From: Natrialba aegyptia DSM 13077
GTDB taxonomy: Archaea; Halobacteriota; Halobacteria; Halobacteriales; Natrialbaceae
DNA length: 64,000 bases
Reading direction: 5' to 3'
Assembly (NCBI RefSeq): GCF_000337535.1
Contig: NZ_AOIP01000032.1
Coordinates: 218,896 to 282,895, forward strand
Shown: positions 1 to 64,000 of the stretch, piece by piece
Layout of the letters: each line of letters begins with the position of its first letter
How positions within the stretch are numbered: the stretch's first letter is position 1
Notes under the pieces: model-generated
Database searches by the model: none
The model's input: only the letters and a program-made list of their open reading frames with translations
Told to the model about the DNA's origin: nothing
Position numbers and translations under genes: made by a program

Positions 1-519
1 CTCGGCTTCGTCGGCGCAGGCGTCGGGGTCGGCCTCCTCCTCGGTGTGACAGTCGCAGTAGACGCGGACCTCGTCGCGGTACTTGCCGCCGAGCAACTGG
101 TAGGCCGGCACGTCGAGAATCTTCCCCGCGAGGTCGTGGAGCGCGACCTCGATTCCCGCGATTGCGGTCACGGTGACGCCGCCGATCGAGCCCTCGCCGG
201 ACATCTTCTGGACGAGGTGTTCCGTGAGTCGGTCAATGTCGAGCGGGTTCTCGCCCTGCAGGAACGGCGTCATGCGCTGGATCAGCTCTGGAACGCCCGC
301 CCCCCAGTACGCCTCACCGGTACCGACGGTCCCCGCGTCCGTGTAGATTCGCACGAGCGTCCACGGGAAATTGCCGTCGATCATCGTCGTCTGGATGTCC
401 GTGATCTCGACATCGCGGCCGCCCCCGCGTTCTCGTGTAACGCCCATCGTCTCCGCCGAGAGTTCGCGCATCGTGTACTCGGCGTTCGGGTCGTGAAGCT
501 GCGAGTAATCGATTCCCAT
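1..519 (-). CDS. gad: D-gluconate/D-xylonate-type dehydratase, N-terminal part (cut by window edge)
   Basis: Mandelate racemase/muconate lactonizing (enolase) superfamily dehydratase. It would dehydrate gluconate (or xylonate) to the 2-keto-3-deoxy acid in the cytoplasm. The ATG is at 519 and 173 codons are visible; the family is usually about 400 residues, so most of the catalytic barrel lies outside the window. The visible part is the capping domain plus the barrel entry, with recognisable stretches DGNFPWTLVRIYTDAG and QLLGGKYRDEVRVY. The gene follows gdh on the same strand 64 bases downstream, and kdgA lies further upstream, so all three pathway enzymes are together. The choice between gluconate and xylonate as substrate rests on the neighbours, not on residues seen here. 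Confidence 0.85.
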   Translation of the reverse strand, partial: MGIDYSQLHDPNAEYTMRELSAETMGVTRERGGGRDVEITDIQTTMIDGNFPWTLVRIYTDAGTVGTGEAYWGAGVPELIQRMTPFLQGENPLDIDRLTEHLVQKMSGEGSIGGVTVTAIAGIEVALHDLAGKILDVPAYQLLGGKYRDEVRVYCDCHTEEEADPDACADEAE

Positions 520-530
520 AGAAACCCCAC

Positions 531-547
531 TTACACCTATGGTAGTA
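531..547 (-). promoter_or_regulatory. TrmB-like operator before the dehydratase gene
   Basis: On the plus strand the site reads TTACACCTATGGTAGTA, that is TACAC-N7-AGTA. The reported Halobacterium TrmB site is TACT-N7/8-GAGTA, whose reverse complement is TACTC-N7/8-AGTA, so this copy has one mismatch. It sits 12 to 28 bases upstream of the ATG, where it would overlap the core promoter. It matches the site before gdh (1695-1711) at 13 of 17 positions. Function is inferred. Confidence 0.5.
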
Positions 548-583
548 ATTGTTTTGAATCCGTGGTGAGTTCACGAGTCTCAC

Positions 584-1663
584 TCAGAAGCCGCCCGCCG
601 GCGCGTCGAACTCGACCGCAGTTTTGACGACATCGTCGCCGTTCTTGAATGCTTCCGTGTACTCGCCGAGATCGTAGACGCCCGTCACGAGTTCGTCGGT
701 GAACCACGCGGGAAGTTGGGAGAGCGTGTCGATGGCGGCCTCGAAGTGGCCGCGGTGGGAGTTGACGGTGCCGAGGAGTGCCTTGTTGTGCAAGACGAGT
801 TCGCGGTGGAGGCGACCGCCGTCGACCTCGAACTCCCAGGGTTCGGGGACGCCGAGCAGGACGCCGACCCCGTTGGGTGCGAGCGCGTCGACCGTCTCGA
901 AGGCGTGTTTGGCGTGTCCGGTCGCCTCGTAGACCAGATCGACGGCTTCGTGGGCGTCCGGGATCTCCGAAACCGGCGTCTCGCGGGAGTCGACGTAGGT
1001 CGCGCCGAGATCCTCGACGAGTTCGACGGTCGGATGGGAGCGATCCCGCCGACCGAGACAGTAGGTGCGGTCGATGTCGAGGACCGATCCGAACATCGCG
1101 AGCGTGAGCAGTCCGAGCGGGCCGTTACCGAGGACGAGCGCCGTTTCGGGGTCCCAATCGAACGCGGAGCGAGACGCGACGGCGTGCTCGATCGCCTTCT
1201 CGGTGATGCTGATCGGTTCGACGAGAAAGCCGAGTTCGGCGAGTTCAGGCGGGATCGAAACGAGATACTCGGCGGGGCTAGTGAAGTATTCCGCCATGAA
1301 CCCGTGTGCACCCACGATCCCGCGCTCGAAGTACTCGTCCTCGGGTGCCATATCCGGCTCGCCTCGCTCGAAGAACTCGTTGGAGCGACCCGGCGGGCGG
1401 CGAACGGTCGGCACGACGAACTCGCCGGCGTCGAGGTCGGTGCCGTTTGGCTCTTCGACGACGCCGACGGCCTCGTGGCCGAGGACGAGTCGGTCAGCGC
1501 CCGCGGGCAGGTTTCCGTGATGGCCCGCGATTACTTCGTGGTCGGTCCCGTCGATCCCGACGCGAAGCGTGCGCACGAGCGCTTCTCCCGGTTCGGGTTC
1601 GGGACGGGGCCGCTCGACGAGCGAAGGCTCCCCAGCACCCGGTTCGACAGCGATCGCTTTCAT
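584..1663 (-). CDS. gdh: Glucose 1-dehydrogenase (zinc-dependent medium-chain dehydrogenase)
   Basis: Cytoplasmic NAD(P)-dependent oxidation of glucose to gluconolactone, the first step of the haloarchaeal semi-phosphorylative Entner-Doudoroff pathway. It is a full-length 359-residue protein. Asp38 stands where most relatives have a zinc-ligand Cys, a known feature of halophilic glucose dehydrogenases; His63-Glu64 follow in LVLGHE, and the Rossmann glycine motif is GNGPLG. The ATG at 1663 lies 28-37 bases from an AGGTAAATTT element, which fits leaderless transcription. The dehydratase gene follows 64 bases downstream and kdgA lies upstream on the same strand. The start is supported by both promoter spacing and the family N-terminus. 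Confidence 0.95.
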   Translation of the reverse strand: MKAIAVEPGAGEPSLVERPRPEPEPGEALVRTLRVGIDGTDHEVIAGHHGNLPAGADRLVLGHEAVGVVEEPNGTDLDAGEFVVPTVRRPPGRSNEFFERGEPDMAPEDEYFERGIVGAHGFMAEYFTSPAEYLVSIPPELAELGFLVEPISITEKAIEHAVASRSAFDWDPETALVLGNGPLGLLTLAMFGSVLDIDRTYCLGRRDRSHPTVELVEDLGATYVDSRETPVSEIPDAHEAVDLVYEATGHAKHAFETVDALAPNGVGVLLGVPEPWEFEVDGGRLHRELVLHNKALLGTVNSHRGHFEAAIDTLSQLPAWFTDELVTGVYDLGEYTEAFKNGDDVVKTAVEFDAPAGGF

Positions 1664-1690
1664 ACCCGGATCTGAGAACCGGCGAAATAA

Positions 1691-1713
1691 AAATTTACCT
1701 CTCTAGTAGTAAA
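1691..1713 (-). promoter_or_regulatory. gdh promoter with overlapping TrmB-like inverted repeat
   Basis: The minus-strand AGGTAAATTT (1691-1700) is the TATA/BRE element of gdh. Overlapping it, TTTAC (1694-1698) and GTAAA (1709-1713) form an inverted repeat, and 1695-1711 reads TTACCTCTCTAGTAGTA (TACCT-N7-AGTA), close to the TrmB consensus half-sites. The same AGGTAAATTT occurs before kdgA. A repressor bound here would block the promoter. Confidence 0.5.
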
Positions 1714-2167
1714 TCTCTGAATACGGGTCGGCCGTCGGCAGTACTTATAATATATTTTATAGTAATGGCCGAGCGAGTTCGCTTCAATCGTTTCCCAGCG
1801 ACGGCGAGTAACGGGCTGTGAGGCGCTCGTTCGGCCGAACTCGATCCGAGTTCGGTTGCTGCCCACACTACGTTTGGCAGTATATTCTGTATATCGTGAC
1901 TCTCACGATTCGTAACTGGTGTTCGAGACGGTCGGTGCATTCGGAATACGGTGGTTTTTCGTCATAGATCGGCACTACCTGCCAGGCAGCAGCGATTTTT
2001 GAATGGTGGTTCTAGACCATCAGTAACGAATGGGGGAACAGGTGGGATAACGACAGTCCAGGGAGGTGGCTAGTCGACGGGTTATCATCGAGTCGGAACG
2101 CGAACGGGAGACGAAACGGGTGACTCGAAGGGAGGAAAACGAGTTCAGAACGTCGGGGTCTCGACGG
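1714..2167. other. Intergenic region between gdh promoter and kdgA end
   Basis: No convincing gene. It holds an AT-rich quasi-palindrome at 1742-1764 (TACT, 15 bases, AGTA) of unknown role. The open frames on either strand lack haloarchaeal codon bias and homology-like features. An 18-codon frame at 1765 is too short to support. Confidence 0.5.
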
Positions 2168-2821
2168 TCAGTTGCCGCGGGCGTCCTCGACGGCGGCGAC
2201 GAACGATTCGGCGGTCGCTCGAACCTGATCCATATCGCCGCGGTCGATGGCGTCCGCGTCGAGAATCGCTCCGCCCGCGCCGACCGCAACCGCGCCGGCG
2301 TCGAAGAACTCGTCGACGTTGTCCGCCGAGACGCCGCCGGTCGGAATGATGTCGACGTCGCCGAGCGGGCCGCTGAGCGCGCTGATGTGTCCGGGACCGA
2401 CCGTCGAGGCGGGGAACATCTTGAGCACGTCTGCGCCGGCCTCCATCGCGGTGACGGCCTCGGTGGGCGTCATGACGCCCGGTGCGGAGAGGACGCCGTG
2501 GCGGTTACAGGTGCGAACGACCTCGGGGCTGGTGGAGGGCGAGACGACGAACGTCGCGCCGGCGTCGATCACGGACTGGGCGGTCGCGGCGTCGAGGACG
2601 GTTCCGGCACCGAGTATCGCGTCGGTGTCCGCGAGTTCGCGGTCGACGGCGGCGATCATCTCGGCGGCGCGGGTGCCGTCGGCCGTGATTTCGAGGGCCT
2701 CGACGCCGGCCTCGTAGAGCGCGCGCGAGACGGGAACGACTTGCTCCTCGTCGACGCCGCGAACGACGGCGATGACGCCGCTGTCGACGATTCGGTCTTT
2801 GATGGTTCGCGTGTCGGTCAT
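2168..2821 (-). CDS. kdgA: 2-keto-3-deoxy-6-phosphogluconate (KDPG) aldolase, bacterial Eda type
   Basis: Class I (Schiff-base) aldolase that splits KDPG to pyruvate and glyceraldehyde 3-phosphate, the last step of the pathway begun by gdh and the dehydratase. It has 217 residues, normal for Eda. Visible motifs are EALEIT (catalytic Glu), ILGAGTVLD, the Schiff-base lysine in LKMFPAS, and PTGGV at the phosphate-binding end. An open frame reaches 2863, but the ATG at 2821 has a clear GGAGG Shine-Dalgarno 7 bases before it and begins the family's usual N-terminus. The promoter element at 2916-2925 implies a 5' leader of about 70 bases, unlike the leaderless gdh. Confidence 0.93.
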   Translation of the reverse strand: MTDTRTIKDRIVDSGVIAVVRGVDEEQVVPVSRALYEAGVEALEITADGTRAAEMIAAVDRELADTDAILGAGTVLDAATAQSVIDAGATFVVSPSTSPEVVRTCNRHGVLSAPGVMTPTEAVTAMEAGADVLKMFPASTVGPGHISALSGPLGDVDIIPTGGVSADNVDEFFDAGAVAVGAGGAILDADAIDRGDMDQVRATAESFVAAVEDARGN

Positions 2822-2915
2822 CGGTTTCCTCCACGTGTGCGTGACGGATAGTTCCCACCGCATGGGTCGGCGTGGTTCGAAGGCATCGTCTCCGCGTTCT
2901 CCCGGGGACGCAAAG

Positions 2916-2925
2916 AAATTTACCT
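2916..2925 (-). promoter_or_regulatory. kdgA promoter element AGGTAAATTT
   Basis: This 10-base element is identical to the one 28-37 bases before gdh. Placed as a TATA/BRE box it predicts transcription starting near 2890. The insertion element begins just beyond it. Confidence 0.5.
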
Positions 2926-2962
2926 AAATCGAGGCGCTACTGCCCCTTCCTCAGCGAGCGTC

Positions 2963-3073
2963 ATCAGAACGCGACACGTTCTGATTGGCAGTCAGAAATC
3001 AACGATTTCTGACGACGCCCGAAGGCGCGAGCAGGGAGGGGATACAGCGTCCCCAGAAATCTTCGATTTCTGG
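2963..3073. repeat. Three related mini-hairpins at the left end of the element
   Basis: Perfect stems: ATCAGAACG/CGTTCTGAT (2963-2985, 5-base loop), GTCAGAAATC/GATTTCTGAC (2991-3013, 3-base loop) and CCAGAAATC/GATTTCTGG (3053-3073, 3-base loop). The shared core is CAGAA...TTCTG. Similar stems occur at 4471-4493 and 4501-4523 inside the right end. They could be single-stranded transposition signals or accumulated REP-like insertions. Confidence 0.7.
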
Positions 3074-3195
3074 TGTGCGAACGAGACTCGGAGCATCTCG
3101 TCAACGCCGCTCGTGTTTCTTGCACTGTTCTACAGCAGGCCCGCAGACCACCGCTATCAGTAGCTTTATGTTTCTACGTAGTCTAAACATTAGTG

Positions 3196-3345
3196 ATGGA
3201 TCGATACGAGGTCGAAGGACACGAAGTCCACGAAGCCGAAGTCAAACCAACCGGCAACGGCGCTCACGTGCTCGTTCCCAAGCGGTGGCGAGGTGCCACC
3301 GTCAAGGTCGTCCGCGTCACCGATCCGTCCGACGAAGACGAGTAG
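3196..3345 (+). CDS. DUF2080 family transposon-associated protein (49 aa)
   Basis: A small protein, MDRYEVEGHEVHEAEVK at the start and a DPSDEDE tail. It resembles the DUF2080 proteins that often precede tnpB in haloarchaeal IS200/IS605 elements; their role is unknown. The composition (VKPTGNGAHVLVPKRW) suggests a swapped-hairpin AbrB-like fold. The ATG at 3196 follows a TTTATG box near 3165-3170. Its stop is 3 bases before the tnpB ATG, so the two are probably co-transcribed. Confidence 0.85.
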   Translation: MDRYEVEGHEVHEAEVKPTGNGAHVLVPKRWRGATVKVVRVTDPSDEDE

Positions 3346-3348
3346 ACC

Positions 3349-4638
3349 ATGCGCTACAACTACAGGTATCGGCTCAACCCGACCGACGAACTCCACGAAC
3401 AGTTAGCGTGGACTGTCGATACCTGCAGACAGGTCTACAACCACTTTCTGCACCGACTCAACCGAGAGAACGGAACCTCGGCATACTCCGAGCAGTCAGT
3501 CCTTCCCGACCTCAAGAACTGGTGGACCGACCTCAACCAAGTCCACTCGAAAGTGCTGCAGAAAGTCGTACAGCGGCTGTACGACAACCGCTCAACACTG
3601 AAGGGCCGGAAGGACAACGGCTACCGCGTCGGCGAACTCAAGTGGAAGGCTCCGAAGGAATATCGCTCGATCACGTACAGTCAAACCGGCTTCGAACTCA
3701 ACAACACGAGTGGCCGTACTGTGCTTTCTCTTTCCAAAATCGGCGATATTCCGATAGTCTACCACCGCGACGTTCCCGACGACGCCACGATCAAAGAGGT
3801 CGTCGTCAAGCAGGAACCGACCGGCGAGTGGTTCGCCGTCCTTGGAATCGAAACCGAGGGCGATGCGCCACCGAAGCCCAAGAAACTCGAGGACTGTGTC
3901 GGGATCGACGTGGGTATCCTGAAGTACGCACATGACACCGACGGTACGGCTGTCGAACGTCCCGACCTGTCCGACGAACGCGAGCGGTTGGAACGCGAGC
4001 AACGCAAACTCTCGCACAAAGATCACGGATCAGCGAACTACCGCAAGCAACAGCGTGTCGTCGCCAAACGTCACGCCGATCTGAAGCGAAAGCGCAGGGA
4101 CTTCTTGCACAAGCTCTCGAACCACTACGCTCGGGAGTACGACCTCGTTGCGGTCGAAGACCTCGATGTGAAGGGTCTGATGGAACTCCCGTCGAACAGC
4201 CGCAACCGTGCCGGAGCGGCGTGGGGAACGTTCCTCCGAATGCTCGAGTACAAGTGCGAACGCGAAGGCACGCACTTCGTGGCCGTCGATCCGGCCGGAA
4301 CGACCAAAGAGTGTGCGGCCTGTGGCGTCGAGACGGACAAACCACTGTGGGTTCGCGAGCACTCCTGTCCCTCGTGCGGGTTCACGGCGGACAGGGACTG
4401 GAACGCGGCCTACAACATCTTGGTACGCGGTCTGAAGCAAGTAGGGACGGGCTGTCCCGAATCAACGTCCTCAGAATCGCTCTGCGATTCTGATGGGCTG
4501 CGAAAATCGCACTGTGATTTTCGAACGCCTGCGGAGACTGCGCTCCCTACGGAAACCACTTCGGTTCCTGCAAAGCGCGTCGTGGAAACAGGAAGCCCCA
4601 CTCTCAAGGAGCGAACGGCGTCAGCCGTGAGCGAGTAG
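3349..4638 (+). CDS. tnpB: TnpB RNA-guided nuclease of an IS200/IS605-type element
   Basis: OrfB/IS1341-type protein, 429 residues. TnpB proteins are compact RuvC nucleases guided by an RNA from the element's right end; they cut donor sites and favour retention of the element. All catalytic positions are intact: Asp187 (GIDVGI), Glu270 (VAVEDLDV) and Asp350 (RDWNAAYN), with a zinc finger formed by Cys322/Cys325 and Cys340/Cys343. The recognisable fold ends around NILVRGLKQVG (about residue 365). The remaining 60-odd residues are low in similarity to any fold and are encoded by hairpin-rich DNA that probably also specifies the guide RNA. There is no tnpA beside it, so mobility would need a transposase in trans. 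Confidence 0.93.
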   Translation: MRYNYRYRLNPTDELHEQLAWTVDTCRQVYNHFLHRLNRENGTSAYSEQSVLPDLKNWWTDLNQVHSKVLQKVVQRLYDNRSTLKGRKDNGYRVGELKWKAPKEYRSITYSQTGFELNNTSGRTVLSLSKIGDIPIVYHRDVPDDATIKEVVVKQEPTGEWFAVLGIETEGDAPPKPKKLEDCVGIDVGILKYAHDTDGTAVERPDLSDERERLEREQRKLSHKDHGSANYRKQQRVVAKRHADLKRKRRDFLHKLSNHYAREYDLVAVEDLDVKGLMELPSNSRNRAGAAWGTFLRMLEYKCEREGTHFVAVDPAGTTKECAACGVETDKPLWVREHSCPSCGFTADRDWNAAYNILVRGLKQVGTGCPESTSSESLCDSDGLRKSHCDFRTPAETALPTETTSVPAKRVVETGSPTLKERTASAVSE

Positions 4639-4655
4639 GGTGGGGAGGAAGTCAC
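4459..4655 (+). ncRNA. Candidate omega (guide) RNA of the tnpB element
   Basis: Inferred by analogy with characterised TnpB systems, in which the guide RNA overlaps the 3' end of tnpB and runs past the right end. The interval holds perfect stems at 4471-4493 (10 bp) and 4501-4523 (8 bp), and a conserved-looking terminal stretch around the tnpB stop. The boundaries are guesses. Confidence 0.35.
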
Positions 4656-4696
4656 TCACAGGTGACTCTATCGCTGAGACCGACGGCGGCTATTCT

Positions 4697-5773
4697 TCAG
4701 TGACTCGCGTCGGCGAGCGGCCGGAGCGTCACCGAGTCCGCCTCGAAGTCTTCGAGGAACGCGCCGGTGCCGCCGACGACGTACTGCGCGCCGTCGACAT
4801 CGATCGTGAACGAGTTCTCGATCGGCAGCGACGAGGTTACCGGGCGGACGAGGCTCTGTCGAACGTCGACGATCTCTCCCGAGAGGGTCGACGGGAGCGC
4901 GTCGTCCTCGTCGGCGACCGGTGCGCCAGTCACCGTCGCTTCGAGGTTCGTCTCCGTCGCCCGGTGCAGCGCGATCTGGAAGACCGCGTTGCGGAACCCG
5001 TCGTAGGTCTGCGGGAGGTCCCGGGGCGTCGTCACGTATCGTTCATCGGCGGTCGGCCAGTAGTTCGCCAGGAACGACCCCGCGAGCACCGGGACGAGCT
5101 GTTCTTGCGAGAGCGTGATGGCGCGCGTATCGCTCGTCGAACTCGTCAGCAGTTGGCTCGGCGCGAGCAGCCCGTGCTGTCGGTCGACCGTGAGCATCGT
5201 CGGGACGAGAGCGTCCCACGTCCGAACCGTACTCGCAGCGCCCGCGAGGGAAGCGATGTCCTGTTCGTCGTCGCCGGTTGCACCCAGTAGCAGGAGAACG
5301 AGGACGCCGCGGTCGACGGTCGCTTCGAGCGTCGAGCGGATCTGGGGGAGCACGTCGATCGGGAGCGAGAGCGTCACTTCTGTTTCGGCGCGGGCGAGCA
5401 ACTCTTCGAGTCGCTTGATGACCGTCTGGCGCGACTTGATGACCTCGAACTGTTCGCCGGAGCGCTCGGTCGCGGTGTAGCGTTCGCGCAGTTCGGGTTC
5501 GATCTCCTCGACGCTTTTCGTGAGTCGGTCGACGACCGTCTCGGGATCGACGGGCCGGATCACGGTCGGCACGGCGTGATCGTCGACCTCGACGAACCCG
5601 CGATCCTCGAGTTCTTCGCTGATGCTGTAGACGTAGCGCTTCGAGACGTCGGCGGCGTCGGCGATCGTACTCGCTTTCGACGCGCCGCGGTCGAGAACCG
5701 CGAGGTACGTGTCGATCTCCTTCTCGGAGAGACCGAACCGGTCGAGGAGGTCGGCGAGCCCGTCAGTATCCAT
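4697..5773 (-). CDS. trmB: TrmB family sugar-responsive transcriptional regulator
   Basis: A 358-residue protein with an N-terminal winged helix-turn-helix (about residues 10-65: GLSEKEIDTYLAVL, then SKRYVYSISEELEDRGFVEV), a coiled linker (about 80-115) and a long C-terminal TrmB-type sugar-binding domain. Family members bind sugars and control sugar uptake, glycolysis and gluconeogenesis. It is divergent from the glucoamylase gene and next to the ABC importer, and TrmB-like sites lie before gdh and the dehydratase. The likely regulon is therefore the whole 1-14.5 kb island. Orthology to Halobacterium TrmB is not proven, as these genomes carry several paralogues. Confidence 0.85.
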   Translation of the reverse strand: MDTDGLADLLDRFGLSEKEIDTYLAVLDRGASKASTIADAADVSKRYVYSISEELEDRGFVEVDDHAVPTVIRPVDPETVVDRLTKSVEEIEPELRERYTATERSGEQFEVIKSRQTVIKRLEELLARAETEVTLSLPIDVLPQIRSTLEATVDRGVLVLLLLGATGDDEQDIASLAGAASTVRTWDALVPTMLTVDRQHGLLAPSQLLTSSTSDTRAITLSQEQLVPVLAGSFLANYWPTADERYVTTPRDLPQTYDGFRNAVFQIALHRATETNLEATVTGAPVADEDDALPSTLSGEIVDVRQSLVRPVTSSLPIENSFTIDVDGAQYVVGGTGAFLEDFEADSVTLRPLADASH

Positions 5774-5930
5774 GAGTATTCAGTACGTCACGGATTGCGG
5801 TGGGGCGGCAAAAAGATTCGCGGTCACGCCGTCGTCGCGAGTCCCGCGACGCGCACACGGCCGGCTCTTAGAAAATAGGAATACATTTTACAACAAACTT
5901 TAACCAACGGGGCGCGTACGCCGGGACACG

Positions 5931-8081
5931 ATGAAACTCCACAGCGCCCTGAACGACGTCAAACGTTCGCAGGGAGAGAGTCGTCTCTTTCCCGGCGAGC
6001 GTCGGTCGACGACGGGCCGTTTCTCGGGTTTCGATGATAGGCTCGTCCACGTCGCGCCGGATGGCTCGCTCAGGGACTACTCCTATCCGCTCTCCGGGCT
6101 CGTCGGAATCGACCGGTCCCGATTTGGCATCGAACTTGACGACACCGTTTCCTGGCTCGATAGCGAGACGACCGCCACCCAGCGCTACGTAGATGAGACG
6201 GCGATCGTCGAGACGAGACACGATCTCGACGGTCGATCACTCACCCAGTACGACATCACCGTCGGCCGACTCCATCTCACTCACTTCTCGCTCGCCGGTG
6301 CCGACGAGCCCACCGGTGGAACCGACGCCGACAATACTGGTAACACAACCGACGGCACCATCGACGCCACACTCCACGCCTGCCTCGCGTTCGCACCGGA
6401 AGACCGGGCCAGCCGCGTCGGTCAACTCCGGCACGACGACGCCGTCGAAATCCACCACGACCGCGAACGCGACTACCTCGCTGCCTCGACCGAACTCGCG
6501 ATTTCTGGGCAGGTCCCCGCGTGTTTCACCGAACTGCTCGAGACCAGTCCGACACCCCTCCCCCGGACCGACGACGCCGGCCGCTACGAGGAGGACCGCC
6601 TCAGCCCGATCACGCTCGCCGAGATCGAACTCACGGGCGCAACGCCATCGACCACCGTCGCGACGCTTCTCACCGACTCGGACGACGGCTCGCGGACAGA
6701 CTCCCTCGATCGCGTCCGCGATGGTGCGAACGCGCACGCCACTCGCAGGGCGGTTCTCGACGCCGGCCGAACGCAGGCGGCAGAGGCCTTCGCCGGTGTT
6801 CTCGCGACGGCGTCCGATGAGGCGGCACCAGGCCTGGAACTGACGGACCCGGTCGTTGATCTCCGGGCACTCCGTCTGCTTCGAGCCCCGAACGGCCCGC
6901 GAATCGCCGGCCCCGAGTTCGATCCCTTCTTTCGTTACTCGGGCGGCTACGGCTACACCTGGTTCAGAGACGACGCCGAAATCGCGACCTTTCTGCTCGC
7001 CGCCGACCGTCGGGCTGAACTCGGGCTCGAGGACTGGCACCGCAAGAGCGCACACTTTTACGCGCAGACGCAACTCGACGACGGCACCTGGCCACACCGC
7101 GTCTGGCCACACAACGGCCGCCTCGCCCCCGGCTGGGCACACGGTCGCATCGAAGAGACCGACGAATCGACTGACTATCAGGCCGACCAGACCGCAAGCG
7201 TCGCCGCCTACCTCGCGACCTACCTTCGCGTCGTCGATAGCGACGACACGCAGGCTCGGCAGTCCCTCGTCGCCGCACTCGACGGCCTCGACGCCGCGCT
7301 CGGAGCCGACGGGCTCCCTACCCGAGTTCAGAACGCCTGGGAGAACATGACCGGCCGGTTCACCCACACCGCCGCAACCTATCTCGAAGCCTACGCCACG
7401 ATCGCACGAGCGCCGATCGCGGACCAGCACCGCGACCGCGCGCTGGCACGCGCCCGAACGGTCTACACGGCTCTTGACGACCTATGGATTCCCGACCAAG
7501 AACGGTACGCGCTCCGCCTCGACGACGGCGAACTCGACGCCCGACTCGACGGCAGCACCGTCGCACTGGCGGCGGCCCACCGCGAGTTCAACGCGCTCGA
7601 CGCTGGGCCGGAGGCGGGAACGGGCGTCGACGCCGACCGGCTCGATCGACTGGTGACACACCTCGAGGCGACTATCGACGGCCTCTATCGAGATCCGGAC
7701 GGGCCGATCGAAGGGCTCGCCCGGATCGAAGACGACCCGTGGCGCACCACCGACCAGTCGGCCCCTAAAATCTGGACGGTGACGACCGCCTGGGCGGCCC
7801 ACGCGGCCGCAACGCTCAGTTCGCTGCTGGCCGCACACGATCACGACGCGGCCGCCGGATTCGACGAGCGCGCACGCGAACTGCTCGAACTCGTCGCGCC
7901 CGGCGGCCCGCTTCGAGCGGCAACCGGCTATCTTCCCGAACAGTTCTTCGACGACGGAACCCCCGACAGCGCAACCCCGCTCGGCTGGCCCCACGCGTTG
8001 CGCCTCGCAACCGCGGCTGAACTCGCGGCCGACGAGTCAGAATTGATGGGCGGCGTCGATCACGCACCGCTGCAAGACTGA
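5931..8081 (+). CDS. Glycoside hydrolase family 15 (glucoamylase-like)
   Basis: A 716-residue protein with an N-terminal beta-sandwich domain (about 1-300) and a C-terminal (alpha/alpha)6 barrel. The barrel carries the GH15 hallmark around WFRDD (residues 344-348), followed by WPHRVWPHNG, a QADQTAS stretch and KIWTVTTAWAA. The expected reaction is release of glucose from the non-reducing ends of maltodextrins. No signal peptide is seen, so it is probably intracellular and acts on imported oligosaccharides. The ATG at 5931 lies about 30 bases after an AACTTTAACC box (5895-5904), a leaderless arrangement. It is divergent from trmB. The linkage specificity (alpha-1,4 or other) cannot be read from sequence. 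Confidence 0.88.
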   Translation: MKLHSALNDVKRSQGESRLFPGERRSTTGRFSGFDDRLVHVAPDGSLRDYSYPLSGLVGIDRSRFGIELDDTVSWLDSETTATQRYVDETAIVETRHDLDGRSLTQYDITVGRLHLTHFSLAGADEPTGGTDADNTGNTTDGTIDATLHACLAFAPEDRASRVGQLRHDDAVEIHHDRERDYLAASTELAISGQVPACFTELLETSPTPLPRTDDAGRYEEDRLSPITLAEIELTGATPSTTVATLLTDSDDGSRTDSLDRVRDGANAHATRRAVLDAGRTQAAEAFAGVLATASDEAAPGLELTDPVVDLRALRLLRAPNGPRIAGPEFDPFFRYSGGYGYTWFRDDAEIATFLLAADRRAELGLEDWHRKSAHFYAQTQLDDGTWPHRVWPHNGRLAPGWAHGRIEETDESTDYQADQTASVAAYLATYLRVVDSDDTQARQSLVAALDGLDAALGADGLPTRVQNAWENMTGRFTHTAATYLEAYATIARAPIADQHRDRALARARTVYTALDDLWIPDQERYALRLDDGELDARLDGSTVALAAAHREFNALDAGPEAGTGVDADRLDRLVTHLEATIDGLYRDPDGPIEGLARIEDDPWRTTDQSAPKIWTVTTAWAAHAAATLSSLLAAHDHDAAAGFDERARELLELVAPGGPLRAATGYLPEQFFDDGTPDSATPLGWPHALRLATAAELAADESELMGGVDHAPLQD

Positions 8082-8177
8082 ACTCAGAAACTCGTTTCAG
8101 TTCGCAGTCGCTCGTTCGACGACGCTGCTACCGCTCTCAAGAAGACGGCTGACCGCTCGAAAACCGTTGAGAGGGAT

Positions 8178-9341
8178 TTACGACGGCGTCGCTCGGGACT
8201 GGTGCTCGCGGTCGCCCTCGCGAGCCTGTTCGAATACATCTCGTCCGGATTCTGCGTCGAACAGGTGGAGATCGGACTCGTCGAACGTAATCGCGATCTC
8301 GTCACCCGCCGCGAGTTCGACATCGGAGGCGACTCTGGCGATGAACTCGGGTGCAACGTCTAAGTGGAGGAAGTTGTCGGAGCCGACCGGCTCGACGACA
8401 TCGACACCGGCCCGGATCGCGTTCTGGGCGCTCTCACCGGCTATTTCGACGCTCTCGGGGCGGATACCGAGGGTGAACTGGGACCGCTCGAGAACGGCAG
8501 TGTTGGCGGTGGCGTACTCGCTCGAGAGGTCGAACGTGACCGTCTCGTCGGACCTGTCTGGACCGCGAAGGCGAACGCCGTTACCGACCCGTTCGGCGGT
8601 GACTTCGATGAAGTTCATCGACGGCGAGCCGATGAAGCCGCCGACGAAGCGGTTCGTGGGGTTTTCGTAGACTGCCGTTGGGGCCCCTTGCTGCTGCAGT
8701 TCGCCGTCGTTGAGGATGACGATCCGATCACCCATGGTCATCGCCTCGTGCTGGTCGTGGGTGACATAAACCGCCGTAATCCCGAGTTCGTCCTGGAGCC
8801 GCTGGATCTCCGCGCGCATACTCGTCCGGAGTTTCGCGTCGAGGTTGCTGAGCGGTTCGTCGAACAGGAACAGATCGGGTTCTCTGACGATCGCGCGGCC
8901 GAGTGCAACGCGTTGTTTCTGGCCGCCCGAGAGTTCGTCGGGTTTGTCCTCGAGCAGCGATTCGATGTCCATCATCTCGGCGGTTTCGACGACGCGTCGT
9001 TCGCGTTCGTCCGCGCCGAGATCGGTGCTCATGCGCAGCCCGAAAGCCATGTTTTCGAAGACCGTCTTGTGCGGGTACAGCGCGTAGTTCTGGAACACCA
9101 TCGCGACGTCCCGGTTTTTGGCGTGGACGTCGGTGACGTCCTCGTCGCCGATTTCGATTCGACCGGCCGTCGGCTCCTCGAGCCCGGCTAGCATTCGGAG
9201 CGTCGTCGTCTTCCCGCAGCCGGAGGGGCCGACGACGGTAACGAACTCGCCGTCTTCGATGTCGAGCGTCAGGTCGTCGACGGCGACGACCGTCCCCACG
9301 TCGTATTCCTTCCGGAGCGATTCGACCCTGACACGTGCCAT
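8178..9341 (-). CDS. Sugar ABC transporter ATP-binding protein (MalK/UgpC type)
   Basis: A 387-residue cytoplasmic ATPase energising the importer encoded divergently. Walker A is GPSGCGKT (38-45), the Q-loop is at Gln83, the signature LSGGQ is at 136-140, and Walker B ends in Asp160-Glu161, followed by the His switch in VYVTHDQ. The C-terminal third (from about 240) is the TOBE/regulatory domain typical of MalK-like proteins. The open frame continues upstream to 9383, but TTTATA at 9366-9371 lies 25 bases before the ATG at 9341, fixing the start as leaderless. It is transcribed towards the glucoamylase gene, with which it is convergent. Confidence 0.93.
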   Translation of the reverse strand: MARVRVESLRKEYDVGTVVAVDDLTLDIEDGEFVTVVGPSGCGKTTTLRMLAGLEEPTAGRIEIGDEDVTDVHAKNRDVAMVFQNYALYPHKTVFENMAFGLRMSTDLGADERERRVVETAEMMDIESLLEDKPDELSGGQKQRVALGRAIVREPDLFLFDEPLSNLDAKLRTSMRAEIQRLQDELGITAVYVTHDQHEAMTMGDRIVILNDGELQQQGAPTAVYENPTNRFVGGFIGSPSMNFIEVTAERVGNGVRLRGPDRSDETVTFDLSSEYATANTAVLERSQFTLGIRPESVEIAGESAQNAIRAGVDVVEPVGSDNFLHLDVAPEFIARVASDVELAAGDEIAITFDESDLHLFDAESGRDVFEQAREGDREHQSRATPS

Positions 9342-9582
9342 TTCCCTGGTGGTTCGGCAAGAGGGTATAAATTCTTTTCCCAAAAATCGAAATTCGAGAA
9401 GAATAATTACATCATATTTGCTGGAGAGTGACCTTTTAGATCGAACCGCCTGAGATAACGCCCGTTGCGTGAACCCACGGACCGGTCACCGAATCTTGCT
9501 CCACTGAATCGGTCATCGTACTACTGGATGATCGATCCTAACAATTAAATATATGAAGATATAATTCATCACTGTTTCCACC
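9342..9582. promoter_or_regulatory. Divergent promoter region of the sugar ABC transporter
   Basis: Contains TTTATA (9366-9371, minus strand) for the ATPase gene and AT-rich boxes at 9542-9566 for the binding-protein gene. No TACTC-N7/8-AGTA site with two or fewer mismatches was found by eye, so direct TrmB control here is not shown. Confidence 0.6.
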
Positions 9583-10785
9583 ATGCCAATGCAACGCAGG
9601 CGGGTTATCGCGGGGATCGGCGGGGCTGCAACGCTGTCGGTCGCCGGTTGTCTCGGTACCGACGACCAGGGAACGACGCTCTGGAACGAGTTCGAAAACG
9701 GCGAAGAGGAAACGCTCGAGGAACACCTCGACGCGTTCAACGAGGGGCGGGAGGACGAACTCGGAGCGGAGAACATCGCGGACATGGAAGAGCAACTCAA
9801 CACGGCGATTCCGGCAGGCGACGGTCCCGAGACGTTCGCGTGGGCCCACGACTGGCTCGGGCGCTTGCACGACCAGGAGTTTCTTTACGATGCCAGCGGG
9901 AGCCTCGACCTCGATCTCGGGAGCGAGTTCACGGCCGACGCCGCGGACGCAGTCCAGTGGGAGGGTGGCACCTACGGCGTGCCGTACGCGGCCGAAACGG
10001 TGACGCTGATGTACAATCCGGAACTGGTCGAGGAGCCGCCGGAGACGCTTTCGGAGATGGTCGACATCATGGAGGAACATCACGATCCGTCCAGCAATCA
10101 GTTCGGACTTTCGTACCCGCCGATAGATCCGTACTTCGTCAGCGCGTTCCTGCACGCCTTCGGCGGCCGAACGTTCCACAAGGACAGCGGTGAACTCGGT
10201 ATCGAGGACGACGAGTTCATCGAGGGTCTCGAACTGCTTCGGGACAATCTCTGGGAGTACGTGCCGGGGGACCCGTCGTACGAGAGTCAGATGACGCCGT
10301 TCAACGACGGGACCGCCCCGTTCGCGATCAACGGGCCGTGGCAGGTCAGCGGTTTCCGGGATGCCGGGATCGACGCGACGCTCGCCCCGTTGCCCGATAT
10401 CGACGGCGGCTCGCCGACGCCGTACACCGGGATTCAGGTGTGGTACTTCACGTCCGCACTCGGCGATGCGGACGAGGCGGCGACCGAGACGACGATGGAT
10501 TGGGCGGAGTGGTACGCGACCACCGAGGACGTGATCGTCGACAATGCGAATCAGCACGGGCTGATCCCGGTTCATCAGGAGTACGCCGATAGCGACGACC
10601 TCGGCGAGGACGTCGAAACGTTCCTGGAAACCGTCGAGACGGGCACGTTGATGCCGGCCGATCCGCGGATGGATCTCGTCTTTACGCCGCTCGAAGACGC
10701 ACTCGAACGGGTGTTCAACGGCGACGCAGACGCTGCCGAAGCCATGGAATCGGCAGCCGCCGAGATCCGCAGCCGTTGGGACTAA
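9583..10785 (+). CDS. Extracellular sugar-binding lipoprotein (maltose/maltodextrin type)
   Basis: A 400-residue family 1 solute-binding protein. The N-terminus has a twin-arginine signal (RRRVIAGIGG) ending in a lipobox with Cys at LSVAGC, so it is Tat-exported and lipid-anchored on the cell surface. The mature domain has typical features such as GVPYAAETVTLMYNPELV and FAINGPWQVSGF. It delivers sugar to the two permeases encoded directly downstream (22-base gap). The maltodextrin preference comes from the neighbouring glucoamylase and trmB genes. Confidence 0.9.
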   Translation: MPMQRRRVIAGIGGAATLSVAGCLGTDDQGTTLWNEFENGEEETLEEHLDAFNEGREDELGAENIADMEEQLNTAIPAGDGPETFAWAHDWLGRLHDQEFLYDASGSLDLDLGSEFTADAADAVQWEGGTYGVPYAAETVTLMYNPELVEEPPETLSEMVDIMEEHHDPSSNQFGLSYPPIDPYFVSAFLHAFGGRTFHKDSGELGIEDDEFIEGLELLRDNLWEYVPGDPSYESQMTPFNDGTAPFAINGPWQVSGFRDAGIDATLAPLPDIDGGSPTPYTGIQVWYFTSALGDADEAATETTMDWAEWYATTEDVIVDNANQHGLIPVHQEYADSDDLGEDVETFLETVETGTLMPADPRMDLVFTPLEDALERVFNGDADAAEAMESAAAEIRSRWD

Positions 10786-10807
10786 CACCCACGTCCGATA
10801 CTCAGAT

Positions 10808-11842
10808 ATGTCCACCTCATTCCTCGAACGCGTGTCCGCGGTGAGCCAGCGACGACTCCCCTTCGACGCGCGCAACGACAGCCTGTTCGGCCTCTTGCTC
10901 GCTGCCCCCGGCGTCGTGTTGTTCCTCTCGTTCATGCTGTTCCCCATCGCGTTCCTGGTCTATCTCTCGCTGACCGACGCGACACACGCGGGCACCGTCA
11001 TCGGGGGCGACGCCACCATCGTCGGGCTCGAAAACTACATCGAACTCGTCACCGATGCACAGTTCTGGACCTCGCTGACGGTCACCTGGCTGTTCCTCGC
11101 CGTGAGTCTCGCGATCAAGATCGTCCTCGGACTGGGCCTCGCAATGTTGCTCACGCACGCACGCGTCATTGGGAAGCGCTACATGCGAGCCGTCGTCATC
11201 ATCCCGATGGGACTGCCCGCTATCTTTATCGTCACGGTCTGGCGCGGACTGTTCAGCGGCGCTCGGTTCGGACCGTTCAACGAGCTACTCGCGTCCTATA
11301 ACGACATCATCACCGGCGTCGTCGGCCTCTTCGATCAGGCCGTCTTCTTCGCTGCGGTCTCTGCACCGGAGCTACTCCTCGTGGATCTTCCGATAAGTTG
11401 GCTGAGCGGGCGCTGGAGTGCGTTCCTGGCGTACGTGATGACGGAGGTCTGGCTCGCGTATCCGTTCATGGTGATCATCATCGTCAGCGCGCTGCAGGAC
11501 GTCCCGATGGAACTGCACGACGCGGCCAAGGTCGACGGCGCGGGCTACCTGTACCGGTTCGTCCACGTCACCGTACCGGCGGTGAAGCGCCCGGTCATGT
11601 TCGCGTCGATCCTGACCGCCGCGACATCCTTCCAGCAGTTTCTCATTCCGTGGATCTTCAACGGCGGCGGCCCCTCGCGACAGAACGAACTGCTCATCGT
11701 CTACGGCTATCGGGAGGCGATCGAACTCAACCAGTACGCCTTCGCATCCGCAATCATGGTCACCGCAATCGCGTTCATCGGACTGTTCATGTGGCTCGCC
11801 GTCAGAAAAGGCGATCTTGCTGCGGGGGTGAACGGTGCATGA
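10808..11842 (+). CDS. Sugar ABC transporter permease, MalF type
   Basis: A 344-residue inner-membrane permease with six predicted helices: a first helix at about residues 28-53, then the conserved five-helix core. The EAA loop that contacts the ATPase is visible as ELHDAAKVDGAGYLYRF. It is co-transcribed with the binding protein, and its stop overlaps the next permease's start in an ATGA arrangement (11839-11842), implying translational coupling. Confidence 0.92.
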   Translation: MSTSFLERVSAVSQRRLPFDARNDSLFGLLLAAPGVVLFLSFMLFPIAFLVYLSLTDATHAGTVIGGDATIVGLENYIELVTDAQFWTSLTVTWLFLAVSLAIKIVLGLGLAMLLTHARVIGKRYMRAVVIIPMGLPAIFIVTVWRGLFSGARFGPFNELLASYNDIITGVVGLFDQAVFFAAVSAPELLLVDLPISWLSGRWSAFLAYVMTEVWLAYPFMVIIIVSALQDVPMELHDAAKVDGAGYLYRFVHVTVPAVKRPVMFASILTAATSFQQFLIPWIFNGGGPSRQNELLIVYGYREAIELNQYAFASAIMVTAIAFIGLFMWLAVRKGDLAAGVNGA

Positions 11843-12819
11843 ACGCGATTATCGCCGTCCTCGGCAGCGTCATCAGCACCGTCGCATCGTGGACCCGCAA
11901 AAAGGCGACCTGGCCGCTGCGGGTCATCCACGCCGTGCGATTACCCGTCCAACAGGTTCGAGCGGGGAACCGGAGCGTTCTCGACCTCGCCAAGACGGCA
12001 CTCGGGACCGGAAGTGCACTTGCCGTTCTCGCCGTGCTCATGTTCCCGCTGTACTGGATCTTCGCGGCTTCGCTCTCGTCGGGGACGGGGCTGATGAGCA
12101 CCGACGGTCTCTTCGCCGATCCGACGACGTACAATCTCGACGCCTACCGCTGGGTGCTCTTCGAATCCCCGTTCGTGGATGCCCTCCGCAACAGTCTGGT
12201 CGTCGTCTTCGTCACCGTCACCGTCTCCATGTCGGTCGTCATCCCCGGCGCGTACGCGCTCTCGCGCCACGAGTTCAGGGGCCGGAAGAAGATCCTCTAC
12301 GGCTACGTACTGTTCACGCAGGTCGGTGCCGGGTTATCGATTGCGACGCTCATCGCGTTGTACGTGCTGTTCAACAGTGTCGGGCTGAGCAACAACCTGC
12401 TCGTGCTCGGGTTGTTCTACGCCGCGGGCGCGGTTCCGTTCAACACCTGGCTGCTCAAGACTTTCATGGATAACATTCCGGTCTCCTACGAGGAGGCCGC
12501 CGTGATCGACGGCGCGGGCCGCTGGCAGGTCATCCGCGAAGTGATCTTGCCGCTCTCGAAACCCGGCATCGCCGTCGTACTGGTCTTTACGTTCCTCGCG
12601 GGCTGGAACGAGTTCATCGTCGCCCGGACGCTGCTTCGTCCCGAGAACTACACCCTCTCGGTTGAACTCTACGCGCTCGCGACGGCCGGGCAGTACGATA
12701 CGCCGTGGACGCAGTTCTCGGCGTTTGCGATGTTGTTTGCGATGCCGGTGGCGTTGATCTACTTCTTCGCCCAGAGCTACGTCGAGAGCGGGCTCTCGTT
12801 CGGCGGCATGGAAGGGTAA
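11839..12819 (+). CDS. Sugar ABC transporter permease, MalG type
   Basis: A 326-residue partner permease. The open frame extends far upstream through the malF-like gene, but the ATG at 11839 in the ATGA overlap gives the normal family length and N-terminus. The EAA loop reads SYEEAAVIDGAGRWQV, followed by the conserved Pro of ILPLSKPG. The N-terminal 50 residues before the first core helix are longer than in bacterial MalG and rich in Arg and Lys. Confidence 0.92.
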   Translation: MNAIIAVLGSVISTVASWTRKKATWPLRVIHAVRLPVQQVRAGNRSVLDLAKTALGTGSALAVLAVLMFPLYWIFAASLSSGTGLMSTDGLFADPTTYNLDAYRWVLFESPFVDALRNSLVVVFVTVTVSMSVVIPGAYALSRHEFRGRKKILYGYVLFTQVGAGLSIATLIALYVLFNSVGLSNNLLVLGLFYAAGAVPFNTWLLKTFMDNIPVSYEEAAVIDGAGRWQVIREVILPLSKPGIAVVLVFTFLAGWNEFIVARTLLRPENYTLSVELYALATAGQYDTPWTQFSAFAMLFAMPVALIYFFAQSYVESGLSFGGMEG

Positions 12820-13002
12820 TCTCGTTTTCCTCGTTCCCTCGTTCTCTCGTTCTCGCTGTTCTCCTCGCCCCATGTCCCGTTCGAAGTTCGAACTGCGAGC
12901 CACGGATTGCAGTTCTCAGGACCGGCGTCCGACGATCGACTCGGCTTCGAACGCTGCTCGTCGAGCCGATTCATTGAACTCGCAAGGAAGGTTCGCGTTA
13001 GT

Positions 13003-13058
13003 GATCGCCGGTCGCTGCTCGCTGATCGCCGGTCGCCGGTCGCCGCTCGCTGCTCGCT
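13003..13058. repeat. Short direct repeat between convergent malG and gntP
   Basis: GATCGCCGGTCGC occurs at 13003-13015 and 13024-13036, and TGCTCGCT at 13016-13023 and 13051-13058, making an imperfect tandem array just beyond the gntP stop. It probably arose by slippage; no function is evident. Confidence 0.7.
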
Positions 13059-13065
13059 GTGACGA

Positions 13066-14511
13066 TCAGGCCAGCGGGAGGACCGACGCGACGGAGACGA
13101 TCATGACGAACGCCGTCACCGAAACGATGGTCGTCAGCGCCGTCCAGATTTTGAGCGTCTCGGTCTGCGTGAGGCCGCCGATTTCTTTGACCAGCCAGAA
13201 TCCGCTGTCGTTGAACCACGAGCAGATGTTTCCGCCGGCCCCGATAATGAGCGCCAGGTAGACCGGATGGACTGCCAGTTCCGGCACCTGCGGGGCCATG
13301 ATGCCCGCGGTCGTAATCATCGCGACGGTCGCAGAGCCCTGCGCGATGCGAATAGCGGCGGCGATGACCCACGCTGAAACGAGTACCATGACACCGTTTC
13401 CGCCGCCGACCGAGACGAGGTCAGTGATGTAGTCGCCGATGCCGGACGTCGCGAGGAGGCCGCCGAACGCGCCGCCGGCGGAGGTGATGGCGGCGATGTG
13501 CGCGCCGCTTTTGAGCGCTTCGACGAGTTCATCGGTCCAGATATCGCGGTCGAGTTGGCGAACGCGCAGGTACGTAAGTGCTGCTGCGAGGGCGGCCGCG
13601 GTGAGCGCGAAGTTCGGGTCGCCGAGGAAGGCCGTCGCCGGTTGGATCGTCTCCAGCGGGCCTTCGAACGCAGCAAAGTTGAGCGTTCCCAGCGGTCCCA
13701 GGGAGGCGCTAACGCCCGTCGAGGCCATCTCGAAGAGGTAATTGGCGGTCGTACTGAGTGCGACGAGGACGACGGCGAGCAGGATCGGGAGCGTCGCCTC
13801 GAACAGTCCCGGCAGTTCGCTATCGGGGAGTTCCGCCAGTTCCTCGACTTCGCGGGCGTTCGATCCCATCGTCTCGCGGAGCGGGATGTCGTCGAGGCGG
13901 TCGTTGATCCACCGCCCGTAGAGGATGCCAGCGACGACGGTCGTCGGAATGGCGACCAGAACGCCGGCGATCATCGTGGTGCCGAGATCGACGCCGAGTT
14001 CGAGCGCGATCGCGAGCGGGCCGGGAGTCGGCGGGACGAATACGTGCGTCGTCGATGCGCCTGCACCGACGACACAGAGAAAGAGCGCGTAGTCGCGGCC
14101 GGTGCGGGCTCGCATGGAGCGAGCGAGCGGTGCCATCAGGTAGAAGACGTTGTCGAAAAACACCGGAATCGAGAGCGCGCTGCTGCTCCCCCAGAGCGCG
14201 AGGTAGGACCGTTCTTCGCCGGTTACCGACTGGAACGACCGAACGATGCGCTCCGCAGCGCCGCTTTCCATCATTCCCTTGCCGATGAGTGCGGCCATCA
14301 AGATGGGAATACCGACGCTGGTCATCGTCTCGCCGAACCCGCCGGCGATTTCGGTGGGGACCTCACTGAGCGGCACCGCCGCCGTTGCGGCACCGACGAT
14401 CAGCGATGCGATAACGAGTCCGAGAAACGCCGGTAGTTTCAGCCAGACGAGTAATGCGATGACTGCGATCAACCCGATCACAAAGACGATCAGGGGGTTA
14501 CCGATTGCCAT
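13066..14511 (-). CDS. gntP: GntP family gluconate permease
   Basis: A 481-residue transporter with about 12-14 membrane helices and GntP features: SIPVFFDNVFYLMAPLA, HVFVPPTPGPLA, and a C-terminal QGSATVAMITTAGI and GGNICSWFNDSGFWL. It imports gluconate or a related sugar acid by cation symport, feeding the dehydratase and kdgA at the left of the window. A GTG at 14526 is in frame, but the ATG at 14511 lies about 27 bases from the AT-rich TGAAATATAATACGG box (14537-14551), so 14511 is preferred. Confidence 0.92.
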   Translation of the reverse strand: MAIGNPLIVFVIGLIAVIALLVWLKLPAFLGLVIASLIVGAATAAVPLSEVPTEIAGGFGETMTSVGIPILMAALIGKGMMESGAAERIVRSFQSVTGEERSYLALWGSSSALSIPVFFDNVFYLMAPLARSMRARTGRDYALFLCVVGAGASTTHVFVPPTPGPLAIALELGVDLGTTMIAGVLVAIPTTVVAGILYGRWINDRLDDIPLRETMGSNAREVEELAELPDSELPGLFEATLPILLAVVLVALSTTANYLFEMASTGVSASLGPLGTLNFAAFEGPLETIQPATAFLGDPNFALTAAALAAALTYLRVRQLDRDIWTDELVEALKSGAHIAAITSAGGAFGGLLATSGIGDYITDLVSVGGGNGVMVLVSAWVIAAAIRIAQGSATVAMITTAGIMAPQVPELAVHPVYLALIIGAGGNICSWFNDSGFWLVKEIGGLTQTETLKIWTALTTIVSVTAFVMIVSVASVLPLA

Positions 14512-14869
14512 GGCTAACTTGGACACGCTGATCCGTATTATATTTCATCATATAGAACAGGGATCAAAAGCACCCATATATCCATTGTTGTTATTTATTA
14601 ATGGACGAGTAAAGAGTAGCCATCGAGATTCGAGGAAAGGATTCAACAATACTTATCAGATATGTGTGTGCGTACACTCGGTTCGAGCACTCCCTGAAAT
14701 TGTTATATATCCGGCATCTACGCGGCAAATCGCTGACTGGATGGTCCGCCACCGGACCGAAATGATCAGTGGTGGAACATATTTTCGAACGGTCGCACTC
14801 GAGAACGAAGCGTCGGTCTCGCGGGGCGTCTCTACAGCCACGTACAGACGAACTGCAGAGTGTATACAG
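14512..14869. other. Promoter of gntP and AT-rich intergenic region
   Basis: Holds the gntP TATA region (14537-14551). Further AT-rich stretches with TATA-like boxes at about 14590-14600, 14650 and 14700-14712 have no matching gene. GAGTA occurs twice at about 14605-14616 (GAGTAAAGAGTA), resembling TrmB half-sites in direct rather than inverted order. No supported coding frame. Confidence 0.5.
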
Positions 14870-15361
14870 TCAGCTCACGGGATCGTCGATCAGCGTCAGC
14901 AGTTCGCGAACCGACGGCCGATCGAACGAGTTCATCCCCTGATAGCTGGTCGTGACCGTCGGCTCTCCGTTCCGGAACTCGAGGATGATCGTCATCGGTG
15001 CTCGACCGATCGCCTGGGCCATTCGTCCGAGTTTCCCGTATCTGGTTTGCTGTGTAAAGGCCGTCGCAAGCGCCGTCTCGCTGTCGGCCAGGACCGGAAA
15101 CGGCGGCTCGACGAGTCGCCGCCAAGAGCGCACCTTCGGATACGAGCCCGGCACGACTACTGCCACAGCGATGTCCCGCCGCCGAAAGCGGTCGTACGCA
15201 TCCGCGACCTCGCGAGCCTGTTGTCGACACGTGCCGCTCTGATGGCTCTGCATCAAGAGCAAGACGACAGCCGCCGAGTTCGAACCGAGTGCGGCGACCG
15301 AGACCGGATCGGGGCCTGCTCCCACGTTCGGGAACTCGAGCGAGACGACCTCGGGATCCAT
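14870..15361 (-). CDS. Redoxin (AhpC/TSA-like) domain protein
   Basis: A 163-residue thioredoxin-fold protein: VSVAALGSNSAAVVLLLM as the first strand region, a single Cys in QSGTCRQQ near the usual active-site position, then PFPVLADSETALATAF and a cis-Pro region RAPMTIILEFRNGE. The usual peroxiredoxin PxxxTxxC is replaced by HQSGTC, so peroxidase activity is doubtful. It lies 195 bases downstream of alaX on the same strand. The role is unknown beyond thiol redox chemistry. Confidence 0.75.
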   Translation of the reverse strand: MDPEVVSLEFPNVGAGPDPVSVAALGSNSAAVVLLLMQSHQSGTCRQQAREVADAYDRFRRRDIAVAVVVPGSYPKVRSWRRLVEPPFPVLADSETALATAFTQQTRYGKLGRMAQAIGRAPMTIILEFRNGEPTVTTSYQGMNSFDRPSVRELLTLIDDPVS

Positions 15362-15556
15362 ACGCAGTGTATGGGATGGAGACCGAAAGCGGTAGTCCCG
15401 GCAGTTGTCGGCGCGTTCGCGGTCGTAACCGATATTGAGACGCGTAGTCTTCGTCGCGGTGACCGCGGCGGTCGGACCCGCGGCTTGGCCTGGCTTCAGA
15501 GCGCCCCGGTGCTCGACTGCCGTATCCCGAGCACCCCCGACATTACAGCCCGGACG

Positions 15557-16846
15557 TCAGGGCTCCAGTGCCGCAATGATCTCCGCCGGGGACGCATCGA
15601 ACCCGCCAGCCTGCGCCAGGGTAGCCGAACCGCCACCGCCACCGCCGAAGGCATCGGTTACCTCCGCGACCACCGTCTCGGCGGAGAGCGACGACGTGGC
15701 GTCGGTAGCGACGACGACGTAGGTGGTGTCGGTGCCCCCTGCGATCACGACGACATCCGCAACCTCACCCGCCGCTTCGCGTGCGATCTCCCCCGCGTCG
15801 TTCGTGTCCATCTCCACCTCCGAGACCGTCGTCACCCACTCGAGTTCATCTCGCTCGAACGGCTCGCTCCCCCCGAGTTGCGTCTCCACGAGGTCGCGCT
15901 CGAGCGACCGCGCTCGCTCGGTAGCCGCTTCGCGCTCGTCCCGAAGCCGCGCCAATTCGTCTCCGACAGCCGAAAGCGGCACGCCGAGCGTTCGGCGAGC
16001 GGTCAGCGCCGCCGCCTTCTCCGCGCGGCGGCGTTCGATCGCGTCCGGGCCGACGCTGAACTCGATCCTGGTGAGTCCGTCGCCGGGATTCGATCGGTCG
16101 AGTATGGTAACGGGGCCGATCTCTCGCGTGTTTCGAACGTGCGTGCCGCCGCAGGCGGCGACGTCCCACGGTTCGGCCGAGCCGTCGGTACTCGTGGTTA
16201 CGGTGGGGCCGCCGGACGGGGTTCGTGCTCGCGTCCCGCTCCCGCCCCCGTTCTCGTCCGCGCCGCCGATCGTGACGACGCGAACGCGTCCCTGCTGGAA
16301 CGCGCCGTCTTCGGTCGCCTCGTTGAACGCGATACGATCCCGATCGCGCGCGTCCGCGACCGGCACGTCTTCCCAGGAAACGGGACGTGACTCCCAGACG
16401 GCACGGTTGACGAGCGACTCGAGTTCGAGGAGCGTTTCATCGTCGATTTCCGAACTCGTCTCGAGGTCGACGCGGATCTTCTCCTCGCCGATGTCGAAGC
16501 CGCCGTAGCCGAGGTCATCGAGGACACGACGGCCAGCGCCATAGAGTGCGTGGCTGGCGGTATGTGCGCGCATACAGTACATGCGGAAGGTCCAGTCGAC
16601 CGAACAGAGGACGCGCTGGCCGGAGCGAAACGACGGGTCGTCGGCCAGCACGTGGATGTGCTCGCCGTCCTCGAGTCGGACATCGTCGACCGCGATGCCG
16701 CCGATCGTGCCGCGGTCGGCCGGCTGGCCGCCGCTTTCGCTGTAGAAGTAGCTCGTGTCGAGCCGAACTCGTCGGCCGTCGATCGCCGTCACTTCGGTCT
16801 CGAACCGCGTGGCGTACGGCTCCGCTGCCGCGCGTTGCCCACTCAT
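15557..16846 (-). CDS. alaX: Alanyl-tRNA editing protein AlaX with C-terminal DHHA1 domain
   Basis: A trans-editing hydrolase that removes Ser or Gly from mischarged tRNA-Ala. The 429 residues contain an N-terminal small domain, the editing core with zinc motif HTASH (HxxxH) and the second half CGGTH, a coiled coil (about 270-320) and a glycine-rich DHHA1 domain (FGGGGGGSATLAQAGG). This is the large AlaX form. A serine/glycine-rich, acidic insertion between the zinc motifs (about residues 190-220) is longer than in most relatives. The ATG at 16846 is preferred over the in-frame ATG at 16873 because CTTTTTGG lies about 27 bases upstream. Confidence 0.92.
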   Translation of the reverse strand: MSGQRAAAEPYATRFETEVTAIDGRRVRLDTSYFYSESGGQPADRGTIGGIAVDDVRLEDGEHIHVLADDPSFRSGQRVLCSVDWTFRMYCMRAHTASHALYGAGRRVLDDLGYGGFDIGEEKIRVDLETSSEIDDETLLELESLVNRAVWESRPVSWEDVPVADARDRDRIAFNEATEDGAFQQGRVRVVTIGGADENGGGSGTRARTPSGGPTVTTSTDGSAEPWDVAACGGTHVRNTREIGPVTILDRSNPGDGLTRIEFSVGPDAIERRRAEKAAALTARRTLGVPLSAVGDELARLRDEREAATERARSLERDLVETQLGGSEPFERDELEWVTTVSEVEMDTNDAGEIAREAAGEVADVVVIAGGTDTTYVVVATDATSSLSAETVVAEVTDAFGGGGGGSATLAQAGGFDASPAEIIAALEP

Positions 16847-16946
16847 CGGTCTCACTCCGTTGCCCGGTACCAAAAAGCTGCTCGCCGATCCGCGGTCGGT
16901 CGCGTCGGTCTCGTTGCTCGGTGTTACTCGGTCGGTATTCGATCCG

Positions 16947-17474
16947 TTACTCGGAAAGCGTCACGCCGAGTCGCTCCTCGAGCGCCTCGATCAGGCCGCC
17001 GCCGATACCGGCTTGCGTCGCTCGACCCTGCTCGACTGCGAGCAGGTCCTTTTCGGGAACGTCGAGTTCGTCCGCGAGCTCGGACCGCTGGAGGCCGGCA
17101 TCGCGGCGGGAATCGACGAGCGTCTCGCCGTAGTCCGAGACGAGGTACGGCAGCGGGTCGTCGTCGTAGTTGGTGCCGTCTTGCTCCCAGTGCTCGGAGT
17201 CGTCGTCCCAGACGGGATTCGCTTTGGCGACGTTTTGGGCAGCCTTCTGTTTGCGGCTGGGTTCGTTGCGGGAGTCGCTGGAGTTGCCGGTATCGCGCGT
17301 CGAACGTTGTTGACGCTGTGTCTTCTGTGCGTCGTCGTGGGGTGCACAGTCCGGACAAACCTCGAGTTCAGCGCCGGCGACCGAGGCGCGGCGCAGCGAA
17401 TCGCTTTCGGCTCCGCAGAGTTCGCAGTTCGTCCCGCCACCGCCGCCGGACGAACCGGTCGAGTACTTAGCCAT
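16947..17474 (-). CDS. Multiprotein bridging factor 1 (MBF1)-type zinc ribbon/HTH protein
   Basis: A 175-residue archaeal MBF1: a glycine-rich start, a zinc ribbon (CELC ... CPDC), a long polar linker and a C-terminal Cro/C1 helix-turn-helix (DYGETLVDSRRDAG to LGVTLSE). MBF1 proteins associate with the transcription or translation machinery in archaea; the precise role is unsettled. A long open frame runs upstream to 17699 through the tRNA, but the ATG at 17474 has a TTTCAAAT box about 27 bases upstream. It is divergent from tRNA-Leu. Confidence 0.9.
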   Translation of the reverse strand: MAKYSTGSSGGGGGTNCELCGAESDSLRRASVAGAELEVCPDCAPHDDAQKTQRQQRSTRDTGNSSDSRNEPSRKQKAAQNVAKANPVWDDDSEHWEQDGTNYDDDPLPYLVSDYGETLVDSRRDAGLQRSELADELDVPEKDLLAVEQGRATQAGIGGGLIEALEERLGVTLSE

Positions 17475-17617
17475 GGTATTCTTTGGCAACTGCGACATTT
17501 GAAATCTCCGTTCCGGGCGGTCCCGTGTGACCTCGCCGCAGACGCAAGCACAAAGGAAAGGGCTTTTATAATCACACTGGATACGATTGAGTGCGGACAA
17601 AGAGAAAGCAAGTGCGA

Positions 17618-17702
<85 letters not shown>

Positions 17703-17708
17703 TCGCCT

Positions 17709-17879
17709 GGTGGAAGTCGTTCACGTGCAGTGAACGGTTGTCCACCGCTAACGATGCAGGTGATTTCCCTTCGTGGACATCACCCACGCATAATTCCTTT
17801 CGGTGCTGCTGATCGAGAGCGACGGGTTTCGGTGTGGTTGCCGGTTTCCACACCGGTCCCGACCGGAGAGCGAACTCTC
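17709..17879 (+). ncRNA. Four consecutive hairpins downstream of tRNA-Leu(GAG); candidate structured RNA
   Basis: In order: GGTGGA...CGTTCAC/GTGAACG...TCCACC (17709-17746, inner stem 7 bp with a 5-base loop), GGTGAT/ATCACC (17759-17784), CGGTGTGG/CCACACCG (17830-17855, 8 bp) and GAGAG-CGAA-CTCTC (17866-17879). No open frame fits the interval. It lies between the tRNA end and the DUF420 gene and could be a tRNA-processed trailer RNA, a stable small RNA, or a cis leader of the DUF420 mRNA. The strand is assumed from the tRNA. Confidence 0.35.
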
Positions 17880-17975
17880 GAACGCCACCGTCGTCACGAT
17901 ATCGCTTACAGTGCAAACAGTCTGCGTCTGACCCGAAGTCGATACGCACTTCGTCCTGCTAGCCGACGATCACGT

Positions 17976-18545
17976 ATGGACACGGAGTTCGTTCCGCGCG
18001 AACGCGTCAGGTCGCTCACGGCCGTTCTGAGCGTGGTCTCACTCGCGGTCGTCTTTTCGGCGGCGGGCGGTCGCGTGCCGCAATCGGCCGTGCCGGCCGC
18101 CCCGGCGTGGGTTCTCGAACTGATTCCGCACCTAAACGTCGCGCTGAGCGCGACCGCGATCGGCACGATCACGATCGGCTGGCGGGCGATTCGCCGCGGG
18201 GCCGTCGTGACACACCGTCGGGCGATGCTCGGCTCGTTCGCCCTCTTCGTGACGTTCCTCGGTCTCTATCTCTACCGGCTCGTCGCGACCGGTGGCCCGG
18301 CGTCCTTTCCCGGACCCGAACAGGTCTATCTGTACGTGTACCTCCCGGTACTCGCGATTCACATCTTCCTCGCGGTCGTCTGTATCCCGCTGCTGTATTA
18401 CGTCCTCCTCCTGGCGCTCTCCCGGCCGATTGCGGCGCTCCGTCGGACCGCTCACGCCCGGGTTGGCCGGTTTGCCGCGACGCTCTGGCTGATCTCGTTC
18501 TCGCTCGGGATCGTCGTCTACCTGCTCGGCTACGTTATCTACTGA
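17976..18545 (+). CDS. DUF420 family membrane protein
   Basis: A 189-residue protein with about five membrane helices. Conserved polar positions fit DUF420: His in IPHLNVALS, His-Arg-Arg in VVTHRRAML, and His in LAIHIFLAVVCIPLLYY. Bacterial DUF420 members (CtaM/YozB) act in heme-copper oxidase assembly; here that role is only a family-based possibility because no oxidase genes are in the window. The open frame runs upstream to 17652 across the tRNA end, so the ATG at 17976 is used. Confidence 0.85.
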   Translation: MDTEFVPRERVRSLTAVLSVVSLAVVFSAAGGRVPQSAVPAAPAWVLELIPHLNVALSATAIGTITIGWRAIRRGAVVTHRRAMLGSFALFVTFLGLYLYRLVATGGPASFPGPEQVYLYVYLPVLAIHIFLAVVCIPLLYYVLLLALSRPIAALRRTAHARVGRFAATLWLISFSLGIVVYLLGYVIY

Positions 18546-18574
18546 TACCGAGTTACCAAGCCCGAGACGACGGG

Positions 18575-18718
18575 CTACGAAATGAGCTGCTGGAAGAAAT
18601 CGCTGAAGAGGACCAGGATCAACGCTGAAACGATGATCAACAGCAGGAAGGTAAAGAAGATAACCGCTGCTTGCCTCCCGGTCAGTGAACTCCCCTCGAG
18701 GAACTCGTTTATATCCAT
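18575..18718 (-). CDS. Small single-pass membrane protein (47 aa)
   Basis: Starts MDINEFLEGSSLTGRQAA, then one strongly hydrophobic helix (about residues 19-37), ending FSDFFQQLIS. A textbook TATA (ATTTTAAAAT, 18741-18750) is centred 27 bases upstream of the ATG at 18718, supporting a real leaderless gene. It is convergent with the DUF420 gene (29 bases between stops). I do not recognise the family. Confidence 0.7.
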   Translation of the reverse strand: MDINEFLEGSSLTGRQAAVIFFTFLLLIIVSALILVLFSDFFQQLIS

Positions 18719-18740
18719 AGCTGGGTGTTCACGCGTCTCT

Positions 18741-18750
18741 ATTTTAAAAT
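18741..18750 (-). promoter_or_regulatory. TATA box of the 47-aa membrane protein gene
   Basis: ATTTTAAAAT, itself palindromic, is centred 27 bases before the start codon at 18718. Confidence 0.7.
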
Positions 18751-18789
18751 TAGCGCAAACGGACGAACGGTCACCCGAGCGGTCCGTTC

Positions 18790-18870
18790 AGACGGACTGC
18801 TGTAAGTCATTTCCAGCGCAACCGCGCCCGTCCTGCGGTTGCGCCGGTAAGTCGGTACAGCAGACCGTCT
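18790..18870. repeat. Long compound inverted repeat touching the purF stop codon
   Basis: The outer arm AGACGGACTGCTGTA (18790-18804) pairs with TACAGCAGACCGTCT (18856-18870), 14 of 15 positions complementary. The inner arm GCGCAACCGC (18816-18825) pairs perfectly with GCGGTTGCGC (18835-18844) around a 9-base loop. The right arm ends at the last base of the purF stop codon, so purF mRNA would carry this hairpin as its 3' UTR. Archaeal termination normally needs U-tracts, so a processing, stability or mobile palindrome role is as likely. Confidence 0.85.
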
Positions 18871-20381
18871 CAGTCGTCGGCCGACAGCGTCGGCCCGTCG
18901 AGCGTCGGTCGTTGCACGTCACGATCCGTCTCTTCACCCTCGATGTCGTAGGGATACTCCCCGGTCACACAGCCTAAACAGAGGTCGATGCGTTCTTTTC
19001 CGAGAACGTCAGCGACGGCATCGGTCGAGAGGTACGCGAGGCTGTCGGCGTCGATCGCGTCGCGGATCTCTCCGACCGACTTGTCCGAGGCGATGAGTTC
19101 GTCGCGGGTGGCCATGTCGATCCCCATGTAACACGGCGCGACGATCTCCGGCGCGCCGATGCGCATGTGGACCTCCTCGGCACCGCAGTCTTTGAGCAAC
19201 TGGACGAGTTGCGTCGAGGTCGTCCCCCGCACGATGGAGTCGTCGATGAGCGTGACGGTCTTTCCCTCGACGGTCGATTTGATCGGGTTGAGCTTCAGGC
19301 GAACGGCGCGCTCGCGTTCGTCCTGCGTCGGCATGATGAACGTCCGGCCGACGTAGCGGTTTTTCATTAGCCCCTCGGCGAACTCGACGCCGTCATCGTC
19401 CTGGTCGCGCGCTTCGCCGTCGGCCGTCGTCTCGGTCGCCGCGTCGGCGTAGCCCGACGCGAAGGCGCGTCCCGAGTCGGGGACCGGCATCACGACGTCG
19501 GTTTCGACGCCGCTTTCCGCCCAGAGCTTGCGACCCAGGTTTCGCCGGGCCTCGTAGACGAGCGTGTCGTCGATGATACTGTCCGGACGCGCGAAGTAGA
19601 CGTGTTCGAAAAAGCAGTGTGCGGTGTTGTCCGCCTCGACGAGCTGGTAGGAGTCGAATCCCTGGCCGTCCTCGCCGAGGACGACGAGTTCACCGGGGCG
19701 AACGTCCCGGACGAGGTCGCCGTCTAAGGTATCGATCGCGGCGGATTCGGAGGCGAGGATGTAGCCGTCTTCGAGTTCGCCGATGCAGAGTGGCCGATTC
19801 CCTTGCGGGTCGCGGACGCCGAGAACGGTGTCGTCGTGGCTGATCGTCAGCGCGTAGGAGCCGTGGATGCGCCCCATCGTGCGTTTGACGGCGCGGACGA
19901 GGTCTTCCTCGAGGAGGTTGCGCGCGAGGTCGTGTGCGATGACCTCGGTGTCGCCGTCGCTCGTGAAGGCGTGGCCGAGGGCGGCGAGTTCGTCGCGGAT
20001 CTCGTCGGCGTTGACGAGGTTGCCGTTGTGCGAGAGGCCGAGCGAGCCGCTTTTGAACGAGACGGAAAACGGCTGTGCACACGAAGAGTCGACGGACCCG
20101 GCGGTCGGGTACCGGACGTGTCCGATCCCCGCGGAGCCGGCGAGCGGGTCGAGATCGCCCTCGCCGAAAACGTCCCCGACGAGGCCCATATCGACGTGGC
20201 TGTGTTGCTGGAAGCCGTCGTGGGTGACGATCCCGGCGGACTCCTGGCCGCGGTGCTGGAGTGCGTAGAGCGCGTAGTACAACGGTCGTGCCGCGTCTCG
20301 ACCGTCCAGTGAGACGCCGACGACGCCGCACTTTTCGGTCATTCCTGTTCGCCGGGGAGTCTCGCCCCGCCCATCAGTCAT
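18870..20381 (-). CDS. purF: Amidophosphoribosyltransferase (glutamine PRPP amidotransferase)
   Basis: First committed enzyme of purine synthesis, making phosphoribosylamine from PRPP and glutamine. The N-terminal Ntn glutaminase domain begins at the catalytic Cys of EKCGVVG; the C-terminal PRTase domain carries VTLIDDSIVRGTTS. Cysteines in AHCFFE, APCYMG and CLGC match the [4Fe-4S] ligands of Bacillus-type PurF. The open frame continues to 22106 as an antisense shadow of the MutS-like gene. Of two starts, 20381 lies 27 bases from a GATTTTTATC box, giving a 17-residue propeptide before Cys18; the ATG at 20342 gives the shorter classical N-terminus. The final protein (after cleavage) is the same. 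Confidence 0.95.
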   Translation of the reverse strand: MTDGRGETPRRTGMTEKCGVVGVSLDGRDAARPLYYALYALQHRGQESAGIVTHDGFQQHSHVDMGLVGDVFGEGDLDPLAGSAGIGHVRYPTAGSVDSSCAQPFSVSFKSGSLGLSHNGNLVNADEIRDELAALGHAFTSDGDTEVIAHDLARNLLEEDLVRAVKRTMGRIHGSYALTISHDDTVLGVRDPQGNRPLCIGELEDGYILASESAAIDTLDGDLVRDVRPGELVVLGEDGQGFDSYQLVEADNTAHCFFEHVYFARPDSIIDDTLVYEARRNLGRKLWAESGVETDVVMPVPDSGRAFASGYADAATETTADGEARDQDDDGVEFAEGLMKNRYVGRTFIMPTQDERERAVRLKLNPIKSTVEGKTVTLIDDSIVRGTTSTQLVQLLKDCGAEEVHMRIGAPEIVAPCYMGIDMATRDELIASDKSVGEIRDAIDADSLAYLSTDAVADVLGKERIDLCLGCVTGEYPYDIEGEETDRDVQRPTLDGPTLSADD

Positions 20382-20549
20382 GGTCGTCCATAGGACCTCG
20401 ACCCGATAAAAATCCCCGTGTTTGTGCCTCCCTTCTGGCGGATGGAACGAATATCTATCCACGTGCGTGGATATCTCGTCGGCATACCGCGGGCGGGCGG
20501 CGAAACCGATGACACAGTATTCAAGCGTATTGACTCGAACACCTTGCGT

Positions 20550-22370
20550 ATGCGACTCGAGGAGTACTGGGGAGTCGGCCCGAAGACGAGGGAGACGCTG
20601 GTCGCCGAACTGGGGCGAGAACGCGCGACCAGAGCCATCGAGAGCGGCGACGTTCGCGAACTCGCGACCGCCGGCCTCGCCCGCGGGCGAGCGACGCGCA
20701 TCCTGCGCCGGGCGACCGGCGGCGACGGTATCGACATGCTGGCGACGAGCGACGCCCGCGCGGCGTACAAGGACCTGCTCGATCTGGCGGTCGAGCACGC
20801 CGTCACGCAGCGCGCGGCCGACCGAATCCGCGTTCTCACGCCGCTTGCCACCCGCGCAGAGATGGAATCGCGACTCGACGACGTGCTCGCGGCTCGGGAT
20901 GCCTGGGCCGCCCTCGACGAGGGAAACCGGGAAACCGTCCTCGCGGCCTACGAGCGCTACGACGACCGCGACGAGAGCGAGCGCGCCGCCGTCGAAACCG
21001 CACTCGCGCTGCTCGAGGCCGGCGTCGACTCCGGCCCGTTCGCAACGATCGCCGAACTCGACCCCGAAACGCTCGCGGCGGCCGCCGACGCGCTCTCGGC
21101 CTTCGAGAACGACGGCGGCAGCGGCCGACTCGTCCGCGGGGCCGACGACGAACTCGATCGGCTCTGCGACGCGCTCGGAACGGTCGAGGACATGGACGCG
21201 AACGCGCTCGAACTGATCGAGGAGTTGCGCTCGGACGGCGTCCGCGACGTGAGCCAGTTCCGCGAGGCCTTCGAAGACCACCTGCTCTCGGAGACGGCAG
21301 TCACAGTCGAGCAGGTTCGCGACGCGATGCCCGCCGATGCGACCGACGCGACGGACTTCGTCGGCGGGACGCTGCGCACGTTGCGCGGCGACCTCACCGC
21401 GGCGATCGACGAACGTGAAGAGCGGGTCGCCGGCGAGTTCAGAAACGTGCTCGAGGACTCCCGGGCGGCCATCGACCAGGCCGTCGAGGCGGTCGACGAC
21501 ATCGCCTTGCACCTCTCGCTCGCGCGCTTTGCGCTCGCGTACGACTGCACTCGGCCGACGTTCGTCGAGGGAGAATCGGCCGCGGTATCGGTCGTCGAAG
21601 CGCGGAACCTGACGCTCGCCTCGCCAGTGACCGACGCCAAGCGAACCGAGGTCGAGGAAACGGTGCAGCCGATCACCTACGCGCTCGGCGACCACGGCGT
21701 CACCGATCCGGCTGCCGTCCCCGGGAGCACCGACACGGCACCCGGCCGCCAGCGCGTTTCCGTCCTCACAGGCGCGAACAGCGGCGGGAAGACGACCCTG
21801 CTCGAGACGCTCTGTCAGGTCGTCCTGCTCGCGTCGATGGGGCTGCCCGTCCCCGCCGAGCGGGCCGAGGTCACGCCCGTCGACTCGCTCGTCTTCCACC
21901 GCCGCCACGCCAGTTTCAACGCCGGCGTGCTCGAGTCGACGCTGCGCTCGATCGTACCGCCGTTGTCCTCGTCCGCCGACGGCCGCACGCTGATGCTCGT
22001 CGACGAGTTCGAAGCGATCACGGAACCCGGCAGTGCAGCCGACCTGTTGCACGGCCTCGTGACGCTGACCGTCGACCGCGACGCCCTCGGCGTGTTCGTC
22101 ACGCACCTCGCCGACGACCTGGAGCCGCTGCCGCCCGAAGCCCGCGTCGACGGCATCTTCGCCGAAGGACTCAATCCCGAACTCGAGTTGCTGGTCGACT
22201 ACCAGCCGCGGTTCGATACGGTCGGGCGGTCGACGCCGGAGTTCATCGTCTCGCGCCTGGTTGCGAACGCGGACGACCGGGGGGAGCGAGCGGGCTTTGA
22301 AACGTTGGGTGAAGCGGTCGGGAACGACGTGATCCAGCGGACGCTGGCCGATGCGCGCTGGAGCGAGTAG
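20550..22370 (+). CDS. MutS-like DNA mismatch repair ATPase with N-terminal helix-hairpin-helix
   Basis: A 606-residue protein, shorter than MutS1 and lacking the mismatch-reading domain. It begins MRLEEYWGVGPKTRETLVAELG, a helix-hairpin-helix-like start, has a helical clamp/lever region (about 60-370), and the MutS ATPase domain with Walker A GANSGGKT (408-415), the RHASFNAGVLEST segment and Walker B LMLVDEFEA. No Smr nuclease domain is present, so it differs from bacterial MutS2. It best fits the archaeal MutS5-type group; the function (recombination control or repair) is unproven. Divergent from purF. The frame is open to 20418, but the domain start and spacing favour 20550. Confidence 0.85.
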   Translation: MRLEEYWGVGPKTRETLVAELGRERATRAIESGDVRELATAGLARGRATRILRRATGGDGIDMLATSDARAAYKDLLDLAVEHAVTQRAADRIRVLTPLATRAEMESRLDDVLAARDAWAALDEGNRETVLAAYERYDDRDESERAAVETALALLEAGVDSGPFATIAELDPETLAAAADALSAFENDGGSGRLVRGADDELDRLCDALGTVEDMDANALELIEELRSDGVRDVSQFREAFEDHLLSETAVTVEQVRDAMPADATDATDFVGGTLRTLRGDLTAAIDEREERVAGEFRNVLEDSRAAIDQAVEAVDDIALHLSLARFALAYDCTRPTFVEGESAAVSVVEARNLTLASPVTDAKRTEVEETVQPITYALGDHGVTDPAAVPGSTDTAPGRQRVSVLTGANSGGKTTLLETLCQVVLLASMGLPVPAERAEVTPVDSLVFHRRHASFNAGVLESTLRSIVPPLSSSADGRTLMLVDEFEAITEPGSAADLLHGLVTLTVDRDALGVFVTHLADDLEPLPPEARVDGIFAEGLNPELELLVDYQPRFDTVGRSTPEFIVSRLVANADDRGERAGFETLGEAVGNDVIQRTLADARWSE

Positions 22371-22420
22371 GTCGCTGTGGCCGGCGTACGTGATTATTGG
22401 GCTGCGGACCGCAGCGTCCG

Positions 22421-23098
22421 TCAGGGCTCTCGGTCGTCGCCGGTGTCGAACCGGTAATTTCGTTCCGATGGCCAGTGGTCGGTGTCGAACGCGTCCGTCG
22501 GATCTGTCGAATCTGTCGGATCTGTCGTGTCCGTCGTGTCCGTCGTGTTCCCCATGCTCGACGAGGCGACGCTGCTAGATGGCGTTCGAGCGTCGTGACT
22601 GGCCTGTTGTTCGCTTCCGAGATGGGTGTAGACGATGCCGCCGTACTCCTCGCAAACCCGCGCTTCGAGGTACGCCTGTGCGGCAGGGCGCGCGAGAACA
22701 CCCATCTCGATTACGTCCGTAAGCGTCGTCTTCGTCGCGCGAAACCAGGTTCTGACCGCAGTATCGTCGTGCGGGTCGGGTTCGACGATCGCGCCGCGTT
22801 CGTCGCCGTGACCATCCCCCCACTCGAGCCAGCAGACGTGATACGAGGAGACGGTATAGTTGGCGGCGGGGTCGACGAGAAACAGCGCCTCGTGGACGCA
22901 CGGATCGAGATGCGCGGTCAGAATTCGGTCGCGGGCAATCGAGTCCGCGAGTAACTCCGACGAGACGGTGCCATCGGCGAGTGGCGTCTCAGCGGTAATC
23001 TCGTCTGCAAGCGTGAGATCGGTCCCGCCCCAGTGGCTGTATCGGAGGTCGTAGAGGCGGTCGGGCCGACGGTACGCGACGAGCGCTCTATGCCCCAT
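22421..23098 (-). CDS. DUF6735-type haloarchaeal protein
   Basis: 225 residues beginning MGHRALVAYRRPDRLYDLRYSHWG, a start I associate with the haloarchaeal DUF6735 family of unknown function. The C-terminal 60 residues are low complexity with a TDTTDTTDPTDSTDPTD array encoded by a degenerate 9-base tandem repeat (about 22495-22550), probably slippage-prone. The start overlaps the upstream 48-codon gene by 11 bases, suggesting coupled translation. No catalytic signature is evident. Confidence 0.7.
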   Translation of the reverse strand: MGHRALVAYRRPDRLYDLRYSHWGGTDLTLADEITAETPLADGTVSSELLADSIARDRILTAHLDPCVHEALFLVDPAANYTVSSYHVCWLEWGDGHGDERGAIVEPDPHDDTAVRTWFRATKTTLTDVIEMGVLARPAAQAYLEARVCEEYGGIVYTHLGSEQQASHDARTPSSSVASSSMGNTTDTTDTTDPTDSTDPTDAFDTDHWPSERNYRFDTGDDREP

Positions 23099-23234
23099 TC
23101 GATCCCTCCGAACGGAATAGCGTGCTCGCGTCGTTCGCTCCGGTCACCGCAGTAACGGTCGTTCCACACAGATCCGCGGCCTCGCGCTCACGCCAGTGGT
23201 CCGGCAGCCGGCGGCCACCTGGTTCGAGATCCAT
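23088..23234 (-). CDS. Small ORF translationally coupled to the DUF6735 gene (48 aa)
   Basis: Starts MDLEPGGRRLPDHWREREA, ends FRSEGSNGA. GTTCAAATACC lies about 26 bases before the ATG at 23234, the normal TATA position for a leaderless gene, and the 3' end overlaps the next start by 11 bases. Codon choice fits the genome. The family is not recognised; it could be a real small protein or a leader that loads ribosomes onto the DUF6735 gene. Confidence 0.5.
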   Translation of the reverse strand: MDLEPGGRRLPDHWREREAADLCGTTVTAVTGANDASTLFRSEGSNGA

Positions 23235-23351
23235 TGCTGGTTCTGGTTCCGTCCCGGTATTTGAACCTCGGGGCGAAAGCCGGAATTGCAATGATACGAG
23301 AGTCCGCTCGGAACGAGTTCGAAACAGCGATTCCCGATAGTGGGACTGATT

Positions 23352-23483
23352 CTATCTGGTTCGACTCGGCAGTTCCTGAAGGCAGTTCCGACAGAACGTA
23401 TAGAAGTAGTCGTTCTCCGTCGAACAGTACGGACACGGCCCCTGCGGGGCTGGCTCGGTCGATGGGCCGGTGGACTCGCGCAT
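23352..23483 (-). CDS. Zinc-ribbon microprotein (43 aa)
   Basis: A short proline/serine-rich lead (MRESTGPSTEPAPQGP) is followed by CPYC, ten residues, and CRNC, a complete four-cysteine zinc ribbon, then LQELPSRTR. CCTTTTCGCC lies 27-36 bases before the ATG at 23483 and could serve as TATA. Haloarchaea have many such two-CxxC microproteins, some linked to stress or growth control. The function here is unknown. The motif spacing makes chance unlikely. Confidence 0.7.
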   Translation of the reverse strand: MRESTGPSTEPAPQGPCPYCSTENDYFYTFCRNCLQELPSRTR

Positions 23484-23667
23484 ATGCGAACGTCGGTTCG
23501 GCCGGCGAAAAGGATAGCTCCGGCATTCGAAGGGACCGTCAGTAGCAGGGCACGGGATTCATGACCGATCTCGCTGTCCGTGCAATTCTGGCGGGAAACA
23601 GGAATGCCGTTCCCGAGTTCCAGAGTTCACGGCAGCTTCAAGAGACTGTAAGAGACTACAGGAGGCT

Positions 23668-24153
23668 TCAGGAACCTTCAGGATTAGTGTCGGTATCGTT
23701 GGATCCGTTCGTCGGAGACTGAACTCGCTCCTCGGCTCGCGCCTTGAGCGCCTCGTTCATCGCTCTAAACCCCCGTTCGAGTTGCTGTTCATCGAACAGG
23801 AGCGGAACAAGTATCCCGCGGAACGTCTCGCGGTGAAGCAACCTGGTTCGGTCGCCCCCGTCGATCGGATCGAGATGGAACTCGTGATAGCCGTCGAAGA
23901 TGAAGGGGACTCCGAGTCGGCCGAGCCAGGCTAACCGGCGGTTCTCCTCGACAGCGACGACGACCGGCGTAAACGTCATCCCCCGCGATTCGGGCGGCTC
24001 AATTCGAACCTCCAACTCCGCTTCCACCGCCGGGTCCCCTTCGATCGACCGGACGAACGGATTCCACTCGGGATAGCTGTCGAACTCGAGGAGTACGTCC
24101 CAGACGACGGCTGGTGGGGCATCGATATCCTCGAAGACTTCGATTACGTTCAT
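23668..24153 (-). CDS. SRPBCC (START-like) domain protein
   Basis: A 161-residue polyketide cyclase/dehydrase-like hydrophobic-cavity protein: VIEVFEDIDAPPAVVWDVLLEFDSYPEWNPF at the N-terminus (split here only for recognition), a middle strand pair LAWLGRLGVPFIFDGYHEF, and a C-terminal helix ERGFRAMNEALKARAEE. The ligand is unknown. In-frame ATGs exist at 24168 and 24261; a possible TATA (ATTTTATAAC near 24299-24308) would suit 24261, but the extra 36 codons have weak codon bias, so 24153 is used. Confidence 0.82.
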   Translation of the reverse strand: MNVIEVFEDIDAPPAVVWDVLLEFDSYPEWNPFVRSIEGDPAVEAELEVRIEPPESRGMTFTPVVVAVEENRRLAWLGRLGVPFIFDGYHEFHLDPIDGGDRTRLLHRETFRGILVPLLFDEQQLERGFRAMNEALKARAEERVQSPTNGSNDTDTNPEGS

Positions 24154-24548
24154 GGTGGTTGTTACCATTCTGGTCGCGTTTCGCGCATCCGGGTGCGACT
24201 CCGCGAATATCGGCGCGATTGCGCGCCAGTGTTCGTATCGAGTCCGTTCGTAGACTGCCATAACCCACCACTTAGCTATTTGCGTCTGTTAGAGCTGTTA
24301 TAAAATCCTGGGAGACTCTCTCTAAATCCGTCGTCCGTCGCGGAGGGGACGACCCGTGAAACGTCTCGGAAAACTGTAGAAGGACGGTGGCGTCCCGGTG
24401 TGATCGAGAAAAAACTGATCTGCAGTTACGACCCGTATTGATGTGGGAGGAAGCATTTCGGGAACGGTCTCACCGGGGACTGTAACCAGGAATCGTCCCG
24501 GAACGCGCCGGCCCGACCTATTTCCCCGCAGTTAGTGTCTATGCTCCT
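24154..24548. other. Intergenic region between SRPBCC and azf-like genes
   Basis: Contains the promoter of the SRPBCC gene (TTATAAAATCC near 24298-24308) and, near 24515-24525, CCTATTTCC before the azf-like gene. The rest shows no supported coding frame or strong repeat. The first 108 bases may be coding if the SRPBCC gene starts at 24261. Confidence 0.4.
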
Positions 24549-25319
24549 ATGACGAACGTCGCGATCACCGGTGCGTCCGGCCGGGTCGGCAGAGAAGCTA
24601 TCGAGGCGTTTGCAGACCGAGAAGAGTCGCTTACGCTGTTCTCACACAGCGAGTCGGAGGACCTCGAGACGACGCCGATCGAAATCGCCGACCGCGAGGC
24701 GGTCGCGGACGCACTCGAAGGCCAGGACGTACTGCTCCACCTCGCCGCCAATCCGGACCCGCGCGCCGCGTGGGACGCCGTTATGGGACCCAATATCGAA
24801 GGCGTCTACAATATCTATGCCGCAGCCGTCGAGAACGATCTACGGCGCGTCGTCTTCGCGAGTTCGAATCACGCGGTCAATATGGCGAACACCGTCTCCC
24901 CGACGCGGCCGGAGTCGACGGTTGGCAGCCCCGACATCGTTCGGCCCGACGATACCCTCGATCCCGACACCTACTACGGGGTGACCAAGGTGTTCGGCGA
25001 AGCGATGGGCTCGTACTACGCCAAGCGCCACGGCCTGGACGTACTCAACCTCCGGATCGGCTGGCTCCTCACGCGCGATGAACTGCGATCGGAGGTCGCC
25101 GACCGGGACGGTGCCGGCGAACGATTCGCCCGCGCGATGTGGCTCAGCCCCGCGGACTGCCAACAACTCATGCGCGTCTCCGTGACGGCCTCGCTCTCGG
25201 AAACGCCCCTCACTGCTCACGGCATCTCGGACAACGCAGAACGATTCCTCTCGCTCTCGGAAACCCTCCTTGAACTGGGTTACCGTCCGCAGGACGACTC
25301 GGCAGTCGTTCTCGAGTGA
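24549..25319 (+). CDS. azf: NAD-dependent sugar dehydrogenase of the extended SDR family (Azf-like)
   Basis: 256 residues with Rossmann GASGRVG at 8-14, the SSN active-site serine (FASSNHAV) and YxxxK (YYGVTK). This arrangement matches the Haloferax NAD-dependent glucose-6-phosphate dehydrogenase Azf and the related uronate dehydrogenases. The expected reaction is oxidation of glucose 6-phosphate (or a sugar acid) at C1. It stands alone with its own promoter. The choice between Azf and a uronate or other sugar dehydrogenase needs alignment; the symbol is tentative. Confidence 0.65.
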   Translation: MTNVAITGASGRVGREAIEAFADREESLTLFSHSESEDLETTPIEIADREAVADALEGQDVLLHLAANPDPRAAWDAVMGPNIEGVYNIYAAAVENDLRRVVFASSNHAVNMANTVSPTRPESTVGSPDIVRPDDTLDPDTYYGVTKVFGEAMGSYYAKRHGLDVLNLRIGWLLTRDELRSEVADRDGAGERFARAMWLSPADCQQLMRVSVTASLSETPLTAHGISDNAERFLSLSETLLELGYRPQDDSAVVLE

Positions 25320-25397
25320 GCCAGTCAGCTCACAGCCACCCCGCTCTATACGCTCCACACGTACGTTTTTATATCGATACGCGAATGTCTCTGTGTA

Positions 25398-25823
25398 ATG
25401 AGGATTGGGAGACGGTCGCTTCCACGGCTCATCGACTACGCACTCGCCGTCGTCGTGGTGGCCGTTGCAGTGTGGACGTTCACCGGCGTCCCAGAGCCCT
25501 ACCCAGCACGGCCGACGCTCGGTCCCGTCCCGGTGAATCCTGAACTCGTGTTTCCGGGGCTACTCGGTCTGGTCGTGCTCTCACGACTCATTACCGACGA
25601 GTTCAGTGGCGCAACGCCGATCGTCGGTGTCCTCGGCACCCTGACGCTGTTTCTGGCGACGATGAGCATGTACATTTTGTACGCCGCTGAGGCCGGCGGC
25701 GTCTTCGTCGGCGGCGCGTTTACGCTCCTGAGCGGAATCGTCCTCGCGGCGGTCGTGCTCTTGCAGGGAGCCGTTCGCACGGGTCGTCGCTGGCGGCGAA
25801 CGGCGGACGTTTCCGTCCAGTGA
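25398..25823 (+). CDS. Four-helix membrane protein of unknown function
   Basis: 141 residues with hydrophobic segments at about 11-28, 49-62, 72-94 and 101-122, and basic ends (MRIGRRSLPR, RTGRRWRRT). It resembles small haloarchaeal integral membrane proteins without an assigned role. It follows the azf-like gene by 78 bases with a possible own TATA (TTTTTATATCG, about 25366-25377), about 27 bases before the ATG. Confidence 0.7.
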   Translation: MRIGRRSLPRLIDYALAVVVVAVAVWTFTGVPEPYPARPTLGPVPVNPELVFPGLLGLVVLSRLITDEFSGATPIVGVLGTLTLFLATMSMYILYAAEAGGVFVGGAFTLLSGIVLAAVVLLQGAVRTGRRWRRTADVSVQ

Positions 25824-25921
25824 GAACGGCCGGGTGCAGCCGTGTTGCGCGGCGATGCGACCGTCTTGGGGATCCCTCTCGGATCGAAAGACCGAATATC
25901 GGGACGTTCGTACCGTCTCCT

Positions 25922-26131
25922 ATGTCCACGAAGGTGTCCGACTCGACGGGCTACGTGCCGAATCCCCAGATGTCGGTGTTCGGCTACGTGATGGCCGCGG
26001 CACTCGCGGTGTTGCTCTTGCCCGCGCTGCCGATCATCGTTCTGGCGTGGATCCTCTGGCGCGTCTTCTTCGCGGAGGAGCCGGTCGAGTCGAGCTACGA
26101 GGACTGGCGCACAGAGACGCAGAACCGGTAG
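25922..26131 (+). CDS. Small conserved-looking membrane protein (69 aa)
   Basis: Starts MSTKVSDSTGYVPNPQMSVFGY, then one long hydrophobic helix (about 22-50) ending in a Trp-rich interface (AWILWRVFF) and an acidic tail. The GYVPNPQMS lead resembles a haloarchaeal family of short membrane proteins (possibly DUF7535). CCGAATATCG lies about 27 bases upstream. The function is unknown. Confidence 0.7.
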   Translation: MSTKVSDSTGYVPNPQMSVFGYVMAAALAVLLLPALPIIVLAWILWRVFFAEEPVESSYEDWRTETQNR

Positions 26132-26217
26132 CTGTAGCGTTCTATCCTCCCTGCTGTTACTGCTCACCGCTTTCCGATCATCACTCACTATTCACTGCTC
26201 ACCGCTTACTGGCCCAC

Positions 26218-27222
26218 TCACTCGGCCACCAACGACTCGAGTTCGTCCGGCGGCCCACCCGGAAGCTCGTCCCGATCGTGCGGCGCATCGAACGCCAGGT
26301 CGGGTCCGCGAGCGACGATCCGGTTCGGATTGACGTCCGGATGCGTCGTGTAATAGTGCTCTTTGATGTGGGCCATATTCACCGTCTCGGCGACTCCCGG
26401 CGTCTGATAGAGATCCCGCAGGTACGGCCAGAGCGCACTGAACTCGTGGATGGCTTTGACGTTGCACATGAAGTGAGTGTGGTAGACCTGGTCGAACCGG
26501 ATCAGCGTCGTGAACATCGCGATATCGGCCTCCGTGAGTCGGTCGCCGGCGAGGTATCGCTGCTCTTCGAGCACGTCGTTCCAGCGCTCGAGCGCCGAGA
26601 ACAGGTCGTCGATGGCCTCGTCGTAGGGCTCTTGCTCGGTGGCGAAGCCGGCGCGATAGACGCCGTTGTTGATCGGGTCGTAGATCTCGTCGATGATCCG
26701 GTCGACCTCGTCGCGGTAGCCGTCGGGGTAGAGGTCGACATCGCGAGTCGCCAGGTCGTCGAACGCGGTATCGAGCATTCGCATGATCTCCGCGGACTCG
26801 TTGTTGACGATGGTGTTTTCCTGTGTGTCCCAGAGCACCGGCACCGTCACTCGACAGGTCGCGTTCGGATCGGCCCGCACGTACAGTTCGCGCAAGTAAT
26901 CGGCGTCGTGGACGCGATCGCGCGTACAGCCGTCCTTGTCGGGCGTGAACTGCCAGCCGCCCGCCTCGCGGAAGGGATCGACGACGGAGACCGAGATGGC
27001 ATCTTCGAGTCCCTTCAGCGCGCGTGTCACGAGCGTTCGGTGTGCCCACGGGCACGCGTAGGAAACGTACAGATGATAGCGGTCCGCCGCCGGCTGAAAT
27101 CGCGCGTCGGGATCGTCGCGAACCCAGTCCCGGAACGTGGTATTCTGTCGATCGAACGCCCCGTCGTCGTCGGTCGATTCGACAGCATCGGTTCGCCACT
27201 CGCCGTCGACGAGCATGTTCAT
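26218..27222 (-). CDS. Xi-class glutathione transferase homologue (glutathionyl-hydroquinone reductase type)
   Basis: 334 residues. An N-terminal thioredoxin-like domain carries the Xi-class catalytic motif CPWA (Cys57-Ala60) in YVSYACPWAHR, followed by a C-terminal helical domain. Family members reduce glutathionyl-hydroquinones with glutathione. Haloarchaea use gamma-glutamylcysteine instead of glutathione, so the natural thiol is probably that compound (inference). The start is at 27222 (MNMLVDGEW), with CCCTTTAGGG about 25 bases upstream; the longer open frame to 27609 is spurious. Confidence 0.9.
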   Translation of the reverse strand: MNMLVDGEWRTDAVESTDDDGAFDRQNTTFRDWVRDDPDARFQPAADRYHLYVSYACPWAHRTLVTRALKGLEDAISVSVVDPFREAGGWQFTPDKDGCTRDRVHDADYLRELYVRADPNATCRVTVPVLWDTQENTIVNNESAEIMRMLDTAFDDLATRDVDLYPDGYRDEVDRIIDEIYDPINNGVYRAGFATEQEPYDEAIDDLFSALERWNDVLEEQRYLAGDRLTEADIAMFTTLIRFDQVYHTHFMCNVKAIHEFSALWPYLRDLYQTPGVAETVNMAHIKEHYYTTHPDVNPNRIVARGPDLAFDAPHDRDELPGGPPDELESLVAE

Positions 27223-27278
27223 ACGGACCCTACTCGGGCGAGCCCTAAAGGGAACTCGCCGAGACGGCAGACCGGCGA

Positions 27279-28382
27279 TCAGACGATCGCACTCCCGACC
27301 CAGTATCCCACGCCGACGGCGAGAAGGAGGACGCCTTCGAGTCGGTTTACCCGCCGTCCGGTCGCGAGCAGCACCGTTGCGACGAGGGTCACGACGAGCA
27401 GCCACACCAACCCGGGGAGGACGGCGGGATCGACGGCCAGTGGTCGGATAATCGCGGCGAGTCCGAGAACGCCGAAGAGGTTGAACACGTTCGAACCGAT
27501 GACGTTTCCCGCGGCAATCGAAACGTCGCCGCGGCGGGCTGCAACGACGGCCGTGACGAGTTCGGGAAGCGATGTGCCGGCGGCGACGACCGTGACGCCG
27601 ATGAGCCACGTGGAGAGTCCGATCGAGAGGGCGATCGTCGTCGCGGAATCGACGAGTAAGCGACTGCTTCCGATGACGAGGAGGAGACCGACGAGAAAGC
27701 GGGCGCTTTCGTAGCTGCGGTGCAGGGATCGCGGTTGTTCCCGCTTCGGGTCCTGTCGTGGTCCCTGTCGACCGGGCGGCGTCTGCCGATCGCGCGGGTC
27801 GGCAGTCGTGGTGTCGGGGTTCGAACCGCTCGTGCTGCGTTCTGACTCGGCGGCGCCAACAGTGTTGTCTCGAGTCTGCGAGGGTACATCACTCGCAGCG
27901 GGCGCTGTAGCCGTTTCGTCCTCGGTTGTGCGCCGGATCTCGACGCCGATTGCCCCGAGATACGCGATCAGCAGCACGAGCAAGAGAGCGCCTTCCGGGC
28001 GCGAGACGACGCGGTTTGTGAGAACGCCCGCCGCGATTACCGTCGCTGCAGCCAACGCGAGGGCATCGCGGCGAATCATCGTTTCGGTAACGCGAAACGG
28101 CGCGAGGATGGCGACGATGCCGAGGATCACGCCCAGGTTGAACACGTTCGAGCCGACGACGTTTCCGACGGCAACGTCGCCGGTTCCCTCGAATGCGGCG
28201 ACCGCCGAGACGGCCAGTTCCGGGGCGGAAGTGCCGAACGCGACGACGGTCAGACCGATCACAAGCGGAGAGATACCGGCTGCGCTCGCGATGTTCGTCG
28301 CAGCAGCGACGAGCCATCGTGCGCCGAGCCAGAGGCCGATCGCAGCACCAAGCAGTGCGACGACGGTGACGAGCGTCGACAC
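27279..28382 (-). CDS. Sodium/calcium exchanger family (CaCA) antiporter
   Basis: A 367-residue protein with two repeated exchanger domains. Each has the paired signature: GTSAPELAVS with GNVVGSNVFNLG in the first half and GTSLPELVTA with GNVIGSNVFNLFG in the second. A hydrophilic Thr/Asp/Pro-rich loop of about 70 residues joins them. It exports calcium (or another cation) in exchange for sodium. The track frame begins at 28475, but a GTG at 28382 begins the first helix and has GGTTTTTGTC about 27 bases upstream, so a leaderless GTG start is preferred. Confidence 0.88.
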   Translation of the reverse strand: MSTLVTVVALLGAAIGLWLGARWLVAAATNIASAAGISPLVIGLTVVAFGTSAPELAVSAVAAFEGTGDVAVGNVVGSNVFNLGVILGIVAILAPFRVTETMIRRDALALAAATVIAAGVLTNRVVSRPEGALLLVLLIAYLGAIGVEIRRTTEDETATAPAASDVPSQTRDNTVGAAESERSTSGSNPDTTTADPRDRQTPPGRQGPRQDPKREQPRSLHRSYESARFLVGLLLVIGSSRLLVDSATTIALSIGLSTWLIGVTVVAAGTSLPELVTAVVAARRGDVSIAAGNVIGSNVFNLFGVLGLAAIIRPLAVDPAVLPGLVWLLVVTLVATVLLATGRRVNRLEGVLLLAVGVGYWVGSAIV

Positions 28383-28526
28383 GAGTCGAACAATCGGGAG
28401 ACTGCGACAAAAACCCGCCTCACTGCTGCAGGACTGATATTTCGTAACCGGGACAGAACGGGGAAAGGCCGCCACTATTCGACAACACTTATCTGCCGAG
28501 TTTGATAACGAGTCGCGTGTGTTACG

Positions 28527-30098
28527 ATGAGTACTGATAATAGTGACTCACCCGACGCGGACCCGAGTGAGTCATTCGTCCAGGATACCGGCGAAGAGGG
28601 GCCACGAATCGAGTTCTACGGTGGCCGGGGAATGAGCGCGTTTCCGATCGTGTTCTTCATCCTCTGGGCGATTGCCCAGACAGCCTTCTGGCGAATATCG
28701 GATGAAGGTGGACTCGTCATCGGTATTCTGGTCGGCCTGATCGGGGGGATGTTCTTCGTTCGGGGAGATTGGAAGACCTATGCGAATACGATCTTCGAGG
28801 GAATGACCCAGCCGGTTGCCGTGACGGCGATCGTCGCGTGGATCTGGGCCGGGATGTTCGCCCAGTTGCTCCAAGATGGCGGCTTCGTCGATGGGCTGGT
28901 CTGGTTCGCCAACACCGCCGGCATCGGTGGCGCGCTGTTCCCTGCGGCGACGTTCGTCCTCGCCGCGGTGTTCACGACGGGGATCGGTACGGGCTACGGC
29001 GCGTCGATCGCGTTCGTCACGCTGTTTTTCCCGGCCGGCCTCCTGCTTGGAGCCAACCCGATTTTGCTGTTCGGCGCGATCCTCTCGGGGGCGATCTTCG
29101 GTGACAACCTCGCACCCGTCAGCGACACGACGATCGTCAGCGCCGTCACGCAGGATTCGGACATCGGCGGCGTCGTCGCCTCACGGTTCAAATACGTCAT
29201 CGTCGCCGCAATCGTGGCGTTCGCCGGCTACCTCGTCGCCGGTCAGTTCATGGGCGGCCTCGGGATCGGCGGCGACGCGCAGGAACTTCTCGTCGCCGAA
29301 AGCGAACCGATCGGGCTCGTTCACCTCCTCTCGATGGGCGTCGTGATCGGCACGGCCGTCGCCGGCCGTCACATCGTCGAGGCGATTTCGTGGGGTATCG
29401 TCGTCGCGGCGGTCTCCAGTCTCGCGCTCGGCCTGCTGTCGCTCGGCGACATCGTCTCCTTTAACGCGCCGGCGGACGCGCCGCTTTCCCAGCCGCTCGA
29501 GTTCTTGCCGATCCTGACGGTCGTCGAGAACCCAGACGACGTCGGCGTCGGCGGCAGCCTCATCCAGGGGGCGGCCGGCTTCTTCGAACTCGCGATTCTC
29601 GTGTTGTTGATCATCGCGGCGGCCCAAATCATGATCCGCGGCGGTGCCTTTCAGGCGATTCTGGACTGGTCGATCGAGAACCTCGCGACGAACGTCCGCA
29701 ACGCCGAACTCACGATGGTCGGCTCGGCGGCGCTGATCAACGCCGTCATCACGATCAACACGGCCGCGGAGGTCGCGATCGGGCCGTACATCTCGAAGAT
29801 CGGCGAACGGTTCAACCTGAACGGCTACCGGCGAGCGAACATTCTGGACGCACAGACCGCCGCGCTTGGCTACATCTTCCCGTGGTCCGGCGGCGTGCTC
29901 GCCGGCTACTCGGCGATGCAGGAGCTGCCCGGCGAGTTCGAGTGGTTCGACACCGGCATGCTCGTGACGCCGATCGACGTCGTCCCGTTCGTCTTTCAGG
30001 GCTGGTTGCTCGTCGCCGTCTTCATCATCGCAGCGCTGACCGGCTTCGGCCGGGAGTACATTATCGACCGCGAAAGCGAGGAGGTGGCACGACTATGA
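28527..30098 (+). CDS. NhaC family sodium/proton antiporter
   Basis: 523 residues with an acidic 30-residue N-terminal tail and about 12 helices. NhaC features include GYGASIAFVTLFF, GAIFGDNLAPVSDTT and INTAAEVAIGPYISK. It exports Na+ for H+, needed for haloarchaeal ion balance. GAGTTTGATAACG lies about 27 bases upstream of the ATG. It overlaps the next gene by four bases (ATGA), tying expression of the two. Confidence 0.9.
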   Translation: MSTDNSDSPDADPSESFVQDTGEEGPRIEFYGGRGMSAFPIVFFILWAIAQTAFWRISDEGGLVIGILVGLIGGMFFVRGDWKTYANTIFEGMTQPVAVTAIVAWIWAGMFAQLLQDGGFVDGLVWFANTAGIGGALFPAATFVLAAVFTTGIGTGYGASIAFVTLFFPAGLLLGANPILLFGAILSGAIFGDNLAPVSDTTIVSAVTQDSDIGGVVASRFKYVIVAAIVAFAGYLVAGQFMGGLGIGGDAQELLVAESEPIGLVHLLSMGVVIGTAVAGRHIVEAISWGIVVAAVSSLALGLLSLGDIVSFNAPADAPLSQPLEFLPILTVVENPDDVGVGGSLIQGAAGFFELAILVLLIIAAAQIMIRGGAFQAILDWSIENLATNVRNAELTMVGSAALINAVITINTAAEVAIGPYISKIGERFNLNGYRRANILDAQTAALGYIFPWSGGVLAGYSAMQELPGEFEWFDTGMLVTPIDVVPFVFQGWLLVAVFIIAALTGFGREYIIDRESEEVARL

Positions 30099-30370
30099 GC
30101 GTCTTCACAAAATTCCTTCGTGGCTGGCAGTTCCGTGACTCGAGTCCGTCGCTCACCGTAGGCGACGAGTGTAGCGTCTTCGTCGCAGAAACGAACAGCG
30201 ACGGCAACGGCCACGTCTACATCGGTGACACGCACCTGCTCGTCGAGGGTGCCGGCCCGGAGACGGCCGAAAAACGCGTTCGCATAGAGGTCACCGAGTT
30301 CGACGAGACGAACGCAACCGGCCGCGCCGAGTTCATCGAGGTCGTCGGCGAGAGCTCGTACACCAACTAG
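30095..30370 (+). CDS. Small TRAM-like domain protein coupled to the antiporter gene
   Basis: 91 residues. After a short basic helix (FTKFLRGWQFRD) comes a beta-barrel-like stretch with TRAM character: LTVGDECSVFVAET, GHVYIGDTHLLVEGAGP, VRIEVTEFDETNATGRAEFIEV. TRAM domains bind RNA, but the RNA-contacting basic surface is weak here. The ATGA overlap with the NhaC gene (30095-30098) implies translational coupling. A role in antiporter regulation is only a guess. Confidence 0.7.
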   Translation: MSVFTKFLRGWQFRDSSPSLTVGDECSVFVAETNSDGNGHVYIGDTHLLVEGAGPETAEKRVRIEVTEFDETNATGRAEFIEVVGESSYTN

Positions 30371-30520
30371 GGCTGACGGCGATCCCGATGGGGTCGTTTT
30401 CGATCGACTGCGCGTTTTGGGTCGCCGCTGCGCGTTTTGTCGGAACGGTGTGCGTGTAGACTGGAATCAAGTCTTTAAGGCGGGTGGGTGTGCACCCAGA
30501 GGATACAGGAGATACTGAGC

Positions 30521-31654
30521 ATGGCAGACGACGAGGGCGACGCGGACGAAACAGGGCGACACCGACAGAGCCGACTCGTCACCGACGACGACGGCCAGTT
30601 CGATGCCGAGCGCGCCCGCACCGAATCCCTCCCGATCGAAGACGGCGACATCATCGACACGGATGAACTCGCCGACCACCAGCACTACGTCGAGGGGAGA
30701 GGGATCTACGACGACCGAAACCGGGTCAACGACCTCACCGGCAAGGAGTGGAAGTACGCGACCAAATCGGTGATCGCGGAGGCGTATCCGCCAGACGTAC
30801 AACACGACTTGCGCAGCGAACACGGCGGACAGAAACCGCCCAGACTCTGTGCGGACCTTATCGACCGGTTCAGCAAGGCCGGCGACACGGTTCTCGATCC
30901 GTTCGCCGGCGTCGGCGGGACCCTCCTCGGCGCGAGTTTCTGCGAACACGAGGGCACCGGTCTCCGGGAGGCTATCGGCTTCGAGCGCACCAAACGCTGG
31001 ATCGAAATCTACGACGATGTCCTCGAGCGCGAGAACGACGCCCGCAGCGCACGCGGCGAACCCGAACTCGCCGCCCAGGAACTCCGCCACGGCGACTGTC
31101 GCGATCTGATCGAGGACGTGCCCGACGACAGCGTCGACCTCCTGCTGACCGACGTTCCCTACTGGCACATGGACGAACTCGAGCAGACGCGAAACGAACG
31201 CGAGACGCGGGAGAGCAAGCTGGGGTCGTTCGACGCGAACACAACAGACGGAGCAGACGCAACGAATGCAAGCAGTGAGGGAACAGCAGAGACCGGGATC
31301 GGAACCGAGTCCGAGTCCGAATCCGAATCCGAATCAGCAACCGCAACGAAAGCCGACTGGCTCGCCGACATGGCCGCGAAATTCGACCGCTTCACCGACG
31401 CCGTCGCCCCCGACGGCCACGTCGTCGTCTTCATCGGCGACATGTACCGCGACCAGTCCTACGAGTTCCTCTCGGCCGAACTCGCACGGGCGATCGAGTC
31501 GACCGCGCCGGTGACGCTCGCGGCGAATCTGATCTGGTACGATCCGACGAAGGACCTGCACGTCTACGGCTATCCGTTCTCGTTCGTGCCGTCGATGGTC
31601 CACCAGAATATACTCGTGTTTCGGCCGGATGGCGGATCCACGGACCGGGCGTAG
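30521..31654 (+). CDS. Orphan DNA amino-methyltransferase
   Basis: A 377-residue SAM-dependent methyltransferase: motif I LDPFAGVGGT (near residue 125) and motif IV DVPYW (near 210), a variant of the DPPY/SPPY motif of N6-adenine and N4-cytosine enzymes. A low-complexity insert rich in Thr/Asn/Ser/Glu, ending in an (ES)n run encoded by repeated GAATCC-like hexamers (about 31308-31340), separates motif IV from the C-terminal part. No restriction enzyme gene is nearby. It could modify DNA or RNA. The ATG at 30521 follows GTCTTTAAGG by about 45 bases, so a short leader is likely. Confidence 0.75.
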   Translation: MADDEGDADETGRHRQSRLVTDDDGQFDAERARTESLPIEDGDIIDTDELADHQHYVEGRGIYDDRNRVNDLTGKEWKYATKSVIAEAYPPDVQHDLRSEHGGQKPPRLCADLIDRFSKAGDTVLDPFAGVGGTLLGASFCEHEGTGLREAIGFERTKRWIEIYDDVLERENDARSARGEPELAAQELRHGDCRDLIEDVPDDSVDLLLTDVPYWHMDELEQTRNERETRESKLGSFDANTTDGADATNASSEGTAETGIGTESESESESESATATKADWLADMAAKFDRFTDAVAPDGHVVVFIGDMYRDQSYEFLSAELARAIESTAPVTLAANLIWYDPTKDLHVYGYPFSFVPSMVHQNILVFRPDGGSTDRA

Positions 31655-31657
31655 CGG

Positions 31658-32308
31658 CTACTGTAGCGCCGCTCGGACCTCGTCTGCACTGCTGGTTTCC
31701 GTCACGACGGCGACTTCGTCGCCGGCCTCGAGTTCGGTGCCGGGAAGCGGGATAGTAAGCGATTCGCGCGCGCGACCGTGAGCGTAGATGCGGGCGGACT
31801 CCGGCAGGTCGAGTTCGCTCATTCGTTTGCCGATAGCGGCTGACTCGTCCGGAATCTTGAGGACGGTGAGCTGGAGGGTTGCCGCCAGGTCGGTGACGAC
31901 GTTGAAGTCGCCGCCGAGCATGGCGGTCTTCGCGCCGGCGGCACCGAGGCGTTCGGGGTAGATGATCTCGTCGACTTCGTCCGCGTACTGTTCGTAGATG
32001 TCCTCGCGGTAGTCCTCGTCGATCCGGAGTGCGGTCCGACAGCCGTGGTGGTTGCCGACCATGCAGGCGGCGAAGTTGGCGTTGAGGTTGGGTGTAAACG
32101 CGCCGATGGCGTCGGCGGTTGCGATTCCGGCGTCGGTGAGAACTGCCTCATCGGAGCCGTCGCCGTGGATCGTCTCGAAGCCCTCGTCCGCGGCTCGGTC
32201 GATCCGGTCGTGGTCGTTGTCGACGATGACGACCTCGTGGCCTTCCTCCGAGAGGATGCGGGCCGTTCGCGAGCCGACTCTTCCGTATCCCACGATGACG
32301 AATCTCAT
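31658..32308 (-). CDS. TrkA-type RCK (potassium channel/transporter regulatory) protein
   Basis: A 216-residue cytoplasmic protein with an RCK-N Rossmann domain (VGYGRVG at 6-12, then a conserved Asp in VVIVDND) and a C-terminal RCK-C domain (about 135-216). It binds NAD(H) or nucleotides and gates Trk/Ktr-type K+ uptake. No membrane subunit is encoded nearby, so it acts with a distant partner. The open frame runs to 32431, but the ATG at 32308 has GTATTTTAGC about 27 bases upstream. It is convergent with the methyltransferase gene, with 3 bases between stops. Confidence 0.88.
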   Translation of the reverse strand: MRFVIVGYGRVGSRTARILSEEGHEVVIVDNDHDRIDRAADEGFETIHGDGSDEAVLTDAGIATADAIGAFTPNLNANFAACMVGNHHGCRTALRIDEDYREDIYEQYADEVDEIIYPERLGAAGAKTAMLGGDFNVVTDLAATLQLTVLKIPDESAAIGKRMSELDLPESARIYAHGRARESLTIPLPGTELEAGDEVAVVTETSSADEVRAALQ

Positions 32309-32491
32309 GGTACCACAGTACGTAGCCGGGGCTAAAATACGTTGGTCCTGATAGAACCTCGGTCGCAGTCGTTCAACGGTGTGCGGACGGCGCTCCGCGT
32401 GGCCTGGAATATACACGAATGTGTATACCACTGGCGGGAAGGCAGACGAAAACTCTTAACTAAGGTCTGTGGTTATGCTTGACCATCCAAC

Positions 32492-33937
32492 ATGGGGGTT
32501 ACCGAAACGATCGCGGATTACTTCGGATTCGACGAGTACGAGACGGACCTCTCGACCGAACTGATCGCGGGGCTGACGACGTTTCTGGCGATGTCGTACA
32601 TCATCGTCGTCAATCCGCTCATCCTGGGGGAGGCGATCGAACTCGAGGGGTACTCCGGAGCGCAAGTGACGCAGATGATCGCCGTCGCGACCATCCTCGC
32701 GTCGGTCGTCGGGACCACGGTCATGGCGCTGTGGGCGAATCGGCCGTTCGGACTCGCACCCGGCATGGGACTGAACGCGTTCTTCGCGTACACCGTCGTC
32801 CTCGGTCTCGGCGTGCCCTGGCAAGTCGCCCTCGCCGCCGTCTTCGTCGAAGGACTCATCTTCATTCTCCTGACGGTGGTCGGCGCGCGCCGCTACATCA
32901 TCGAACTGTTCCCCGAACCCGTCAAGTTCGCCGTCGGTGCCGGGATCGGTATCTTCCTGCTCTTTCTCGGCCTGCAGGAAATGGAACTCGTCGTCTCCGA
33001 CCCCGAAACGGCCGTCACCCTCGGCAACGCCGCGACCAGCCCCATCGCCGCCCTCTCGGTCGTCGGCCTCGCCCTGACGCTCGCCCTCTACGCCCATGGC
33101 ACCCGCGGTGCAATCGTCATCGGGATCGTCTTCACCGCCCTCGCCGGGTGGCTGGTGACCCTTCTCGGCATCGTCTCACCGAGTGAACTCGCACTCGAAC
33201 GAGAGTATAACTTGGTCACGAACGACGGACTAAGCGGTATCATCGACTTAATTCTGAACGTCCAGTACGACTTTACGCCGCTCATCGCCGGCTTCGTCGA
33301 CGGCCTCGGGATGATCGCCGAAGATCCGGTCGTCTTCGCACTCGTCGTCTTTACCTTCTTCTTCGTCGACTTCTTCGATACGGCGGGCGCGCTCATCGGC
33401 GTCTCCCAGATCGGCGGCCTCCTCGACGAGGAGGGGAATCTCCCCGAAATCGAAAAGCCGCTACTGGCTGACGCCGTCGGCACCACCGTCGGCGCGATGA
33501 TCGGCACGTCGACCGTTACGACGTTCGTCGAGTCCTCCGCCGGACTCGAGGAGGGCGGCCGAACCGGCTTCACCGCGCTCGTCGTCAGCGGGTTCTTCGT
33601 CCTCTCGTTGCTCTTCGTCCCCCTGATGGCCATCATCCCGCAGTACGCGATCTACGTCGCCCTCGTCGTCGTCGGTCTCATCATGCTCCAGGGCGCAGCG
33701 GACATCGACTGGCAGCACCCGGCCTGGCTCATCCCCAGCGGCCTGACGATCACGGTCATGCCGCTTACCACCTCGATCGCGAACGGACTCGCCGCCGGGA
33801 TCATGAGCTACCCTCTCGTCAAAGCCGCCGTCGGCGAACGCGCCGACGTTTCGCCCGGCCAGTGGGCCCTCGCCGTCGCGTTCGTCCTCTACTTCGGCGC
33901 GTACTTCGCCACCGACGCCGGATTCCTGACGTTCTAA
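32492..33937 (+). CDS. NCS2/AzgA family purine permease
   Basis: 481 residues with about 12-14 helices and AzgA-type signatures: GLTTFLAMSYIIVVNP near the N-terminus, FGLAPGMGLNAFFAY, FFFVDFFDTAGALIGV and GTSTVTTFVESSAG. It imports adenine, guanine or hypoxanthine by proton or sodium symport. TCTTAAC about 30 bases upstream supports a leaderless ATG at 32492. It has no purine-salvage gene beside it. Confidence 0.92.
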   Translation: MGVTETIADYFGFDEYETDLSTELIAGLTTFLAMSYIIVVNPLILGEAIELEGYSGAQVTQMIAVATILASVVGTTVMALWANRPFGLAPGMGLNAFFAYTVVLGLGVPWQVALAAVFVEGLIFILLTVVGARRYIIELFPEPVKFAVGAGIGIFLLFLGLQEMELVVSDPETAVTLGNAATSPIAALSVVGLALTLALYAHGTRGAIVIGIVFTALAGWLVTLLGIVSPSELALEREYNLVTNDGLSGIIDLILNVQYDFTPLIAGFVDGLGMIAEDPVVFALVVFTFFFVDFFDTAGALIGVSQIGGLLDEEGNLPEIEKPLLADAVGTTVGAMIGTSTVTTFVESSAGLEEGGRTGFTALVVSGFFVLSLLFVPLMAIIPQYAIYVALVVVGLIMLQGAADIDWQHPAWLIPSGLTITVMPLTTSIANGLAAGIMSYPLVKAAVGERADVSPGQWALAVAFVLYFGAYFATDAGFLTF

Positions 33938-34159
33938 CCCTCTTTCTCTCCACTCCGCTTCGTTCCACAATTAGCCCTCTTTCGCCCGATTTTCCCGGTT
34001 CGATCCACCTACTCTGCCCCGCAGAGTTAGTGACACGAGAATCAGTCGCCAAACACCAGGACACCGCCGACGGAATCTCGAACGTGGAACCCCAACTACT
34101 CGAGGCCGATACCCGCCGCGACCGGTGCGCTCATACGTTCCGCGTCATTATCTTGCGCT

Positions 34160-34405
34160 ATGGCTGCCATTACCATGTACGAACTCCCCGGCTGTCCGTA
34201 CTGCGCGAAAGTCCGCTCGAAACTCGACGAGCTCGAACTCGAATACGATACCATCGAAGTACCACGCTCACACGGCGAGCGGACCGAAGTCGAGGACGTA
34301 AGCGGCCAGACCGGCGTCCCCGTTATCATCGACGAGGACAACGGTGTCGACGGAATGCACGAAAGCGACGACATCGTCGAATACTTAGAAGAAACCTACG
34401 CGTAG
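34160..34405 (+). CDS. Glutaredoxin (81 aa)
   Basis: A small thioredoxin-fold oxidoreductase with the dithiol active site CPYC (Cys12-Cys15), cis-Pro in TGVPVII and the C-terminal ESDDIVEYLEETY. It would reduce disulfides or mixed disulfides, presumably with gamma-glutamylcysteine in this lineage. A second CPYC glutaredoxin domain is fused to thioredoxin reductase at 52748-54067. The unit is monocistronic. Confidence 0.93.
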   Translation: MAAITMYELPGCPYCAKVRSKLDELELEYDTIEVPRSHGERTEVEDVSGQTGVPVIIDEDNGVDGMHESDDIVEYLEETYA

Positions 34406-34542
34406 AGGCGATTCTCGGGCGAACAAGCGGCTATTCGTCGGTTACTGACGATCACCAGAACGGACGATCAGCCGTCGGTTCACACGACACTAGTACTGGT
34501 GAACGCGAGTGAGATCATTCCGGAGATCTATCGTCGCAAAAC

Positions 34543-35508
34543 TCAAGCCGCCTCCTCGTGCTCTGCTCGCTCCCGAATCACGTCCCGAAGTTCGTCCGTG
34601 TCGTGTAGATCCGCGAGTTCGTCGCGCTCGACGAGCGCGGTACCGTCGACGGCGTCGCGTTTCGCCCGGTCGACAACGTAGACAGATCGCGTGCGAGTGA
34701 CGCGGCCAATCGAACTCATGATGCGGGCGCGTTTTTCGGCGGCTTTGGTGAACTCGGAGTGGCCGGTGAGGACGACCTCGCTGTCGTCTTCGTCCTTGCT
34801 GACGGCCTTGAACGGCGAGCGGATCGTCGGATGGACGCTGTAGCCGGCCCGCGTGAGGACGGCGACGACCTGTTCGTCGCCGGGGTCCGCCTCGGGGTCG
34901 TCCGGTGTCGACTCCGTCTCGTGTACATCGTCGGTTCCGTCGAGGACGTCGACGGGACTGGTCAGCGGTGCCTCGAAGAGGTCTTCGAGCGCCATGGCGA
35001 CCTCAACGGAGGCGTTCATCCCGTCCTCGTACTTCGAGACGGTCCGACGGGAGACGCCGAGTTCGCTCGCGAGTTGGCCGAGACTCCAGTCGCGATCCTC
35101 GCGTTCGTCGGCGAGCAAATCGCCGTCGATGTTGACGTAGAGGCCGCCCGGCGCGGCGTAGATCAGCGGCGGGACGCCTTCGATGAACAGGTTGTACGCG
35201 GTATCGGGGCTGAAGACCGGAACGCCGTGCCGGAAGTAGACGACGTCCGGTTTGAGATCCTCGTCGCGACTGCGCAAGCCGATCACGATCGGCGTCGCCT
35301 GCAGGTAGGTACCGAGACGACGCATCTCGTGGCCGGTCGCCTCGTTGAAGGCGTCGATGTTGCCGAGAATCTTGACGAGTAACAGATCCTCGCCGCGACG
35401 CGCAGCGATATCGAAACTCTTCGGTCGGATCGCACACCGGTCGCTCACCACGAATCCCGCGTCCTCTAACATCGCGGTCACGTTGCCGACCAGTGCGGAG
35501 CGGGACAT
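34543..35508 (-). CDS. Archaeal HTH-type transcriptional regulator (Xre-like) with nuclease-like N-terminal domain
   Basis: A 321-residue member of the widespread archaeal 'putative HTH-type transcriptional regulatory protein' family. The N-terminal domain (about 1-125; [29 protein letters not shown]) looks like a restriction-endonuclease fold. A Cro/C1 HTH (about 140-190; [20 protein letters not shown]) follows, then a C-terminal domain. Targets are unknown. TCTTATACGAG is centred about 27 bases before the ATG at 35508. A 22-base palindrome lies upstream at 35588-35609 and could be its autoregulatory site. Confidence 0.85.
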
Positions 35509-35587
35509 AGGGGGATGTAAGCTATTCCTCGTATAAGAGCGTTTCCCCGCGATGCCCGTCTGCGGTGTCGCGATTGCGGGGTGTATC

Positions 35588-35609
35588 AGCAGTATACTTA
35601 TATACTGCT
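35588..35609. promoter_or_regulatory. 22-base perfect palindromic operator candidate
   Basis: AGCAGTATA-CTTA-TATACTGCT, 9-base perfect arms. It lies between the divergent HTH regulator and tiaS, about 53 bases upstream of the regulator's TATA box. Size and symmetry fit a dimeric regulator site. Confidence 0.55.
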
Positions 35610-35744
35610 TCCGTTGCGTTGTGATAATTGTTCGTTCCGGCCGCCGCTCCACCGCCGCCGTCCTCGCGGCACCCGTCCCCGCCCCAGGTAACACACGCCG
35701 CCCGCATCGAAAGGCGTTACTCGCCGCCGGCACAACCACCGTCG

Positions 35745-37133
35745 ATGACCGTCGTCGGGATCGACGATACGGACTCCCGCGAACGCGGCATGTGTACGAC
35801 CTACGCCGCCGCGACGATCGCCGAGCGACTGCGCCGCGACGCCGGCGCTTCGATCGATCGCGTTCTCCTCGTCCGGCTCAATCCCGCCGTCGAGTTCAAG
35901 ACGCGCGGAAACGCGGCGCTCGCGATCCACACTGATTGCGACCCCGACCGCGCGTTCGAACTCGCGCGCGCCGAACTCGAGTCGCTCGCGGAAACGCGGG
36001 ACGAACGGACGAACCCGGGGTTGGTCGTCGCCGACGTCCGCCCGGACGCCGACGACCTGCCGGCTGAACTCGGCCGGTTCGCGATGCGGGCGATCCGAGA
36101 ACACCTGTCCATCGAGGAGGCCGGGGCCGTAATCGACGGCTACGGCTACCGGTCGTGGCACGCCGGTAACGGTCGCGGGCGGATCGGCGCGCTGGCCGCG
36201 ATCGGTGCCTGGCGCGCGCTCTCTGCGTGGACCTACGAGTTCATCTCCTATCGCGAGCGGGATCGCTGGGGGACGACGCGAACGGTCGATCCCGAGAGCG
36301 TCTTCGACGCCGCGGAGCGGGGGTATCCTGCGGTCTGGGACACCGTCGACCGCGGCGAGAACGAGACCGTTTGCGTGCCCCACACTCCGGGGCCGATTCT
36401 GCACGGCATCCGCGGGGACGATCCCGATCGGGTCCGTCGGGTCGCCGAACGGATCGAGAGCGAGCCGGTTCGGACGAAGCAGTTGTTCGTCACGAACCAG
36501 GGGACGGACGTGCATCTGCGGGATCTGACTGGGGACGAAGCGGGCGAACGAGCGCAGGAACCGGAGTCAAAAGCCAGCCATACGCCAGTCGAACTGCAGG
36601 ACGGCCGTTCCTATCAGCTCGATGTACGCGTCGCCGAACCGCCCGAAACGCGGCGCGGAGGGCACGTGTTCGTCGACGTGGCTACAGACTCCGACGGAAC
36701 TCGAGTGACGGCCGGCGACGGAGACACTGTTCCCGCTCCGCGGTCACGCCCCACACTCACCTGCGCCGCCTTCGAACCCACGAAACGCTTTCGCGACCGC
36801 ATCCGCGCCCTTCGTCCTGGCGACGACCTCACCGTCTGCGGCGAACTCGCGGGCGGCACCCTCAAACTCGAGAAGTTCGCCGTCCGCGACCTCGTGACCA
36901 CTGAACTCGTCACGCCCACCTGTCCGGACTGCGAGCGGACGATGGAAAGCGCCGGGCGAAATCAGGGGTATCGCTGTCGCGACTGCAAGACGAGTGCGGC
37001 CGGAAAAGAGCGGGTACCGATCGAGCGCTCGCTCGAGCGCGGCTGGTACGAGGTGCCGCCGTGTGCGCGACGACACATCGCGAAGCCGCTGGTTCGAGGC
37101 GGATTCGACGGCCCGATTCACCCGGAGCGCTGA
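35745..37133 (+). CDS. tiaS: tRNA(Ile2) 2-agmatinylcytidine synthetase TiaS
   Basis: A 462-residue archaeal enzyme that attaches agmatine to C34 of tRNA-Ile(CAU) using ATP, so that it reads AUA. The N-terminal catalytic region begins [20 protein letters not shown]; an OB-fold domain (about 300-380) and a zinc ribbon (CPDC ... CRDC) follow, ending in the usual tail. The open frame extends to 35628 through Pro/Ser-rich non-family sequence, so the ATG at 35745 is chosen. Its basic C-terminus and length are normal. Confidence 0.95.
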
Positions 37134-37168
37134 TCGCCGGACTCTCCAGGCGGGACGATCAGGGACAG

Positions 37169-37372
37169 TCAGGGCATACTAACGCCGCGGCGCACGAGAA
37201 ACTCGCTTGCGCCCTTGATCTCGACCGGACTGCCGATGATCCGATAGTAGCGCTCGCCCTCCGGAACGATCGTCACGACGAACTCGTCGTCGAGCCGCGG
37301 CTCGAGGTTCTCGAGCGTCTCCCGAGGGAGCACGATCTGCGTACTCTCGCGCAACTGCGACGGATCCGACAT
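37169..37372 (-). CDS. VNG_1110C-type small haloarchaeal protein (67 aa)
   Basis: Starts MSDPSQLRESTQIVLPRETLENL and ends EIKGASEFLVRRGVSMP. The pattern resembles a haloarchaeal family named after Halobacterium VNG_1110C, with an AbrB-like or small beta-rich look. The function is unknown. It is convergent with tiaS (35 bases between stops). Confidence 0.75.
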   Translation of the reverse strand: MSDPSQLRESTQIVLPRETLENLEPRLDDEFVVTIVPEGERYYRIIGSPVEIKGASEFLVRRGVSMP

Positions 37373-37581
37373 TCGTCTAGGGATCGTCTATTCGCACCTC
37401 GTTTATGTGTGTCGAAATTTATTTGTATTGGTGACGGTGTGGCTGGACGACACCGAATACGGACGAACCGCGAGTGATAACTGGGGCTCGCTGGGAGCCC
37501 GTCGTCACCGCATCGCGGTTCCCGCTGCTCGTTCCGTCGCATGGAAAGGGTTTTTCGGGACGACCGGCTGGGTATAGACAA

Positions 37582-38694
37582 ATGGGGCTCGAGGAGGATA
37601 TCGAGGAGATCGAAGACGAAATCGCCAACACCCCCTATAACAAGTCGACCGAGGCACACATCGGTCGCCTCAAGTCCAAGCTCGCGGAGAAAAAGGAAAA
37701 ACTCGAAAACCAGCAATCCGGCTCCGGCGGTGGCGGCGGCTACTCCGTCGAAAAGCACGGCGACGCGACGGTCGCGCTCGTCGGCTTCCCGAGCGTCGGG
37801 AAGTCCTCGATGCTGAACTCGCTGACCAACGCCGAGAGCGAGACGGGGTCCTACGAGTTCACGACGCTCGACGTCAACCCGGGGATGCTCAGCCACCGCG
37901 GGGCGAACATCCAGATGCTCGACGTGCCCGGACTGATCGAGGGGGCGGCGTCGGGCCGCGGCGACGGCAAGCAGGTGCTCGCGGTCGTCCGGAACGCCGA
38001 CCTGATCGTGTTCGTGCTGTCGGTGTTCGAGATCGAGCAGTACGATCGGTTGCGGGAGGAACTGTACGACATTAACATCCGCGTCGACCGAGAGCCGCCG
38101 CGGGTGACGGTGCGGCCGAAGATAAAAGACGGGATCAAGATCACCTCGAGCACCGAGCAGGACCTCGACGAGGAGACGATTTCGGACGTGTTGCGCGACC
38201 AGGGCTACGTCAACGCCGATCTCAACTTACAGGAGAACGTCACGATCGACCGGCTGATCGACGGCCTGATGGAGAATCGGGAGTACATCCCGTCGATCAC
38301 CTGCGTCAACAAGGTCGATCTGATCGAACCGTCCTACAAGGAAACGGTCGACGAGCAACTTCGCGAGCGCGACCTCGATCCCGAGGAGGTGACGTTCATC
38401 AGCGCCGAGAAAGAGAAGGGGCTCGACGCGCTCAAGGATCGAATCTGGAACAACCTCGATCTGATTCGCGTCTACATGGACAAACCCGGTCGCGGCGTCG
38501 ACTGGGAGGAACCGCTCGTGATCGAACGCGGCTCGACCGTCGGTGAGGCGGTCGAGAAACTCGGCGGCGAGATGGAAGAGCGCTTCCGATTCGCCCGCGT
38601 GAGCGGTCCCAGTGCGACCCACGACGAGCAGCAGGTCGGCGAGGGCCACGTGCTCGAGGACGAGGACGTGTTGAAGCTTATTTTACGGCGGTAG
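37582..38694 (+). CDS. drg: DRG family Obg-like GTPase with TGS domain
   Basis: A 370-residue archaeal homologue of eukaryotic developmentally regulated GTP-binding proteins, which associate with ribosomes. It has a helical N-terminus (about 1-55), G1 GFPSVGKSS (near 68-76), G3 DVPGLIEGA, G4 NKVD and a C-terminal TGS domain (about 295-370, VYMDKPGRGVDWEEPLVIERG...). The ATG at 37582 has GGGTTTTTCGGG about 30 bases upstream. The gene is full length and intact. Confidence 0.95.
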   Translation: MGLEEDIEEIEDEIANTPYNKSTEAHIGRLKSKLAEKKEKLENQQSGSGGGGGYSVEKHGDATVALVGFPSVGKSSMLNSLTNAESETGSYEFTTLDVNPGMLSHRGANIQMLDVPGLIEGAASGRGDGKQVLAVVRNADLIVFVLSVFEIEQYDRLREELYDINIRVDREPPRVTVRPKIKDGIKITSSTEQDLDEETISDVLRDQGYVNADLNLQENVTIDRLIDGLMENREYIPSITCVNKVDLIEPSYKETVDEQLRERDLDPEEVTFISAEKEKGLDALKDRIWNNLDLIRVYMDKPGRGVDWEEPLVIERGSTVGEAVEKLGGEMEERFRFARVSGPSATHDEQQVGEGHVLEDEDVLKLILRR

Positions 38695-38792
38695 CGGTCG
38701 ATCCGGCGGTGTCTAGTGCCGACCGTTCCTGGGGTGATGAACAGTCGTTCGCCGGCACGAGACTTACCGGCCGGGCCGTTCTACGACCGCTG

Positions 38793-39818
38793 ATGTCGAA
38801 ACGCCCAACCGGAACGATGGACGTGGATCGACTCCTCGAACTCCGCGTCGCCGACGCCGTGCTTCCGGCTGAGACGGATTCGAATCCGCTCCCGGCCGAT
38901 GCGGATCAGCGCCGCACCGAGAGCGGAGACGAGCGAACGTACATCGTGGACATAACCGACCTCGTCGAGCGCACGGAGCTTCCGTCCGATCCCGTTATCG
39001 ACTGGAACACCGACGACCGAGATGCCGATCCGATGCTCGTCTTCGCACCCCTCCCGCCGGACGAGATCGACGACGCGGCCTTCCCGCGACGAGTCATCGA
39101 GACCGACGACGGAACGTACGCGCCCGTTCCCGACGACCTGCTGCGGGTCGATCCGGACAGCGGACTCGGTATCGACCTGGCGACCTACGATGACGACAAC
39201 CCGCTGCTGTTCGAAGCCGTCGCGACCGACGAGACGATCGGACTCCTCCCGGCCAGGTTCGCCGACGGAACGCCGTTCGACGCCGAGCCGCTCCCTGAAA
39301 CACCGTCCGAAAGCGATCCGGTCGCCGAGGAAACCCTCGCTCACGAGTTCGAGACCGAGGCCGACGCTAACGCCGATACCGAAGCCACAACCAGGGCGAC
39401 GCCGCGCCCCGAAACCGTCGATGCACCGATCGATGCGGAGATCATCGCAACCGTCGTCGACGAAACCGAAACCGCCGAGAGTGAACTCGTCGACGCACTC
39501 GAGACGATCCACCAGCACGACCTCCTGACCATCGAGGATATCGTTCCCGGTCGAGAACCGCTCTCGATCGGCAGCCGCGTCATCTTCCCCGTCCCCGCGG
39601 ACGCCTGGACGGTCGAGGTCGGCGCTGAACTCGACGCCGACGAGGGCGTTCTCGAGGCCGCTCGATCGGCCCACGAGAGACAGGCAAACCGGCTCCTCGA
39701 ACGCGCGGGCGCAACGGACTACCGAGACGAACTCGCGGACGACGAGTTCGCAGTTGCGGTGTCGGTCGAACTGGATACTACCGAATGGAGCAATACTGGC
39801 GATAACGGGAGAGAGTAA
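38793..39818 (+). CDS. Acidic haloarchaeal protein of unknown function
   Basis: 341 residues, very rich in Asp, Glu and Thr, with no membrane segment and no recognisable catalytic motif. A low-complexity Thr/Glu/Ala stretch (about 180-220) separates an N-terminal part with repeated 'DLL..DPDSG' type strands from a C-terminal part ending SVELDTTEWSNTGDNG. Codon bias is typical, so it is a real gene. The start is uncertain: ATGs at 38709, 38793 and 38817 are in frame; 38793 is a compromise. Confidence 0.6.
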   Translation: MSKRPTGTMDVDRLLELRVADAVLPAETDSNPLPADADQRRTESGDERTYIVDITDLVERTELPSDPVIDWNTDDRDADPMLVFAPLPPDEIDDAAFPRRVIETDDGTYAPVPDDLLRVDPDSGLGIDLATYDDDNPLLFEAVATDETIGLLPARFADGTPFDAEPLPETPSESDPVAEETLAHEFETEADANADTEATTRATPRPETVDAPIDAEIIATVVDETETAESELVDALETIHQHDLLTIEDIVPGREPLSIGSRVIFPVPADAWTVEVGAELDADEGVLEAARSAHERQANRLLERAGATDYRDELADDEFAVAVSVELDTTEWSNTGDNGRE

Positions 39819-39912
39819 CTGACACCCCCATGTTCCGCCGATACGGAGGTCGGAGTCCCGTCGACCACAGATGCCGATCCTATTTATAGGGCGACTCGCT
39901 GAGTATGAGCAT

Positions 39913-41649
39913 ATGGCGGAAGCGCTCTCACTCGTGCCACCGTTGCTCGCGATTATGCTCGCGATCGTGACGCGTCGGCCGATCCTGTCGTTGTTCATCG
40001 GGATCTGGTCGGGTGGCGTCATCGCAACCGGGAGTATCGGACTCGGACGAGCGTTCGGTTGGATCGCCGGTTCGATGGCGGATATGTTCCACGCTCAGAT
40101 CCTGATTTTCACGCTGTTGCTCGGATCGGGCGTTGCACTCATCTGGCGACTCGGCGGCGCGACTGCGGTTCGAAACTGGGCTACCGCACGGCTCAAGACC
40201 CAGCGAAAGGCCGGACTCGCGGCCTGGATCCTCGGAATGCTCCTGTTCTTCGACGACTACGCTAATACGGCTATCGTCGGGAGTACGATGCGCGAGATTT
40301 CCGATCAGATGCGGATCTCCCGCGAGAAACTGTCGTACATCGTCGACTCGACGTCCGCACCGGTGGCGACGCTCGGCCTCTCGAGCTGGGTCGCCTTCCA
40401 GCTCTCGATGATCGAAGACGGGTATGCGAGCCTCGTCGACAGCGAGGAGGTCAACGTGGCTGCAGCGGAGACGCCGGATGCGTTCGACACGTTCGCCGCC
40501 TCGATCCCCTTTAACACCTACTCGCTGCTTGCGATCGTGATGGTCGGGATCATCATCATCTCGCGTCGCGACTACGGGGAGATGCTCGGTGCCGAGCACC
40601 GCGCCTGGCAAACCGGGAAAGTCAACCGCGATAATGCACAGCCGTTACAGGAAGCCGAGGACGACCTCCGTGCGCCGATCGAGAAACGACCGATGCTGCG
40701 GACGTTCTTCGCCCCGATCGGCGTGTTGATCGCGGTCGCGCTCTCGGGTGCGTTCTGGACCGGGTACCAGACGTGGCTCACCGACCAGGCCGACGCGGGC
40801 GAGACGACCTCGCTCGTCACCGCGGTAGCCGGTGACGACCTCTTCGCGACGAGTTCGAACGCTGTCGGGGAGTTCATCGACATCCTCGGCAACGGCGACT
40901 TCGCCGCCGCCCTCATCTGGGGCTCGTTCGCGATGGTTGCAACGGCGATCGCAATCGGCATCGTCTACGACCTCTTCGACATCGACGACGGCATCGAGAC
41001 CGTACTCGAAGGATTCCACCTCATGCTCACCGCCGTCACCGTGCTCGTCCTCGCCTGGGCCATCAGCGCCGTCGCCGAGGACCTCGGCACCGGCGACTAC
41101 GTCGCAACCGTCGCGGAGGGCGTCGTCTCGCCCGAACTCCTCCCGATCGCCGTCCTGTTCGTCTCCGCGTTCGTCTCGTTCACCATGGGCTCGTCGTGGG
41201 CGACCATGGGCATCGTCACGCCGACCGCTATCACGGTCGCTTACAACCTCACCGGGAACTTCGAACTGATGCCGATCGTCGTCGGCGCAGTGTTCTCCGG
41301 AGCGATCTTCGGCGATCACACCTCGCCGATCTCGGACACCTCCGTACTCTCCTCGACGTTCACCGGCGCGGACCTCATCGATCACATCCGTACGCAACTG
41401 TACTACGCAAGCACCGTCGCTCTCGTCGTCGTGGTCTGTTACATCCTCAACGGCTACCTCGGCGTTCCGCCCGTCGTCTTCCTCCCCCTCGGCGTGATTC
41501 TGCTCGTCGGCCTCGTCTACGCGTTCTCCGAACTGCAGGGTCTGCTCACGGGCGTCGATCCGAAACCGTCGACCGTCTCGACCGACGCCTCCCGCGACGG
41601 CCGGACCGTCGGGGCGCCCTCCGGTCCCGGCCCCGAAGACGCCGAGTGA
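39913..41649 (+). CDS. NhaC family sodium/proton antiporter (second copy)
   Basis: 578 residues, about 12 helices. NhaC signatures are LLFFDDYANTAIVGSTMR, VSFTMGSSWATMGIVTPTAI and GAIFGDHTSPISDTSVLSS. It is longer and more divergent than the copy at 28527, with a loop of about 70 residues near 220-290 and a polar tail. It exchanges Na+ for H+ (substrate inferred). CTATTTATAGGG (39887-39898) is the promoter; the ATG at 39913 fits the family N-terminus better than the in-frame ATG at 39871. Confidence 0.88.
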   Translation: MAEALSLVPPLLAIMLAIVTRRPILSLFIGIWSGGVIATGSIGLGRAFGWIAGSMADMFHAQILIFTLLLGSGVALIWRLGGATAVRNWATARLKTQRKAGLAAWILGMLLFFDDYANTAIVGSTMREISDQMRISREKLSYIVDSTSAPVATLGLSSWVAFQLSMIEDGYASLVDSEEVNVAAAETPDAFDTFAASIPFNTYSLLAIVMVGIIIISRRDYGEMLGAEHRAWQTGKVNRDNAQPLQEAEDDLRAPIEKRPMLRTFFAPIGVLIAVALSGAFWTGYQTWLTDQADAGETTSLVTAVAGDDLFATSSNAVGEFIDILGNGDFAAALIWGSFAMVATAIAIGIVYDLFDIDDGIETVLEGFHLMLTAVTVLVLAWAISAVAEDLGTGDYVATVAEGVVSPELLPIAVLFVSAFVSFTMGSSWATMGIVTPTAITVAYNLTGNFELMPIVVGAVFSGAIFGDHTSPISDTSVLSSTFTGADLIDHIRTQLYYASTVALVVVVCYILNGYLGVPPVVFLPLGVILLVGLVYAFSELQGLLTGVDPKPSTVSTDASRDGRTVGAPSGPGPEDAE

Positions 41650-41697
41650 ACCGCCGCCTTCGCCACGCTTTTTGTACCGCCGAGCGTGATCTCGCGT

Positions 41698-42489
41698 ATG
41701 GACGGCACGCTCGACCACGTAATGCTTCGTGTCGCAGATCTGAACGACTCCCTCGAGTGGTACCAGACCCACCTCGACTACGAGGAGAAAGACCGCCACG
41801 AAGGCGACAGCTTCACCATCGTCTACCTCGGCCCCGAGGATATGCACGAAGACGGCGCGATGCTCGAACTCACCCACAACGAGGACGAGGACGACCTCGA
41901 TGTCGGCGACGCCTGGGGCCACATCGCCGTCCGCGTCCCCGAAGGTGAACTCGAGGACGCCTACCAGCAACTCATGGACAACGGCGTCGAGGACTACCGC
42001 GATCCCGAATCCTGCGGCGGTCGCTACGCGTTCGTCAAGGACCCCGACGGCCACGAGATCGAGATCGTTCAGCGCGATCAGGGCGCACGCTGGTCGCTCG
42101 ACCACACGATGATCCGAATCGAGGACGCTGACGAGGCACTCGGGTTCTGGACCCGCAAGTTCGAGTACGAACACACCGGTCGCTGGGAAGCCGACTCCTT
42201 CTCGAACTACTTCATGAAACCCGCGGATGCCGCGCCCGAAGAGATGTCCGTCGAACTCACCTACAACTACGACGGGCGAAGTTACGACATGGGCGACGCC
42301 TGGGGCCATCTCTGCGTTCGCGTCGACGACCTCGAAGACGACTGGGACCAGTTGCTGACCCGCGAAACGGCCGACTACCGCGATCCGGAGAGCAACGACA
42401 ACATGTACGCCTTCACGAAGGATCAGGACGGCCACGAGATCGAACTCCTCGAACGCGATCCGAGCGCCGACTCGCTGTTCCCGTTCTAG
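41698..42489 (+). CDS. Double VOC (glyoxalase-like) domain protein
   Basis: 263 residues made of two tandem glyoxalase/VOC domains (about 1-130 and 131-263). Each ends in a near-identical stretch: DYRDPES, YAFVKDPDGHEIEIVQRD and YAFTKDQDGHEIELLERD. Metal-ligand-like His/Glu positions (DHVMLRV, GHIAVRV, HEIEIV) are kept in both halves. It is possibly a methylglyoxal or other lyase/dioxygenase; the thiol cofactor would not be glutathione here. GCTTTTTGTAC lies about 27 bases before the ATG at 41698. Confidence 0.85.
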   Translation: MDGTLDHVMLRVADLNDSLEWYQTHLDYEEKDRHEGDSFTIVYLGPEDMHEDGAMLELTHNEDEDDLDVGDAWGHIAVRVPEGELEDAYQQLMDNGVEDYRDPESCGGRYAFVKDPDGHEIEIVQRDQGARWSLDHTMIRIEDADEALGFWTRKFEYEHTGRWEADSFSNYFMKPADAAPEEMSVELTYNYDGRSYDMGDAWGHLCVRVDDLEDDWDQLLTRETADYRDPESNDNMYAFTKDQDGHEIELLERDPSADSLFPF

Positions 42490-42647
42490 GGATTTCGCAC
42501 GGAACGACTAGTTACCCGAATCGATCTTCTCTCCGATCACTACCGCAACTCGAGGAAGTCAGTTGAAATATACGTCCATTTCTGATATTGCCAGAAGGTG
42601 ATACCTTCAACAACTTTATGCCGACGGCCGTTCGTTCCTCCGGACGA

Positions 42648-44378
42648 ATGGTAACCGGGTGGCGATTTCGAATCGGAAGCGTTTTCGGAGTCATATTCCT
42701 GACATCTCTTGCCGTTACCATCGCCAACCACCCAGTTTCACAAGCACTGTTTACGAGCGCCGTACCGTTGTTCAATCGGCTCGAAGTCACCGTCCTGACC
42801 GGTGAATCGTTCTTCTGGGCGATCCTGTTGAGCGTCTTCGCCGTAACCGGCTGTCTGCTCCCGCTCTATAAACCGCGTCCTCGACGAACCCTCGATACGG
42901 CCCTGTTCGCCCAGAAACGAGTGCTCGTCGCAACGTTCGTTCTCGCAACACTTGGCTACTTCAAGTGGTCACATCGCCTCCCGCGGGCAACGCTCGTGAT
43001 GCTGACCACGATTTTGCTCGTGACGATCCCCGCATTGTTTCTGGCCATCAGACGCCGGCCCGCCGGATCAACCGGCCGGACGCTTATCGTCGGGGACGAT
43101 CTCTCCCAGATCGAAGACATCGCCCCCACCGTCGATGCGGCGCTCGTCGGCTATCTCTGTCCCTCAACCGCGACGACGCTTTCGTTCGACGAGGATCGAT
43201 TCTACGAGGAATCACTGACGGCCGACGGCGGCGTTGCCCTCAGTGATTCGGAACCGGAATCAGAACCGGAACCGGAACCGGAAACAGACACGGACGCGGA
43301 CACGCCACAGCAGCGACAGTCTCACACCCACGTTCACGAACAGCGTTCGAACGCGACTGTGAACTCCTCCACCACCCAAACGCAACAGCAGGCCCAAACC
43401 CAGAGTCAAACGCAGACCCAAGCCCGGACTCAGGCTCAGACCCAGAGCCAGGATCACACACTCACCCACGACCACAACCACAACCACAATCATACCCCCA
43501 ATCAAAATCGCAGCCCCGACCCACACCACACCCACTCACAGCACGCCAACTCCCACCAGACTACACTCGATACGCTACCCAGACGCGGTGGCCTGTCGAG
43601 ACTCGAGACCGTTCTCGTCGAAGACGACATCGATACGGTCGTTCTTGCCTTCCACCAGCCGGACCGCGCAGAGTTCTTCGGTGCGCTCGATACGTGCCAG
43701 GAACACGGCGTCGGTGTGAAGGTGCATCGTCAGTACGCCGACAGCGTCCTCGTCTCGTCCGGAGCCGTGGACGAACTCGTCGACGTCGACCTCGAACCGT
43801 GGGATCCGTTCGATCACTTCTTCAAGCGCGTCTTCGACGTGACCTTTGCGCTGATCGGACTCGTCGTGTTCGCACCGATCATGGTCGCAATCGCGGCCGC
43901 GATCAAACTCGACAGTTCGGGACCGGTGCTCTACAGCCAGGCGCGCACCGCCGGCTTCGGCGAAACGTTTCCCATCTACAAGTTCCGGACGATGATCCCG
44001 GAGGGTGAAACGGCGATACCGACGACCGACGAGGAAAACGACCGAATCACGCGCGTGGGACGCGTCCTCCGGCGGACGCATCTCGATGAACTCCCGCAGC
44101 TCTGGTCGATTCTACTCGGGGAGATGAGTGTCGTCGGTCCGCGGGCAGTCTGGACCGACGAGGAACCGATACTCGAACAGGATGCGCCCGCCTGGCGAAA
44201 ACGCTGGTTCGTCAAGCCGGGACTAACGGGGCTTGCACAGATCAACGGGGCAAAGAGTACCGATCCGAACATGAAACTCCGGTACGATCTCGAGTACATT
44301 CGAACGCAATCGGTCTGGGTCGACTGCCTGATCGTCATCCGGCAAGTCTGGATGGTCATCGACGAGTTCAGAAGCTGA
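42648..44378 (+). CDS. Membrane sugar-phosphate transferase (bacterial sugar transferase family) with Gln/His/Asn-rich insert
   Basis: A 576-residue WcaJ/WbaP-like polyprenyl-phosphate sugar-1-phosphate transferase that would start exopolysaccharide or glycan assembly at the membrane. Four N-terminal helices, a nucleotide-binding-like middle region, then the catalytic domain: FFKRVFDVTFALIGL, GPVLYSQARTG-like segment, YKFRTM, RTHLDELPQLWSILLGEMSVVGPR and GLTGLAQI. Residues about 200-305 are an extreme low-complexity insert (Glu/Pro, then Gln/Thr/Ser, then His/Asn runs). CAACTTTATG (42611-42620) is the TATA box, making the ATG at 42648 the start rather than 42618. Confidence 0.88.
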   Translation: MVTGWRFRIGSVFGVIFLTSLAVTIANHPVSQALFTSAVPLFNRLEVTVLTGESFFWAILLSVFAVTGCLLPLYKPRPRRTLDTALFAQKRVLVATFVLATLGYFKWSHRLPRATLVMLTTILLVTIPALFLAIRRRPAGSTGRTLIVGDDLSQIEDIAPTVDAALVGYLCPSTATTLSFDEDRFYEESLTADGGVALSDSEPESEPEPEPETDTDADTPQQRQSHTHVHEQRSNATVNSSTTQTQQQAQTQSQTQTQARTQAQTQSQDHTLTHDHNHNHNHTPNQNRSPDPHHTHSQHANSHQTTLDTLPRRGGLSRLETVLVEDDIDTVVLAFHQPDRAEFFGALDTCQEHGVGVKVHRQYADSVLVSSGAVDELVDVDLEPWDPFDHFFKRVFDVTFALIGLVVFAPIMVAIAAAIKLDSSGPVLYSQARTAGFGETFPIYKFRTMIPEGETAIPTTDEENDRITRVGRVLRRTHLDELPQLWSILLGEMSVVGPRAVWTDEEPILEQDAPAWRKRWFVKPGLTGLAQINGAKSTDPNMKLRYDLEYIRTQSVWVDCLIVIRQVWMVIDEFRS

Positions 44379-44470
44379 GATAGTGGGGGTACAGCGAAAG
44401 CGAGTCGCTGGCAACCGAATCGGAACACCTATTCCGACGGTTCCGTTCGCTTCTAACGAGTAACGGCCGC

Positions 44471-45085
44471 ATGAGGGGACCGGGAACGGGATGGACTCGC
44501 GTAGTTACAATCGTCGCGGTAGTTGCTGTTCTCGGCGGGCTGTTCATCTGGGCGGGGACGATGCCGACCGATCCGCTGGAGCAACCGGTATCCGACGAGA
44601 CGGAGGTCCCCGGAGACCGAGGTGCCTACGTCGGATCGACGGTGACGCTCGGTGGGCAGGTCGTCGAGACCGATCCGGTCGTCATCGCGACGAGGGCAAG
44701 CGGATACGGGCAGTTCACCGTTATCGGCGCGACCGAAGCGCTACAGAATACGGACGGGCCACTCGAACGTGGCGATCACGTCACCGCGTACGGCACGCTC
44801 GAGGACGAGTCCACGCTCGTCGCCGAACGAACGCTGACGCGCGAGCCAAGCGAGACAGGGTACATGTATCTCGTTTCGTTCCTCGGCGGGCTGTGGGTAG
44901 TCGGTCGGTTCGTTCGTGGCTGGCGGTTCGACTGGGAGACACGCGCGTTCGTCCCGCGAGAGCGCCCCTGGAGTCTTTCGCGTCTGCTCGGCAACAACGA
45001 GCAGCCACGCCGTGACCGGCGAGGTTCTCGTGGCGATCGATCGTCGACCCAGTCAGATCGGACCGGGGGTGATCGGCGTGCCTGA
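44471..45085 (+). CDS. Membrane-anchored OB-fold-like protein
   Basis: 204 residues: a first helix (about 11-28), an extracytoplasmic beta domain (GSTVTLGGQVVETDPVVI ... GDHVTAYGTLEDESTLVAE) resembling OB-fold proteins, a second helix (about 135-152) and an Arg/Asp/Ser-rich cytoplasmic tail. The stop overlaps the next gene's GTG start by 8 bases, indicating an operon. The function is unknown. Confidence 0.7.
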   Translation: MRGPGTGWTRVVTIVAVVAVLGGLFIWAGTMPTDPLEQPVSDETEVPGDRGAYVGSTVTLGGQVVETDPVVIATRASGYGQFTVIGATEALQNTDGPLERGDHVTAYGTLEDESTLVAERTLTREPSETGYMYLVSFLGGLWVVGRFVRGWRFDWETRAFVPRERPWSLSRLLGNNEQPRRDRRGSRGDRSSTQSDRTGGDRRA

Positions 45086-45593
45086 CGTGCTGACGCACGT
45101 CCTCGTCGGGTACAGCATCGGGACCCTGCTCTCGTTTCGATACGCGTGGCTCCGGCCGGCACACGTAACGCTGGTTATGATCGGGGCACTCTCGCCGGAT
45201 TTCATGAAAATCGATCTGCTCGTTCCGGACGGCCTCGTCGGGTTCCTCCTCGGCATCCCGTTTTCGTGGGCACCGCTGCACACGCTCGTCGGTTCGCTGC
45301 TCGTTGCATTCGTCCTCGGAACGCTGCTCATCGCGCCTGCGCTTCGCTGGCGCGCGTTCGGCCTCTTCGTGATCGGCGCACTCTCTCACCACGTCCTCGA
45401 CGTTGCGCTCGTGACGGCAACGGGCTACTCCTATGCCGTCTTCTGGCCGCTGACGACGTACCGGTTCCCGGCCGCCGACCTCTTCCTGAGTAGTGACCGC
45501 TGGCCGGCACTGGTGGCCGGTGGACTCGCGCTTACAATCTGGCTGGTCAGGCAACGGATCACGACTGCCGAGAACGATCCCTCGCGGCTATAG
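45078..45593 (+). CDS. DUF457/YdjM-type membrane-bound metal-dependent hydrolase family protein
   Basis: 171 residues, about four helices, with the spaced polar residues of the family: HVLVGY, GALSPDFMK, PLHTLVGS and LSHHVLDVALV. The start is a GTG at 45078, chosen because gggggtgatc just upstream is almost a perfect complement of the 16S tail (GGAGGTGATC). It overlaps the preceding gene by 8 bases. Hydrolase activity of the family is predicted, not shown. Confidence 0.78.
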   Translation: MPDVLTHVLVGYSIGTLLSFRYAWLRPAHVTLVMIGALSPDFMKIDLLVPDGLVGFLLGIPFSWAPLHTLVGSLLVAFVLGTLLIAPALRWRAFGLFVIGALSHHVLDVALVTATGYSYAVFWPLTTYRFPAADLFLSSDRWPALVAGGLALTIWLVRQRITTAENDPSRL

Positions 45594-45669
45594 AGACAGA
45601 ACGATAGTCAGCAGATAATCGTCGACCACTCGTCTACAGAAACAGCAGGCCGAGTGCCTCGGGGTCGTT

Positions 45670-45690
45670 CGGAAGAGCGAAACTCTTCCG
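45670..45690. repeat. Hairpin between convergent genes
   Basis: CGGAAGAG-CGAAA-CTCTTCCG, 8 perfect base pairs, lies between the convergent DUF457 and RND genes, about 50 bases beyond the RND stop. A transcript-end or stability role is possible; no U-tract follows. Confidence 0.6.
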
Positions 45691-45739
45691 TGATGACGAG
45701 AAAGCAAAGCTCTCTCGAGCCACTTGACCCCCAGGCGGT

Positions 45740-48328
45740 TCACGTCCAGGGTAATCGATCACTCGATCCGTAGCGCGTCTCGAGACGATCCCAGACGACG
45801 ACCGTCGAGGGTAGTACGAGCAACGACGTGAGCCAGGCATAGAAGACGCCGAGTGCGAGTAGCAAGCCGAACTCCATGATCAGCGGGATCAAGGCGAAGT
45901 ACAGGACGCCGAGGCCGCAGACAGTCGTGAGCATACTTCCCGTAAGCGCCCCGCCCGTTCCCTGCACCGTCACGAGAAGCGCCTCGTACGTGTCATCGCG
46001 CGCTTCGAACTCGTCGACGAACCGGTGCATGAGATGGACGGTGTAGTCGACACCCAGTCCGATCGAAACCGAGAGGATCGGTGCGTTGATCGGACTCAAC
46101 GGAATATCGAACAGGCGCATCGATCCGGCGAGCAACGCGACCGCGACGAGAACCGGAACGAGGTTGATCAGCCCATAGATTGCCCGCCCTTCGAGCCACC
46201 AGTACGAGACCACGAGGAAGGCGACCGTCAGGACAAACGCAACGATCAAACTCGTGATCGAGGATTCCGTCGTCTGTTCGATCACGCCCTGGAAGATGAC
46301 GAGCTGGCCGGTCGCCGTGGCGTCCATGTCCATATCGTCGGCAACGTCCCTGGCAGCGGCAACTGCCTCGTCCTGGTCTGCATCGACATCGACCGGGATA
46401 TCGATCCGCGTTGCACTCCGATCGGTCGTCAACCGATTTGCAGCCTCGTCCGCTGCCGCCGAGTCGAACAGCGCATCGTAGACGACGTCGATGTTCCGGT
46501 CCGGAATTCCGTCACCCGTACTATCGTACCGCTCAACCGTTGCCGCAAATTCCGGATCGGCCGCAGCCTGTGCCTCGATCGTATCGAGAATCGTATCGGC
46601 ATCGGCCTGTCTACCATCCGTCTTGAACGCGTCTGGCGGACGCTGTAGTGACGAATTGATCTCTCGTAACGCTCCGTCCGAGCGCACCGCTGGATCGTCC
46701 ACATAGATCGTCACGGATCCGTCGAGCCCTTGCTCGAAGTCCTCCTCCATGTAGTCTAGAACGGTCAGGAACGTGTATTCCCCGGGAGCCAGCGGTTCGG
46801 GGAGTGTTTCGTACTGCTCCAGTCGTTCTTCGTCAGGGAAAAACGCCTCGTCGTCGAACTCCGTCTCGACCCCCGTCCCGTAGGCCGCACTTCCTGCACC
46901 GACGACGAGCGCCACGACGAGGAAGACAACCGGTACTGCCCGGGCAATGTAGACTCCAACAGGAAGTACCCGACCGAGCAGTGACTGGTCGTTCCCAAGT
47001 GGCGTCTGACCGAACGAGGGAATCCGAGTTCTCTCGCGGAGTCGGTCGAAGCCGACTTTCCCCGCTGGGAGGAAGACGCCGAAGATGAGGAACGTAAAGA
47101 GAATACCGGCGGCGGCGACGATGCCGAAGTCCCGGGTCATCTCGCTTAACAGGTTCGCCGCGAAACTAAAGACGGTCGTCAGAGTAACGATGAGAAGCGC
47201 GACGAACAGCTGTGTCGTCGTAATCTCCATCGCATCGCCGATCGACGCGCCCGCGGTCCGTTCCTCTCGATAGCGGTTGATGATATGAATCCCGAAGTCG
47301 ATTCCGACCGCGAGCAACAACGGAAAGACGGTGATCAACGCGTCCGAGAACGGTATCCCTGCGATACCCATGAACCCGAACGTCCAGATCATCGTCATCG
47401 CGAGGGCGACGAGACCGAGTGCAAGATCGATCGGGTCCCGATAGGCGACGAGCAAGAAGAACAGGATGAGCAATAGCGCGGCCGGAAAGACGACGATCGC
47501 GGTATCGCCGAGCAACTGGAGGGTCTCTTCCTCGAGGATCGCATCGCCGAAGATGACGACGTTGTCGTCCGTGTCGAACCCCTCGATGTCGTCGGCGATC
47601 GCCTGCGTCTCGAACTGGAGGTCCGCGTAATCATCCGTCTGCGCCATCGGTGGCGTCTCGTAGGTGATCGCGATCTGGGCGACATCCGCACGCGCCGATT
47701 CGGGGGTGAAGTCGGTGCTCACCGGGAGGCCGCGGGTTTCGTCCGCTGTCGAAATCGCCGCTTCGAGCTGGCGCTGTGACGCACGATCGATGGCCCGATA
47801 CTGTGCTTCCGCCGTCGTCGCCTTCGGATCGAGTTCCATCGCGATCAGCGACGCCGGGCTGGTCGCCGAGGCGACCCGAAGGTCATCGTCCGTCTGGATG
47901 CGGTCCTGGAACTCGAGCATCCGCAGTAGCGTCGGTTTCGACAGCACGTTGTGCTCGTCGGTGACGAACAGTTGTGCAGTCGTCCCGCCACTCGCTCGCT
48001 CTCCGCGCTCGAAGTCCTCCTGCATGTCCTCGAGCGCGTCTGCCTCTGCAGTCCCCTCCGTGAACTGGTCGGTGCCAGCCTCCTGCTCACCGCCGCCGAC
48101 CATCGCACCGCCAAGAAACAGCGCCGTAAGGACGACAAACGCGAGCACGACTGTCCACGGCCGGTTAGTGATTAGTGCATTGATTCGTCTGGTGATCGGA
48201 TCGTCACCGCGCGTCGTTTCGTCCGGGCCACCGTCACGGTTCGTCACTCGGCTAATCACCGAACTCGAACGATTGGTATCCGAGTCTTCCGGTGCCGTCT
48301 CCGGTGGCTGGCGATCCTGCGCAGTCAT
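45740..48328 (-). CDS. RND superfamily (MMPL-type) membrane exporter
   Basis: 862 residues with an acidic N-terminal tail, 12 predicted helices in two halves of 1+5, each with a large extracytoplasmic loop. Conserved RND features include VGIDFGIHIINRYREE in the first half and IGLGVDYTVHLMHRF in the second. Related archaeal proteins are thought to move lipids, hopanoid-like molecules or drugs. It is co-transcribed with the CARDB-like surface protein directly upstream (36-base gap), which probably assists it outside the membrane. Confidence 0.9.
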   Translation of the reverse strand: MTAQDRQPPETAPEDSDTNRSSSVISRVTNRDGGPDETTRGDDPITRRINALITNRPWTVVLAFVVLTALFLGGAMVGGGEQEAGTDQFTEGTAEADALEDMQEDFERGERASGGTTAQLFVTDEHNVLSKPTLLRMLEFQDRIQTDDDLRVASATSPASLIAMELDPKATTAEAQYRAIDRASQRQLEAAISTADETRGLPVSTDFTPESARADVAQIAITYETPPMAQTDDYADLQFETQAIADDIEGFDTDDNVVIFGDAILEEETLQLLGDTAIVVFPAALLLILFFLLVAYRDPIDLALGLVALAMTMIWTFGFMGIAGIPFSDALITVFPLLLAVGIDFGIHIINRYREERTAGASIGDAMEITTTQLFVALLIVTLTTVFSFAANLLSEMTRDFGIVAAAGILFTFLIFGVFLPAGKVGFDRLRERTRIPSFGQTPLGNDQSLLGRVLPVGVYIARAVPVVFLVVALVVGAGSAAYGTGVETEFDDEAFFPDEERLEQYETLPEPLAPGEYTFLTVLDYMEEDFEQGLDGSVTIYVDDPAVRSDGALREINSSLQRPPDAFKTDGRQADADTILDTIEAQAAADPEFAATVERYDSTGDGIPDRNIDVVYDALFDSAAADEAANRLTTDRSATRIDIPVDVDADQDEAVAAARDVADDMDMDATATGQLVIFQGVIEQTTESSITSLIVAFVLTVAFLVVSYWWLEGRAIYGLINLVPVLVAVALLAGSMRLFDIPLSPINAPILSVSIGLGVDYTVHLMHRFVDEFEARDDTYEALLVTVQGTGGALTGSMLTTVCGLGVLYFALIPLIMEFGLLLALGVFYAWLTSLLVLPSTVVVWDRLETRYGSSDRLPWT

Positions 48329-48364
48329 TCCTCGTATTCGAGGGAGGCCACAGTAGTCATCGTC

Positions 48365-49978
48365 TCAGTCACGTCGCCACCAGAACGCGAATCCGAGTCC
48401 GACAGCAGTCAACACCGCCATCACGCTGACCAGCGATCCGACGAACCCACCGCCGTCGTCAGTCTCGGCAGCCTCAACTTCGATCGGTTGCTGATAGACA
48501 TCCGAAACGATCGTCTCGCCCCGCTCAGTTTCGTACTCGAAATCGAGTTCAACTGGATGGAGTTCGACGGGAGCAGCGGCCGACGCAGCCACGTCGAACG
48601 AAATCGTCGTCGACTCGCCGGGATCGAGAGACGGGACGAACGCCGCATCGTTTCCGTTTGCGGTCGCGAGCGGGTCGTCAGCGTACAGTTTCGCGTCGAT
48701 ATTCGACAGCGTCTCCTGGCGCTCGTTGGTGAGTTCGAGTTCGATGGACGACTGGCCGTCCTGCGAAACGGTGGCGTTTGTGCCGGCCAGACCGAACTCG
48801 TCGTGTTCGTCGTCGACGATGACGCGGTCGGAAATAGGTCCGTCTTCGAGCGTCGTCTCGCCGTCGCTCGCGGTGAACTCGACCGAGAATCGCAACTGTC
48901 GGGGACCGGCATCCGCCTGGCCGCTTACGTCGGTTGGATAGCGAAACGATGCCGACTCGCCGGCCTCCAGTGCAGGGAGGGCGTATCGGGTGTCCTCGAT
49001 AAACAGCGATTCGCTCATCGGCTCGACGATCAGTACGGCATCGTCGACCGCTCGCGGACCGTCGTTGGTGACGGTACCGGTGATCTCACCGTTGTAGCCG
49101 ACCGAAAGGGTATCATCGATATCGGAAAGGGAGAACGACTGTTCGGACGACGGGGAGAGACTTGCCGTTTCGAGATCCGATTCGCGCTCGATTCCGGCTG
49201 TATCGCGGTAGCTGAACTGAATCTCGAGCGGTTTTTCGCCGCTACTCAGGGCGGCATCGAACCCGACATCGACCGAAAACGTGGTCGATTCATCCGGGTC
49301 GAGGTCGCCGATTATCTCCTCGGCGGGTGCTTCGGGAGTGTTCCCATCGATCGTGACACCGGTTCCGCCGGTCAGACGCGCTTGCGTCGCGTTTGCTCGT
49401 TCGGTTCCCGAATTCGTCACGCTGATCGTCGCCGGACCGCTCGCGCCGGGTTCGACGGCGGTCGAGACATCGGTGACCTCGAACCGAGGCTCGTCAGGAA
49501 CGACCACTGTAACATCGTGGGTTTCCGAGGCGGTCAGACGCTGTGAGACGCCTGCTTTGTCCGAAACCATACTCGTGTACGCATAGCGAACGCGAACCGT
49601 CACCTCGTACTCGCCGGGTTCGACATCGTCCGGTACCTCGAGTTGCTGTGGAACCGAGACGATCTGACCGTCCTGGATCGGTCCAACTGGAGTCTCGCCC
49701 GACTGTGCCTCGAAGGGACCGGTATCTTCGAGTTCAACTGTCGTCGCGCGGGCGGTGAGGACCTCCTGGCCAGTTCCCACGGTTAGTTCAGCGTCGTTTT
49801 GCACGTCGAGTTCGAGCGTGTCGACGCTTCCAGGAGAGACCTCGTTTTCCGGGAGGTAGACCTCCAGGTTTGGTTCGCCTCGATCGAGTGCCCCACCAAT
49901 AGCGGGGACGACGAGTAGTCCGAGGACGACAACCCCGAGAGCGAACAGAACCGCTGGAAGCCGCCGGCCGTGACTCAT
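48365..49978 (-). CDS. Surface-anchored CARDB/COG1361-type protein, RND partner
   Basis: 537 residues: an N-terminal signal/anchor helix (about 9-30), three or more Ig-like CARDB/NEW3-type repeats (ISVTNSGTERANATQ, GTVTNDGPRAVDDAV, LELTNERQETLSN) and a C-terminal helix with WWRRD. This layout is the COG1361 S-layer-related type often encoded with RND exporters in haloarchaea. The ATG at 49978 has a GGAGGG Shine-Dalgarno 8 bases upstream, and TATA at 50107-50115 implies a leader of about 100 bases, so it is not leaderless. Confidence 0.85.
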   Translation of the reverse strand: MSHGRRLPAVLFALGVVVLGLLVVPAIGGALDRGEPNLEVYLPENEVSPGSVDTLELDVQNDAELTVGTGQEVLTARATTVELEDTGPFEAQSGETPVGPIQDGQIVSVPQQLEVPDDVEPGEYEVTVRVRYAYTSMVSDKAGVSQRLTASETHDVTVVVPDEPRFEVTDVSTAVEPGASGPATISVTNSGTERANATQARLTGGTGVTIDGNTPEAPAEEIIGDLDPDESTTFSVDVGFDAALSSGEKPLEIQFSYRDTAGIERESDLETASLSPSSEQSFSLSDIDDTLSVGYNGEITGTVTNDGPRAVDDAVLIVEPMSESLFIEDTRYALPALEAGESASFRYPTDVSGQADAGPRQLRFSVEFTASDGETTLEDGPISDRVIVDDEHDEFGLAGTNATVSQDGQSSIELELTNERQETLSNIDAKLYADDPLATANGNDAAFVPSLDPGESTTISFDVAASAAAPVELHPVELDFEYETERGETIVSDVYQQPIEVEAAETDDGGGFVGSLVSVMAVLTAVGLGFAFWWRRD

Positions 49979-50106
49979 ACCCGCCCTCCGCTGGGAGTGG
50001 GATGGCCCGTGTCTCGTGGCTCTCCGCCGACCGTCGAGTATCGTGTGCGGGCGACCCACAGCGACAACTGCCCAGATTGCGTCATTATCCGATAACTCGT
50101 TAGTTA

Positions 50107-50134
50107 GGATATATCTCTTTTGATTGAACGTTCA
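50107..50134 (-). promoter_or_regulatory. RND operon promoter with palindromic operator
   Basis: GATATATCC (50107-50115) is the probable TATA box, and TGAACGTTCA (50125-50134), a perfect 10-base palindrome, lies immediately upstream. Such sites suit TetR-type regulators, common for RND pumps, but no TetR gene lies within the window. The remaining stretch 49979-50335 has no supported gene. Confidence 0.5.
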
Positions 50135-50335
50135 GTCAGACAGTCTTTCATGATATCTGAAATATACTCGGAAGGTGCCAGCAATGCAGTCGTCGATACC
50201 AGCGTTGCATCGATCGTGAGCGGCGAGGTCGACGACCGCCGGCCGGGTCCGAGTCGTCGTGCGAACAGTCGCCACCAGCGATCGACTTGAACTCGAGTCG
50301 GTCATCTGCAAGTCCCGTCCCCGGCCCAAATAGTC

Positions 50336-50764
50336 CTACTCGAGAAACCGCTGTTGAACGTTGCCGGTCGGCATCAGACACTGGTCTTTCTGGCCGAACA
50401 ACCGGTATCGGTTGGCCGCGACGAGTTCGTAAACGCGATCGCGAATCAAGCGCGGCACGAACCGAAACGGGGAGAGCAGTCGGTAGATGCCGCCCAGAAG
50501 CGTGGCAATCCGGAGGACGGCATCGGACTTCACGTAGCAATCGTCGCCCTCGATCAGGACGATCGACTCGAGTTCATCGGTGGGCAGTCCGTGTTCGGCG
50601 AGGAGTTTCTGGCCGGTGTCCGACTGGAGGGAGGCGAAGTAGAACTGTTCGTCGGTGTCTCGCGGGACGAGGAACTGGACGAATCCGTTACAGAGGTTAC
50701 AGACGCCATCGAAGAGGACGATCGGATTCTCGTCGGGGATCGCCGGCTCTGAACTCGCGTTCAT
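50336..50764 (-). CDS. DCC family (DUF393) thiol-disulfide oxidoreductase
   Basis: 142 residues beginning with the family signature DGVCNLCN (Cys22 and Cys25), then the conserved FYFASLQSDTGQKLL. The family has a thioredoxin-like redox site and is frequently encoded near HTTM membrane proteins, as here (the HTTM gene is divergent at 51005). The substrate is unknown. Confidence 0.88.
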   Translation of the reverse strand: MNASSEPAIPDENPIVLFDGVCNLCNGFVQFLVPRDTDEQFYFASLQSDTGQKLLAEHGLPTDELESIVLIEGDDCYVKSDAVLRIATLLGGIYRLLSPFRFVPRLIRDRVYELVAANRYRLFGQKDQCLMPTGNVQQRFLE

Positions 50765-51004
50765 TCGGGGCTGAAAGTTGGCTCGCGTGGTAGTTCAGCG
50801 TTTCGGTCCGATGGATGGCGAAGTTGCGGGTCCTCGGTATGCGGTCTGTCCGGTAGTTGTCCGGTCACTGTGCACCGCGTCTCGATGGCTGTTCGATGCG
50901 CCGACAGCGTATTCAGATCGTCTCGAAGCTGAGAGAGCGACTGTACCGTGCAACAAACTTATGCCAGTCTAGGCGAGACTCGGGATAGACGAACGGTCAC
51001 GACG

Positions 51005-51979
51005 ATGTCACAGGAACCGTCCAGCCCCTCCACCATGCGGAAGCGACTCGGCGGGAGCACCGACCGGTTCGGGCGTGCGATTCGGCGGCGGGTCGCTATC
51101 GACCGCCGTGCGCTCGCCGCCTTTCGGATTTCGATCGCCGCCCTCCTCATCGCCGACCTGGTGGGCCGAACGCGACTCCTCGGGATGTTCTATACTGACG
51201 CGGGCGTGCTCCCGCGCGAGGCGCTGTTTTCGGACTACTCGTCGTTGACTGCGTACTCGTTGCACACGCTTTCGGGAGCGGCCTGGGCACAGTGGCTGTT
51301 ATTCCTCGTCGCCGGACTCGTCGCGCTGGCGCTGCTCGTCGGGTATCGAACGCGGATCGCGACGATCGTTTCGTGGCTCCTGCTCGTCTCGCTCCACGTT
51401 CGCAATCCGATGGTGCTCAACGCTGGCGACGTGTTGCTCCGAATGTTGCTGTTCTGGAGCATCTTCCTGCCGCTCGGTTCCCGGTGGTCGATAGACGCTC
51501 GCCGGCGTAACCCGGCGCAGTCATCGGGAGACGCCGCGCCGACGATCGCGACGATCGGAACGATAGCCGTTCTGCTCCAGGTGTTGTTGATGTACCTGAC
51601 CAACGCCGTCCACAAGACCAGAAGCGACATGTGGATGAGCGGCGAGGCGGTCGTCCACATCTTCCAGGCCGACCATCTGACGGTGCTGCTCGGAAACGTC
51701 CTTCCGGAGTACACCGCCCTGCTCGAGGTCTTTACGTACGCGTGGATGGTTTTAATCGTCCTCTCGCCGCTCTTGCTCCTGCTTACTGGGGTGCCACGAG
51801 CGTTGCTCGTAACCGGGTTCGCCGGAATGCATCTGGGCGTGCTCGTGACGCTCCGGATCGGCCTGTTTCCGCTGATCGTCGTCGCCGGCCTCCTCCTGTT
51901 CTACCCGCGTCGTCTGGGACACCGCGAGTTCACTCGCGGCCCGCGTCGGCCTCGCCGGACCGCTCCGGCGCACGCTTGA
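51005..51979 (+). CDS. HTTM domain (vitamin K-dependent carboxylase-like) membrane protein
   Basis: 324 residues with a basic N-terminal tail and about eight helices. HTTM features include FRISIAALLIADLVGR, YTDAGVLPREALF and AVHKTRSDMWMSGEAV. The HTTM fold is shared with gamma-glutamyl carboxylase, but archaeal members have no known substrate. CAAACTTATG (50953-50962) is the probable TATA box, giving a short leader before the ATG at 51005. The downstream partner gene starts within about 130 bases. Confidence 0.85.
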   Translation: MSQEPSSPSTMRKRLGGSTDRFGRAIRRRVAIDRRALAAFRISIAALLIADLVGRTRLLGMFYTDAGVLPREALFSDYSSLTAYSLHTLSGAAWAQWLLFLVAGLVALALLVGYRTRIATIVSWLLLVSLHVRNPMVLNAGDVLLRMLLFWSIFLPLGSRWSIDARRRNPAQSSGDAAPTIATIGTIAVLLQVLLMYLTNAVHKTRSDMWMSGEAVVHIFQADHLTVLLGNVLPEYTALLEVFTYAWMVLIVLSPLLLLLTGVPRALLVTGFAGMHLGVLVTLRIGLFPLIVVAGLLLFYPRRLGHREFTRGPRRPRRTAPAHA

Positions 51980-52106
51980 TCGACTCCAGTCTCGCGCACC
52001 GGTGCTCGGGCTTTCGACTCCCAGATCGTGGCCGCACTCTATTACGTCCGCATCGAACGAGAACCCGGACGCCGAGGATGCGACGGATGATCGCAGGAAG
52101 GATCGC

Positions 52107-52697
52107 ATGGGCGACGATACAAACCCGCTCACGGCCGTCGCGAGCCGGGGACGCGTGTTCGTCACGACGATTATCCCCTGGCTCCTGCTCGTTCTCGTCG
52201 TCCTCTCGAACGCCGAGGCGGTCGGCTACACCGAAGTCCCCGACGCCGGAAACGAGGCGCTCGACACCCTGCAGGCCAGCCAGAGCTGGCGGATGTTCGC
52301 CCCGAATCCGACGTCGACGGCCCAGTGGTTCGTCGTTCCCGGCGAACTCGAAAACGGGTCGACCGTCGACGCACTCCACGGATCAGGGGTCGACTGGGAC
52401 AGACCGCCGAACGTCGACGGGACCTACGAGACCGCTCGCGAGCGCAAGTACCTCTCGAACATGCGCTTTGCTGGCAACGAGAACCACCACTCGTACTACG
52501 CAAACTACCTCTGTGATCGCTGGAACCGCGAGCACGACACGACCCTCGAGAATCTGACGGTCTACGGGATGTCAGATCGCTCCGGGCCGTACGCGGACGA
52601 ACCCGACATCTCGAAATCCGAGGTCATCGAGTACGACTGCTCGGGCGAGTTCATCCAGGAGGAGGAGTCGGATGCAATCGTCGTCACGCCCGAGTGA
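52107..52697 (+). CDS. HTTM-associated membrane-anchored protein
   Basis: 196 residues: an N-terminal anchor helix (about 20-37) followed by an extracytoplasmic domain with SWRMFAPNPTSTAQWF, a phrase seen in proteins encoded next to HTTM genes, and AGNENHHSYYANYLCDRWN. It is likely a soluble partner of the HTTM protein. A GTG at 52002 in the same frame lies 22 bases after the HTTM stop and could be the real coupled start, adding 35 polar residues; 52107 is chosen because the anchor then sits near the N-terminus. Confidence 0.75.
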   Translation: MGDDTNPLTAVASRGRVFVTTIIPWLLLVLVVLSNAEAVGYTEVPDAGNEALDTLQASQSWRMFAPNPTSTAQWFVVPGELENGSTVDALHGSGVDWDRPPNVDGTYETARERKYLSNMRFAGNENHHSYYANYLCDRWNREHDTTLENLTVYGMSDRSGPYADEPDISKSEVIEYDCSGEFIQEEESDAIVVTPE

Positions 52698-52747
52698 GAT
52701 ACCAGTTTTGAACGGTACTTGCGACGGTTGCAGCCGCGAGTAACGCC

Positions 52748-54067
52748 TTAGTCGTCTGCTGCAGCCGTTTCCGTCCCGGCGGTTGACTCCGCCCGTTCGA
52801 GGTTGTCGAGGTACTCGTCGGCGTCGAGTGCCGCCTTCGAGCCCATGCCGGCCGCCGTCACCGCCTGCTGGTAGTGGTAGTCGACGACGTCGCCGGCGCC
52901 GAAGAGGCCGGGCACGTCGGTTTCGGTCTGGCCGCCACCGACACCGCCCTGGGTGCGGAGGTAGCCTTCATCGTTCAGCGTGACGCCGGTACCGTCGAGG
53001 TACTCGGTGTTCGGCGTGTGGCCGATCGCGAGGAAGACCGCACCCACGTCGAACTCGAACTCGTTCGTCTCGGGGTCGTCGAGTCGGTCGGTCGGGTGGC
53101 CCTGCTCGTTCTCGACGAGCGTGACGTGGTCGACGCCCTCCTCCTGGGAGCCGTGAATCTCGAGGAGTTCGGTGTTTTTCATGATCTCCATTTCGCCGTC
53201 CTCGACCTTCTCCTCGACGCGGTCGATCCAGTAGTCCTCCGCGCGGAACTCTTCGCGCCGGTGGACGAGGTAGACGGTATCTGCGAACTTCGTCAGGAAG
53301 GTCGCTTCCTCCATGGCGGCGTCGCCACCGCCGACGACGAGCATGTCCTCGCCGCGGAAGAACGCGCCGTCGCAGGTGGCACACGTCGAGAGCCCGTAGC
53401 CCATGAGGTCGTCCTCGCCGGGGATACCGAGCGTGCGGGCGCTCGCACCGGAGGCGACGATCACGGCGTCTGCGGTGTAGCTGTCGCCGTTAGCGAGGTC
53501 GACGCGAAACGGACGCGAATCGGCGTCGACGGACTCGACGATGCCGTTTTTCAATTCGGCACCGAACTGGCGAGCCTGTTCTTTCATGTTGTTGACGAGT
53601 TCGGGGCCGCCGATCCCCTCGGGGAAGCCGGGGTAGTTCGCAACGTCGGTGGTCAGGGTGAGTTGCCCGCCGGGTTCGTCGCCCTCGATGACGAGGGGAT
53701 CGTTGTTCGCGCGGCCGGCGTAGATGGCGGCGGTCAGGCCGGCGATGCCGGTGCCGGTGATGATGAGTTTCCGGTGTTCGACGCCGTCGCTCTCGTCGGC
53801 TTCGATGCCGAGTTTCTCGTCGAGGTCGCCGGTTTCGTTGAGCGCGCTGGTCTCGTCCCAGCCGCCGATCAGTTCGTCGTCGATGAAGACTTCCGGCGCG
53901 GTCTGGCGGCCGTCGGCGCGGTCGACCATCTCCTCGAACAGCTCCTCGTCACCGGTTACGTTGTACTCGTCGTACTCGATTCCCTTGCTGTCGAAGAGAT
54001 CCTTTGCCTTCTCGCAGTAGGGACAATCCGTTTTGGTATAAATCTCGACTCGAGGCTGCTCGCTCAT
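52748..54067 (-). CDS. trxB: Glutaredoxin-thioredoxin reductase fusion
   Basis: 439 residues. Residues 1-80 are a glutaredoxin with CPYC (Cys15-Cys18) and TAPEVFIDDELIGG. From about 98 follows a thioredoxin reductase: FAD motif GTGIAG, redox pair CATC (Cys229-Cys232), NAD(P) motif GGGDAAMEEA and a C-terminal GLFGAGDVVDY. The reductase could pass electrons straight to its own glutaredoxin domain, useful in cells without glutathione reductase/glutathione. GGGGTTTACGCC lies about 27 bases upstream of the ATG. Confidence 0.92.
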   Translation of the reverse strand: MSEQPRVEIYTKTDCPYCEKAKDLFDSKGIEYDEYNVTGDEELFEEMVDRADGRQTAPEVFIDDELIGGWDETSALNETGDLDEKLGIEADESDGVEHRKLIITGTGIAGLTAAIYAGRANNDPLVIEGDEPGGQLTLTTDVANYPGFPEGIGGPELVNNMKEQARQFGAELKNGIVESVDADSRPFRVDLANGDSYTADAVIVASGASARTLGIPGEDDLMGYGLSTCATCDGAFFRGEDMLVVGGGDAAMEEATFLTKFADTVYLVHRREEFRAEDYWIDRVEEKVEDGEMEIMKNTELLEIHGSQEEGVDHVTLVENEQGHPTDRLDDPETNEFEFDVGAVFLAIGHTPNTEYLDGTGVTLNDEGYLRTQGGVGGGQTETDVPGLFGAGDVVDYHYQQAVTAAGMGSKAALDADEYLDNLERAESTAGTETAAADD

Positions 54068-54199
54068 GCACAGTACTTGGGAAACAGGGCGTAAACCCCT
54101 TGCGTTCCCAGCAACTGCCCTGTTGTACCTGTTATCGTCTCACTCACCGCCGTCCACGCACCGCTGCTCTCCCAGACACGCACTGTGCGACTCGGCCAG

Positions 54200-55513
54200 T
54201 CAATCGCCCGCCCCCACAGCCGCCGGCGCACGAGTTCGCTCGGTGAACTCGACGATGACTGATAGAGGGTGGTCCACCCGCTCTTCGAGCGCCCGCTCGA
54301 GATCCGATGTCAACGCCGGATACGCGGTGTCGGCGGGGCGTCGCACCACGACCGTCACCTCCGTTTCGTCGCTGACCACGCCGCCGTCCTCGAACTCCGT
54401 TCGAACCTCGGTGAGTTCGAGTTCAGCGTACGAGTCTTCGGCAAGAACTGTCCGGACCTCGTCGTTGACCGCGTTCTGGAACGCCACGTGTTGGGTGAGT
54501 ACCATACCAGCACCACCGAGGACGACGATTCCGACGACGAACATGATCGCGAGCGTCGCGGTTCGATCGCTCGAGACGTTCGCCCGGAGCGAGCCGGGTT
54601 CCCACCCCATCGGCCGGTAGCCGAGATACCAGAAAACGGCGAGTCCGGCGAGGAGAATCGACGTCGCGTTGACCGCGAGCAGGACGAACGCACCGAGAGC
54701 GACGCCGATCTCTCCCCACGCGAGTCCGATACCGACCGCCGACGCGGCCGGGATGAGAGCAACGGCGATCATGACGCCGACCAGCGAGACGGGAATCGCC
54801 GTTGCGAGGCCAAACGCACCCGCAGCCCCGGCACAGATGCCGACGACGAGCGCGAGTAAGCCGGGAGAGATGCGGTTCTGAACCTGCGTGATAGCCGTAA
54901 TATCGATGGTTACCGGAACGATTGCTCCCGTTCGGATCACCCAGGCAAACGCGAAGGCACCGACTATCGCGACGAACAGTCCACGAACAAGCGACAAGAC
55001 GCCATCACCGAACATCTGGCGGTCGTTGAGCACGAGACCGACGGTGCCGGTCAACGCCGCACTCACCTGCGGTGCGATCACCATCGAGCCGACGACGATC
55101 GCGGGCGAATCCAACAGCAGCCCTGCTGTCGCGACGACGGCGCTCAACAGGGTCATCACGTAGTAGGTGACCCGACCCGGCGTCATGTTCAACGCCTTCG
55201 TCCGGATCTCCTCGCGAGAAATACTGTCGTCCTCTTCTTGTCCGCTGACGAACCGATCCTCCAATTCCTCGATCCGCGGCGTCCGCGCGGTTTCAATCGA
55301 CGAGACGATGATGAACTCGTCCTCGATGCCGACCTCCCGAAGCGATGTCAGCACGTGGTCGACGGCCTGCGTCGGCACCGGAAAGGTCACGAGTTCAGCG
55401 TCGGTCCCGTCGCTGCACTCGCTGGTGCGGACGTAATCGAACCCCTCGTCTTCGAGAACGCGGAGTGCGTCGTCTCGTTTCTCCCCCGGGACGAGCACCT
55501 GAAGCAAGCGCAT
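54200..55513 (-). CDS. DUF389 (TIGR00341) membrane protein
   Basis: 437 residues: an N-terminal soluble ACT-like domain (MRLLQVLVPGEKRDDALRVL), about eight central helices including SPAIVVGSMVIAPQVSAALTG and AIPVSLVGVMIAVALIPAASAVG, and a C-terminal extracytoplasmic domain. The family is common in haloarchaea and its transport role is unknown. CATTTTACCGGG lies about 27 bases before the ATG at 55513. Confidence 0.88.
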   Translation of the reverse strand: MRLLQVLVPGEKRDDALRVLEDEGFDYVRTSECSDGTDAELVTFPVPTQAVDHVLTSLREVGIEDEFIIVSSIETARTPRIEELEDRFVSGQEEDDSISREEIRTKALNMTPGRVTYYVMTLLSAVVATAGLLLDSPAIVVGSMVIAPQVSAALTGTVGLVLNDRQMFGDGVLSLVRGLFVAIVGAFAFAWVIRTGAIVPVTIDITAITQVQNRISPGLLALVVGICAGAAGAFGLATAIPVSLVGVMIAVALIPAASAVGIGLAWGEIGVALGAFVLLAVNATSILLAGLAVFWYLGYRPMGWEPGSLRANVSSDRTATLAIMFVVGIVVLGGAGMVLTQHVAFQNAVNDEVRTVLAEDSYAELELTEVRTEFEDGGVVSDETEVTVVVRRPADTAYPALTSDLERALEERVDHPLSVIVEFTERTRAPAAVGAGD

Positions 55514-55741
55514 TCAGCGGGCGTACAGTACTCCCGGTAAAATGGATGCCGATGCGCTCCAGACAGTGAATCCTCCGGTTGCGCTGTGTTCCGAGACGCT
55601 TCAGGCAGTCTCGACGAGTTCACCTGTCCGATCGCTGTGAGGCCGACTCGGCTCACCGCTCGCCACCGTTCGAGGGGTGAGTGAGGGTTGAAGGCGGCGA
55701 GCGGGCGACGAACTTACGGGTCCTTCCGAGAAGTGATGACT

Positions 55742-56029
55742 ATGGCTGCGGATCTCGAGGAGAAGACCGATCGATACGAATCGTTACTCGCGGACGCACT
55801 CGCTGAAGCGACGGTTGCGCCGCGGGAGGGAACGCCGATGGCCGACGCGGCCACGGACTGCTACGGGATGGCCGAGTCGTACCTCGAAGACGGCCGGCAC
55901 TTCCGCGAAAACGACGATCCCGTCAACGCGCTGGCGTCGTTTTCCTACGGCCACGCGTGGCTCGACGCGGGAGCACGCATCGGGCTGTTCGACGTGCCCA
56001 CCGAGGGACACCTGTTTACCGTCGAATAG
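55742..56029 (+). CDS. DUF357 family archaeal protein (95 aa)
   Basis: A helical protein starting MAADLEEKTDRYESLLADAL and containing DCYGMAESYLEDGRHF and ASFSYGHAWLDAG, the conserved centre of DUF357, a small archaeal helical family of unknown function. An ATG at 55736 (MTMAADL) is equally possible; GAACTTACGG is spaced for either. It is convergent with the FAH-family gene. Confidence 0.85.
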   Translation: MAADLEEKTDRYESLLADALAEATVAPREGTPMADAATDCYGMAESYLEDGRHFRENDDPVNALASFSYGHAWLDAGARIGLFDVPTEGHLFTVE

Positions 56030-56044
56030 CGCGCGATCACGCGA

Positions 56045-56782
56045 TCAGGGAATACGGACCGTGTGCTCGAGCGTCCCGACGCCTTCGACCTCGATTTCGA
56101 CCGCGTCGCCGTCCGAGAGCGGGCCGACGCCCTCGGGTGTGCCGGTCGCGATCACGTCGCCGGGTTCGAGCGTGAGGTGGGTCGTGATCTCGGCGATCAG
56201 TTCCGGAATCGGGAAGATGAGTTGGTCGCGCGAGCCGTCCTGTTTCACTTCGCCGTTGACTCGCGACTGCACGCGCGCGTCGTCGGGGACCTCGTCGGGC
56301 GTGGCGAGGACCGGTCCGAGCGGGGCGGACCCGTCGAAGGCCTTCCCGCGAACCCAGTTTTGCTCCTGGCGCTGATCCTCGCGGTTCGACACGTCGTTCA
56401 TGCAGGTGATGCCTTCGACGACATCCATCGCGTCGGCTTGGGAGACGTGGCGACACTGCGTCCCGATGACGACGCCGAGTTCGGCTTCGTAGTCGATCCG
56501 GTCCTTGCCGGCGGGGACGGTGACGGTATCGCCGTGGCCCGCGAGGGCGTTCGGCGGCTTCAAAAAGAGCATCGGGCGGTCCGGCAGGTCGGACCCCATC
56601 TCGTCGGCGTGGTCGGCGTAGTTGCGGCCGATGCAGACGATCTTCGAGGGCTCACACGGCGGGAGCACGTCGATCTCGTCGCTGTCGAGACTGTAGCTTT
56701 CGTTCGCGAAGTGAACGTGGCCGCTCTCGAACTCGCCGCGCCGGACTGCACCGGCCGGGTCGCGGAATCGGACGTATTTCAT
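56045..56782 (-). CDS. Fumarylacetoacetate hydrolase (FAH) family enzyme
   Basis: 245 residues with the FAH metal-binding set: YEAELGVVIG, ITCMNDVSNRE and KAFDGSAPLGP, then GDVIATGTPEGVG. Members hydrolyse or isomerise acylpyruvate-like compounds (for example 2-keto-3-deoxy acids or oxaloacetate) with Mg2+ or Mn2+. The substrate is not predictable; sugar-acid or aromatic degradation are both possible. GTTTTTGCC lies about 27 bases upstream of the ATG at 56782, and a 16-base palindrome at 56842-56857. Confidence 0.9.
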   Translation of the reverse strand: MKYVRFRDPAGAVRRGEFESGHVHFANESYSLDSDEIDVLPPCEPSKIVCIGRNYADHADEMGSDLPDRPMLFLKPPNALAGHGDTVTVPAGKDRIDYEAELGVVIGTQCRHVSQADAMDVVEGITCMNDVSNREDQRQEQNWVRGKAFDGSAPLGPVLATPDEVPDDARVQSRVNGEVKQDGSRDQLIFPIPELIAEITTHLTLEPGDVIATGTPEGVGPLSDGDAVEIEVEGVGTLEHTVRIP

Positions 56783-56841
56783 GGCCGAGGGGTTGTCTCG
56801 GCGGGGCAAAAACGTTGAGGTGGCGGCGGCGCTCGCGACCG

Positions 56842-56857
56842 TGTCTATCGGTAGACA
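56842..56857. promoter_or_regulatory. Palindromic operator candidate upstream of the FAH gene
   Basis: TGTCTA-TCGG-TAGACA, 6-base perfect arms, lies about 60 bases before the FAH start, upstream of its TATA box, a position typical for an activator. Confidence 0.4.
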
Positions 56858-56992
56858 AGAGTACGGTTGCGTTAGTCGGAACCGTCCGCGAAAATCGCGC
56901 GCTGAATACGGCGATGACATTCAGCGGACCGATTTGGCGGAGGATGTATGTCAAACAGGGCGTGGTCGCGGTCCGAACTCGAAGAGGATCCA

Positions 56993-57220
56993 CTATCGAT
57001 TTACGCGTCTCAGCCCCGCCCGGACAGTGACGATCCCCACGAACAGGGCTATCGTGCCGATGACCGTCCACTGCACTGATCGTCCAGTGATCGGTTCGCA
57101 GTCTGCGACGCACAAGAGAGGACCTATCTGGACGATTCCGAGGCCTTGAACCACCCATAAGGTCCCGAGAAGCGCCACGATGGTGCCGAAAATCGTCAAT
57201 AGAGTCGCTTTCGTGTTCAT
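56993..57220 (-). CDS. Two-helix small membrane protein (75 aa)
   Basis: Starts MNTKATLLTIFGTIVALLGTLWVV, a first helix, then a loop with two cysteines (LLCVADCEP) and a second helix ending in VRAGLRRVNR. Its ATG is 3 bases after the stop of the methyltransferase gene, so they form an operon. I do not recognise the family. Confidence 0.75.
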   Translation of the reverse strand: MNTKATLLTIFGTIVALLGTLWVVQGLGIVQIGPLLCVADCEPITGRSVQWTVIGTIALFVGIVTVRAGLRRVNR

Positions 57221-57223
57221 GAT

Positions 57224-57943
57224 TCAGCGTGACTCCTTGAATCCATCAGCAGATGAGATTCGGCTGTCAGTTTCGGTATGGCTCACCGGCGTGGCAGTTC
57301 CGCGCACGAAGGGCCTGGACGGACTGACACCGAGACGCAGCGTTTCGATTTCGTCGAGAGCGAAGGGGCCCGCTGCGATCCAGTCGTCCGTTCGACGGTT
57401 CAGATGACAGCCGTTGTCGATCCGTTTCCAGAGCGGTGTCACCACGTCCTGGACGTAGCCGCGCAGCCCGTCCGACCGGACGTGTTCGAGAAAGCGGAAC
57501 TCGCCGTTCGGCTTCACGACGCGGTGGACTTCCTCGAGGGCCAGCAACGGGTCCTGTACCGTACAGAACACCGCGGCGGCGATGACCACGTCGAACGTAT
57601 CGTCCGCATAGGGGAGGGATTCAGCCCGTCCTGATTGCAGGTGTATGTCCAGATCGTGGGCGGCGGCCGTTTGCTTCGCCTGCCTCCGTCTGTTGGGATC
57701 CGGTTCGAGTGCGTGCAGGCGGAGTGCCGGCTCACGCTTGACTGCCGTTTGCAGGTACGGGACCATCGCACCGCTCCCCGCGCCGAGATCCAGTATCACC
57801 CCGTCGAGTTCGCGCGCGAGATACCGCCGATGCTCGGCAAGGGCAAACCGCTCGGAGAGCGCGGCGACGATCGGATGACCGGGAGTTGGCGGTTTCGATT
57901 CCGTCCGGTCCGTGTCGGGTTTTTCAACTGTTCTGCTCGGCAT
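57224..57943 (-). CDS. Class I SAM-dependent methyltransferase
   Basis: 239 residues with motif I LDLGAGSGAMVPYL, acidic motif II LHALEPDPNRRRQA, and FDVVIAAAVFCTVQDPLLALEEVHRVVKPNGEF split across the usual positions; the C-terminal part (VVTPLWKRIDNGCHLNR) resembles METTL7-like small-molecule or thiol methyltransferases. The substrate is unknown. An in-frame GTG at 57973 is near the predicted transcription start (TATA CTTAAAC, 58003-58009) and may be the true start; the ATG at 57943 is the conservative choice. Confidence 0.85.
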   Translation of the reverse strand: MPSRTVEKPDTDRTESKPPTPGHPIVAALSERFALAEHRRYLARELDGVILDLGAGSGAMVPYLQTAVKREPALRLHALEPDPNRRRQAKQTAAAHDLDIHLQSGRAESLPYADDTFDVVIAAAVFCTVQDPLLALEEVHRVVKPNGEFRFLEHVRSDGLRGYVQDVVTPLWKRIDNGCHLNRRTDDWIAAGPFALDEIETLRLGVSPSRPFVRGTATPVSHTETDSRISSADGFKESR

Positions 57944-58002
57944 GGGTTGATGAGAGAGACGGTCCACCGACACATGCGAATAGCGCCGTACATCTGAGGC
58001 GG

Positions 58003-58019
58003 GTTTAAGTATGTATACT
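58003..58019 (-). promoter_or_regulatory. Methyltransferase promoter overlapped by AGTAT-GT-ATACT
   Basis: TATA CTTAAAC (58003-58009, minus strand) is overlapped by the inverted repeat AGTAT/ATACT at 58008-58019, between the divergent methyltransferase and Bat-type regulator genes. A regulator bound here would interfere with transcription of the methyltransferase operon. Confidence 0.4.
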
Positions 58020-58140
58020 GCGTACTCTCCTTTGATGCGGCACCGGCTGCGACAGACGAAGCCCGATCGACTCGTTACCCGACGGAGCGACTGAACGGGG
58101 TTGTCCTGAGCACGCTGGCCACAACGAACGGATCGATGGT

Positions 58141-58782
58141 ATGAGATATATTACGATCGTCATTCCTCGGATCGACGATGAACGCTGTTCTAACGGCGAG
58201 CGCGCTTCCGATCACGCAGTAACGGGTGACGCGATTCACTACATCAACCTCTTGGATGACGGAACCGGCGTCGGACTGTACCAACTCCGTGGTGACTTCG
58301 AACGGAACGCGGACGCATTGGAGGCGAGTCCGGACGTGCTGGCTTGCGAAACGTCCGAGGCGTCGGACGGACTCGTCTACCTCCATTTTCGAGCGACTGC
58401 TCTCATGACCGACCTCCTCGGTATCTTCCGACAGTACGAGATCGTCGTGGACTGGCCGATGGAATACACCGACCAGGGCGGACTTCGAATAACCATGCTC
58501 GGAGCGGACGAGAAGATCCGAGAGGCGATCGCAGAAATCCCCGACGGAGTTCAGATCACGCTCGAAGGGATCGGCGAGTATCACCCGGATATGCACCGGC
58601 TCGCGTCGCTGCTAACGGAACGCCAGCAAGAACTGCTGGAACTCGCGATCGACGAGGGCTATTACGAGATGCCGCGGCGTGCGACCCTCCGCGACCTCGC
58701 GGATCGAGAGAATATCTCCGTGGGAACGGTTGGCGAGCATCTTCGGAAAATCGAAACGAAAGTGATTACGGAACTCGTCTGA
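58141..58782 (+). CDS. Bacterio-opsin activator-type HTH regulator
   Basis: 213 residues: an N-terminal sensing domain (about 1-150) typical of Bat-like HTH_10 proteins and a C-terminal HTH_10 domain (LTERQQELLELAIDEGYYEMPRR, then RDLADRENISVGTVGEHLRKIE), ending KVITEL. Such regulators control nearby haloarchaeal genes; the divergent methyltransferase/membrane protein operon is the obvious candidate target. The ligand is unknown. Confidence 0.88.
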   Translation: MRYITIVIPRIDDERCSNGERASDHAVTGDAIHYINLLDDGTGVGLYQLRGDFERNADALEASPDVLACETSEASDGLVYLHFRATALMTDLLGIFRQYEIVVDWPMEYTDQGGLRITMLGADEKIREAIAEIPDGVQITLEGIGEYHPDMHRLASLLTERQQELLELAIDEGYYEMPRRATLRDLADRENISVGTVGEHLRKIETKVITELV

Positions 58783-59000
58783 CACCGATCTCGGTCAACG
58801 AGACAGTCATCTCAACACATCCGCCTCGATACGGCTGGAAAAGCCTCTCGACGCGGAGAATCGGTCCGGATTCGGACGCGGAGAACTCGAAGTACCGACC
58901 GCCACGAACCGAGTCGACTCCGATAAACGCGAGTGACGTTCCGCCGCCGATAGCACCGAGACTACGGGTGCTACACCCTTCATCGTGGGAGTGCTCTCGC

Positions 59001-59849
59001 TCACACGTACGCAGCGAGTTCAGCGGAGGCCTCGCGGGCGGCCCGGTCGGGGTCGTCGGGATGGGTGTAGAGTTCGAGCGTCGCGAAGCCGTCGTAGCCG
59101 ATGTCGTCGAGCGCGTCGAAGATGGCGCGAAAGTCGAGGTCGCCCTCGCCCGGAATCCGGTGATAGTGTTTGCCGCGACGGCCGCCGACGATGTCCTCCA
59201 GGTGGATGCCGGTGATCGCGCCGGCGCTGCGGCGAATGCTTTCGGTCGGGTCTTCGCCGTAGACGGCGGCGTGGCCGAGGTCGAGGTTGACGCCGAGCCC
59301 GTCGCGGTCGAGATCGTCGATCAGCGCGAGGGTTTCGTCGGTGTTTTCGATCAAGAGTTCGGGCTCGAACTCGATACCCACGTCGATTCCCATCGGTTCG
59401 GCGTAGTCGAGGATCTCGTGCAGCGACTCGTGAAGGTACTCGCGGGCTTCCTCGGGCGGGGTTCCCGGAAGCGGTCGTCCGGTCGCGAGACAGACCGCGG
59501 GCGCGTCGACCGCGTCGGCCAGGTCGATGGCGCGCTTCGTGTAGTCGATGCGCCACTCGCGAGCGTCCGCGTCGGCCCGGATGACGCTCGGCTCGAAGAA
59601 CGACGACGGCGGGGCATCGTCGTAGTACCCCGTCGCCGTGTTCGCGTTGATGTTCGACACCGCGAGTTCAGTTTCGTCGAGTGTATCACGGAGGTCGATC
59701 CGGGCCGCGTCGCTGAACTCGGGGAAGTACGCGTGGGGTTCGTCGCCGAGGAGTTCGACGCCGGCGTAGTCGTGGTCTGCGATGTGGCGGATCGCGTCGG
59801 ACAGCGAGTAGTGCGTGTAGGCGTTCGTCGAGAAGGCGAGGTCGACCAT
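59001..59849 (-). CDS. Xylose isomerase-like TIM-barrel protein, second copy (EboE-like)
   Basis: 282 residues, sugar phosphate isomerase/epimerase superfamily. It starts MVDLAFSTNAYTHYSLSDAI and carries metal-ligand-like positions in GIEFEPELLIE, NLDLGHAAV, GIHLEDIVG and ATLELYTHPDDP. It is clearly paralogous to the protein at 60924-61754 (shared FSTNA, YAGVE/YDGVE, LLGDEPH/LLDEPH and ELYTHP/ELYPYE positions). It has its own promoter (CCTTAGTAACC, about 27 bases upstream) and lies 107 bases after the UbiA-like gene. The substrate is unknown. Confidence 0.85.
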   Translation of the reverse strand: MVDLAFSTNAYTHYSLSDAIRHIADHDYAGVELLGDEPHAYFPEFSDAARIDLRDTLDETELAVSNINANTATGYYDDAPPSSFFEPSVIRADADAREWRIDYTKRAIDLADAVDAPAVCLATGRPLPGTPPEEAREYLHESLHEILDYAEPMGIDVGIEFEPELLIENTDETLALIDDLDRDGLGVNLDLGHAAVYGEDPTESIRRSAGAITGIHLEDIVGGRRGKHYHRIPGEGDLDFRAIFDALDDIGYDGFATLELYTHPDDPDRAAREASAELAAYV

Positions 59850-59956
59850 GGGCGGGGTACACCGATGGGTTACTAAGGGGTTTGTGCGGGGTGTGCAGGG
59901 ATGGTATGACGGGGAACGAGTCGAGGGTGGCCAGGGTGGAATTGCGAGATTACGTG

Positions 59957-60922
59957 TCACGTGACATCGAACACGCGCGCGAGGCCGACCGCCGGGACGA
60001 GAAACGCGCCGGCGAGGAGTCCCCAGCCGAGTCCGGCCACGGTGGCGAAGGCCGCGTCGAGGAGGACGAGCCCGAGCACGCAGGCACCGACCGCGGGGCC
60101 GACGGTCGCCGGAACGGGATCCGCGTAGGCGGCGCGAAGCGGGCGGCCGACCCACCAGCAGAAGGCGACGGCGAAGGCGACGGCCGCCGCGGTTTCGAGC
60201 GGCGGCGGCCGAACGGCGACGAGAAGTCGGACGAGAACCGCGAGCGCCGCGAGCGCGCCCGCGGCGGCGACGACGACCGCGTCCCTGTTCCCACCCTCGG
60301 TCTCGCGCGCCGCCATGAACGTTACGGCGGCGATGTAGGCGACGACGACCGCCGGGACGGCGAGCAGCGTCGGCCCGAGTTCAGTCAGACCCGGGTCGCC
60401 CGCCCCAGCGGTCGCTCCGGTGACGCCGAGGAGGACGTTCAGCCCGCGAGTCGTCCCCATCGCGAGAAAGCCCGCAGCCGTGCCCTTGAGCGCGCCGTCG
60501 TAGAGAACGATCGCACCGGCGAGCGCAGCGGCGACGGCCGCGGCCGTGGCCCCGGCGACGCCGAACGCGACGGCGACGGCCACGACCAGGAGTGCGGCAC
60601 CGAATCCGAACGCGCTCCGGCGGGAGATGCGGCCGGACGGGATCGGGCGCTCGGGGCGCTCGCGGGCGTCGATCGGCGCGTCGAACGCATCGTTGAGCGT
60701 CGTCCCGGCGGCGTATAGCAGGACGGAGACGACGGCGAGGCCCGCGCCGGTTGGAATTGCGAGTTCAGCACCGGCGACCGAGGCGAGTGCCGCGCCGAGG
60801 ACGACATCGGACGGAGCGGTAAAGAGGTTCGGAACGCGAACCAGTTCGGCGATATCGGCGAGGGTCGGGCGGAGCGAGCGGTCGCGCGCGTCGTCGTTGC
60901 AATCGACGCCGCCGCCGACCAC
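59957..60922 (-). CDS. UbiA-like membrane prenyltransferase family protein (EboC-like)
   Basis: 321 residues, about nine helices. The first Asp-rich motif is present: NDAFDAPID (77-85). The second UbiA motif (normally DxxxD) is replaced by RETEGG in TFMAARETEGG, and a TRGLNVLLG segment follows helix 5, both features I associate with EboC-type rather than classical UbiA proteins. It starts with GTG at 60922, one base after the stop of the upstream TIM-barrel gene, so they are one operon. A role in lipid- or prenyl-linked small-molecule handling is inferred. Confidence 0.85.
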   Translation of the reverse strand: MVGGGVDCNDDARDRSLRPTLADIAELVRVPNLFTAPSDVVLGAALASVAGAELAIPTGAGLAVVSVLLYAAGTTLNDAFDAPIDARERPERPIPSGRISRRSAFGFGAALLVVAVAVAFGVAGATAAAVAAALAGAIVLYDGALKGTAAGFLAMGTTRGLNVLLGVTGATAGAGDPGLTELGPTLLAVPAVVVAYIAAVTFMAARETEGGNRDAVVVAAAGALAALAVLVRLLVAVRPPPLETAAAVAFAVAFCWWVGRPLRAAYADPVPATVGPAVGACVLGLVLLDAAFATVAGLGWGLLAGAFLVPAVGLARVFDVT

Positions 60923-60923
60923 C

Positions 60924-61754
60924 CTACGCCCACCCGCGTTCCTCGAGGTACGCCATCGCCCCGCGGGCGGTCTCGACCGGCGTCTCCTCGTAGGGATAGA
61001 GTTCGATCGTGACGAAGCCGTCGTAGCCGCGGTCGTCGAGTTCGCCGAGGAACCCGTCGATGTCCATCGACCCCTCGCCGAGTTGGGTGTGTTCGTGCCG
61101 GCGGTCCGCGGGAATGTCCTCCAGGTGGTAGTGAGTCGTGAACTCGTCGAGGTCCGCGACCAGCGCGGTGGGGTCCTCGCCGACGCAGTAGAGGTGCCCG
61201 GCGTCGAAGTTACACCGGACGCGCTCCGAGTCGATGCGCGCGACCAGGTCGAAGAACTCGTCGGACGTTTCGATCAGGAGGTCGGGTTCGGGTTCGACCA
61301 TGACGTCGACGCCGACTGCCTCGGCGCGCTCCGCGACCTCGCGGAGGCCGTCGACGAACGTGTCCGTGGCCCACTCGCGGGATTTCCCCTCGGGAATCGG
61401 GCCGCCGGGTTCGATCGAAATGTGGGGCGCGCCGAGGTCGGCGGCGGTATCGAGCGCCGCGAGGGTGTAGTCGATCCGCTCGCGGCGGTAGTCCGCGTCG
61501 GGTTCGATAAACGAGGGGTGGTGAAAGTCCTCGATCGCCGTCAGCATGAACGCGTTCGCGTTGCTGATGGCGATGTCGTTGTCGTCGAGGACGGTGCGGA
61601 CGCGTGCGACCTCCTCTTCGGTCGCGTTCGGCGGGTAGAGGTGAGGCTCGTCGAGCAAGATTTCGACGCCATCGTAGCCCGCGGCGGCGAGTTCTTCGAT
61701 CGCGTCCTCGAGTTGGTACTCCCTGAAGGCGTTGGTGGAGAAGCCAAACTGCAT
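60924..61754 (-). CDS. Xylose isomerase-like TIM-barrel protein, operon copy (EboE-like)
   Basis: 276 residues, starting MQFGFSTNAFREYQLEDAIEEL. Likely metal ligands occur in MVEPEPDLLIE, NFDAGHLYC, HYHLEDIP and VTIELYPYEE. The superfamily isomerises or epimerises sugars and inositol derivatives. It is sandwiched in a tight operon: its ATG is 3 bases after the TatD-like stop and its stop is 1 base before the UbiA-like GTG. The paralogue at 59001-59849 follows downstream. Confidence 0.87.
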   Translation of the reverse strand: MQFGFSTNAFREYQLEDAIEELAAAGYDGVEILLDEPHLYPPNATEEEVARVRTVLDDNDIAISNANAFMLTAIEDFHHPSFIEPDADYRRERIDYTLAALDTAADLGAPHISIEPGGPIPEGKSREWATDTFVDGLREVAERAEAVGVDVMVEPEPDLLIETSDEFFDLVARIDSERVRCNFDAGHLYCVGEDPTALVADLDEFTTHYHLEDIPADRRHEHTQLGEGSMDIDGFLGELDDRGYDGFVTIELYPYEETPVETARGAMAYLEERGWA

Positions 61755-61757
61755 GGG

Positions 61758-62558
61758 TCAGGCCTCGTACTCGAAGTTCGGCGACTGCTCGAAGAACTCG
61801 TAGGGGTTCTCGAAGACGACTTTGCGGACCTCCTCGCGGTCCCATCCCCGGTCGATCATCTCGTCGCGGGCCTTGGGAACCGCGAGCGGGTCCGACGGGT
61901 CCCAGTCGGCGGCGCTGTTGAAGATCATGTTGTCGGTGCCGTACTCCTCCAGGAGGTCGATCGCCGCATCGGCCTCGATCTTGCCGGGGTAGAGGGTAAA
62001 GCCGATCCAGCAGTCGGTCCGCGCGGAGATATCGATCGTGTGCTCCGTGTTGTGGTCGATGATGATCCGGTCCTGGGTGACGCCCATCTCTTCGATGATC
62101 TCGACGATGCGCTCGGTACCGGCCGGCTTGTCGGTGTGGGGGGTGTGGACGATGACGGGGAGGTCGCGGTTCTCGGCGATCTCGAGTTGTTCGCGGAAGG
62201 CCCACTCCTCGTCGTCGGTCACCTGGTCGAAGCCGATCTCGCCGACGCCGACGACGGGGTCGCGATCCAAGTACTCGGGGATGCGCTCGAGGACCTCCTC
62301 GGCCATGTCCCGATAGTTCGCCTCCTTCGGTTCGAGTCCGATCGTGACGTAGTGGTCCACGTTCGCCGTCCGCTCGGCGCGATCGGTCTCGTGCCCGATG
62401 ATCTGTTCGAAGTAATCGAAAAACGCACCCGCGTGATGCTTGTCCTGCCCGCTCCAGAACGCCGGCTCGATGCAGCACTCGATGCCGGCGCGACGCGCCC
62501 GTTTGTAGTCGTCCGCGGCGCGTGACACCATGTGCATGTGCGGGTCGATAATGCGCAT
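61758..62558 (-). CDS. TatD family metal-dependent hydrolase (EboB-like)
   Basis: 266 residues with the TatD/amidohydrolase metal set: DPHMHM (5-10), GEIGFD, VHTPH, IDHNTEH and a late Asp in SAADWDP. TatD proteins are nucleases or hydrolases; members in Ebo clusters act on unknown metabolites. It is the first gene of the operon, divergent from the inositol-3-phosphate synthase gene with a 301-base spacer. CCCAAAAGCG about 27 bases upstream is a weak TATA candidate. Confidence 0.88.
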   Translation of the reverse strand: MRIIDPHMHMVSRAADDYKRARRAGIECCIEPAFWSGQDKHHAGAFFDYFEQIIGHETDRAERTANVDHYVTIGLEPKEANYRDMAEEVLERIPEYLDRDPVVGVGEIGFDQVTDDEEWAFREQLEIAENRDLPVIVHTPHTDKPAGTERIVEIIEEMGVTQDRIIIDHNTEHTIDISARTDCWIGFTLYPGKIEADAAIDLLEEYGTDNMIFNSAADWDPSDPLAVPKARDEMIDRGWDREEVRKVVFENPYEFFEQSPNFEYEA

Positions 62559-62859
62559 AACCGCAGTACGGCGATGACTCGCTTTTGGGATGTCGGTCGT
62601 TCACACGAGCAACCTCCCGTTGTCCCTGAATGACGGTGGCGCGACTCGCGGGGAATATCGTGTTACGAACGCTCAATACGGGTTTACGCGTGCTACGCCG
62701 GGCATAACAAAAGCCGTGCCGAACGGAGGGCTTCCGGATGACCGACCACTCCCGGTCGCCGTCGACGAACTCGCGACCGATCGCGCGACGATCGCCGCGG
62801 ACCGCTGGAGAACTCGACAGAACGAATCGTGCCCGACCGTCGACCCTCGGCGGGGCCAA
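62559..62859. other. Divergent spacer with a coupled leader ORF before the inositol-3-phosphate synthase gene
   Basis: On the plus strand a 41-codon frame (ATG 62738, GGAGGG 8 bases before it) ends in TGA at 62861-62863, overlapping the synthase ATG (ATGA). Its Ser/Arg/Pro-rich product is not typical of haloarchaeal proteins. The synthase frame is itself open back to 62590. Possible TATA elements are GGGTTTACGC (62677-62686) and GCATAACAAAAG (62702-62713). Either a leader peptide or an extended synthase N-terminus is possible. Confidence 0.4.
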
Positions 62860-64000
62860 ATGACCGCCGAGTCACCGTCCCGGGACGAGCCGGCCCAGCC
62901 GACGAACGCGGAGCGAATCGGCGTCTGGCTCGTCGGTGCGCGTGGGAACGTCGCAACCATGTCGATCGTCGGCGCTCGGGCGATCGCGACCGGTCGCGCC
63001 GAGACGACCGGCATGGTTACCGAGCGCGAACCCGTCTCGAGCCTCGAGCTGCCGCCCGTTTCGGCGTTCGTCTTTGGCGGCCACGACATCGACCCGACCT
63101 CGCTCGTCGACCAGGCCGAGCGCCAGTGCGAGCGAAACGGCGTCCCCGACGAGGAGACGCTCGCAAGCGTCCGCGACGACCTCGCCGCCGTGGACGAGCG
63201 CATCGAAGTCGGCACGGCGGTAAACTGCGGGGCCGCCGTCACGGACGACAGCGACCACCTCGATCGCGAACTCGCGATACGAACCGTCGTCGACCAGATC
63301 CACGACGACTACGAGTCCTTCCGGACCGCCCACGAGATCGATCGACTCGTCGTCGTCAACGTCGCCTCCACCGAACCCGAACTCGCCTCGCCGGACCGAT
63401 ACGATACCCGCGAGGCGCTCGAGGACGCCATCGATTCGGACGATCGCGACCTGCCTGCGAGCGTCCTCTACGCCTACGCCGCGATCGACGCGGGCCACCC
63501 CTTCATCAACTTCACGCCGAGCACGGGCAACGCCCTCGGCGGGATCCGAGAACTCGCCGTCGACCGCGGGGTGCCACACGTGGGCCGCGACGCCAAGACC
63601 GGCGAGACGCTGGTCAAGTCCGCGCTCGCGCCGATGTTCGCCGGCCGCAATCTGAACGTGCTCTCCTGGGAGGGCCACAACATCCTCGGCAACAAGGACG
63701 GCCTCGTGCTGGAGGACGAGGAAAACGCCGCCGGCAAACTGTCGAGCAAGGGTGACGTGCTCGAATCCATCCTGCCCGATGTCGGCCACAACCGCGTCCG
63801 GATCGACTACACGCCCTCGCTCGCGGACTGGAAGACCGCCTGGGACTACATCCATTTCGAGGGCTTTCTGAACACCGAAATGACGATGCAGTTCACCTGG
63901 GAGGGCTCGGACTCGGCCCTGGCCGCGCCGCTCGTGCTCGATCTGGTCCGACTGATCGTCCACGCCGACGAGTTCGGCGAGGGCGGCTTCCAACCGCACC
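62860..64000 (+). CDS. Inositol-3-phosphate synthase, C-terminus cut by window edge
   Basis: 380 codons visible, no stop before the right edge. Family motifs are clear: WLVGARGNVATMSIVG (NAD-binding), VNVASTEP, NFTPSTGNALGGIRELA, KTGETLVKSALAPMF, LSWEGHNILGNKDG and DWKTAWDYIHFEGF. The enzyme cyclises glucose 6-phosphate to inositol 3-phosphate (L-myo-inositol 1-phosphate numbering varies) with NAD+. Its sequence resembles synthases encoded in bacterial Ebo-type clusters as well as archaeal lipid-inositol enzymes. It is divergent from the TatD/TIM/UbiA operon. The ATG at 62860 starts just before the family's core. Confidence 0.9.
   Translation, partial: MTAESPSRDEPAQPTNAERIGVWLVGARGNVATMSIVGARAIATGRAETTGMVTEREPVSSLELPPVSAFVFGGHDIDPTSLVDQAERQCERNGVPDEETLASVRDDLAAVDERIEVGTAVNCGAAVTDDSDHLDRELAIRTVVDQIHDDYESFRTAHEIDRLVVVNVASTEPELASPDRYDTREALEDAIDSDDRDLPASVLYAYAAIDAGHPFINFTPSTGNALGGIRELAVDRGVPHVGRDAKTGETLVKSALAPMFAGRNLNVLSWEGHNILGNKDGLVLEDEENAAGKLSSKGDVLESILPDVGHNRVRIDYTPSLADWKTAWDYIHFEGFLNTEMTMQFTWEGSDSALAAPLVLDLVRLIVHADEFGEGGFQPH

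Follow-up and report, generated by a model that had tools for sequence, protein, structure and literature searches.

The 64,000-nucleotide stretch of Natrialba aegyptia analysed here (the window) carries at its right-hand end genes for a TatD hydrolase, two xylose-isomerase-like TIM barrels, a UbiA-family membrane protein and an inositol-3-phosphate synthase (INO1). In an initial annotation this group was read as an Ebo-like cluster forming a cyclitol-derived, membrane-handled compound. The question is whether the genes constitute an archaeal relative of the bacterial ebo clusters and, if so, what they might produce.

Organization of the locus

The window comes from a draft genome of 4.6 Mb; sequence to the right of the window was analysed as well. 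The open frames for TIM2, the UbiA-like protein, TIM1, TatD and INO1 occur where they were initially placed (Table 1). The description of TatD, the barrels and UbiA as tightly packed, with gaps of 1 base (UbiA/TIM1) and 3 bases (TIM1/TatD), and divergent from INO1 is correct, and the Pfam families agree. An alkaline-phosphatase-family gene, which had been proposed as something to look for to the right of the window, is also present; it encodes a type I phosphodiesterase (PDE), and its first 4 bases are also the last 4 of INO1. The locus is a six-gene unit of two divergent transcripts, one with PDE and INO1 and the other with TatD, TIM1, UbiA and TIM2.

Table 1. Features of the six-gene unit in window coordinates.
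Feature	Position	Strand	Description
TIM2	59001..59849	-	282 aa; xylose-isomerase-like TIM barrel, PF01261
EboC-like UbiA-family membrane protein	59957..60922	-	321 aa, GTG start as listed; PF01040; best NCBIfam model NF035940 (below cut-off)
TIM1	60924..61754	-	276 aa; xylose-isomerase-like TIM barrel, PF01261; paralogue of TIM2
EboB-like TatD-family metal-dependent hydrolase	61758..62558	-	266 aa; PF01026
Conserved non-coding element	62681..62712	.	Between the divergent transcripts; conserved in Natrialbaceae loci; candidate operator or promoter
INO1, inositol-3-phosphate synthase	~62860..64101 (window part 62860..64000)	+	PF07994 + PF01658
EboF-like type I phosphodiesterase (PDE)	64098-65507, right of window		469 aa; PF01663

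The pattern TTAC-N4-CTACG-N3-G-CATAAC-N-AA in the non-coding element is kept in all 12 of the Natrialbaceae loci compared. We favour the INO1 start at 62860 over one at 62590 because the longer frame would span this element.

Protein assignments

Among all NCBIfam models, the best for the UbiA-like protein is EboC (NF035940), with a full-length match of 194 bits, followed by SCO3242 (171 bits; cut-off 260). The Ebo-like reading of this protein holds as regards the best-scoring model, but the score is below the curated EboC cut-off of 250. None of the haloarchaeal EboC-like UbiA proteins reaches that cut-off, and the UbiA of the Mycetohabitans ebo cluster likewise falls below it (110 bits). A standard lipid or menaquinone prenyltransferase, the identity that would have spoken against the initial reading, is ruled out, as the models for DGGGP synthase, menaquinone and other UbiA enzymes score 72 bits or less (cut-offs >200). 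The same genome encodes eight further UbiA-family genes above the Pfam cut-off that are able to fill lipid and menaquinone roles. The predicted model (pLDDT 92) is nearest to DGGGP synthase (6m31, 7bpu), with a moderate TM score of ~0.6 and 19-20% identity. The protein shares with archaeal DGGGP synthase the UbiA fold and the NDxxDxxxD motif, but differs in the second motif as well as in the low scores of DGGGPS-type family models. A tblastn search with UbiA against a plasmid collection returned no match; since known carriers sit in that collection, this most likely reflects low-complexity masking rather than absence.

The alteration of the second acidic motif might indicate that the UbiA-like protein is a membrane anchor or part of an exporter rather than an enzyme, in which case the cluster would encode export machinery and not biosynthesis. 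In the alignment of archaeal and bacterial sequences, however, motif 1 (NDxxDxxxD), Arg159 and Glu207 are invariant and Lys146 is nearly so, and the partner genes are enzyme-like with conserved active-site residues. We thus regard an export function of this type as improbable.

The closest solved structure to INO1 is the Archaeoglobus fulgidus myo-inositol-1-phosphate synthase (AF_1794, 1u1i). Lys304, Lys308, Lys336, Lys397 and Asn285 match positions in that enzyme, and none of them varies among 34 haloarchaeal sequences. With all catalytic Lys/Asn positions kept, as well as PF07994 and PF01658, INO1 belongs to the myo-inositol-1-phosphate synthase family, and differs from the Archaeoglobus enzyme in its ebo-related cluster setting. 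A mycothiol-type INO1 was ruled out (34 bits vs 638). The genome encodes only one INO1.

The closest annotated bacterial proteins to TatD are TatD hydrolases that adjoin EboA genes (45% identity over the full length), and the metal ligands are conserved. The identification as EboB-like, which agrees with the initial annotation, is based on this identity, the ligands and the TatD tree (see below); no curated EboB model came up. The PDE has SEYG where nucleotide pyrophosphatase has SDHG. We call it EboF-like because the unusual signature SEYG, HLDY..Q and GSHG is common to the archaeal and bacterial proteins, and membership is indicated by PF01663 together with this signature.

TIM1 and TIM2 are paralogues (42% identical at the profile level) with conserved metal ligands. 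They had been taken for the ebo-cluster barrel, but EboE is ruled out by profile comparison and by scores of 22 and 27 bits against the EboE model NF035939 (cut-off 250); they constitute a different pair. Their relatives are the barrels of INO1-type bacterial ebo clusters, with identities of 40-43% for proteobacterial relatives of TIM2 and 23-25% at the profile level for the actinobacterial barrel. The predicted model of TIM2 (pLDDT 90) is nearest to the isomerase Art22 and to ketose 3-epimerases. In open-licence papers we found nothing informative on Art22 or SCO3241-3244.

EboA and EboD were reported as not visible, and this extends to the whole genome: there is no match to EboA (NF035938) at E<=1 and none to the DHQ-synthase-like cyclase EboD (PF01761), in place of which is INO1. 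The genome also encodes no DHQ synthase. Because EboA, EboD and EboE were not found and the UbiA-like protein scores below the EboC cut-off, we do not classify the unit as canonical ebo. The Ebo-like reading stands with respect to the EboB-, EboC- and EboF-like genes, INO1 and the recurrence described below; it does not extend to a canonical cluster or to EboE barrels.

Distribution among haloarchaea

We surveyed 292 haloarchaeal genomes from 77 genera. The EboC-like UbiA was identified in 38 of these genomes (16 genera), and in most of the 38 the genes for TatD, TIM1, UbiA and TIM2 occur together with PDE and INO1. The genes therefore do co-occur in other haloarchaea, and this recurrence excludes a chance arrangement. 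Among the named carriers are Halorussus aquaticus, Halobellus inordinatus, Halocatena salina and Natronococcus sp. CG52. Some carriers depart from the common layout: the PDE-INO1 pair is kept but located elsewhere in the genome in two (G250 and G256), INO1 is elsewhere and alone in another (G020), PDE is not nearby in a fourth (G265), and a fifth (G183) has the whole six-gene set on a single strand.

INO1 was found in all 38 carriers and in only two further genomes (40/292 in total); in one of the two it is a divergent relative (28%), and neither has the TatD of the cluster. Two genera (g2 and g3) include both carriers and non-carriers, and in these the EboC-like UbiA and INO1 vary together; the association is therefore not one ancient event. 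Exceptions are a Haloarcula pellucida cluster without INO1 in the assembly and a Halomarina plasmid on which INO1 sits amid glycosyltransferases. The control genome, Haloferax volcanii, scores for both EboC and INO1. It is probably a carrier, because non-carrier haloarchaea stayed below the same EboC threshold.

The INO1 of Haloferax volcanii is listed as HVO_B0213 under polar-lipid biosynthesis (PMC8305020), and archaetidylinositol is fairly common among archaeal lipids (PMC9385802). INO1 could thus make inositol phosphate for the archaetidylinositol headgroup of polar lipids, with its neighbours serving separate functions. Such a role is hard to reconcile with the restricted distribution of INO1, nearly always with the cluster, with the lack of a CDP-alcohol transferase among the six genes, and with the finding of the same INO1 type within bacterial ebo clusters. 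We consider it unlikely, if slightly less so than the export function discussed above.

Beyond the haloarchaea, TatD relatives in other Halobacteriota are only ~30% identical, and ebo-type neighbours are absent from all 12 loci examined. EboC matches in these organisms are much weaker and for the most part partial, which is what DGGGP-synthase-like proteins would give. In the TatD tree the haloarchaeal proteins form a single clade (support 99) that adjoins, on long branches, the TatD of an unclassified bacterium, isolate R3-B46 (L163).

Bacterial relatives and the choice of cyclase

A scan based on the TatD alignment yielded 80 named loci with three layouts. The first is classic ebo with EboD. 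The second, found in actinobacteria, is INO1-UbiA-TIM-EboA-EboB-EboE-EboF, in some cases without a detectable EboA. The third is the haloarchaeal layout, the gene set of which also occurs in isolate R3-B46. The expectation that some bacterial ebo clusters carry INO1 is borne out by the actinobacterial clusters, and INO1 with a TIM barrel replaces EboD in some gamma- and betaproteobacteria and a Rokubacterium as well.

EboD was identified in 23 of the 80 loci and INO1 and/or the INO1-associated TIM barrel in 48; none has both. Five proteobacterial or Rokubacterial loci lack a nearby cyclase, yet all five genomes encode INO1, in three cases on the same contig at a distance of ~11 kb. Six EboD-type genomes were checked: four have no INO1 at all and two have one elsewhere. 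When 76 rows were scored on the TatD tree, leaving aside nine loci whose cyclase could not be assigned, 51 were INO1-type and 25 EboD-type, with no overlap; the tree supports only two switches on starred branches and five in all. The pattern of exclusion is strong, but as a test of independent events it is weak (2 to 5 switches).

The relatives in Streptomyces adjoin NRPS genes. This bears on the possibility that the unit is a sugar or cyclitol utilisation cluster in which the TIM-barrel isomerases and the hydrolases process an imported sugar, as might be suggested by the ABC transporter genes that come after the cluster in Halocatena salina and by nearby dehydrogenase genes. In 8 of 16 genomes, where 0.46 would be expected, one of the latter (PF07995, PQQ-type sugar dehydrogenase) lies no more than 12 kb away, a lead only, given that the distance was picked after seeing the data and that shared sugar-metabolism islands are possible. 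Both sets of genes are outside the conserved six-gene unit, INO1 is biosynthetic, and a UbiA membrane protein would be out of place in sugar catabolism. With the NRPS neighbours also pointing away from it, utilisation seems to us the least probable of the three alternatives.

Proposed pathway and its implications

We lean towards the unit being a haloarchaeal, INO1-type, ebo-related cluster for production of a prenylated, membrane-handled cyclitol. The identity of the cluster is well supported; we infer its product and function, including the reactions and their order, prenylation, membrane handling and role. Given its conserved catalytic residues, INO1 would cyclise glucose-6-phosphate to 1L-myo-inositol-1-phosphate, filling the place of EboD in most other bacterial ebo clusters. 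The UbiA-like protein may then attach a polyprenyl chain to the cyclitol, by analogy with DGGGP synthase, whose substrate, a phosphorylated polyol, is prenylated at a hydroxyl. Epimerising or trimming the ring could fall to TatD and the two metal-binding TIM barrels, and removing or cleaving the phosphate to PDE. The outcome would be a prenyl-cyclitol anchored in the membrane. It may be the carrier or cofactor that underlies the part played by ebo in 'metabolite traffic' in Nostoc, where ebo mutants do not get the scytonemin monomer into the periplasm (Klicki et al., 2018; PMC6282210). Against this proposal stand the absence here of EboA and EboE, which are present in most bacterial clusters, the altered second acidic motif of the UbiA-like protein and the moderate fit of its model to DGGGP synthase, the Haloarcula pellucida cluster without INO1 in the assembly, and the small number of independent switches (2 to 5) behind the INO1/EboD exclusion.

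The idea that INO1 supplies the cyclitol, already part of the initial annotation, is strengthened by the finding that INO1 and EboD never occur at one locus; the supply itself is still something we infer. An isoprenoid-cyclitol product was proposed for bacterial ebo by Yurchenko et al. (2016; PMC5133447). The replacement of EboD by INO1 fits the cyclitol part of what is said there, and the use of a well-understood cyclase by one ebo branch supports a pathway that starts from a cyclitol. Together this suggests a sugar-derived ring as the starting point from which ebo genes make a membrane-bound compound. The haloarchaeal unit appears to be a relative of ebo and may function in a similar way. 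More speculatively, INO1-type ebo clusters of archaea and bacteria could yield membrane molecules of a new class, polyprenyl ethers of an inositol-type cyclitol, with a role as lipid carrier or cofactor in the transport or maturation of exported metabolites.

The word 'inositol' is absent from PMC5133447 and PMC6282210, and the passages found in them describe no archaeal ebo cluster. Our search of the open-licence literature brought up no description of ebo clusters in archaea or of INO1 substituting for EboD, although an earlier description elsewhere is possible. If the proposal is correct, the likely ebo cyclitol can be named, as inositol phosphate, and could be traced with labelled inositol. 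The findings also extend an ebo-related system to archaea. Haloferax volcanii, which is genetically tractable, apparently has it too, and haloarchaeal INO1 is suggested to serve mainly an ebo-related pathway rather than general polar lipids.

Comparison with known clusters

In common with the bacterial eboA-F clusters (PMC5133447, PMC6282210), the haloarchaeal unit encodes an EboB-like TatD, an EboC-like UbiA, an EboF-like PDE, a sugar-phosphate cyclase and a TIM barrel. It differs in lacking EboA, EboD and EboE, in having INO1 as the cyclase and two barrels of another family, and in its archaeal host.

The actinobacterial cluster INO1-SCO3242-TIM-EboA-EboB-EboE-EboF (e.g., Streptomyces sp. 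NBC_00376, L100) shares INO1 (46%), TatD (45%), UbiA, a non-EboE barrel and PDE. Unlike the haloarchaeal unit, it has EboA and EboE, only a single such barrel that is distantly related to TIM1 and TIM2, a TatD in a separate clade, and a UbiA that reaches the cut-off of the SCO3242 model. The unit is not of the actinobacterial type, though no annotated layout comes closer to it in gene families.

In isolate R3-B46 neither EboA, EboD nor EboE was found. This cluster differs from the haloarchaeal one in its identity (~35-47%), gene order and bacterial host, yet INO1, PDE, TIM2, TatD, TIM1 and UbiA are all present.

Surroundings of the cluster and related loci

The TatD and INO1 transcripts diverge, and the non-coding element located between them is conserved in 12/12 Natrialbaceae loci compared; it is a candidate operator or two-way promoter element.

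Features flanking or within the cluster (L002 extends to the right of the window)
Feature	Window coordinates	L002 coordinates	Remarks
Fumarylacetoacetate-hydrolase-like gene	56045-56785		
Non-coding element	62681-62712		Between divergent TatD and INO1 transcripts; conserved
PQQ-dependent alcohol-dehydrogenase-like gene and sugar dehydrogenase fused to copper-binding domain	67197-72262	11197-16262	Close to cluster
Second UbiA-family gene	73215-74087	17215-18087	~8 kb right of cluster; best model PRK13591, 64 bits

Genes of the PQQ-type sugar dehydrogenase family (PF07995) occur close to the cluster in 8 of 16 genomes, well above expectation. The second UbiA-family gene is outside the conserved unit. 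In several Natrialbaceae, the fumarylacetoacetate-hydrolase-like gene follows immediately after TIM2 on the same strand; in the window, one regulator-like (HTH_10) gene and one methyltransferase gene separate the two.

One surveyed genome (G272, locus L121) carries the cluster twice; the second copy is broken, with its INO1 split across several frames. A close INO1 (63%) was identified on a Halomarina plasmid (L237), within a glycosyltransferase cluster that lacks ebo-type genes. In proteobacterial ebo clusters with INO1 instead of the EboD cyclase (L246, L248 and L249), ~11 kb separates INO1 from the rest of the cluster, and this interval contains several conserved genes (29-59% identity).
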